DNA of 26,389 nucleotides from a virus. The stretch is from positions 1 to 26,389 of the IMG/VR virus record IMGVR_UViG_3300037840_000214; one strand, written 5' to 3'. This document shows, one piece after another, positions 1-26,389 of the stretch; the first letter of the stretch is position 1; every line of letters begins with the position of its first letter. The notes below the pieces were generated by a model, which was not told the DNA's origin, did not search any database, and saw nothing but the letters and a program-made list of their open reading frames with translations. Both the position numbers and the translations under genes were made by a program.

Positions 1-649
1 CAGATTTTTTCAGATATTCGTAACCGGCATTTGCCCCTTCATATATTTTTTCAGCCGTTGGAAGTTTTGCTGCGAGCGCCGCAAGGTTTCGTTCCGATGC
101 AAACGTAGCACCCGCCGTTCCTGCAACTACCCCCCCGACTAATCGAGCCGGCGTTTCCAGAGGCGTTCCTTCTGTCAATTGGCCGGCCCCCTCTGAGCCC
201 AGCGCCGAGGCAGTGCCCGCACCAACCTTCAGTGCCAAACTGCCCGGCCCGACATAGCTTGCGGGATTTCCTAGCACTTCACCGACCGCCTCGCCAAACC
301 GGCCCGCTCGTCCCTGCGGTTTTGGCAGATTGCCAGTGACGTTCCTTTCGATCAATTCGGTCGATTGTTTGGGACCGGGAATTTCAGCCTGCAATCCTGG
401 CTGGCCCATTTCTCCTGCGGTGGCGCCAGCCAAGGCGCTTCCTGCCGTCATCAATCCGGTGACCGCGCCGCGTGGGATAGACCTGATAAAATCGCCAATA
501 CCGGAACGCTGCTCTTCGGGCGGCCCCGGCTTTCCTGCGTCTGGATGCTGCTTCAATACTTGCTCGCGAACCTGCTCATCCGTAGCACCAGACGGCCCCT
601 CAATAGAATAGCTGTTGCCGTCCGGAGCTGAGATTTTGTAGGTTGGCAT
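1..649 (-). CDS. Internal virion / ejection-like protein, N-terminal part (runs off the window)
   Basis: This reading frame is open from an ATG at 649 to the window edge, giving about 216 residues without a stop. It begins MPTYKISAPDGNSYSIEG and continues with an acidic segment ending in LKQHPD. That 'YKI.APDG...IEG..GAT.EQV' opening is a pattern I know from large podovirus virion proteins thought to be ejected with the DNA. A Gly/Ala-rich stretch (about residues 60-190, for example GAVTGLMTAGSALAGATAGE) follows and could interact with membranes. The start overlaps the stop of the upstream gene (TAATG), so translation is probably coupled. The role as an ejection protein is inference from the opening motif, composition and position at the end of the virion operon. 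The C-terminal part, where an enzymatic domain might lie, is outside the window. Confidence 0.75.
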   Translation of the reverse strand, partial: MPTYKISAPDGNSYSIEGPSGATDEQVREQVLKQHPDAGKPGPPEEQRSGIGDFIRSIPRGAVTGLMTAGSALAGATAGEMGQPGLQAEIPGPKQSTELIERNVTGNLPKPQGRAGRFGEAVGEVLGNPASYVGPGSLALKVGAGTASALGSEGAGQLTEGTPLETPARLVGGVVAGTAGATFASERNLAALAAKLPTAEKIYEGANAGYEYLKKS

Positions 650-2097
650 TATTTCACAACCTCTGCCTTGCCCCAACCTTCGCCGCTAGCCGCTGGCGGC
701 GGTCCGGTGTCGCCTGACTGACCCCCCTGCGGCTGCGGCGCTCCGCCTCTCATCCTCTCCCTCACCTTTCCGGGCGCTTGCTCAGCAATATCAATTTCCC
801 TCGTAAAGCCCTTCAGCGAGCCCCTGACTGCCGAAAGCGGCATGTTCGGATTGAGCATATCCCGCGCGTGCTCCTTATCGGAAACTGTGGCGTTTCCTCC
901 GTTCACCGCCCGCCCGTATATGTTAACCAAAGCATTCATTTGCTGCACGTATTCAGCAAAACCGGCATCGCCCTTTTCTACTTTCCACTTGTTTTCAACC
1001 GCGTTCCACGTCGCATACCCTTTGCCGGCGTTCTTCTCCGCTAATGACATCACATTCGGGATAGTGTCGTGTGCTTCCTGCACCGCAAGTGCGATTCCGC
1101 CAGCACGCCTACCAACTGCTGTTTCTTCGGCCGCCTGTCCCTTTCGGCTGTTTTCCCATTGCGTTATTTCGGTGGAATTCGGCGCGGCACCACCGTGCGC
1201 ATCCTTATATTCTTGGATAAACTGCGCCCGATCATTGGCGATGACAGACTTACCGACCTGTTTCTGCCCATAGAGTTCGATCATCTGCTTGACCCCGGCC
1301 TTCTGCGCCTCAGAATATTTAGGCGTACCGTCCGGGTTCACGGCGTTCAACTCGGCCTGTCCGCCAGGCGACAGCCAATAGGTTGCGCTCTGCTCGTTCT
1401 TGGTCTTCTGCTCGTCGCGCTTTTGCTGCAACTTGGCGGCGGCTTCGCTCGCCTTCTCGGTGTACTGCATGTTCTTTTCGTAAATCTGCGCGACCATCGT
1501 GTAGTTCTTCGACTGTGCCGCGTCGTACATCATCTGGTCGTGGTACTTCGCCGAGATAAGCTGGATGTTGCTCATCTGCTCGTCGATGTTCATCTTGCGA
1601 TCCTGAAGCGCCTGCCGGTACTGCTCCATGACCTGCCGATTATTTTCCAGCGTGGTCTTGGTGTCGGCCTCCCACTTTTTAGCACCGTTCTCGTAAGCCT
1701 GTAGGTTGCCGCTCTGCCAGCCCTTGAGTGCGGCGGCAAACGCCCCGAGCGCGGCACCGCCCGGTGCGCGGGTGAAGCGCCCCGCGACCGCGCCAAGCAC
1801 CGCCATGGCGGATGCAAACTCCATCGCGCCCTTCTGGTACTCCTTGGCGTCCGGAGCGGGCTCGTTCTGCTGCTTCAACTGCGGCTGTTGCGGCATCGGC
1901 GGCGCGTTGAGGGCCGGATATTTCGGCGGTGGGGTGGGTTGGGGCGGGGGCCCGAGCGCGGACAACGGCGACTGCGGCGCGAGCGGCGAGGCCCCGGCCG
2001 GAGCGGGCGGCTGGCCCTGGCTGCTCGTCAAATTCCCCTGCATCCCGCCTTGGGGCGTGAATACCGGAGGGGCGTCTGCGGTTGCGGTGTCGCTCAT
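649..2097 (-). CDS. Large coiled-coil virion protein with Pro-rich N-terminus (putative internal virion protein)
   Basis: This is a 482-residue protein. Residues 1-100 are rich in Pro, Gln and Ala (for example PPPQPTPPPKYPALNAPPMP). A Gly/Ala segment near 110-135 (AVLGAVAGRFTRAPGGAALG) could be a hydrophobic hairpin. Residues about 140-240 are charged and Gln-rich and look like a long coiled coil (NNRQVMEQYRQALQDRKMN onward). The C-terminus is again Pro/Gly-rich. I recognise no enzyme motif. Proline-rich plus helical composition and placement between two similar genes suggest an internal virion or ejection protein. The start overlaps the stop of the upstream gene by ATGA, and its stop overlaps the next start, so this is one translationally coupled run. 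It could alternatively be a tail component. Confidence 0.8.
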   Translation of the reverse strand: MSDTATADAPPVFTPQGGMQGNLTSSQGQPPAPAGASPLAPQSPLSALGPPPQPTPPPKYPALNAPPMPQQPQLKQQNEPAPDAKEYQKGAMEFASAMAVLGAVAGRFTRAPGGAALGAFAAALKGWQSGNLQAYENGAKKWEADTKTTLENNRQVMEQYRQALQDRKMNIDEQMSNIQLISAKYHDQMMYDAAQSKNYTMVAQIYEKNMQYTEKASEAAAKLQQKRDEQKTKNEQSATYWLSPGGQAELNAVNPDGTPKYSEAQKAGVKQMIELYGQKQVGKSVIANDRAQFIQEYKDAHGGAAPNSTEITQWENSRKGQAAEETAVGRRAGGIALAVQEAHDTIPNVMSLAEKNAGKGYATWNAVENKWKVEKGDAGFAEYVQQMNALVNIYGRAVNGGNATVSDKEHARDMLNPNMPLSAVRGSLKGFTREIDIAEQAPGKVRERMRGGAPQPQGGQSGDTGPPPAASGEGWGKAEVVK

Positions 2098-2777
2098 GCC
2101 ACTGCCAATGGAGCAGCCTTAAGCGCCGCGCCGCCGAGGGCACCAAACATGGACCCGATCGCGCCGAACGCCGAGGTGAGATTCGAACTATACGCTTGAT
2201 CCATCTTGAGCTGGGCCTCGCCTGCTGCCAACAGCGCGGACGTGGCTGCACTTATTTCTCCCTGTCCGGTAGTCATGAGCGAATTTCCGCTGCTGATTTC
2301 TCCCAGCCCAATCTGCAGGGTGGTCTGAATCTGCGATTGCGCCATGGCATTAACCTGCTGATCAATATTCGCGGTCTGGGTGACAAACCCCGTGCTCTTG
2401 TCGGGGTCTTGCCCCATCGAATAGAACATCTGGCGCGACTGGTTGGTGAGCCCGCTGGAATATTGGCCCAATTGCGCCTGCTGTTCGGGGGTGAGTTGCC
2501 CGGCCTGCGCCATGGCTAGCGCCTGCGTTCCTTGTCCCACAAGCTGTTGTCCCTGCCCGATGGTCTGCTGGCCCGTCGCAATCTCCCACGGGGATGACTG
2601 CGTTGCCTGCCCAAACTGTGAGGGCAACTGGCCGGGGCCTTGCGCGATCAGCGCGCCGAGCCCGAGCGCCCCGATGCCGCCAGCGCCGAGCGCCAACGGG
2701 CTGGAGAACAGCGAGGAGGACGAACTGCTATCCCCGCCGCCCTTGCCGCCGCCACTGAGGTCGCCAATGTCGCTCAT
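2094..2777 (-). CDS. Gly/Ser/Gln-rich virion protein (putative internal virion protein)
   Basis: The 227-residue product starts with a low-complexity Gly/Ser head (SGGGKGGGDSSSSSSLFSS), followed by a hydrophobic Gly/Ala/Leu segment (ALGAGGIGALGLGALIAQ, about residues 29-46). The body is Gln/Ala/Ser-rich and helical, with QQLVGQGTQALAMAQAGQL-type heptads. A second small-residue hydrophobic stretch closes the protein (FGAIGSMFGALGGAALKAA). Such paired small-residue hydrophobic segments are common in short-tailed phage ejection proteins, but no family motif is visible. It overlaps both neighbours by four bases (ATGA), consistent with stoichiometric co-expression. Function is inferred from composition and context only. 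Confidence 0.75.
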   Translation of the reverse strand: MSDIGDLSGGGKGGGDSSSSSSLFSSPLALGAGGIGALGLGALIAQGPGQLPSQFGQATQSSPWEIATGQQTIGQGQQLVGQGTQALAMAQAGQLTPEQQAQLGQYSSGLTNQSRQMFYSMGQDPDKSTGFVTQTANIDQQVNAMAQSQIQTTLQIGLGEISSGNSLMTTGQGEISAATSALLAAGEAQLKMDQAYSSNLTSAFGAIGSMFGALGGAALKAAPLAVA

Positions 2778-3124
2778 AGCTTACCCGGTCCGAACTGGCC
2801 ACCTATACCAGCCGCCGGGGCCGGTTGCGAGGGATCGGGCGGCGCGGCGACCTGATTCGGGGTACCCGCGCCGGGCGATAGCGGGCCTCCGCCGAGCGGG
2901 CTCAGGGTTGGATGCGGGGCTACCGGAGCCGCGCCCAGACTGGCCGCCGGTGGTGCCGCCGGAGTTGCGGCGGGTGCTCCGAGCGAGCCAGCGCCGGACG
3001 GATCGGCGAATGAGTCGGGTGCGGCGTTGGGGGCAAACAAGCCGCCTTGGCCGTCAGCCCCCTGAAAAGGAAATGCCGGCTGATCGGGGATGCCAAAGTT
3101 GGCCCCAAAATTTGAACCAAAAAT
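2774..3124 (-). CDS. Pro/Ala/Gly-rich small virion protein, possible ATT start
   Basis: The frame ends in an ATGA overlap with the next gene and encodes a Pro/Ala/Gly-rich protein (PAATPAAPPAASLGAAP and similar). The only ordinary start in frame is TTG at 3040, which gives 88 residues and has no evident ribosome site. Further upstream the same frame reads a coherent segment, IFGSNFGANFGIPDQPAFPF, that looks genuinely coding. A strong AGGAGG at 3130-3135 stands exactly five bases before an in-frame ATT at 3122-3124. I therefore list the ATT start (116 residues). The alternative is suppression of the amber codon at 3134-3136, which is in the same frame as the upstream gene. Role unknown; by context a minor virion protein. 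Confidence 0.5.
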   Translation of the reverse strand: MFGSNFGANFGIPDQPAFPFQGADGQGGLFAPNAAPDSFADPSGAGSLGAPAATPAAPPAASLGAAPVAPHPTLSPLGGGPLSPGAGTPNQVAAPPDPSQPAPAAGIGGQFGPGKL

Positions 3125-3129
3125 TTTAT

Positions 3130-3135
3130 CCTCCT
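3130..3135 (-). promoter_or_regulatory. Strong Shine-Dalgarno in front of a non-standard start
   Basis: On the minus strand AGGAGG is followed by ATAAA and then ATT. It also overlaps the TAG stop of the upstream gene (TAGGAGGATAAAATT). No ATG, GTG or TTG of the downstream gene's frame lies within useful distance, so this site either serves the ATT codon or a TTG at 3120 in another frame, which encodes an unlikely basic product. Confidence 0.6.
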
Positions 3136-3484
3136 ACGTTATCCCGAGGGCCTGTCTGAGCGCTTGATGGGTTGATTGATGATACCCGATCCAGTTTTCG
3201 AAGTCATTTTCTTGTGTAAGGTCTACCTCTGAAAGGTCGATAGATGTTAGCCCAAGGATCGAGTCCAGCAAAGCGTGGGCCTGCTGATGCGATTGAACGA
3301 TAGACGGTTGGTTTACGCCAGCAGTTAGAAACTGCAAAAAATCGTAATCTGGGATATTTATGGTTGGTGTCTGCTGGGCTAAAACCTGTACAAACTGAAG
3401 GTGTTCTCGATGGTGGCCGATATCCCAAGCCCCATAGCCAGGATAATCTTTGAAGTTCACGATATCAGGCGAGAACTGCGCCAT
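3134..3484 (-). CDS. Hypothetical phage protein, 116 aa
   Basis: I do not recognise this protein. It is acidic and rich in His and aromatic residues (DYPGYGAWDIGHHREHLQF near the N-terminus; GYHQSTHQALRQALGIT at the C-terminus) with no membrane segment. The ATG at 3484 forms a TGATG overlap with the stop of the nozzle-like gene; a GTG one codon upstream is possible and would add one residue. It ends in TAG, in the same frame as the downstream Pro-rich gene, so readthrough would fuse the two. The six or more histidines in a small virion-operon protein are notable but not diagnostic of metal binding. Confidence 0.75.
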   Translation of the reverse strand: MAQFSPDIVNFKDYPGYGAWDIGHHREHLQFVQVLAQQTPTINIPDYDFLQFLTAGVNQPSIVQSHQQAHALLDSILGLTSIDLSEVDLTQENDFENWIGYHQSTHQALRQALGIT

Positions 3485-5664
3485 CACCTTTGATTCCCGA
3501 CGTTGGCTTCCTGATAATCGATCGTGATATTGGTGAGCGTAAACCCGACCGGCGCGATGCCGGTGATGGTCGCGCCGAGATAGCGGCCCGACACGTTCGC
3601 CGGGTTGTTAGAAAATAGATAAGCAAAGAACTTCGCCAGCACATTTTGAACCGCAGACTGCGAGCCTTCGTCGCTTTCCAGTTTTACCGTGATCGTGTTG
3701 GCGATGCCGCCGGTGATGGCCCACCCAGCATGCTGTGTGCGCTTGCGCTGCACCGCGTTGCCGTGATGGGTGAGAGCGGTTCGCGCCGTGAACGCCACCG
3801 GCGTGGTAGGGCTGCTCAATATTTCCGTGATGTCAGAACCGGAAGACGCGAAGGTCTGATTTTGACCGCTTGCCAATGTTGAGGCCGTCGTAATGGCGAC
3901 AAGCGAATTTCCCTGACTGCACACAAACCATTTCTTGCCGTTGAACGTGATCAGGATAGACCGCTCGACCGACAGCGGGTCGATGTACCTGACCAGCCAC
4001 ACCGCGTTATGGATGTTGTTAAAATCGGCGATGGCAAACTGCGGCTGCTGGGTGAAATCGATCAGCTTGAAGATGCCGTCGAGATCGTCGCTGATCTTCT
4101 GCACGCTAGAGCCGAACACCGCATAGATACCGTTGGTGTTGGCAAACATGAAGACGCGGTTGAACGATCCGCAACTGCGCGGATAGATCGTGCCCTGATC
4201 GGACGAAAGCGTGAGGATCGTAAATAGCGTGACGTTACCGGCCGCGTTGAGAGAGATATTTCCGATCTGCTTGACCGACTGGTCGCCCATGATGAAGAGA
4301 TAATTATTGTAGTTACGCAGCGCCGTGATCGCGTGCGTAAGATCGGCATCTCCGATGATGAGCGATCCGGAAGCGTTCGCCGCGTTGAAGTCGTCGAAAC
4401 CCTGGGTGCCGGTGTATTGCAGCAGCCGCGCTCCGCCGAGAAACACTCTGCCCTGAAACACTGCAAGCGTCGTTCCCGCCGTGACAAACGGCCAGACATG
4501 CGCGGTCGCGGTTGCTCCGGTGCCGCCGCCGCCGGAAAATCCGACCGTTAGGCTATCGCTAGCGAGATACCCGGCACCTGGATTGGTGAGTGTGAGTGTC
4601 GCAACGCCGGAGCCGCCGATAACCGCTGCGGCCGCTGCTCCGGTGCCACTACCAACATTAGCAAAAGAAACGGTAGGAGCAGATGTATAGCCGCCGCCGC
4701 CGTTCGTAACCGTAATCGACAAGACTCTGCCGTTGCCAACTGTACAAGTTGCCGTAGCCTGTATCCCGGAACTGCCACCGCTAAATGTAACGGTTGGGGC
4801 TGAGGTATATCCTGATCCGATAGAAGTTATTGCAATGCTCTGCACGCCGGGGAAGCCGCCGCCGCCGCCGCCGGGGCTCATAGAGGTAACAACGGCCGCC
4901 GCGCCCGTACCGCCACCGCCGGAAAAGGATATTGATGGAAAATGAATATCGTCGCTGTAACTTCCTGTACTGGTTAGCGTTAGCGACGTGAGGCCCCGCT
5001 GGTCTATATTTGCGGTGGCCGCCGCCCCGGTGCCGCCCCCGCCGGCGAACACAACGGTAGTCGCAAGAGAATACTGAGAGCCTCCTGTTATTACGTTCAC
5101 CGCATCTACGGCTGGCGTTTGAATCGTTGCAACGGCCGTCGCACCATGTCCGGACCCGCCGGAAATCGTAACCGTTGGTACCGACGTATATCCGGTCCCG
5201 GAATTGGTCAGCGTGAGCACCGGAGACACACCGCCTTCTTGGATAAATATCGAGCCGTTCCATGCGCTATATCCGGCGGTCGGATCGTTGATCAGGACAA
5301 ACTCGGATTCCCACGTCGTCATGTCGGGATTTGTGAACGAGCCCGGCGGCGCGAACCTGGTTGAAACTCCGGTGGCCAGTATCGTGTCCCACCCGCTACC
5401 GGCCGACGTGAAGGATATGATGTAATCGATGTTGTTTATGTTGGCGAAATATTGAGCCGTGATCGTCTCGGAAATGCTGGTCAACGAGGGTGACGACCCC
5501 GGCACCGTCGTCAGGTTATTCGGCGCGATCGGCTGCAGGTTTTCAAGCCACGCCAGTTCCTTTTCGGAAAGAGCTTGGCGTACGCTCTGCGTATTCATCT
5601 TCTCGAAATTCTCGAAGACGATGTATTTGGAGGCGGCGCGCTGGGTCTCGCCGGGACGCGCCAT
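3484..5664 (-). CDS. Tail nozzle / DNA-stabilisation-like protein with six Gly-rich repeats
   Basis: This 726-residue protein lies directly after the head-tail adaptor gene. An N-terminal part (residues 1-147) precedes about six tandem units of 33-40 residues (148-390) of the form 'TLTNxGxGYTSAPTVTFSGGGGTGATATA'. After the repeats, residues 391-726 read like a beta-propeller: VFQGRVFLGGARLLQYTG, LFIMGDQSVKQIGNI, GIYAVFGSSVQKISDDLDG, SILITFNGKKWFVCS. This resembles the nozzle or gp10-type stabilisation proteins that close short phage tails, and the position next to an adaptor agrees. The repeats would then be an insertion into the N-terminal domain, possibly exposed on the particle. The nozzle call is inference; a tail-fibre or decoration role is the main alternative. 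Confidence 0.6.
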   Translation of the reverse strand: MARPGETQRAASKYIVFENFEKMNTQSVRQALSEKELAWLENLQPIAPNNLTTVPGSSPSLTSISETITAQYFANINNIDYIISFTSAGSGWDTILATGVSTRFAPPGSFTNPDMTTWESEFVLINDPTAGYSAWNGSIFIQEGGVSPVLTLTNSGTGYTSVPTVTISGGSGHGATAVATIQTPAVDAVNVITGGSQYSLATTVVFAGGGGTGAAATANIDQRGLTSLTLTSTGSYSDDIHFPSISFSGGGGTGAAAVVTSMSPGGGGGGFPGVQSIAITSIGSGYTSAPTVTFSGGSSGIQATATCTVGNGRVLSITVTNGGGGYTSAPTVSFANVGSGTGAAAAAVIGGSGVATLTLTNPGAGYLASDSLTVGFSGGGGTGATATAHVWPFVTAGTTLAVFQGRVFLGGARLLQYTGTQGFDDFNAANASGSLIIGDADLTHAITALRNYNNYLFIMGDQSVKQIGNISLNAAGNVTLFTILTLSSDQGTIYPRSCGSFNRVFMFANTNGIYAVFGSSVQKISDDLDGIFKLIDFTQQPQFAIADFNNIHNAVWLVRYIDPLSVERSILITFNGKKWFVCSQGNSLVAITTASTLASGQNQTFASSGSDITEILSSPTTPVAFTARTALTHHGNAVQRKRTQHAGWAITGGIANTITVKLESDEGSQSAVQNVLAKFFAYLFSNNPANVSGRYLGATITGIAPVGFTLTNITIDYQEANVGNQR
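4495..5223 (-). repeat. Six-unit Gly-rich protein repeat (virion surface-type module)
   Basis: Within the nozzle-like gene, about six units of 33-40 codons recur. Each contains a beta-strand-like 'LTLTN.G.GYTSAPTV.FSGG' half and a 'GGTGAAATA' half. Copies differ in sequence, so this is a diverged tandem repeat rather than a recent duplication. The same module occurs in two neighbouring genes. Confidence 0.8.
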
Positions 5665-5667
5665 GGC

Positions 5668-6642
5668 TCACCTCGACACGCGACGCTGGAAAGTTTTATG
5701 ATAGGGGTTTGGAATTCGCACGCCGCCGGCGCCGATGATGATCTTGGGCACCCGCGCCGAATAAAGCTTCAGCATGAACTCGGCCTGCTCAAAATTCTGC
5801 AGCTTCAACAGGCATAGATAGGCGGCATAGTATTGCACCGCGTCCGACCACGGCTGCACGATCTGGGTATCGGTATCGCCGGGGTTGAGCAACGGCAGCG
5901 GGATACACAGCACGTCCCATTCGGTAACGTAGGGCTGGTCGGGCGGCGGCTGAATCAGCACGTAGCCCATCTGTTCGTGGATGGTCCAGATCAGGCCGCG
6001 CTGGGTGAAAAACAACTGGCTGCGCATGTAGGCCTGAAACAGCGTGAAGCCGCGGTAGCGCAGCGAGTAGCGCTGGTTGCCCCAGAGGTAGCTGATCGAG
6101 ATCACGTTGAAGACGTTGTTGAACATTGTGGCCGTTGCAGTTGCCCCGGTACCGCCGCCGGGATCGGTGATGGTGACCGCCGGCGGCTGGGTCGCGGAGG
6201 GGCTGGTCGAGGGCAGCGCCGGCTGGTAGCCAGAACCCCATTGCGTCACGTTGATCCCGGTGATGACGCCGTTCGCAATGACTGGCGCGGCCAGCGCCGG
6301 GATCGATCCGGTGGGACCGGCCGCGATCGTGACGGCGGTGGCCGGCGAATAATTCGCGCCGCCGTTCGTGACATTAACGCCGACCACCTGTCCGTTGAGA
6401 CCGTTGGGACCGTTGAGCGGGTAGATTTCCTGGTTCTGGATCGTGGAAACCGGCGTGTATAGGCCGGTATTCGGTGCGTTGTTCGGCGGCGCGAGAAAGG
6501 CCTGCCGGCAGCAATGGAAATCCAGCGAGGTCGCGACGCGGGCGTTATTGATCGCAGCCGTCAGTTCGGACGGCGAGAAATCCGCATTGGTCTGGTCGTG
6601 GACCAGGAATTGCACCTGCGTGATATAATCAGACAGCAGCAT
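5668..6642 (-). CDS. Head-tail adaptor-like protein with inserted repeat domain
   Basis: The 324-residue protein opens with LLSDYITQVQFLVHDQ and FSPSELTAAINNARV. This is the usual beginning of short-tailed phage adaptor (connector) proteins, which form a helical ring under the portal. Residues 84-172 interrupt that fold with two Gly-rich units (VVGVNVTNGGANYSPATAV and GGGTGATATATMFNNVF) like those in the neighbouring nozzle-like protein. The adaptor-type sequence then resumes (LRYRGFTLFQAYMRSQ, VTEWDVLCIPLPLL, AVQYYAAYLCLLKLQNFEQA) with a C-terminal helix pair typical of the family. It lies three bases upstream of the nozzle-like gene and overlaps the O-antigen-ligase-like gene by 14 bases. 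The adaptor assignment is by motif reading and is moderately firm. Confidence 0.65.
   Translation of the reverse strand: MLLSDYITQVQFLVHDQTNADFSPSELTAAINNARVATSLDFHCCRQAFLAPPNNAPNTGLYTPVSTIQNQEIYPLNGPNGLNGQVVGVNVTNGGANYSPATAVTIAAGPTGSIPALAAPVIANGVITGINVTQWGSGYQPALPSTSPSATQPPAVTITDPGGGTGATATATMFNNVFNVISISYLWGNQRYSLRYRGFTLFQAYMRSQLFFTQRGLIWTIHEQMGYVLIQPPPDQPYVTEWDVLCIPLPLLNPGDTDTQIVQPWSDAVQYYAAYLCLLKLQNFEQAEFMLKLYSARVPKIIIGAGGVRIPNPYHKTFQRRVSR
6127..6393 (-). repeat. Two Gly-rich repeat units inserted in the adaptor gene
   Basis: Residues 84-172 of the adaptor-like protein hold two units of the same 'GVNVTNGGANYSP...' and 'GITGINVTQWGSGYQ...GGGTGATATA' type as the nozzle-like repeats. The flanking sequences form a continuous adaptor-like protein without them, so this looks like a domain insertion. 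Confidence 0.7.
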
Positions 6643-7498
6643 TGACCCGCTTTCCCGTCATCGCCGCCTGATAATGCCCGCACAGGATATGCCCCGCAAG
6701 CACGGCCCCGATGATCGCGGTGACCGGCGTATAGAGCGGGAAGAAAAACACTCCCGCCGTAGCAAATCCTGCGAAGGCCGGCCAGTAGGGTGATTCGGTG
6801 CGGGTGAGCGCCGCGCCGTAGATCAGGTAGGCCGGGGCGGCCCAGATACCGAGCTCGTAGGCCAGTTGAAGATAGTCGTTATGGACGTGGCCGGGGTAAT
6901 GCACGCCGTCCGGGGCCTGGAACAGCACATTCGCGAACGATCCGGGGCCGTGCCCGGACCATTGGAGGTCGTGCCATGCGGCGCTCCAGATCATGATTCG
7001 GTCGAGGTCGGAAGACCCCATGAAGGTGACGGAGACCGCGGCCGCGACGAGCAGCGTCAATACAGCGCCCTTCCAGCCGAAGGCTCGGCCGGCTAGCCCG
7101 ATCGCCAGCACCAGATAACCGCCGCGCGAATGTGCCAGCAACAGGCCAGGGAGCATGGCCGGGACATAGCGCCAATCCGCACGCTCTAGCGATACGATGA
7201 CGAGAGCGATGGCGACGGCCTGGATCGCCGAGTTATAGAGCAGGCCGGCCGGTAGATTGTAGCTGGCCGGGCCCCAGCCGGACCACTGGCCGACCGCCAC
7301 CAGCGAGGAAACCGATAGCCCAATCGCAAGCCCGCGAAACAGCGGACGAAGCGAGGTCGCCGCACCCAGCCAGAACGCCATTGCGAGAAACAGGATAAAC
7401 CATGACCCGGTGAGCTCGCGTGCTGGTATCTGGAAATACGCGATAAGGCCGAAACTCAGCCAGTTGAGGATGGGCAGGGATGCGCCAAGCCAAAACAC
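6629..7498 (-). CDS. O-antigen ligase/polymerase-like membrane protein (short Wzy/WaaL type)
   Basis: The 289-residue protein is strongly hydrophobic, with roughly seven to nine membrane segments. It carries hallmarks of the O-antigen ligase domain: HSRGGYLVLAIGL (about 123-135), RIMIWSAAWHDL (167-178), GHGPGSF (182-188) and, in the periplasmic loop, HVHNDYLQLAYELG (204-217), whose H-N-D is the conserved signature. These enzymes polymerise O-units or transfer O-antigen to lipid A core in the inner membrane. It is shorter than the usual 400 or so residues, lacking several N-terminal helices. I place the start at GTG 7498, which overlaps the stop of the upstream gene and has GGAG nine bases before it; a longer frame reaching 7579 lies wholly inside the upstream gene. 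Its setting among virion genes suggests receptor alteration or superinfection exclusion, which is inference. Confidence 0.75.
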   Translation of the reverse strand: MFWLGASLPILNWLSFGLIAYFQIPARELTGSWFILFLAMAFWLGAATSLRPLFRGLAIGLSVSSLVAVGQWSGWGPASYNLPAGLLYNSAIQAVAIALVIVSLERADWRYVPAMLPGLLLAHSRGGYLVLAIGLAGRAFGWKGAVLTLLVAAAVSVTFMGSSDLDRIMIWSAAWHDLQWSGHGPGSFANVLFQAPDGVHYPGHVHNDYLQLAYELGIWAAPAYLIYGAALTRTESPYWPAFAGFATAGVFFFPLYTPVTAIIGAVLAGHILCGHYQAAMTGKRVNAAV

Positions 7499-7499
7499 A

Positions 7500-7919
7500 T
7501 CAGGCGGCTCCGGCCTTGCGCCGCGACGGAACGGCCGGGATTTCCTCGGGCATCGGGTCGGCCGGGATCGGCGAATCAAGGTCGGGCTTTTCCTCGACCA
7601 TCTTATAGATCACCGGCTTGATATCGAGCTTTTCGAACAGCTCGGCCGCCAGCGTCTTGCCGCTTTCGCCGACGCGCAGATGTGCAGGCGTATTCCAGCC
7701 CTGCCGTTTGGAGACGTGCTTGAACATCGCCTCCTGCGTCACGTCGTAGGCGTAGCCGAACATGTGCGCGGCCATATCCAGCGGGAAATTGTCGCTCTTG
7801 CCGGGCTCCAGCGTCACCGGCACCCCGTCATGGCGGTCGGTAAAGGCGGTGGTGGCGTTGTTGGTCACCCGGACGTAATGGATTCGGATATCGGGCGCGC
7901 CGAGGTCTGGCTTTTCCAT
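7500..7919 (-). CDS. Hypothetical virion-operon protein, 139 aa
   Basis: I do not recognise a family. The first half is beta-rich with a loop 'HDGVPVTLEPGKSDNFPLD', a pattern seen in small phage proteins of head-tail regions. The middle has AAHMFGYAYDVTQEAMFKHV. The C-terminus is acidic and proline-rich, ending in a basic RRKAGAA tail. It begins four bases after the stop of the preceding 71-residue gene and ends at the start of the O-antigen-ligase-like gene. A minor structural or assembly role is the best guess. Confidence 0.75.
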   Translation of the reverse strand: MEKPDLGAPDIRIHYVRVTNNATTAFTDRHDGVPVTLEPGKSDNFPLDMAAHMFGYAYDVTQEAMFKHVSKRQGWNTPAHLRVGESGKTLAAELFEKLDIKPVIYKMVEEKPDLDSPIPADPMPEEIPAVPSRRKAGAA

Positions 7920-7922
7920 GGA

Positions 7923-8138
7923 TCAATACTTCCTGAATCGTTCCGGGATGCCGATCTTGGCGCGGCGGCCTGAGGGCTGCTCCGCAATGCAGCCGCTATG
8001 GTCGGTTTCCCGAACCAGCGGCGAGGGCCAGGACGGCCGCAACTTGGCATTCAGGCGCGGATCGACGCAATCCGGGTTAAGCCGGGGCTCCATCGACCCG
8101 CCGTAAACCCGATCGCCGGTGTGATAGCGGTACCCCAT
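7923..8138 (-). CDS. Hypothetical small virion-operon protein, 71 aa
   Basis: The frame is open further upstream (to 8270), but the probable start is ATG 8138, with GAGG six bases before it and just after the preceding gene's stop at 8147. The product begins MGYRYHTGDRVYGGSMEPRL and is rich in Arg, Pro and Cys (two Cys, in NPDCVD and SGCIAE). It has no membrane segment or known motif. It fits tightly between two genes with 4-base and 8-base gaps, which supports it being real. Function unknown. Confidence 0.65.
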   Translation of the reverse strand: MGYRYHTGDRVYGGSMEPRLNPDCVDPRLNAKLRPSWPSPLVRETDHSGCIAEQPSGRRAKIGIPERFRKY

Positions 8139-8146
8139 GGCTGGCC

Positions 8147-8542
8147 TCAGTAATATTCGATGAATGTGATCGGGGTCGAGATGCTGGAGGCGATCACGTT
8201 GATCTGGGCGCCGACATTGGCTCCGGCACCCGTATTCGGGACTCCTTGCGTCGAACCGATGGTCCAGCAAGAGGTGACGAGGTTGCCGGCCGCCAATACC
8301 CGACCCGTGGTCAGAGACACCGGCGTCGGCGTCGTCCCGAGCGTAAAGGTCACCGTGTTGGTGGCGTGTTCGTTGCAGATCGTTACGCCCTTGCGGCCGG
8401 GGTTGGCGGCCAGCGCCGCCATGGTGGCAGTCGCGCCGCCGGTAACCGTGGTCATGCTCGGGCCCAGCGCGGTCTGGGCTACCGCAGCCCCGATATAACC
8501 GAGCAGTCCGGCGATAGTGGCAAGAAAGGCGATCCGTTTCAC
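8147..8542 (-). CDS. Secreted small protein with signal peptide (virion operon)
   Basis: The 131-residue product has a classical signal peptide, KRIAFLATIAGLLGYIGAAVA followed by Q, with predicted cleavage after residue 22. The mature part is beta-rich and small-residue-rich, with a core 'NPGRKGVTICNEHATNTVTF' and 'GAQINVIASSISTPITFIEYY'. That core resembles small capsid-decoration-like phage proteins in which a segment of this kind precedes a beta sandwich. It starts with GTG, overlapping the upstream stop (GTGA). A signal peptide is unexpected on a virion component, so it may instead act in the host periplasm, for example in superinfection exclusion. Both readings are inference. Confidence 0.7.
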   Translation of the reverse strand: MKRIAFLATIAGLLGYIGAAVAQTALGPSMTTVTGGATATMAALAANPGRKGVTICNEHATNTVTFTLGTTPTPVSLTTGRVLAAGNLVTSCWTIGSTQGVPNTGAGANVGAQINVIASSISTPITFIEYY

Positions 8543-8742
8543 GTCGCGGGCTCCTTCGCGGGTTCGATAGGTGCGACGGGAGCTAGTGCCGGGACTTCCG
8601 GGTCCGGCGCGAATTCCATCGGGGTCCAGAAATTGCCTTTCAGCTCATAAATCCGGCTTTCCGTTGCCATGATCAAAACGCCGGTCGGCAGCAGCGTGAT
8701 CGAGAGGATCGGGTGCGGAGCATCCAGAATTTTAGCAGGCAT
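8539..8742 (-). CDS. Hypothetical small protein, 67 aa
   Basis: The product starts MPAKILDAPHPILSITLL, has one short moderately hydrophobic N-terminal stretch, and ends in a Pro/Ala/Glu-rich tail (PEVPALAPVAPIEPAKEPAT). An AAAGGAG ribosome site stands about eight bases before the ATG, which supports expression. The stop overlaps the GTG of the signal-peptide gene. No family recognised. Confidence 0.65.
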   Translation of the reverse strand: MPAKILDAPHPILSITLLPTGVLIMATESRIYELKGNFWTPMEFAPDPEVPALAPVAPIEPAKEPAT

Positions 8743-8755
8743 GGGGATCGCTCCT

Positions 8756-9670
8756 TTATTGAACGCGGGGCTGGATCAGGATGGACGAGTTGGCGAGCGA
8801 GGTCACCGCAACCAGCGCGGTCGATGCCACGCCGCCAGCACCGCCGGTGAACGTCACGGTCGGGGCCGAGGTATAGCCGCCGCCGGAATTGACCATGTGG
8901 ATGGCGAGCAGCGTGCCCGATCCGGTGAGGGCTACCGACGTCAACTGACATCCGGTTGCCGACGTGTTCTGGTTGCCGGGAATGGCGTTGGATGGATAGA
9001 CGAGGCCCGGCGCGGGGATGCCGCCGGCCGCGAACGAGCCGGACGGGCCGCCCTGGTAGAGCGCGGGTTGCGGGATCACGTAGAAATTCGGGGTGGTGGC
9101 GTATCCGGCACCGGCATTAACCATGGTGATCGAGGCCACGCCGGACGAGCCGGCCGCGGTCATGACCGCGATCGCGGAGGCCTGCACGCCGCCGGGCGGC
9201 GGTGGGTCAATGACGATCACCGGCGGCACCAAGAAGCCTGATCCGGCCTGCGTCACGGTTGGCGCGGCGACCGAGCCGCCGATCACGACAAAGCCGGTGG
9301 CGGTCGGATAGCCGGTGGTGTTGGAGACGCCGAAGGCCACGGAAACCCCGGTGGCGACCGACCCGATGCCGTTGGTCATGCCGGAGCCGGCGGTCAGGGT
9401 ATTGCCGCTTACGACGCCGGTGATGTTGTGCAGCCGGATATTGTAGCCATCGCAGTTGATGAAATCGCCATTGTTGGTATTGGCGTCGTCAACGACGGCC
9501 CAGACTTGTTCGGTCGGGTCGAAACGCTCAACCTGGGTGTTGGCGTCGAGGGTGAAGATGTATTCTCCGGCCGGGGGGTACCACACGCCGCCAGAACCGA
9601 GCGACAACCGCGCCGTGCCTTCGCCGACCTGGGCAAGGGGAAGATTGAATGCGCCGCCAAGACGAGCCAT
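8756..9670 (-). CDS. Decoration or fibre-like virion protein with Gly-rich repeats
   Basis: This 304-residue protein follows the major capsid gene by nine bases. Residues 1-110 (YPPAGEYIFTLDANTQVERFD, GYNIRLHNITGVV) look beta-rich. Residues 127-290 carry about three units of the 'GAGYATTPNFYV' / 'GGGYTSAPTVTFTGGAGGVAS' module found again in the adaptor- and nozzle-like proteins. The position right after capsid is typical of head-decoration or head-fibre proteins. GAGGA seven bases before the ATG gives a good start. The exact role is inferred. Confidence 0.65.
   Translation of the reverse strand: MARLGGAFNLPLAQVGEGTARLSLGSGGVWYPPAGEYIFTLDANTQVERFDPTEQVWAVVDDANTNNGDFINCDGYNIRLHNITGVVSGNTLTAGSGMTNGIGSVATGVSVAFGVSNTTGYPTATGFVVIGGSVAAPTVTQAGSGFLVPPVIVIDPPPPGGVQASAIAVMTAAGSSGVASITMVNAGAGYATTPNFYVIPQPALYQGGPSGSFAAGGIPAPGLVYPSNAIPGNQNTSATGCQLTSVALTGSGTLLAIHMVNSGGGYTSAPTVTFTGGAGGVASTALVAVTSLANSSILIQPRVQ
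8801..9292 (-). repeat. Gly-rich repeat units in the post-capsid virion gene
   Basis: About three diverged units of the same beta-strand plus Gly-rich-loop module seen at 4495-5223 and 6127-6393. One unit contains the string GGGYTSAPTV, which also occurs in the nozzle-like protein, implying shared origin. Confidence 0.7.
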
Positions 9671-9679
9671 GGTCAGTCC

Positions 9680-10690
9680 TCAGATGTTCAAAAATGCAAG
9701 ACCGTCGAACTTGCCGTGCGCCTTGCACTTGACATCGACGAGTTCAAGCAGGCTCAGGATCGCGCCGATATAGCCCAACTGGTTGTTCGGCAGCGTCGAT
9801 TCGAACCCGGTGAAGGAGAACGCCGCCCGCTCATGCAGGAACAGGCTCAAGTAATTGGTATTGATCAGGTAGAGCGTGCCCTCGGGGCAGTAGGGGTCGG
9901 CGTAGAACGGCACGCCGGCCACGTCGAGCGCGCGGAACAGCGACTCGATCTTCTTGTCGGCGCCGAACGCCGAGCCGGGGGTGACGTTATAGCGCTCGGC
10001 CGAGGTAAAATCCTGTGCCAGAAGCGTCCAGGTGCCAAACCCCATGATGCCGATCGTCGGCATTTCTCCGGTGGTCTTGGAAACCTGGCTGATGTACTGC
10101 AGCATCAGGTTGCGGGTCGGCGTGGTGGTGCCGCCGTTGTGGACGTAGGTCGATTTCCAGAACGTGTTGGTAGTGCGCGACACACCGCCATAGGTCACCG
10201 CGAAGGTGCCGTCATCGATCGCGGCCGGAAGCCCGATCAATTGCTGGGTATTGGCGACGTTGTTGAACAGCGAGGTCGCGAAAGTGTCGATCGTGACGTT
10301 GGTTGAATCGTTCATGCGGGCTTCGATCAGCGGCACCACCGAATAATCGAGCTGGACCAAACCTTCCATTCCGAGGAAGGGGATGGTCGAGACGAATGCC
10401 TTGAGGTCGAATTCGGCGTTCTGGATGCCGGGCTGCACGCCGGGCTGCTGGAACGAGCCGGAATAATCCACCCACTGGCCGGAGACCATCGGGGTACCCT
10501 GCAGCGGCGCGGTGATCGGCGACAGGCCGCCGGAGGCGACTTGCGCCGAGGAAAGCAGGGCGGCCATCAAAGGCGCCGATTTCCAGAGCTGAACATAAAC
10601 GCGTGGCATGAAGGCGCGGCGCACAACTGCAGATAGCTCCGCAGAAATTGCTCCACTAGCGGGAATGATTCCCTGTCCGAATATCGGCAT
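9680..10690 (-). CDS. Major capsid protein
   Basis: The 336-residue product has the size, placement and composition of a phage major capsid protein. It follows a scaffold-like gene and precedes a decoration-like gene. Sequence features include an early helix region (ISAELSAVVRRAFMPRVYVQLWKSAPLMAALL), a mid-protein segment (EARMNDSTNVTIDTFATSLFNN) and a late 'VAGVPFYADPYCPEGTLYLIN' strand-loop-strand, which reads like the P-domain end of HK97-fold coat proteins that place a 'G.P...D' motif before the C-terminal strands. The start has AAGGA about ten bases upstream. No protease gene is seen, so the scaffold may not be cleaved in the usual way. Fold assignment is inference. Confidence 0.8.
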   Translation of the reverse strand: MPIFGQGIIPASGAISAELSAVVRRAFMPRVYVQLWKSAPLMAALLSSAQVASGGLSPITAPLQGTPMVSGQWVDYSGSFQQPGVQPGIQNAEFDLKAFVSTIPFLGMEGLVQLDYSVVPLIEARMNDSTNVTIDTFATSLFNNVANTQQLIGLPAAIDDGTFAVTYGGVSRTTNTFWKSTYVHNGGTTTPTRNLMLQYISQVSKTTGEMPTIGIMGFGTWTLLAQDFTSAERYNVTPGSAFGADKKIESLFRALDVAGVPFYADPYCPEGTLYLINTNYLSLFLHERAAFSFTGFESTLPNNQLGYIGAILSLLELVDVKCKAHGKFDGLAFLNI

Positions 10691-10718
10691 CTATTTGATA
10701 TCCTTCATTTTTTTGACT

Positions 10719-11261
10719 TCAACGCTTCCTCATGAAATCGCCAATCATCGCGTGCGCGGTATCGCGCGCTGCCTTGTCCGGGTTGGCACCGAAGCGGTCG
10801 AGTTCCGGAAATTCCCAAGTGGAGCCGTGCTGGGCCGGCATGTTCTGCGGCGAGGGATCGACCGGGGGCAGCGTGGCGGCATAGAGCGTGCGGCCGTCAT
10901 CGTAATCGCTGATGCCCTTTTGCTGCATCAGCGCCTCGATCTTCTTCACGTCGTCCTCGGAATATTTCGGGCCTTGGCCGTCCGGTCCGCCGACCAACAG
11001 CGCGCTGCGCTTGGCGTTCATCTGCCGCAGCATATCGTCCTGCTGGCGCTTCAATTCCTTCGCGTCCTGTTCGGCCTTGAAGGCCTCAAACTTTTCGTCA
11101 ACATCGACATCGGTGAAGAACTGCGCATGGCGGGAGTCCGGGGCCCCCTCCTTGACGGCTTTGGCAATGATCTTGCGCGTCTTCGGATTTTGACTGAGGC
11201 TCACGAATAGCGCAGTCAGTTCGGCTTGGGTGACGGGATCAACTTGCGGTGTGGTGGTCAT
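10719..11261 (-). CDS. Scaffolding-like protein
   Basis: The 180-residue protein is highly charged and mainly helical, with a central coiled-coil segment (DEKFEAFKAEQDAKELKRQQ onward) and a basic C-terminal helix (KAARDTAHAMIGDFMRKR). It sits directly upstream of the capsid gene, the standard place for a scaffold, which shapes the procapsid from inside and binds coat through a basic C-terminal helix. No catalytic protease motif is visible. The scaffold call rests on position and composition. Confidence 0.6.
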   Translation of the reverse strand: MTTTPQVDPVTQAELTALFVSLSQNPKTRKIIAKAVKEGAPDSRHAQFFTDVDVDEKFEAFKAEQDAKELKRQQDDMLRQMNAKRSALLVGGPDGQGPKYSEDDVKKIEALMQQKGISDYDDGRTLYAATLPPVDPSPQNMPAQHGSTWEFPELDRFGANPDKAARDTAHAMIGDFMRKR

Positions 11262-11270
11262 GTCTCACAC

Positions 11271-11483
11271 TCAGATCGGTTTGCCTTTTTGCGCGCTCGG
11301 CCCGCCGCGCTCCAGCGACGGCAAGCCGGTCTTGTTGCGCTGGCCGGTCGGCGAGGTCCATTTGGCTTCCGAGGTGAAGCCGCCGAGCGCCGTGTACACG
11401 GGAGGGTTACGAAATTGACCATCCTCCATGGTGCGGCGCGACAGATTACCGACCTTCACTTTCGGGCGCAAATATTCGGTCAT
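11271..11483 (-). CDS. Hypothetical small basic protein, 70 aa
   Basis: A 70-residue, Gly/Pro/Arg/Lys-rich product starting MTEYLRPKVKVGNLSRRTME, lacking membrane segments and known motifs. Its ATG overlaps the upstream stop (ATGA), and the gene ends nine bases before the scaffold-like gene. The coupling supports expression; function unknown, possibly a minor head or assembly protein. Confidence 0.6.
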   Translation of the reverse strand: MTEYLRPKVKVGNLSRRTMEDGQFRNPPVYTALGGFTSEAKWTSPTGQRNKTGLPSLERGGPSAQKGKPI

Positions 11484-11905
11484 GCGGCGGCTCCTTCTGG
11501 TGGCGCGCCCATGCCGGGCGGCGGTGAGTTATTACTAACAATGCCCGGCGGCGGGGCCGCTGACATGGGCCCCTGTTTGTTGGCCATCGCCAACTGTGCA
11601 AGGCCCGCCGGGACCATGTTGGCGCCTTCCGCCTTGCCGAAAATAGGATTGAGTGAGGACATGGCGCGCAAGAGCGCCTGCTGTTCTTTCGAACCCGCCT
11701 CGAACGCCATCGATGCTTTGAGCAGCATCGGCATCACGGCTTTGACGCTCTGCACTGCGGCGGCCTTGTTGCCATCGCCGGAGCCGGGGGACATCATCGG
11801 CGACCCGCCGGGGCCTCCGGGGCCTCCAGCCGGTGACTTCGGCAACGCTCCCCCGGCGCCCGGAGGTTCGGGGGGCGGTGCAAGCGGTGCGTTTGGCTCG
11901 GCCAT
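11480..11905 (-). CDS. Pro/Gly-rich hypothetical protein, 141 aa
   Basis: Both ends are Pro/Gly-rich and disordered (PLAPPPEPPGAGGALPKSPA; PPPGMGAPPEGAAA) and flank a helical middle (KAVMPMLLKASMAFEAGSKE and QALLRAMSSLNPIFGKAEGA). It is the first gene after the portal on this strand, separated from it by the plus-strand HNH gene and a hairpin-rich spacer. Before that insertion it would have followed the portal closely. Role unknown; a head-assembly factor is plausible from position. Confidence 0.65.
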   Translation of the reverse strand: MAEPNAPLAPPPEPPGAGGALPKSPAGGPGGPGGSPMMSPGSGDGNKAAAVQSVKAVMPMLLKASMAFEAGSKEQQALLRAMSSLNPIFGKAEGANMVPAGLAQLAMANKQGPMSAAPPPGIVSNNSPPPGMGAPPEGAAA

Positions 11906-11950
11906 GGCCGCGATTAGTACGCCCCTTTAAGTTCCGGCGTCAAGCCCATG

Positions 11951-11982
11951 AAAACAAACACCCCGCCGGGAGGGGCGAGGTG
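11951..11982 (-). terminator. Candidate intrinsic terminator / hairpin upstream of the scaffold block
   Basis: On the minus strand CACCTCGCC and GGCGGGGTG (11959-11982) pair as a nine-base stem with one mismatch around a six-base loop, followed by TTTGTTTT. The shape is that of an intrinsic terminator or attenuator lying between portal and the downstream head genes. It could reduce late transcription or be a leftover of the inserted HNH unit. Confidence 0.45.
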
Positions 11983-11994
11983 CTGCTAGAATCG

Positions 11995-12045
11995 AAACCG
12001 TTGAGGACGGTTTACTTCCGGCGGTGCTTTCGTCCGCCCCTTTTG
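11995..12045 (+). other. Hairpin-rich stretch upstream of HNH gene
   Basis: Two stems lie close together: AAACCGT / ACGGTTT (11995-12013, loop TGAGG) and GGCGG / CCGCC (12020-12038), the latter followed by CCTTTT. An alternative pairing GGACG (12005-12009) with CGTCC (12031-12035) is mutually exclusive with them. The second stem plus T-run could terminate plus-strand transcripts. No known RNA family is recognised. Confidence 0.35.
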
Positions 12046-12101
12046 TGTTTGCGTTTGATGGTATGTTCCTTCCGTGTTTTGTGCTACGAAGGCGGTCGTA
12101 A

Positions 12102-12120
12102 TCGAATCGTGCGGATTCGA
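12102..12120. promoter_or_regulatory. 19-bp dyad with two GANTC sites
   Basis: TCGAATC and GATTCGA are perfect inverted arms around GTGCG. Each arm holds a GANTC site (12104-12108 and 12114-12118), the target of the cell-cycle methylase CcrM in Alphaproteobacteria; a third GANTC lies at 11989-11993. The dyad is 35 bp before the HNH-AP2 start and could be an operator or the site of methylation-dependent control. Confidence 0.4.
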
Positions 12121-12154
12121 AACGCCCGTGGACAAATCAGCGTAGGAGGCTGAG

Positions 12155-12670
12155 ATGACCTTCATCAGGGTACCCCGCCCTGTTTTTATATGCAACTGCC
12201 ATAATCACGCGTGGACAAACCTCACAAGAGGTTACGTGACCTTTGTGTCCGTCGAAGACGTTGCTCTACTTCGACAGAGAGCGTGGACCGCAGCAGAAAA
12301 TAAGCGGAAAACTTTGATCTACGTTCGATCCACCTATACCAAACTTCATCGTGAAATCGTAGGCGCGCCGCCGGGGATTCCGGTAGATCACGAGAACGGG
12401 AACGGTCTTGATAACCGGCGCCCAAATATAAGAATTTGCACCACACAGCAAAATAGCCGGAATACCCCGAAGCATCGCGATGGGTCAAGCAACTTCAAAG
12501 GAGTTTGCTGGCTTAACGCGATCCAAAAATGGAAGGCAGAAATATGCGTAAACTACAAACGCATGTGGTTAGGTCACTTCGATGACGAGGTAGAGGCCGC
12601 GACGGTTTACGATAAAGCCGCTCTCAAACACTTCGGTCCATACGCCCGACTCAACTTTCCTCAAGCGTGA
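12155..12670 (+). CDS. HNH endonuclease with AP2 DNA-binding domain (homing-type)
   Basis: The 171-residue protein has an HNH nuclease core at about residues 65-103 (H65; [18 protein letters not shown] with D78-H79 and N91; CTTQQNSRN) and an AP2 domain at about 111-168 ([36 protein letters not shown]). This is the usual arrangement of free-standing homing endonucleases in phages, which cut intron- or gene-free alleles and spread with the flanking DNA. A strong GTAGGAGG lies before the ATG. It is opposite in strand to the portal and head genes and its last ten bases overlap the 3' end of the portal gene, as expected of an insertion that kept the portal intact. The N-terminal 60 residues are unassigned. 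Confidence 0.85.
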
Positions 12671-14421
12671 GCCCCGTGTCCCTTGCCGTTCGGCTTGGCG
12701 CCGGGCTCCGGCAATCCCATCTTGGCGCGCATCGCTTGGGCCTGCGCCTTCTGTTTGTTGCGCGCTCGCAAACCGTGAATCAAATTATCCCGGTCAGGCG
12801 GATTTAGCATTCTCAGCAATGCCTCCTGGTCGATGGACTGCGACTTGAACAGGAACGCGGCCATTTCCTTGGTGTCGTCGGCGAACAGCGGCGAGTGCGA
12901 ATGGCCGGCTACGCGCAGCGCGTACTCGCCAGCCATGTTGGCGTAGTAGAAGGGATCGCCTTCCTTGCCGTCCTCCTTCGGGTCCGGCGTGATCGGCTCG
13001 TCGTTGTTGCGCATATTGAGTTTGAAGGTGAGATCGCCGAGCCGCACCAGCGGCGCTTCCAGACGAATCGCGGCTTTCTTGACCCGCCCCGAGCCGGTCG
13101 ATGACAACTGCTTGGCGTGATCCTTGGAGCGAACGCCCGCGGTGCCCTTGCCCTGCAGCACTTCGGTCAGCCCCGAGGCCTCCACAAACAGGTTGCCGAT
13201 CGACATATAGTCGGAGAAAATATCCGGCGGCATCTGCGGATTTAGTTCCTTGATCGAGGCTTGCGGCAACTGGTCCATTACCCAGCTATCGGCGCCGCCG
13301 AACGCCTCCATCTTTTCGTCCGACAGACCCATGAAGCCCGAGCCGATCCGAGGCGGGTAGGCCTGCTTGTCGAGGATGTCGTGAATTTGCTCCAGCCGCT
13401 CGTTGGACCATTCCTGCAAGGGGATTAGCGATTCGATGTGCGCCTTGCCCCAGAAATACTCGTAGATGTTATAGGGCCGCACCAGCGTATAGGGATGCTC
13501 GCGCGGGAAGAACGGATTGCATTTGGTGTTATAGAACGCTTCCTGCTGTTTCTTCTGCGCCTTGAAGCCTTCGCTGCGCTTGAGCACGTCGATAGTCTTC
13601 TTGGAATCGGAAATCACCAGCCCCGGCGACACCACCCAGAACACCCGGTAGTCCTCGCATTCGTCGTCCCAGATCGTGACCTCGTGGAATTCTACCAGCG
13701 GGCGATCGACCTTGGCGTTGTAGCTGGCGCGCGCCTGATAGGTCGGATTGATCGATCCGGAGATATTGCCGGAGACGTTCTCCCCGCCGGTCGCGGAGAT
13801 GATCATACGGGTGATCAGTTCGGGGAAGGGCGATTCGAACGGCGTGTTGACGACGGTCAAATCCTTGATCTTCTCTCCCATACCGGCGCGCTGCAGGCGC
13901 TGGCAGGCATTGTCGTAATCGATGAAGTAGGCATGGACGAAGGCCTGCTGGCTTTCCAGTTCGGTGATTTCCTCGGAGAATACCCCGAACTGCCACGGCA
14001 TGATGATCTTGCAGGTCGGATCGGAATTCACGTCCGACCAGCCGCTTTTGAGGATGATCGAATCGAAGATCAGCGAGCCAATGATGGCATCGCCGAAGAA
14101 ATCGAACATGCCGGCATCACGGAAGTCGTTGTTGAAGGTGTCCTGCGCCGCCATGTACTGCTTGACCACCATGTCGGGCGAATTAAGCGGAGCGGAGAGC
14201 GAGAACTGCGCGTGGTCCGGCGAGTACAGGAACGATGCCACGAGATCGAGATGCGATTCGATCCGGTTATAGATGACGTCGTTGGCGTCGGAGCCGCCGT
14301 ACAGGAAATACTGCTTGCGGCGGTCGTACAGGTCCTTGCGGTCCTTTTTCGAGTTCATGCAGATATCGATCACCCACTGCACGTATTGCGATTGCCGGTG
14401 CGGATCGTCGGGGATGATCAT
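12661..14421 (-). CDS. Portal protein
   Basis: The 586-residue protein is a podovirus-type portal, the twelve-subunit ring through which the terminase packages DNA. Support comes from size and sequence. The N-terminus is charged and helical ([20 protein letters not shown]). The core includes [18 protein letters not shown] and [20 protein letters not shown], followed by [20 protein letters not shown], a segment where portals have their clip/stem region. A late '[19 protein letters not shown]' crown-like helix follows, then a basic tail ([15 protein letters not shown]). It overlaps the zinc-ribbon gene by four bases (ATGA). The gene is complete; the plus-strand HNH gene abuts its end without disrupting it. 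Confidence 0.85.
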
Positions 14422-14885
14422 GTCGAGCCCTTATACGACGCCTCGACCGCGGTGTTGCTGCGCATGCTGGGGAACGATCCGTTGGGGGCGAGCGCGTTGC
14501 CGGGCGCGGCCTTGACCTTGAAGCCGACCTTGTTGGCGGTCGGCACGCATTGGGCACCGACCGCCGGATTAATCGCGGCCGAGAAACCCCCGGAGAAGGT
14601 GTGGACGTTGGCGGGGTTGCGATCCGACGGGGCGGGCGGCAGGTTGACCTTCTTTGCCGCCCGCCCGCGATCCGCCGAATTCATATCGCCCATCTTGAAC
14701 ATATCGGCGAGCGCCCGCAGTTCGGTATCGGCTGATTTGGCGCCGTTCCCGATGTGGCCGCCGGCAGGCTGCCACTCGACCCGCGCGCATTTACAGTTCG
14801 GGCACGACGGGTTAGGTTCCCAGGCGTCGAATGGGGCGCCGCAGCGGGTATTCAGGCAACGCCAGGTTCGTAATATTCCGGTCAT
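14418..14885 (-). CDS. Zinc-ribbon hypothetical protein, 155 aa
   Basis: The N-terminus holds two CxxC-like pairs, WRCLNTRCGAPFDAW (C9, C14) and PSCPNCKCARVEW (C28, C31, C33), that can form a zinc ribbon. The rest is low-complexity (HIGNGAKSADTELRALADMF and a Pro/Ala/Asn-rich tail). It is the first minus-strand late gene after the plus-strand cassette and overlaps the portal start. Placement before portal, with a zinc ribbon, suggests a packaging or DNA-binding accessory; it is not a recognisable small terminase. Function unproven. Confidence 0.65.
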   Translation of the reverse strand: MTGILRTWRCLNTRCGAPFDAWEPNPSCPNCKCARVEWQPAGGHIGNGAKSADTELRALADMFKMGDMNSADRGRAAKKVNLPPAPSDRNPANVHTFSGGFSAAINPAVGAQCVPTANKVGFKVKAAPGNALAPNGSFPSMRSNTAVEASYKGST

Positions 14886-14921
14886 GGGGCGTCAGCATAA
14901 GGCTGCGCGCTAGGTTTATCA

Positions 14922-15386
14922 ATGGTCGCAGATTTTAGTAAAGAAATGGCAAAGGGATGGACGCTAGAAACCTTGCAGGTCCATCTATCGGCATTAGCCG
15001 CCGCCGATGAAAAATTCATGCAGGAGCGCGACCGGCGCTACTCCGAGGTAAATATAGAACGCGAGAAGGCGCTGAAGATCAAGGAAGAGGCCGATAAAGC
15101 AGCGCTCGGGTTGGCACGGGAAATCCAGAGTTACAAGGACGAAAAAGCCAACCAGCTTCGTGAACAGATCACCGGCGAACGCGGAAGTTTTGCCAGCAAG
15201 GATGACCTGGCCGCCGCGATCCGCGAAGTCAGCGCTTCGATCTCACCGCTGACAGCATTCGTCCAGAGTTCGGGCGGCGCGTCCAAGCAATCCTCCAATT
15301 CGGTGACAATGATTGTCGCGTTTGCAACGGTGGCGCAAGTCATCATTGTCGCGCTTGGCGTAATTCTGGCGCGCATAGGGCACTGA
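14922..15386 (+). CDS. Coiled-coil protein with C-terminal membrane anchor
   Basis: The 154-residue product has a long charged helical region (about 15-105, e.g. QERDRRYSEVNIEREKALKI) and one C-terminal membrane segment (about 128-150, VTMIVAFATVAQVIIVALGV) followed by a short RIGH tail. This tail-anchored topology puts the coiled coil on the cytoplasmic side, unlike an i-spanin, which has an N-terminal anchor. It heads the plus-strand cassette and starts 37 bases from the divergent zinc-ribbon gene, so promoters for both must lie in that gap. A role in lysis or membrane signalling is possible but not shown. Confidence 0.7.
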   Translation: MVADFSKEMAKGWTLETLQVHLSALAAADEKFMQERDRRYSEVNIEREKALKIKEEADKAALGLAREIQSYKDEKANQLREQITGERGSFASKDDLAAAIREVSASISPLTAFVQSSGGASKQSSNSVTMIVAFATVAQVIIVALGVILARIGH

Positions 15387-15387
15387 C

Positions 15388-15576
15388 ATGTCGCACCCTC
15401 GCTTGAAATTCAGGTGCGAGCGTATCCGGCAGAACAACGGCATCGTCGAGATATTTTTTACCAAGGACGACGGCATTCAGGACGAGCATGTTCTGCTAAA
15501 TCTGGTGGTTGATCCCGACTCTTACGTCCAGGGCGAGCATTACTGGCTTACGATCGAGCCGGCCTTCCCGCACTAG
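15388..15576 (+). CDS. Hypothetical small protein, 62 aa
   Basis: The product (MSHPRLKFRCERIRQNNGIV onward) is short, beta-rich and without a membrane segment; it ends LTIEPAFPH. AGGG stands about eight bases before the ATG, and the start follows the upstream stop by one base. Recognisable only as a conserved-looking small phage protein; no function can be given. Confidence 0.6.
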   Translation: MSHPRLKFRCERIRQNNGIVEIFFTKDDGIQDEHVLLNLVVDPDSYVQGEHYWLTIEPAFPH

Positions 15577-15635
15577 GCTATGGAACTTTATCGGCGTAGG
15601 CTGGTTGGCGGTTACCCCCTCGGAGGGTTTTCGTC

Positions 15636-15881
15636 ATGTCATGTTTCTCGCTGGCGTTCTGGGAACAGGTCTGCATCCTCATCGTCATCATCATTGCGCT
15701 GTGGTCGCTGATCCAGTTGCTGCTGCCCTACGTCATGCAGTTTTTGCCGGCGCTCGTGGTCGCCATTATCAGGATAGTGGTCTGGGCGATCATCGCCATC
15801 ATCTGCATCTACATCATCTTCGGTCTTCTCGCGTGCCTGCTAAGCGCCGGAGGTGGCTTGGGTTTACACGGCTTTCACTAG
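15636..15881 (+). CDS. Two-span membrane protein (holin candidate)
   Basis: The 81-residue protein is almost entirely hydrophobic, with segments at about 12-30 (VCILIVIIIALWSLIQLLL) and 42-68 (VAIIRIVVWAIIAIICIYI onward). Small two-span proteins of this size in phage genomes are often holins, which perforate the inner membrane at lysis. No endolysin gene is adjacent, so this is a candidate only. GGAGGG nine bases before the ATG is a strong ribosome site; part of it can pair with the preceding CCCCCTC (15613-15619). Confidence 0.65.
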   Translation: MSCFSLAFWEQVCILIVIIIALWSLIQLLLPYVMQFLPALVVAIIRIVVWAIIAIICIYIIFGLLACLLSAGGGLGLHGFH

Positions 15882-16017
15882 CGGTTCGCTGACGCCGCAG
15901 CAACAGCGGCAGGCGTGTCCGAGGATGGAGGACGATTGCCCCTACAAACGGGAAAGCGAGATCGATGACCTACCACCGTACCCCGCGGGACCAAAAGACA
16001 TCTGCAGAGGCTGCTAA
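15853..16017 (+). CDS. Possible Cys-rich small protein (54 aa), tentative
   Basis: A frame starting at GTG 15853 overlaps the end of the two-span membrane gene in another phase and closes at TAA 16017, after the start of the next gene. It would encode AWVYTAFTSGSLTPQQQRQA and then ACPRMEDDCPYKRESEIDD, ending DICRGC. Four to five Cys in a short protein and end-to-end overlap with both neighbours argue for a gene. The ribosome site (GGAGG) is too close to the GTG, which argues against. A start at the internal ATG 15925 is also possible. Confidence 0.3.
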   Translation: MAWVYTAFTSGSLTPQQQRQACPRMEDDCPYKRESEIDDLPPYPAGPKDICRGC

Positions 16018-16111
16018 GCAATTCGAACTAGGTCGGCAGGATGCCATCGTGGCGGCGGTCGCGGTGCTGCTGGTCGTGATGTGGCTGTTTGTGGGGGGAA
16101 GCGGTGGCTGA
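15965..16111 (+). CDS. Single-span small membrane protein, 48 aa
   Basis: The product begins MTYHRTPRDQKTSAEAAKQF with a charged, soluble head (residues 1-25) and then a single membrane segment (about 27-45, AIVAAVAVLLVVMWLFVGG). Its TGA is embedded in the start region of the next gene, supporting translational coupling. Topology is probably head-in. It could be an antiholin, pinholin-type or regulatory peptide; nothing in the sequence decides this. Confidence 0.6.
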   Translation: MTYHRTPRDQKTSAEAAKQFELGRQDAIVAAVAVLLVVMWLFVGGSGG

Positions 16112-16340
16112 TTACTCGCAGCAGATCGCGGACTTGCAGGCCGCCGCCGACATTTGCATGCAGCACACGATCGGCGCGGTAAATAAGATTCAACCGCAAT
16201 ATCCGCGCTGGCCGAACGCCTGGGCCGCGTGCGAGGTGGTCTGGCGCGAGTACCTTGAGATGAAAACCATGGCGCCGGACGGGTCCGACAACGAGGACCG
16301 TGAAACGGTGATTCGCGAGGCAGAGAAATTCAGGCGCTAA
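16104..16340 (+). CDS. Hypothetical protein, 78 aa
   Basis: The frame extends to a TTG at 16089, but GTG 16104 is preferred. It has a GGGGGGAA ribosome site about three to five bases upstream and overlaps the stop of the 48-residue gene. The product is soluble and helical (DYSQQIADLQAAADICMQHT; WAACEVVWREYLEMKTMAPD). It closes the plus-strand cassette and is convergent with the receptor-binding-like gene, six bases away. I see no terminator in the gap. Function unknown. Confidence 0.65.
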   Translation: MADYSQQIADLQAAADICMQHTIGAVNKIQPQYPRWPNAWAACEVVWREYLEMKTMAPDGSDNEDRETVIREAEKFRR

Positions 16341-16346
16341 TCTCCA

Positions 16347-17621
16347 TCAGCACTCGAAGTCGGCGATCAGTTTCATATTTGATTCGTTGTAAAATCCGGT
16401 CACATTGCCCACAGCGGTTTCCAGCGCATTTGCTTTGACCGCGCCGAACGTCGGCGGCATGGTGTAGTGCGCGCAGACCTCGGCGCCCTGGTCGGTGCCG
16501 GTGGTGTCGAAATTCTGCGAGCCGAGCGTACCGAACGGGCAGTTTGAACCGGCAATCCCGACCGCGTTGGTGTAACTGGTCGGGGCGGAACCGCCGTTCT
16601 GGTAGGCGGCCTGAATATAGCGGAATTGCGCCGTACTATCAGCCATGCCGTTGACGATGGTGGCGCAGATGTTGGGGTTACCCATCGCCGGCCCGTAGGC
16701 GTCGGACAGGCGAGGCGCTGGGGTATAGCGGTACTTCCCACTACTATCCGGCTCACCCAGGAAACCAGCGACCATCTCGATGCGGCGGCGATCCGTCATA
16801 TTCCAGATCGGAAACATGCGGTTGGGGCCGTAGGAGATCGTCTGTCGCATCAGGCCTGTGGTTTCGGAAATCAGGATCGTCCCGCGGTAGATTGCAGATT
16901 GCGGCGCGACAGAGCCGATGGAGGCGGCGTTGACCGGATTACCTCCGGCAGTGATGATGCCACGCGATGACATCGGCAGTTCGGTAAAGGGCTGGACCTG
17001 CGCAATCCAGTTGTTGTTGGTGGCGTTTCCGTAGATGCAGAACCAGTAATAGCCGAGCGATGACAGTCCGTTGGTGAGACGAATATCGACCTGTGTCGGT
17101 CCTGATGCATTGGAGGCCGGCAGATAGCCGATCGCCAACAGGGTTGCCGTGGCAAAGTTGTTCGTCGCCGACCCCAGCAGTTGCCACGGCGCTTCGCTGC
17201 CACTGCCGACAAATCCGGAATTATTTGGCGACGTGACGAGGACTCGGGTGACCGGCATCGCGGAGGCAAGGGCAAATCCAACCGAATTGGCAAGCGCGAA
17301 CCCTCCTGCCAGCGATCCGCTCCTGGCACCATTAACGTCCGGCTTGTTGGTGTTGCCGTCGAAGACCGAGGCGATGCCCGACGCGCCGGTCATGCCTCCT
17401 ATCGCGGTGACGCCGGTGATCGGCACATCGGACATCTGCGGCATCGGGTTGGTGATGAGCGTGCCGCTGGCATTGAAGACATCAAAGAGCGATAGCGCAG
17501 GAAGACCGGCGAGGGAGAGCGAAAGACCCGGCGTGCCGATATCGGTGTCAAACAGCGTGCCGGTCGGCGCAACGTCCTGCGTTGGAAACGGCTGTCCGGT
17601 CACGAGCGATAGCCGCGTCAT
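16347..17621 (-). CDS. Virion adhesin / receptor-binding-like protein, 424 aa
   Basis: The product is Gly/Ser/Thr/Asn-rich and beta-rich, typical of phage fibre or tailspike-type proteins. Residues about 80-215 read like a galactose-binding (discoidin-type) beta sandwich: ASGIASVFDGNTNKPD, then VTRVLVTSPNNSGFVGSGSE, APWQLLGSA, GLSSLGYYWFCIYGNA. The C-terminal part (PMSSRGIITAGGNPVNAASI; TDQGAEVCAHYTMPP) is unassigned. The gene lies straight after the terminase gene, twelve bases away, rather than with the tail genes, and AAAGGA precedes the ATG. A role in host attachment is inference; it could be a head decoration. Confidence 0.55.
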   Translation of the reverse strand: MTRLSLVTGQPFPTQDVAPTGTLFDTDIGTPGLSLSLAGLPALSLFDVFNASGTLITNPMPQMSDVPITGVTAIGGMTGASGIASVFDGNTNKPDVNGARSGSLAGGFALANSVGFALASAMPVTRVLVTSPNNSGFVGSGSEAPWQLLGSATNNFATATLLAIGYLPASNASGPTQVDIRLTNGLSSLGYYWFCIYGNATNNNWIAQVQPFTELPMSSRGIITAGGNPVNAASIGSVAPQSAIYRGTILISETTGLMRQTISYGPNRMFPIWNMTDRRRIEMVAGFLGEPDSSGKYRYTPAPRLSDAYGPAMGNPNICATIVNGMADSTAQFRYIQAAYQNGGSAPTSYTNAVGIAGSNCPFGTLGSQNFDTTGTDQGAEVCAHYTMPPTFGAVKANALETAVGNVTGFYNESNMKLIADFEC

Positions 17622-17632
17622 TGATAAATCCT

Positions 17633-20317
17633 TTACGGTTGCACGGTGATGTTGGCCCGCTTGAGATACCCCATGATGATGCGATCGAGCGGCGGGGTGC
17701 CGCCCTTGGCTTCAATATCCGATGACCTCTCCATGGTCAGGCCGAGCGCCCGCACCTTCGGCTGTACCCAGGTATTATAGGCCTGATAGGCCATCGCGGC
17801 GCCCATCACGCGATCGTCCTTGGCGCGGCCCTCGGCGCCGATGTGGCCGCCGTCGCTGACGATGCGGCGCATTTCGTCCAAGAGCGGCATCGATCGGGGG
17901 ATCATGCGGTGCAGTTCGATCGCGTTCTTGAACTGGTTCATGGCGCGGCGCTTGAGGTCTTCCGTCGTCTTCCACTGATACAAAAGTTCGCCGCCGCCGG
18001 GGTTGTCCATGCGCTTATAAAAATAATGCCGCATGTTCTGCAGGATATTTCGGATGTGGTAGTTCTCGTCATGCGGGCGAATTTCGGAGGCGAAGCGCCG
18101 CACCTTTTCCAGTTCGTCGAACACGGCCTGGCCCGGCCCGTTCATTTCCAGAATCGGCATAAGGAACGTGACACCGTAATATCCCGCAAGGTGGGCGAGC
18201 ACCCAAGCACATTGATACGTGCTTGGCTGTGGCGAACAATATTCAGCCACTTGAACGAGACAGTCAGCGTAACATCGCCAGATGCTAATAACCGTTCGAT
18301 CCGCTTCATCTGAGCTTCCGTAAGCGGGATCGCAGCCGAGAGCGTAATATCCAAATCTTGAGGCATCTTCGTAAATCCTCAATTCGGCGCGGGGGTCTTT
18401 GACCTGCCGCAGTTCGGTCTCCTCGAACTTCATACCGAGTTTATAGCGGAATGTCTGGAACGCGCATTTCTTGGCAACCCGCATGCACTCGCTCATGGCA
18501 TCGACTGTGAAGAATTTCGACCCCGTGGCCACGAACGCATCGCTTTCGGTCCACGGATATTCCTGGTCCATCGACGACTGGTCGCCGTCCTTTTCGCTCG
18601 CCATGTGCCAGCGGTACCAGGCGATCTGCTGCAGGCTGATCTCGAACGAATAGAGTTCGCGGACCTCGCGCACCCGCTTGCGCTCCAGCGGCGTGAGCGT
18701 GCTCTTGATGCCGTCCGGCATATAGTTGAGAAAAAACGGGTGGCTTACCGGGAGCTGGTTTCGTTCGTCCCGCCACCAGCCGATGAAGATGGCTTTCTTG
18801 GTAGGGTCGTCCTTGGTGACTTCCCACATGTCCCAGAAGTGGTTGAAGCCGTTCGCTGTGGTTTCGTAGATCTGCAGTCGATGCGGATAGAGCGACGATG
18901 TTTGTGAGCGGAATTCCGAAAGGTCGTCACCGTTACCGTAAAAGGCGCATTCGGTGGCATGGACAAAATTTGCTGCACCACCGCGACCGAGACCGCCCTT
19001 TCTAACTTCTGAAGTTCCGGCGATGAGATAGCGGAACTTGCTGGCGTTTTTGAGAATGAGAAGGTTTCGGTTATGCCGAACGTAGTTGACCCGGTATTTG
19101 GTCGGGGTTTCCGCGAAAAAAACTTCAACTGTGGCTCTGAAGTCATCGCGCATCTCCTCCTTGTGGGTGATGAAGACCCCCAATAGCCCCTTGTGAGAGA
19201 ACGCCCAGAACATGTCGAGCGCGAGGAAGAATGAGGAGTTATGCGAGACGAAGCCGTTTGCAATATAAGTTTTATCGCTGGTCTGCACGTCCACCATCTC
19301 TCGCTCATCTAGTGGCACTATTTTCACTATCTTGGAATTACCGATAGCGTCGGCGCCTTTGCCAGGGAGTTCTCTATTTTCCCAAAATCGCTTCCCGATA
19401 AAACGAGACGGGCGAGTTTGCCCGATCAAACGAAACAGTTCATCCATCCGATTGAAAACTAATTTTGGAACGGGTTTCCTTCCAAATTTAGATGGTCTAT
19501 CGGGGCCATCCGATTCAACCCGATGATGATACCCGCGCTCATTTGCGTAACTGACCATCCGATTCCAAACCGGACCGGGAAGTTGTGCTGCGCATAGGCT
19601 AGTGCCCGATCGATTGGCATTAGAGATAGACCCCTCGCCATCCAGGATACCGCCGAACCAACCATCCTCGATATGTCCCGGCGACCATGGCTGAGTGATC
19701 CATCGAATCTTATGTCCTATCTGGAGGCGTTCCAGTTTCGACTTTGCCTGTATCGATCGCCAGCGCCACACACCTTGGCTATTACGGGTAAGCCATCGAT
19801 GCTTCCCCGTGCATATTAGCGTCCGGCCATCGTCAAATTCAATTTGATACGCCCGCTCTCGGACGCGACCGATAGCCTCTACCAAAGTAGTGCGCATTTT
19901 TCTCGCACTGCCTTTCCCCTTCGTAAGGGGAAATTCATCGACGCCCACGAGCGCATCACCAACTTTCAAATCGGCAATACGGCACCACGTATAATCCGCC
20001 TTCAATACCGGAGTATCGGGGTCGAGGCACGCGCCGAGCTGCCGCGCTTTAAGCACGACGAACGTGGTGATGCCGCGCGACAGGCCTTCCTCGATCTCGG
20101 CCAACAGATAGCGCTGCGAGCCTAGCAGGCGGAACGGCACCAGCCCGTAATCCTTGCTCTGCACTTTCAGGTGCGAGAGGAATTTCAGGAACCGCTCGGT
20201 CGGGAACGGCGCGACGCCCTGATATTCTAGCGTAAAGGCGGCGTCGAAACCGAGCGGGTCTTGTTCGTCGTCGTCGATCGTCAATAGGTTAATCCTCGCC
20301 GCGTTCGTTCCCACCAT
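17633..20317 (-). CDS. terL: Terminase large subunit, interrupted by an intein
   Basis: The 894-residue precursor should splice to about 630 residues. It is the packaging motor: ATPase plus RNase-H-like nuclease. I chose ATG 20317 (MVGTNAARINLL); a longer frame to 20458 lies inside the recombinase gene. Split Walker A: RQLGA (92-96) continues after the intein as SSFFLAL (361 on). Walker B is FVHATECAF (E456), and the coupling motif is YETTANG (484-490). Nuclease acidic residues are D663 in GCDPAYG, E724 in ILEMNG and D834/D835 in DDRVMGAA. All are present, so the spliced enzyme should be active. No small terminase gene was recognised nearby. The gene ends twelve bases before the adhesin-like gene. 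Confidence 0.9.
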   Translation of the reverse strand: MVGTNAARINLLTIDDDEQDPLGFDAAFTLEYQGVAPFPTERFLKFLSHLKVQSKDYGLVPFRLLGSQRYLLAEIEEGLSRGITTFVVLKARQLGACLDPDTPVLKADYTWCRIADLKVGDALVGVDEFPLTKGKGSARKMRTTLVEAIGRVRERAYQIEFDDGRTLICTGKHRWLTRNSQGVWRWRSIQAKSKLERLQIGHKIRWITQPWSPGHIEDGWFGGILDGEGSISNANRSGTSLCAAQLPGPVWNRMVSYANERGYHHRVESDGPDRPSKFGRKPVPKLVFNRMDELFRLIGQTRPSRFIGKRFWENRELPGKGADAIGNSKIVKIVPLDEREMVDVQTSDKTYIANGFVSHNSSFFLALDMFWAFSHKGLLGVFITHKEEMRDDFRATVEVFFAETPTKYRVNYVRHNRNLLILKNASKFRYLIAGTSEVRKGGLGRGGAANFVHATECAFYGNGDDLSEFRSQTSSLYPHRLQIYETTANGFNHFWDMWEVTKDDPTKKAIFIGWWRDERNQLPVSHPFFLNYMPDGIKSTLTPLERKRVREVRELYSFEISLQQIAWYRWHMASEKDGDQSSMDQEYPWTESDAFVATGSKFFTVDAMSECMRVAKKCAFQTFRYKLGMKFEETELRQVKDPRAELRIYEDASRFGYYALGCDPAYGSSDEADRTVISIWRCYADCLVQVAEYCSPQPSTYQCAWVLAHLAGYYGVTFLMPILEMNGPGQAVFDELEKVRRFASEIRPHDENYHIRNILQNMRHYFYKRMDNPGGGELLYQWKTTEDLKRRAMNQFKNAIELHRMIPRSMPLLDEMRRIVSDGGHIGAEGRAKDDRVMGAAMAYQAYNTWVQPKVRALGLTMERSSDIEAKGGTPPLDRIIMGYLKRANITVQP
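19238..20029 (-). mobile_element. LAGLIDADG intein in the terminase ATPase motif
   Basis: An in-frame insert of 264 residues begins with Cys (CLDPDTPVLKADYTWCRIAD) and ends VSHN, followed by the extein Ser. Splicing motifs are complete: block A at the Cys, block B TLICTGKHRWL with TxxH, block F REMVDVQTSDKTYIANGF, block G FVSHN. The endonuclease part shows one clear LAGLIDADG-type motif, GWFGGILDGEGSI (residues 219-231 of the precursor). Intein plus endonuclease is short (LAGLIDADG inteins are usually 350 or more residues), so the endonuclease may be reduced. Removal restores RQLGA-SSFF, the Walker A loop. Terminase P-loops are a known intein site. Confidence 0.92.
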
Positions 20318-20385
20318 ATGTACCGATGCCACCCCCACCAATATGGATTGGCAAACGAACTTCTGATGATGGGAAGTCTGCTCAT
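20281..20385 (-). CDS. Possible 34-residue Trp-rich peptide, tentative
   Basis: An ORF begins with ATG overlapping the recombinase stop (ATGA) and runs 34 codons into the first bases of terL in another frame. It encodes MSRLPIIRSSFANPYWWGWH followed by a basic tail. The coupled start is suggestive, but the tryptophans come from a GGTGGGGGTGG run that also supplies the terL ribosome site, so the frame may be open by chance. Confidence 0.25.
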   Translation of the reverse strand: MSRLPIIRSSFANPYWWGWHRYIWWERTRRGLTY

Positions 20386-20858
20386 GCGCCGGCCGCGATT
20401 TCTTCAGCCGTCGGCGGCACCAGCTTGCGCTTCTTGGGACGCCCGCCGATCCGGCCACGGGCCCGCGCCGCGGCGAGTCCGGCCAGCGTCCGCTCGACGA
20501 TGATATCGCGCTCGAACTCGGCGAAGCAGGCGAGGATGTTGAACATCAGCTTTCCGGTGACCGTGGTTGTGTCGATCGGCTGGGTGATGCACTTGAGATC
20601 GACACCTTTGGTTCGGCAGGCCTCGGCGATCTGGCCAAGGTGCACGGTGGAGCGCGCAAGCCGGTCGAGTTTCCAGAACACGAGGATGTCACCGCGTCTA
20701 AGGAAGTTAAGGCAAGCAGCAAGTTGCGGCCTCTCGCGGTCAGTACCACTGGCCTCGTCGATGAAGATTTTCGTGCAGCCGTATCCTTTGAGCGCGTCAA
20801 ATTGCAACTCCGGGCTCTGGTCGATGGTCGAAACGCGGGCATACGCCACAACAGTCAT
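20382..20858 (-). CDS. Small serine recombinase (resolvase/invertase family), C-terminally truncated
   Basis: The 158-residue product carries the catalytic domain of resolvases and invertases: VVAYARVST with catalytic S10, DEASGTDRERPQL, the KLDRLARS motif (63-70) and AEFERDIIVERT (113-124). These enzymes recombine DNA at specific sites through a 5'-phosphoserine link. ATG 20858 is preceded by GGAG about nine bases upstream; longer frames cross other genes. The protein stops after GGRPKKRKLVPPTAEEIAAG, where family members normally continue into a helix-turn-helix of about 40 residues, which is absent here. It may act with another DNA-binding partner, or be a degraded invertase. No inverted sites or invertible segment were found. 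Confidence 0.85.
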   Translation of the reverse strand: MTVVAYARVSTIDQSPELQFDALKGYGCTKIFIDEASGTDRERPQLAACLNFLRRGDILVFWKLDRLARSTVHLGQIAEACRTKGVDLKCITQPIDTTTVTGKLMFNILACFAEFERDIIVERTLAGLAAARARGRIGGRPKKRKLVPPTAEEIAAGA

Positions 20859-20941
20859 CAATGATACTCCGCCGGTAACACAAGCCACCGCTCGATCGCG
20901 TTGCCGATCTTCTGGAAAAACCTTCGCATCCGTCTCACCAT
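20858..20941 (-). CDS. Tiny basic peptide, 27 aa (putative)
   Basis: ATG 20941 overlaps the stop of the 44-residue membrane gene and the stop overlaps the recombinase ATG as TGATG, so the ORF exactly bridges the two. The peptide (MVRRMRRFFQKIGNAIERWL, then VLPAEYH) is amphipathic and basic. The precise fit is typical of real coupled phage genes, but at this length chance cannot be excluded. Confidence 0.45.
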   Translation of the reverse strand: MVRRMRRFFQKIGNAIERWLVLPAEYH

Positions 20942-21069
20942 TGGTCCTGCCGCCACTCTTCCTCAGTCGGGGGGCGCTCGTCCCGCTCAATATGCACCAC
21001 CAGTAGGGCCAGCCCGGCCATGCACAAAAACCCCACACCCATCATGATCAGCAACAGCGCCAGGCTCAT
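20935..21069 (-). CDS. Single-span small membrane protein, 44 aa
   Basis: ATG 21069 overlaps the stop of the winged-helix gene (ATGA). The product begins with a membrane segment (SLALLLIMMGVGFLCMAGLA, about 2-24) followed by a charged tail, HIERDERPPTEEEWRQDQW. The likely topology is N-out with the acidic tail in the cytoplasm. Part of the chain of small coupled genes before the recombinase. Function unknown. Confidence 0.6.
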   Translation of the reverse strand: MSLALLLIMMGVGFLCMAGLALLVVHIERDERPPTEEEWRQDQW

Positions 21070-21371
21070 ATCGACACCACCCGGTAGGACGCGCCTATCC
21101 CCGGCGTCGTCGCCTTGATCCGGCGCCCGACCGTCGCAAGCTTCTTGTTGGCGCGATGGATTTGGACGTGCACGCAACTCAGACCGTGCTCGGGACCACC
21201 ATCGATCCGGTCGCCGTAGAACTTGTCGGCTAAGGCACGTCCTCCGATACCCAGATGATTCGCGGCCTGCACGATCTCAAACAGCTTGCGTTCCATCGCG
21301 GTCAGGTCGCAGCCGGCCGCGTCATCCACGGTTCCAGCCCCGGCGCAGCACGGGCACACGATCAGGGGCAT
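21066..21371 (-). CDS. Winged-helix DNA-binding protein with Cys-rich N-terminus
   Basis: From ATG 21371 (GAGG seven bases upstream; overlaps the previous gene) the product is 101 residues. The start PLIVCPCCAGAGTVDD holds a CxxC knuckle that could bind metal. The body, LTAMERKLFEIVQAANHLGI followed by LSCVHVQIHRANKKLATVGR and GIGASYRVV, matches the OmpR-type winged helix: helix, recognition helix with N-K-K-L, and a terminal 'G.GY.V' wing. No receiver domain is present. It is likely a phage regulator of middle or late genes; the target is unknown. Confidence 0.65.
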   Translation of the reverse strand: MPLIVCPCCAGAGTVDDAAGCDLTAMERKLFEIVQAANHLGIGGRALADKFYGDRIDGGPEHGLSCVHVQIHRANKKLATVGRRIKATTPGIGASYRVVSI

Positions 21372-21604
21372 CGGAGGGCCTCGTCGATCATGAGTTGCCA
21401 AACGTATTTAGGGTCGTAGTCGTCGTGCTTATTATCGCCCAAAATCATCGCCTGCGTCGGCTCCCGCATCGCTGCGATCGCGGCTCGCGCCATCCTGCGA
21501 CGATCTTCCTGATATTTCGGGTGGCATTGCTCCCATGTCATACCATCCAATCTAATATGCTCAGCCGAGATCGCTCTAGCCACCCGTTCAACCATCTCGC
21601 TCAT
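21362..21604 (-). CDS. Hypothetical phage protein, 80 aa
   Basis: ATG 21604 has GGGAGGG seven bases upstream, a strong site that fixes the start (a longer frame reaches 21655). The product, MSEMVERVARAISAEHIRLD ... EDRRRMARAAIAAMREP, resembles small helical proteins frequent in alphaproteobacterial phages ('ERVARAI ... ARAAIAAMREPT'). It has no known function. It is the first gene of the leftward chain and lies 53 bp from a GTCAA/TTGAT dyad. Confidence 0.7.
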   Translation of the reverse strand: MSEMVERVARAISAEHIRLDGMTWEQCHPKYQEDRRRMARAAIAAMREPTQAMILGDNKHDDYDPKYVWQLMIDEALRCP

Positions 21605-22090
21605 TGAAATCCCTCCCAAATCACCAATAACCCACGTTTTCATAATGGGACACATTCGTCAAGTAGTAATTGATGGTGGGGACGCAGAACGAAATAAAAT
21701 TACCCTATATCACCGGGCCTACCCCAGTCATCGAAACTGGCACCAAACTCGCTCGATAACCGCGTAACCGACGCGCCGCCGAGTGCCACGACGCACACAA
21801 TCCTCACCAAAACCGCGGGCAACTCGCGCAACCGACCGCCCAATTTTTTTCCGGGGGTGCAAGATGTGCGGGGAGCCTCGACTCACCGCCGCGAGCCCCA
21901 TCGACCTCTGGGGCGCCGGCGCGCGCCGATCCGGGGAGCCTGGCAACCGCTGCAGACGCTCAGTTCCGCCTTGGAAAACCTTGGTTATCGCAAGGCACAA
22001 GGGATAGTAGGTCGAAAACGGGTCCAAATCGGTCGATTTCAGCCTGTTTTGCGCCTCGCGCGGGGAAACACCATGCTTCTTGCCAGTGAG
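21605..22090. other. Intergenic stretch, no confident gene
   Basis: Nearly 490 bases without a convincing gene on either strand. Open frames exist (plus 21864-22007; minus 21728-21901), but their products are Arg/Pro-rich with no motif and no good ribosome site. The stretch holds the dyad at 21658-21674, a short hairpin (CCTTG / CAAGG, 21979-21995) and, at 21843-21860, a T-run followed by CCGGGGG. It may carry the leader and promoter of the leftward chain. Confidence 0.5.
21658..21674. promoter_or_regulatory. Operator-like dyad, copy 1
   Basis: GTCAAGTAGTAATTGAT: arms GTCAA and TTGAT around a seven-base centre. It matches the site at 22531-22547 in 15 of 17 positions. On the minus strand the arm supplies a TTGACG hexamer 49 bases before the 80-residue gene's ATG, so a repressor bound here could block that promoter. 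Confidence 0.5.
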
Positions 22091-22300
22091 CTATTCCGAC
22101 ACGTTGAAAAAGCTGGCGAGGCGCTGCTTGGTGAGAGGGGCTAGTCGTCCGGTTGTTGAGACGGCGTACAGGGTGTCTCGGGCGAGGCCTGTCTGCTTTG
22201 CAATGGCGTTCATGGAGAGGGCTCGGCGGGCCTCGCGCTCTGCGCGTGGGGAGAAGCGGATGATTTTCAGTCGTCGGACGATTTCCTGGTCGGAAAGCAT
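22091..22300 (-). CDS. Small helix-turn-helix protein (Cro-like position)
   Basis: The 69-residue product holds a helix-turn-helix: SMNAIAKQTGLARDTLYAVS (about residues 29-48), followed by LAPLTKQRLASFFNV. GAGG about seven bases before the ATG supports the start. It lies on the opposite strand from the repressor, a Cro- or CII-like position in lambdoid immunity regions, though its sequence is not close to those. Its start overlaps the preceding 55-residue gene by 34 bases. A regulator of lysis-lysogeny is plausible. Confidence 0.6.
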   Translation of the reverse strand: MLSDQEIVRRLKIIRFSPRAEREARRALSMNAIAKQTGLARDTLYAVSTTGRLAPLTKQRLASFFNVSE

Positions 22301-22434
22301 TTTGCGGCCTCGGTTGCGGCTTGTCGTAGAGATGCCTTGTCGGTTGGCGGTGTCAAGCCCTTGCGTTTGAGGCGATGGAGGCGGGCAAAGCGAGCGGCGA
22401 GTTTAGGGTTGTACCGGAAAGGTCGTCGGACCAT
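22267..22434 (-). CDS. Small basic protein, 55 aa
   Basis: The product, MVRRPFRYNPKLAARFARLH onward, is very basic and Arg/Lys-rich with an acidic end. The ATG at 22434 has no clear ribosome site; ATG 22473 would add 13 residues and lies 18 bases downstream of a TTGACA hexamer on this strand, so translation might be from a short leader. First gene of the leftward early side. Function unknown. Confidence 0.45.
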   Translation of the reverse strand: MVRRPFRYNPKLAARFARLHRLKRKGLTPPTDKASLRQAATEAAKCFPTRKSSDD

Positions 22435-22492
22435 GGCTGCACGCGAAGGAAAAGGGGGGACGCCTCGCGGCATTTCAAGAAATCGGCTTGCT

Positions 22493-22547
22493 GTCAAGGG
22501 GGTGTAAGTGCTAGTTGACGAATTGAAACCGTCAAGCAGTAATTGAC
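22493..22547. promoter_or_regulatory. Operator/promoter region between divergent early genes
   Basis: Four GTCAA/TTGAC half-sites occur in 55 bp: GTCAA 22493-22497, TTGAC 22515-22519, GTCAA 22531-22535, TTGAC 22543-22547. The last two make the dyad GTCAAGCAGTAATTGAC, matching the copy at 21658. The half-sites double as -35 hexamers: TTGACA on minus (22492-22497) and TTGACG on plus (22515-22520). Their clustering in front of the repressor gene suggests autoregulation; -10 boxes are weak. Confidence 0.5.
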
Positions 22548-22561
22548 CCACATACGGTAAC

Positions 22562-22963
22562 ATGCCGAGAAGACAACCAAAATTGTTTCTAGAGGCTTTG
22601 GGCGTTCGAATTCGGGCTCGAAGAATATTTGTTGATCGCAAGCTTCCCTACGTTGCGGCGGGGGCGGAAATCTCTCGGGCTCAACTTTCGATGTACGAAT
22701 TGGGGCTTGGTCATCCGCCGGCTGCCACGCTTCACCGGATTGCGATGGTGCTCGGTACCACGAGTTCGGAACTGCTTGGCGAGCGTGACACGAGCGAGAT
22801 GGAAGAGCAGTTCGACACGATGGTTCGCATTTACACCGACCCGTACATTGGTGGAGTGATTCGCTACATGCAGGACATGCCGGCTGAGCAGCGGCGCAAG
22901 ATCCGATTGATTGCAGCCCAGATGGTGGGTGCCCAGGTTGAAACCGTCAAGGTGATGCAATGA
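22562..22963 (+). CDS. XRE-type repressor-like transcription regulator
   Basis: The 133-residue product has an N-terminal helix-turn-helix of the lambda repressor/XRE kind (about residues 10-66: LGVRIRARRIFVDRKLPYVA, ISRAQLSMYELG, AATLHRIAMVLGTTSSELLG). The C-terminal part (EMEEQFDTMVRIYTDPYIGG) is helical and lacks a LexA-like protease, so induction by RecA cleavage is unlikely. Position beside clustered dyads and opposite leftward early genes suggests the prophage repressor. The ATG at 22562 has only a weak ribosome site. The stop overlaps the next gene by four bases. Confidence 0.75.
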   Translation: MPRRQPKLFLEALGVRIRARRIFVDRKLPYVAAGAEISRAQLSMYELGLGHPPAATLHRIAMVLGTTSSELLGERDTSEMEEQFDTMVRIYTDPYIGGVIRYMQDMPAEQRRKIRLIAAQMVGAQVETVKVMQ

Positions 22964-23148
22964 ACGTCCGCGACATGCTGACCATGTACCGTGGAGCGGC
23001 CTCAGGAGCCACAGAAACGGTCGTGGAGGAGTTTTCAGCGCTTAGCCCGTCCGAACAGCGGGAGTTCCTGTTTCGCGCATTTCTGGACATCGCTACCCAC
23101 CCAACGAGGATCGAACATGTCACAAATGCAGCAACCAAACCGAGTTGA
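22960..23148 (+). CDS. Hypothetical repressor-operon protein, 62 aa
   Basis: Start overlaps the repressor stop (ATGA), which supports coupled expression. The product is helical and acidic (TVVEEFSALSPSEQREFLFR) with no membrane segment or known motif. It could modulate the repressor, as small downstream partners in immunity operons sometimes do; this is inference. It overlaps the next gene by 32 bases. Confidence 0.6.
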   Translation: MNVRDMLTMYRGAASGATETVVEEFSALSPSEQREFLFRAFLDIATHPTRIEHVTNAATKPS

Positions 23149-23386
23149 GGTTGGCACCGGAGGCAACGCGATCGGCGCCGGCTCACAGACGTCGCTTAAC
23201 GGCGCCCAGTTACAGGCTTTGCAGAAGCAATACCAGGATGCCTTGCAGGGCGTCATGAACGACGTTCGGTTGCGGGAGATTGCGCTCGAATATGCGGCCA
23301 AATTGGCACCCCTCGCCGGCGTTTCTCCACCCATGGAACTGGTGCGGTCGATCCACGCGTTTCTGACCGAGGCCAGCAAGAAATAG
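23117..23386 (+). CDS. Hypothetical repressor-operon protein, 89 aa
   Basis: From ATG 23117 (GAGGA seven bases upstream) the product starts MSQMQQPNRVEVGTGGNAIG, with a Gly/Asn/Gln-rich head, then a helical body (ALQKQYQDALQGVMNDVRLR; EYAAKLAPLAGVSPPMELVR). A longer frame to 22991 overlaps the previous gene and is not preferred. Convergent with the replication gene, which ends four bases away. Function unknown. Confidence 0.6.
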   Translation: MSQMQQPNRVEVGTGGNAIGAGSQTSLNGAQLQALQKQYQDALQGVMNDVRLREIALEYAAKLAPLAGVSPPMELVRSIHAFLTEASKK

Positions 23387-23390
23387 ACAA

Positions 23391-23939
23391 TCATCGTCTT
23401 GTTTTACCGGATAAAATTGATAATAGCTCTGGCGAAGCCTGCAAAGCCACTTTCTTCTTTTCCAACCGATCCTGTTCGTCGAATACCTCGCGCGCAGCCT
23501 CAGAAAAGGTAGTAGTTATACTATTCTTAATTGCTTGAGCCGGGCTTAACGTTTGCTCAACGTTTGCTTGGTATCTCGCTTGAGCATTGCTTAACGTTTG
23601 CTTGAGCGTTTTGGCCCTCGATATCACCGAGGCCGTGCCGCCTTTGTGGCCGGCGACTTGGCGCCGCAGCCTCATAACCTCCGATTTTTCTATCTCCTCA
23701 CTGGCTCGCTGGTTGGTGCCGTCCTCCTGAAAAAATGGATTAATGGTTGGAGCTATCTTGTTCCATTCCTTGAGGGATATCTTACAAATCGCCGCGCGTT
23801 TGGCGTCCTCTAGCGGGACTTTGCCGTTGGTCCAGCACTCGCATAGAAGCAAAAAGTAAGCTCCGTGTTCCAAAACATTGAGGTGCATGGTTTTTTTGAG
23901 ATAATCGCCCGGGTAGAACGCTATGAAGGCGCGGCTCAT
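23391..23939 (-). CDS. DUF1376/YdaU-like replication protein with embedded repeats
   Basis: The 182-residue product starts with a DUF1376 (YdaU-type) domain: FYPGDYLKKTMHLNVLEHGA followed by YFLLLCECWTNGKVPLEDAK and a conserved W (EWNKI). Such proteins lie in phage replication modules and are usually placed with helicase-loader or primosome-like genes. The C-terminal half is basic and Gln/Ala-rich (LKQTLSNAQARYQANVEQTL) and is encoded by an 11-bp-period DNA repeat (23533-23610). A start at ATG 23939 overlaps a short upstream open frame by ATGA. Role in origin recognition is inference by analogy with phage lambda, where the origin lies inside the O gene. Confidence 0.7.
   Translation of the reverse strand: MSRAFIAFYPGDYLKKTMHLNVLEHGAYFLLLCECWTNGKVPLEDAKRAAICKISLKEWNKIAPTINPFFQEDGTNQRASEEIEKSEVMRLRRQVAGHKGGTASVISRAKTLKQTLSNAQARYQANVEQTLSPAQAIKNSITTTFSEAAREVFDEQDRLEKKKVALQASPELLSILSGKTRR
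23533..23610. repeat. Iteron-like array, 11-bp period (candidate replication origin)
   Basis: Seven units starting GCTY(G/A/T) lie at 23533, 23544, 23555, 23566, 23578, 23589 and 23600, at intervals 11, 11, 11, 12, 11, 11. Typical units: GCTTAACGTTT (23544, 23589), GCTCAACGTTT (23555), GCTTGAGC at 23533, 23578 and 23600. The 14-mer GCTTAACGTTTGCT occurs twice, 45 bp apart. An 11-bp period is not a multiple of three, so the repeat is selected as DNA rather than protein, and places each unit on nearly the same face of the helix, as in plasmid and phage iterons. Confidence 0.7.
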
Positions 23940-24118
23940 CGGTCACTCGTTTCAGAGTTGTGACCCGCTAGGCGTGGTGGGCGGTTGACGGAACCAAACA
24001 GCCCTAGTATGGATTTGGCTGCAGGTCCGATGTCTCCTGCCCAGGAAACATACCTATCGGATCAGGCCCGGGGCTTTTGCGAGCTGCCGGGCCAATTCTT
24101 GTCAAAGTACGCGCTGCT

Positions 24119-24577
24119 TCACGCTGGTGTCAAGCGGCCACGTTTGCCGCGCGGCGCCGTCAACGCACGGTCAGCGTCCCATCCGCGTGAAAGCCGCCCA
24201 CGGACGCTGCTCTCATTCAACAAGCAGCCGGCCGCTCGCATCGCAGCCTTAAGCGCCAGCTTCTTACCCATGAAAATCAGGATCCGATTCTTCCTAGTAT
24301 TAGCGCATTGTTCGATGTTGGTTGACCAGCGCACGTTACCTGGTTCGTAATCCCCATCGTTATCAATGCGATCCAAGGAATGCTTCGCGGACGGTCTTAG
24401 ACCAACATCGCGCAGAAACTGAGGAAAATCGCCAACCCAAGATTCGCAAATTTTGATGCCCCGAGCAGCATAATTCTTGTGATCTCGGCGCCGAGTGTAT
24501 TTCGGATTACACCGCGCTTTCATGGACTTCCACGCCGTATACTCTGGCGTGCCTTTGCCACCGTGGCGCTTCCTCAT
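24119..24577 (-). CDS. HNH endonuclease, phage homing-type
   Basis: The 152-residue product has the pattern 'EYTAWKSMKARC ... YAARGIKICESW ... FLRDVGLRPSAKHSLDRIDN', with HNH residues in HSLDRIDNDGDYEPGNVRW (H66, D69, D72, N81) and a following NIEQCANTRKNR. The C-terminal part (KLALKAAMRAAGCLLNESSV; LSRGWDADRALTAP) resembles the NUMOD-like helix-turn-helix of phage HNH endonucleases that bind and cut specific sites. It is coupled to the DUF559 gene by ATGA with GAGG eight bases upstream. It lies between the nuclease and the replication protein genes, so it is a likely insertion. Start and motif are clear. Confidence 0.85.
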   Translation of the reverse strand: MRKRHGGKGTPEYTAWKSMKARCNPKYTRRRDHKNYAARGIKICESWVGDFPQFLRDVGLRPSAKHSLDRIDNDGDYEPGNVRWSTNIEQCANTRKNRILIFMGKKLALKAAMRAAGCLLNESSVRGRLSRGWDADRALTAPRGKRGRLTPA

Positions 24578-24960
24578 TTTCTAGCCTCTAGATAAACCCG
24601 TAGTGCCACTCCTTCAGGATTGCGGTAAATCTCGCTGCCGGTAAACCGGAAAAGCTTTATGCCGGCTCTCCTTATCTGCTGATCCCGAAGTCGATCCTTA
24701 GCGATCTGGTCCGGCCGCGTGTGAAACTCCGAACCGTCACACTCTATGAAAATCAACTGGTTGTCAGGACGTTCTAAACACCAGTCGATCCGGTAGCCGC
24801 GCCACTTGAACTGCGGCAGCAAAGCCCATGAATCCTCTATCAAATCCATCATGGCCATGCCGAATAGAATTTCTATCGGGCTCTCGGTGAATTCTGCCAT
24901 TCGCGCCGCGGTAATCACGCGGTCGGCAAAGTAGGCGCCGTCTTCGATAGTGTCAGACAC
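24574..24960 (-). CDS. DUF559-type nuclease (PD-(D/E)xK fold)
   Basis: The frame is open to 25125, but the probable start is GTG 24960. It overlaps the GcrA gene's stop (GTGTCTGA) and has GAGG six bases before it; the 128-residue product then has the normal DUF559 length. Residues: ESPIE (26-30), GYRIDW (55-60, D59), FIECDGSEFHTRPDQIAKDR (71-90, with E73 and D75), then RDQQIRRAGIKLFRF. This matches Vsr/DUF559 nucleases, whose D and ECDG residues bind metal. The substrate is unknown; in phages these could serve DNA repair, recombination or anti-host functions. Confidence 0.75.
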   Translation of the reverse strand: MSDTIEDGAYFADRVITAARMAEFTESPIEILFGMAMMDLIEDSWALLPQFKWRGYRIDWCLERPDNQLIFIECDGSEFHTRPDQIAKDRLRDQQIRRAGIKLFRFTGSEIYRNPEGVALRVYLEARK

Positions 24961-25459
24961 GGTTAGCCTCACGCTCTGATCGCGTGCCGCAGCCGATCGA
25001 TAGTTGCTCATGGGGACCGCAATAGGACCGTTCCGCTGGCTTGCCATGACCGCAAAATAGGTATGAAGGGGTGCCCTTTCCACTGTCGTAAGGCCACCGG
25101 CACGTCGCGTCGGTGAGTTCGTCACACCTAATCATCCTCGGCACGATCGCAGCACAGGCGGCCTCAATGATCTCTCGGGGTGGCCTCACTCTCGGCACCC
25201 GATAGGGCTTGGCGGTCACGACGGGGGGCGGCGCCGCAGACGCGCGGTAGCCGGCCGGATTTGGATTGTTGCGCACGGGCCGCCCCTCGGTTTTGACGTT
25301 CATTCGCGCTGCTTTACCTACGATCGCGTTACGGGAATAGCTGGTTCCGAACAATTTGTTGAGTTGGTCGGCAATCATCGCCGCCGAAACCCCAGGTGCC
25401 AGCATGGCAAGGAACGCTATCACATGCTCGGCAGGCCATCCCCTATTGGTGAGCTCCAT
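24953..25459 (-). CDS. gcrA-like: GcrA-family cell-cycle regulator (phage-encoded)
   Basis: The 168-residue product has an N-terminal HTH (WPAEHVIAFLAMLAPGVSAA, then MIADQLNKLFGTSYSRNAIV, GKAARM) and a C-terminal motif CRWPYDSGKGTPSYLFCGHG followed by SYCGPHEQ (C120, C136, C147, H150). That pair is diagnostic of GcrA, which in Alphaproteobacteria associates with sigma70 RNA polymerase and activates promoters marked by GANTC methylation. AGGAG seven bases before the ATG fits. The gene overlaps the nuclease gene. A phage copy could redirect host cell-cycle transcription or activate phage promoters; three GANTC sites lie at 11989-12118 upstream of the HNH-AP2 gene. Role is inference. Confidence 0.85.
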   Translation of the reverse strand: MELTNRGWPAEHVIAFLAMLAPGVSAAMIADQLNKLFGTSYSRNAIVGKAARMNVKTEGRPVRNNPNPAGYRASAAPPPVVTAKPYRVPRVRPPREIIEAACAAIVPRMIRCDELTDATCRWPYDSGKGTPSYLFCGHGKPAERSYCGPHEQLSIGCGTRSEREANRV

Positions 25460-25468
25460 GCCGCACTC

Positions 25469-25861
25469 CTATCGCAGGAACAACGGCACATCGAGCGGCG
25501 CCATGTATTCGGCTCCCGCGCCGCGCTGCCAGATCGAGATTTCCCGCTCCACCGCCGCCAGCCCGTTCCGGTCGATCTCGGCTTGGCGCGGGTTAGGAAC
25601 GATAATCGTAGGTATTTCCCACCGCCGTCCTTGGAATTCAGCCATAGCAAGCGGCGGTTCGGCAATTAGTTTGCGGGCGTGGTGGAAGATCTCATGCACG
25701 TCGCTGATATCGTCTGGGATGGTGCCGGTAAATGTGTCGGCCGCCGCGCCAGCAGGGGTTTGAGGCGCGGCGGCCTCCATGACCGTCGATACACGGGAGG
25801 GAGTTTCGACGGATTCGGGTGATTCGGTCAGGAACGGTGATGGCGGTAATTTGGTAATCAT
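25469..25861 (-). CDS. Hypothetical early protein, 130 aa
   Basis: ATG 25861 has GAGGGG about eight bases upstream; an ATG at 25879 would add six residues. The N-terminal 45 residues are disordered and Ser/Pro/Ala/Thr-rich; the body contains IPDDISDVHEIFHHARKLIA and GRRWEIPTIIVPNPRQAEID, resembling a short conserved domain I cannot name. It overlaps no gene; its stop (TAG) supplies part of the ribosome site of the GcrA gene. Function unknown. Confidence 0.7.
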   Translation of the reverse strand: MITKLPPSPFLTESPESVETPSRVSTVMEAAAPQTPAGAAADTFTGTIPDDISDVHEIFHHARKLIAEPPLAMAEFQGRRWEIPTIIVPNPRQAEIDRNGLAAVEREISIWQRGAGAEYMAPLDVPLFLR

Positions 25862-25872
25862 GTGGTGCCCCT

Positions 25873-26073
25873 CTACCATAATCTTTCAAGTTCCTTCAGC
25901 CTCATGAAATCGTAGACCTTATCGACCACGCCTAGCGTCGGCCGGCGCCCCTTGCGCAAATCGGTAACAAAATTCGGGTCTTTCAGCGCCTCAACGCCAA
26001 ATGCCGTGTCGGACATCTCCGAGGCTTTCAAGAAGGCCTCGACATCGGCCAAAAATCGCGCGGACTGCTTCAT
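25873..26073 (-). CDS. Small HTH regulator, 66 aa
   Basis: The product is MKQSARFLADVEAFLKASEM ... AFGVEALKDPNFVTDLRKGR followed by RPTLGVVDKVYDFM. This is a small helix-turn-helix family common in alphaproteobacterial phages ('FL..SGMS.TAFG..AL.DPNFV.DLR.GR'). It is transcribed from a promoter with TTGACG, a 17-base spacer and TACGGT; the -10 ends eight bases before ATG, so the mRNA is almost leaderless. The gene is divergent from the winged-helix-like gene and likely regulates the shared control region. Confidence 0.75.
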   Translation of the reverse strand: MKQSARFLADVEAFLKASEMSDTAFGVEALKDPNFVTDLRKGRRPTLGVVDKVYDFMRLKELERLW

Positions 26074-26084
26074 GCGTCGGAACC

Positions 26085-26110
26085 GTAAAGGATTGGTCCT
26101 ATCCCGTCAA
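26085..26110 (-). promoter_or_regulatory. Leftward promoter with spacer palindrome
   Basis: On the minus strand TTGACG (26105-26110) and TACGGT (26082-26087) are separated by 17 bases. The spacer contains GGATAGGACCAATCC (26090-26104), a near-perfect 15-bp dyad (GGAT-GG-CC-ATCC). CCTAT (26098) and ATAGG (26110) also form an inverted pair. Position inside the spacer is typical of a repressor operator. Confidence 0.55.
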
Positions 26111-26122
26111 TAGGAAAATGCC

Positions 26123-26168
26123 ATTGACAATGTAGGAACGTTCCTTTAGGGTTCCGGCTATTGTCAAT
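26123..26168 (+). promoter_or_regulatory. Rightward promoter with spacer palindrome
   Basis: TTGACA (26124-26129), 17-base spacer, TAGGGT (26147-26152). A perfect 12-bp palindrome AGGAACGTTCCT (26134-26145) lies in the spacer. ATTGACAAT (26123-26131) and ATTGTCAAT (26160-26168) are inverted copies flanking the promoter. This looks like a tightly controlled early promoter for the gene at 26181. Confidence 0.6.
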
Positions 26169-26180
26169 CGGGAGATCATC

Positions 26181-26389
26181 ATGACCACATCAGCACAGAA
26201 CCTTGTTTTTGGAAATTACGTCACTAGCGCAACCTTTTGCCTGAAGCTCGGCAAGACTGAGATTGCCGCGCTCGCCCAGCTTTCGCAAGTCAAGAGTATT
26301 CGCGATAGCACTGATTCGTCCTTCTGGAGTCTAGCATCAAAGGGCTTGATCGAAGCCGACGGCGACCGCATGCTTTCGCTTACGCCGGC
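26181..26389 (+). CDS. Winged-helix-like protein, N-terminal part (runs off the window)
   Basis: From ATG 26181 (GGGAGA six bases upstream) 69 residues are visible without a stop. The sequence VTSATFCLKLGKTEIAALAQ ... DSSFWSLASKGLIEADGDRM followed by LSLTP ends in a 'GLI...DGDR.LSLTPAG' type wing, common in winged-helix regulators. It is served by the promoter at 26123-26168. The C-terminus is missing, so the family cannot be fixed. Confidence 0.55.
   Translation, partial: MTTSAQNLVFGNYVTSATFCLKLGKTEIAALAQLSQVKSIRDSTDSSFWSLASKGLIEADGDRMLSLTP

Follow-up and report, generated by a model that had tools for sequence, protein, structure and literature searches.

Surface polysaccharide is altered by Wzy_C enzymes in phages described before, namely D3, epsilon15, VarioGold and Acinetobacter prophages. 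The conversion genes of epsilon15 are located near its tailspike gene. The Wzy-beta O-antigen polymerases of D3 and epsilon15 are phage-encoded Wzy_C membrane proteins. That of D3, in which the Arg and His of the shared motif are essential by mutagenesis, works in the lysogen, where its partners are an O-acetylase and Iap, an inhibitor, and it excludes other phages (PMC4815439). VG_p25 of VarioGold, a phage of a soil bacterium, is a multi-transmembrane Wzy_C protein of 411 residues, encoded next to the lysis genes on the other strand, within a putative moron cluster that is outside the virion operon (PMC9658991). The Acinetobacter prophage gene wzy2Ph is located near a depolymerase gene and near the prophage end, not among head and tail genes, and alters capsule linkage in lysogenic capsule conversion (PMC13228068). 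Protein O-oligosaccharyltransferases (PglL, PglS and TfpO) have a GT-C_B fold, a Wzy_C domain and a catalytic His; PglS depends on the Arg and His of the same motif, the His by mutagenesis (PMC12800693). WaaL and RodA have been grouped together (PMC12800693), and FtsW and RodA share the GT-C_B superfold.

The 26,389 nucleotides of soil-phage DNA analysed here, referred to as the window, make up a linear virus record of IMG/VR (IMGVR_UViG_3300037840_000214). They carry a Wzy_C-type gene, here called wzy, between virion genes. The features used below were as follows, in window coordinates.

6629..7498, minus strand: wzy, membrane protein of Wzy_C/WaaL type, 289 residues from a GTG start (open reading frame, motifs, Pfam, predicted fold)
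7118..7129, minus strand: SRGG motif, residues 124-127; R125 aligned to WaaL chain position 191
6998..7000, minus strand: codon of R167 (DLDRIMIW), aligned to WaaL chain position 265
6866..6889, minus strand: HVHNDYLQ motif, residues 204-211; H206 aligned to WaaL chain position 313
7500..7919, minus strand: upstream neighbour, 139 aa, conserved virion-cluster gene (position, relatives)
5668..6642, minus strand: downstream neighbour, 324 aa, putative tail/connector protein (gene order; PHROG match largely via repeats)
3484..5664, minus strand: putative virion structural protein, 726 aa (PHROG match largely via repeats)
8147..8542, minus strand: Ser/Thr-rich protein, 131 aa, with a predicted Sec signal peptide; homologues directly adjoin wzy in several relatives (site c, below)
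9680..10690, minus strand: major capsid protein (phrog_9953, E 2e-28)
12661..14421, minus strand: portal-type head-tail adaptor (weak phrog_332 match)

The earlier note on this DNA had given the coordinates and length of wzy and three motifs. All held on the minus strand (GTG at 7498, stop ending at 6629), the third motif, GHGPGSF, occupying residues 182-188. Its placement of the gene between virion genes also held, by position and by PHROG matches of the neighbouring genes (major head protein; weak portal-type connector). The packed minus-strand cluster runs from the capsid gene through a 304-aa gene, small genes (one of 131 aa) and the 139-aa gene to wzy, followed by the 324-aa and 726-aa genes. 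The tail/connector label for the last two was inferred from gene order because their PHROG matches were largely through repeats. The note had described overlaps on both sides of wzy. Downstream, the 3' end overlaps the start of the 324-aa gene (6642..5668) by 14 bases; upstream there is instead a 1-base gap from the 139-aa gene (TGA 7502-7500, GTG 7498-7496), retained in both same-site relatives.

A crude consensus scan found no sigma-70-like promoter on the minus strand in the region scanned just upstream of wzy. The single minus-strand promoter-like site between 3.0 and 11.5 kb was at 3207, downstream of the gene. With tight junctions and no upstream promoter-like site, wzy appears to lack the usual marks of a moron gene, namely its own promoter and a position apart from the late operon. 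Elsewhere in the window, an HNH-like ORF (12155-12670, plus strand) is located on the opposite strand between the portal and capsid genes, and a similar ORF occupies the same place in L002 (2372-2881, minus strand). An intein is probably present in the 941-aa terminase ORF (17633-20458, minus strand), where Intein_splicing matched at 22 bits, under the cut-off; the terminases of L004, L006 and L039 (615-616 aa, 87-88% identity) are without it. Beside the terminase is a small serine resolvase (PF00239; 20382-21038, minus strand), also present in 6 of 27 relatives (7 of 28 records), which is possibly a lineage-specific recombination device.

The profile search for the O-antigen ligase domain, proposed in the earlier note, gave a divided result: PF04932 (Wzy_C) matched the wzy frame at 33.2 bits in a six-frame search (cut-off 31.7), and the protein at 21.6 bits (E 2e-4), below cut-off, in plain hmmscan. 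A viral family was assembled from two viral scans and 43 sequences, including the window protein, were aligned. Among the first 33 viral homologues, 26 matched Wzy_C at E 0.01 or better; PF04932 was the only domain found in the Pfam scan of these 33 members, with no PglL_A and no Wzy_C_2. The window protein has about 8-9 predicted transmembrane helices. An AlphaFold2 model built from the 43-sequence alignment had pLDDT 89.3 and pTM 0.88. A first model from nine sequences was poor (pLDDT 51) and was left out of the fold search. Foldseek of the model against the PDB returned one significant match, WaaL (7tpg, E 9.4e-5, probability 1.00), which VIA-align superposed over 253 residues (Z 16.0, 4.2 Å); next were the SEDS proteins FtsW and RodA (Z 7.3-9.8). 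The 43-sequence profile also matched WaaL in the PDB by sequence (E 1.7e-8), where a nine-sequence profile had found nothing. Hand counting in this alignment places R125, R167 and H206 opposite residues 191, 265 and 313 of the WaaL chain.

H206 and N207 were invariant among the 43 viral homologues, and R125 and R167 were at least 90% conserved. The family thus has the Arg pair and the catalytic-type His of the periplasmic motif, and the wzy model has the GT-C_B fold of WaaL. WaaL of Cupriavidus metallidurans (PDB 7tpg/7tpj), which carries an HAHND motif, differs in length (about 410 residues against 289) and is 17% identical; wzy has fewer N-terminal residues, is phage-encoded and is located in a structural operon. 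That wzy encodes an inner-membrane glycosyltransferase of the GT-C_B-fold, WaaL/Wzy_C-type class is well supported, in agreement with the membrane protein type first proposed. O-antigen ligases, polymerases and protein O-oligosaccharyltransferases are inseparable by sequence, the fold and motif being common to all three. Searches of BFVD gave no significant match, and NCBIfam gave one match at chance level only. A tblastn search of plasmids with one family member found nothing.

The window protein and those of two same-site relatives keep an MFWLG start and are without about 50 N-terminal residues of the other viral homologues. The dN/dS of wzy was 0.21-0.34, like that of neighbouring virion genes (approximate, with dS near 1 and close to saturation), and the gene is under purifying selection. 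Because three contigs share the short form and because of this dN/dS, an assembly error or a decaying gene is unlikely. A chance hydrophobic ORF was rejected on the dN/dS, the confident fold and the two same-site relatives. The N-terminal loss may affect acceptor choice, by analogy with PglS, since its N-terminal residue N28 is close to the position that matches the lipid A site in WaaL (PMC12800693).

In relatives whose capsid protein is similar, wzy homologues occupy three sites.

Site a, between virion genes as in the window: window, L002/L005, L003
Site b, just upstream of the terminase: L004, L006, L039, L122
Site c, after internal virion genes and mostly beside a small protein with two transmembrane segments: L137, L138, L139, L141, L145, L147

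Twelve near-complete close relatives, each 38 kb or longer, have a capsid protein 84% or more identical; seven of them carry a homologue, and none was detectable in the other five. Relatives whose capsid proteins are 84-95% identical either have the homologue at another site or do not have it. At 73-80% capsid identity none of seven contigs of at least 38 kb carried one. In L100 the site-c neighbourhood is present without wzy. The earlier note had asked whether the gene is conserved at this locus: it is not fixed there, relatives carrying it elsewhere or not at all, and wzy is an accessory, dispensable gene. The note had counted absence from relatives, together with degeneration of the HND residues, against its reading; absence was seen in some relatives, and the HND motif was intact. 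In the stretches read from two INPHARED capsid relatives, about 55% identical, no O-antigen gene is annotated.

A single acquisition of wzy for the whole capsid family was rejected (AU test, p 5e-6). The test did not reject a common origin of the genes at sites a and b (p 0.25), and in the tree the homologues of these two sites group with those of another phage lineage. The homologues in this capsid family therefore came from at least two sources, and phages exchange the gene. In L004, L009, L014, L016, L017 and L039 the portal gene points the opposite way to the capsid gene; in the window the two are co-oriented. A contig scan with the capsid protein found only one contig from a metagenome-assembled genome, too weak for naming a host: L106, a 42.6-kb Acidobacteriaceae contig with a related capsid gene (76%), which is either a hint of the host or a binned phage.

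Homologues of wzy also adjoin portal, capsid or tail genes in phages of unrelated capsid families (phrog_212, phrog_334 and phrog_10), and further lineages have them beside structural genes.

L127-L130, L133, L136, L165: wzy after a capsid gene (phrog_212) and a connector (phrog_332); PHROG tested on L127
L144: wzy between portal (phrog_156) and capsid (phrog_334)
L146: wzy one gene past the capsid (phrog_10)

This recurrent placement in virion operons across unrelated soil phages suggests late remodelling of the host surface. A Sec signal was predicted in the gene directly upstream of wzy at 17 of the 32 loci and in 50 of 356 other late genes (Fisher p 1e-6, from a crude predictor and non-independent loci). 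In most lineages a signal-peptide protein is found on one side of wzy, the window clade being an exception. The wzy-adjacent signal-peptide proteins, a set picked after inspection, contained 25% Ser/Thr against 15% in other late genes. Eight contigs (L127, L130, L133, L136, L139, L145, L170, L183) have unusually many late genes with a predicted Sec signal and small Ser/Thr-rich products. L147 encodes a 909-aa late protein (13093-15819) that begins with a hydrophobic stretch and has an esterase domain (PF00756) at its C terminus.

Our candidate reading, the most likely one and held with moderate confidence, is that a late-made wzy enzyme alters host surface polysaccharide and so lowers re-adsorption to the infected cell and its debris. 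Presumably co-transcribed and translationally coupled with the virion genes, wzy would be expressed late. Its product would sit in the inner membrane and use a host glycan linked to undecaprenyl pyrophosphate, with H206 as the putative base and R125 and R167 handling the pyrophosphate. The glycan would then be joined, on the periplasmic side, to a further chain or an acceptor. A host surface polysaccharide, either O-antigen or exopolysaccharide, would be polymerised or attached differently, and the same or related phages would re-adsorb less to the altered cell and its debris. The interpretation in the earlier note is supported in part: the enzyme type, the intact HND motif and the tightly packed structural operon held, and late production, action on O-antigen and receptor masking are putative.

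Against late action, the functionally studied phage Wzy_C proteins that were found act in lysogens (PMC4815439, PMC13228068), and lysogenic conversion is also predicted for VarioGold (PMC9658991). By ordinary lysogenic conversion, wzy would be expressed from the prophage through its own or a read-through promoter, change the surface polysaccharide and keep other phages out, with its location in the late operon incidental; a distant promoter, or one that went unrecognised, could drive such a conversion gene. On the opposite strand the window carries an HTH_3 regulator, and a tyrosine integrase was over cut-off in 2 of 28 records, with one more below it. However, no tyrosine integrase was found in the window or in a 42.7-kb contig of the same site, wzy is tightly packed on both sides with no promoter-like site directly upstream on its strand, and homologues are inside structural operons in many lineages; we consider conversion rather unlikely. 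Among the window genes scanned, no iap- or oac-like counterpart of the partners of the D3 enzyme was recognised. It is far less probable, indeed very improbable, that wzy is a passenger or degenerate fragment, inactive after the loss of N-terminal helices and retained by chance. The missing 50 or so residues and the patchy presence among relatives fit such a history, but the deletion is common to three contigs, selection is as strong as on neighbouring virion genes, the putative catalytic residues are intact and the fold is confident.

A different acceptor would be involved if wzy were a dedicated protein O-oligosaccharyltransferase, transferring a host lipid-linked glycan to Sec-exported, Ser/Thr-rich phage proteins of the same operon, as TfpO/PglL do for pilins. 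TfpO-type genes adjoin the gene of their substrate. Wzy_C and the Arg/His active site are common to these enzymes (PMC12800693), and the signal peptides and Ser/Thr content of the immediate upstream proteins point the same way. In the window the immediate neighbours are without a signal peptide, the signal-peptide protein being further upstream. That 131-aa protein is also present in relatives without wzy, L100 has the site-c neighbourhood without the gene, and the substrate link is putative. Ser/Thr richness in a set chosen after inspection may merely reflect beta-structured phage proteins, the signal-peptide predictor is crude, and the family is without PglL_A and Wzy_C_2. Protein glycosylation is attractive but not specifically supported in the window, and we regard a dedicated enzyme of this kind as quite unlikely. 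The broader idea that, in several unrelated capsid lineages, a structural-operon GT-C_B enzyme glycosylates Sec-exported Ser/Thr-rich phage proteins and so coats the infected cell with glycoprotein specified by the phage is a long shot of slightly lower standing.

A literature search that covered few subscription papers turned up no description of a Wzy_C gene within the head-tail operon of a phage. What is new here is the recurrent virion-operon placement, the separate viral clade and the N-terminally shortened form. The viral clade matches no PHROG and was not found in INPHARED by tblastn with three queries (the window protein, at E 0.01, and two other members), and it recurs in the head-tail operons of phages whose capsids are unrelated. 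If wzy acts late, phages put resources into altering the surface of a cell that they will shortly lyse. Late action would bear on how progeny avoid being wasted on debris, and the genes and residues given here could be used for testing it.

Follow-up and report, generated by a model that had tools for sequence, protein, structure and literature searches.

The window, that is, the whole stretch of DNA that was analysed, is a virus record of 26,389 bases. It carries on its minus strand a gene of the DUF1376 type, as the initial annotation had proposed. Indeed, the Pfam match of the encoded protein scored 49.6 bits against a curated cut-off of 30.1, which places it within the DUF1376 family, and the same protein matched PHROG families named 'primosomal protein' with an E-value of about 1e-17. 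Short direct repeats form an array in the 3' half of the gene, well away from its start, and an AT-rich tract follows. The features of the locus are as follows.

23391..23939, minus strand: DUF1376 replication-initiator-like gene, 182 aa; PF07120, E=5.4e-13
23688..23927, minus strand: DUF1376 domain, Pfam match, residues 5-84
23625..23675, minus strand: candidate motif for iteron specificity, residues 89-105 (MRLRRQVAGHKGGTASV), within the long helix 77-130
23533..23610, in the minus-strand gene: seven 11-bp iteron-like units (one of 12 bp), coding-strand core AAGCAAACGTT; 78 bp, 26 codons
23533, plus strand: array unit 1, GCTTGAGCCGG
23544, plus strand: array unit 2, GCTTAACGTTT
23555, plus strand: array unit 3, GCTCAACGTTT
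23566, plus strand: array unit 4, GCTTGGTATCTC, 12 nt
23578, plus strand: array unit 5, GCTTGAGCATT
23589, plus strand: array unit 6, GCTTAACGTTT
23600-23610, plus strand: array unit 7, GCTTGAGCGTT
23508..23532, minus strand: AT-rich trinucleotide tract, candidate DNA unwinding element, coding strand AATTAAGAATAGTATAACTACTACC; common to relatives
23487..23496, minus strand: GCGCGCGAGG element that follows the AT-rich tract and is conserved among close relatives

Two minus-strand genes upstream of the DUF1376 gene, at 24953-25459 and 24574-25125, encode a homologue of the cell-cycle regulator GcrA (E=2e-22) and an MTES_1575-type endonuclease; the GcrA homologue suggests an alphaproteobacterial host. 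At 17633-20458, also on the minus strand, a large-terminase-like gene is interrupted by an intein-like insertion, the Intein_splicing match (residues 193-407, E=1.4e-4) being below the curated cut-off and having a weak terminase match around it. Beside the terminase lies a serine recombinase/resolvase gene (20382-21038, minus strand, PF00239, E=9e-44).

In the AlphaFold model (mean pLDDT 86), the window protein forms a winged-helix-like bundle with a long helix (residues 77-130), and the array region encodes the end of a helix and a disordered linker. The domain fold weakly resembles the N-domain of DnaD and RepA-type initiators at Z 5-6; the list of matches mixes initiators with unrelated winged helices and long helices. 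The values obtained with 4pql, 4pt7, 5kbj and DnaD 2vn2 (Z 5-6) are within the range of unrelated matches. Searching the PDB with the window protein by Foldseek gave no match at E≤0.001.

Read on the plus strand, the array consists of seven units starting with GCTY, at steps of 11, 11, 11, 12, 11 and 11 nucleotides. This is exactly what the initial annotation had described, namely seven units at 23533-23610 with a period of 11 bp and one step of 12. Because the gene is on the minus strand, the coding-strand unit reads AAGCAAACGTT. The 78 bp of the array amount to exactly 26 codons, so the array as a whole is in frame and single units are not. Allowing up to 2 mismatches, we found three copies of the core AGCAAACGTTNAGC in the window, all of them exact and within the array. 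Tandem-repeat analysis at the nucleotide level, which the initial annotation had put forward as a check, recovered the period of 11 but only part of the array: Tandem Repeats Finder reported 23544-23568, with period 11 and 2.3 copies, and understates the array because its units have diverged. A chain of seven GCT[TC] at 11/12-nt steps did not appear in 5000 dinucleotide shuffles of the gene (longest chain 4), nor when all 26 kb were shuffled 100 times (longest chain 3), and the array recurs family-wide. Chance or composition is thus a vanishingly improbable source of the pattern, and we found nothing in its favour.

As a null for selection on the DNA itself, synonymous codons were shuffled within the gene, keeping the protein (5000 shuffles for the window gene). 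The self-similarity of the window gene at lag 11 was 0.545 against 0.359 under the null (p=0.0002). Lag 34 was also beyond the shuffles (p=0.0004), and lags 8, 10, 12 and 13 were not significant under them. The null is a conservative one, since the repeats also shape the amino acids that it keeps fixed. Moreover, as 11 is not divisible by three, the reading frame changes from one unit to the next, and with it the encoded peptide. Collectively, these data and those obtained on the family (see below) demonstrated that the array is constrained as DNA, out of phase with the codons. The initial annotation had argued for such out-of-phase selection on the DNA, and the synonymous shuffles bear it out in the window and in the family. 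A possibility was that repeats produced by slippage had been tolerated in a linker, the DNA pattern being a by-product of repetition or low complexity in the protein; the location of the array, over a helix end and a disordered linker, would suit this. Yet the gain of one 11-bp unit, which is not a multiple of 3, shifts the frame, and even highly divergent genes have kept both the position and the spacing. The synonymous shuffles, besides, exclude a purely protein-level cause, and we consider this explanation hardly credible. On the basis of the shuffles, we rejected chance, codon bias and protein-level repetition.

Relatives were fetched with alignments of the N-terminal domain only, as 80 GTDB genome loci and two IMG/VR sets of 80, and removal of near-duplicates left 171 non-redundant DUF1376 genes. 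As the query was the N-terminal domain alone, the repeats had no influence on which genes were selected. When single proteins were used to scan viral and genome contigs, no relatives were returned; alignment queries did find them. Over the 171 genes, autocorrelation at lag 11 peaked at 0.38, against about 0.25, only about 200-330 nt past the GAY motif. The peak sits just past the DUF1376 domain and has harmonics at 22 and 33; a period-6/12 signal was seen about 80 nt beyond this region. Under synonymous shuffles, lag 11 reached p≤0.01 in 52/171 genes and p≤0.05 in 88/171, whereas lags 5, 7, 8, 10, 13, 14, 16, 17 and 20 reached p≤0.01 in only 0-6 of 171, and control ORFs from the same loci did so for lag 11 in 5/595 cases. 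A hold-out of 55 later genes, found with a different query, gave 26/55 genes at p≤0.01 and 42/55 at p≤0.05 for the same lag. Taken gene by gene, the lag-11 signal is significant in only about 30-50%. In the 78 clear arrays, 158 intervals were of 11 bp, 98 of 12 bp and 54 of 22-23 bp. The window gene belongs to the group that we define here as DUF1376 genes with an intragenic 11-bp array (p=0.0002).

The sequence of the units varied between phages (AGCAAACGTT, CAACGGA, ATGCAAA, TACAAAA, AAACCCA and others), and their spacing stayed at 11-12 bp. The same was observed among close relatives of the window gene: four of them (L291-L294) carry AAGCAAA- or AAGCAGA-type units in the same place at steps of about 11 bp, and another (L290), with a domain 68% identical, has GAACGTT-type units there, again at about 11-bp steps. 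The initial annotation had reasoned that relatives losing the spacing while keeping the protein would speak against its proposal. We observed the opposite, as the spacing is conserved and it is the unit sequence that changes. In all, hundreds of related genes share one layout, in which 11-base repeats are followed by an easily melted stretch.

Arrays of the AAGCAAACG type with 11-bp steps were also noticed in further phage contigs (L009, L115, L021, L035, L043 and L082). L009 and L115, retrieved through their DNA pattern rather than as DUF1376, fall in PHROG primosomal-protein families; therefore, the design may reach beyond DUF1376. Proteins of similar build that are not in the Pfam family have AAGCAAACG arrays at the same place in L055, L110 and L009, the first adjoining DnaB and the second a P-loop ATPase-like ORF. 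L072 contains, at 660-800, six near-perfect 23-bp repeats holding the same core CAAGCAAACGTTAAGCA, and no DUF1376 gene was recognized in the 3.3 kb fetched. Another match by DNA pattern (L116), with two units in a structural-gene-like ORF, was judged to be due to chance. In L118, L120 and L128 the array is followed by an inverted repeat of the TTCTTCACTTCGTTCAGAAGA type, possibly a hairpin at the candidate origin.

The stretch that follows the array has a composition of its own. In the window's clade (12 genes including the window), the tract is ACT-rich (TATAACTACTACC in the window), with a GC content of 33% against 57% for the gene. In these genes, threonine is encoded by ACT at 20/27 positions of the tract and at 22/158 elsewhere (p=6e-10). 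In a larger set of 73 genes, the first three 20-nt bins downstream of the last unit had an AT content 9, 13 and 7 percentage points above the gene mean. The excess was limited to these roughly 60 nt, beyond which values fell below the mean. The opposite strand of the tract reads GGTAGTAGTTATA, and we take this, as a lead only, to resemble the trinucleotide repeats of bacterial DnaA-trio elements. As for the GCGCGCGAGG element that comes next, its conservation as a DNA signal and that of the protein sequence AARE are not separable. The window thus shows the lambda-type layout, namely direct repeats within a candidate initiator gene and then an AT-rich tract.

Iteron type did not correlate with overall domain identity (r=0.005). 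When domain and motif columns were scanned, the top partial correlations with iteron type were found at columns 100, 101, 92, 96, 89 and 93. These columns form a motif, RRxxAGxKGG, immediately past the domain, with about 30 nt separating it from the array. Column 100 came first in all three strata of domain identity (<40%, 40-60% and >60%), with p=0.0002 in the lowest. GG went with AGCAA, and A or S at column 100 with CAACG (Fisher p=0.0003 and 0.0002), the contrast between RRxxAGxKGG and AGKASA tracking iteron type. In the hold-out, mostly one clade, 42/44 GxxSA genes were CAAC-dominant and the single GG gene was AGCAA-dominant; the motif rule had been written down before the hold-out was fetched, and the exact class patterns were coded after its rows had been printed. 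The window fits the rule, having AGHKGG together with AAGCAAACG. Part of the covariation could come from joint recombination, since the motif lies next to the array. Judging from these sequence comparisons, the short motif just past the domain probably reads the repeat sequence, and the covariation lends indirect support to the idea that the DUF1376 protein would bind its own coding sequence.

Phages with a DUF1376 gene have, next to it, a gene annotated as replicative helicase (L119), as DnaC, helicase loader or DnaC-like (L121, L125 and L126), as replication protein P (L124), as the 'putative replication protein' YdaV (L127) or as a DnaA-like protein (L122 and L123). These annotated records were used because a Walker A search in unannotated loci was uninformative, with 14/154 downstream ORFs positive against 11/146 upstream and a poor choice of ORFs. 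In the 26-kb record, no recognizable helicase or loader gene was found beside the window gene. The C-terminal region of longer DUF1376 proteins (alignment A4, positions 157-218) gave weak matches to DnaT, with E 0.2-0.4 and several chains. This suggests that the DnaT-like tail of these relatives may load a helicase or bind single-stranded DNA; the window protein seems to be without it.

Selection on the DNA and covariation with a protein motif would fit any sequence-specific binding, and the array might be an operator through which the DUF1376 protein regulates its own gene or operon rather than the start of replication. We regard this as unlikely, as the array is remote from the start of the gene, in its 3' half, and typically has an AT-rich tract after it, and as genes for a replication helicase or its loader adjoin the gene in several phages. 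In any case, autoregulatory and replicative binding are not mutually exclusive. Partition sites, too, typically have short direct repeats in helical phase, which raised the alternative of a centromere-like site or another architectural site serving segregation or packaging. However, no ParA/ParM-like gene was annotated beside the array in the relatives examined and an AT-rich tract is not expected at such a site, making this alternative very unlikely.

The reading that we favour, with a probability of roughly 0.8, is that 23487-23610 is a replication origin inside the initiator gene, where the DUF1376 protein would bind the iterons and melt the tract, and a helicase would enter. The initial annotation had proposed an analogue of lambda O, and this is the reading best supported by the iterons, the AT-rich tract and an initiator-like gene that adjoins DnaC/DnaB in relatives. 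From the array and its constraint as DNA, its position and spacing throughout the family, its AT-rich neighbour and the covariation of motif and iteron, we infer binding, melting, helicase loading and origin activity. The DUF1376 protein would bind the 11-bp iterons of its own gene. One unit per helical turn would place every copy on one face of the DNA, so that binding would build a row or filament of initiators, one protein per turn. The AT-rich trinucleotide tract next to this row would be destabilized by it and melt, and the helicase would enter on the opened strand, via DnaC- or DnaB-like partners in many relatives and, in the window phage, from host proteins or from genes outside the record. 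The RRxxAGxKGG motif would read the unit sequence, and the reader and the sequence read would thus travel together in one gene. GC skew along the window gave no clear signal at 23.5 kb, in a record that may be a fragment.

A wider proposal, to which we give about even odds, is that DUF1376 is a very large family of phage initiators, each with its own intragenic origin, and that the 11-bp iteron sequence can be read off, as from a code, from the residues around 92-101. As parts of this proposal, the motif types RRxxAGxKGG, AGKASA, AAEARY and NGSKGGRPK would specify iterons such as AGCAAAC, CAACG, TGCAAA and AACCCA, and the TAGTAG-type tract would correspond, in phages, to the DnaA-trio unwinding element.

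Lambda O and repC are known examples of the general design. Lambda has 4-6 iterons of about 18-20 bp, which are longer than the 11-12 bp units of DUF1376 arrays, present in 4-8 copies. The lambda origin consists of initiator-binding iterons beside an AT-rich tract in the middle of gene O (PMC7466680). In Stx lambdoid phages too, iterons and an AT-rich tract lie in the middle of the initiator gene, and the DUF1376 layout is alike. However, DUF1376 is another Pfam family than lambda O, its repeat sequence is highly variable between phages, and a Pfam scan of the window protein gave no protein O match at E≤0.1, which leaves it outside the lambda O family at the sequence level.

RepA_N plasmids also have iterons inside repA, those of pAD1 being short, helically spaced repeats. 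In RepA_N initiators (pSK41, pTZ2162 and pAD1), a DnaD-like winged-helix N-domain binds direct-repeat iterons, most of those characterized being semi-palindromic (PMC7145576). The fold matches of the window protein to this group are weak (4pql, 4pt7, 5kbj and 4pta), and RepA_N (PF06970) was absent from its Pfam matches, so that at the sequence level we do not count it as a member. RepA_N initiators are, in addition, mainly those of Firmicute plasmids, unlike the DUF1376 phage genes. The alphaproteobacterial repC of repABC plasmids has its origin inside the initiator coding sequence, as we propose for DUF1376. The proof there came from silent mutations, since replication is lost when the A+T-rich part is altered without changing the protein; repC is, however, without iterons (PMC3155836).

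A case in a laboratory organism is YdaU, encoded by the Rac prophage of E. coli K-12. As in the window, a DUF1376 domain is followed by an 11-bp array (lag 11, p=0.006), and the adjoining downstream gene encodes the ATP-binding YdaV (DnaC-like in related records). YdaU differs from the window gene by its iteron core, GATGTTCAAAC, and by a longer C-terminus. The Rac prophage has an active origin, oriJ (PMC3945230), whose map position we did not find in the literature searched. In that literature we found neither binding nor origin data on a DUF1376 protein, and DUF1376 was absent from titles and abstracts; the family itself, its array of 11-bp units and the candidate motif for specificity appear to be undescribed there.

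If our reading is true, a widespread domain of unknown function would gain a testable function as an origin-binding initiator. Origins could be located from sequence alone in a large group of phages and prophages; under the wider proposal, the binding target of the initiator would be predictable along with the origin. The family also offers a natural collection in which a protein motif and its DNA site co-vary within one gene, and the Rac prophage of E. coli K-12 makes the origin reading accessible to experiment.
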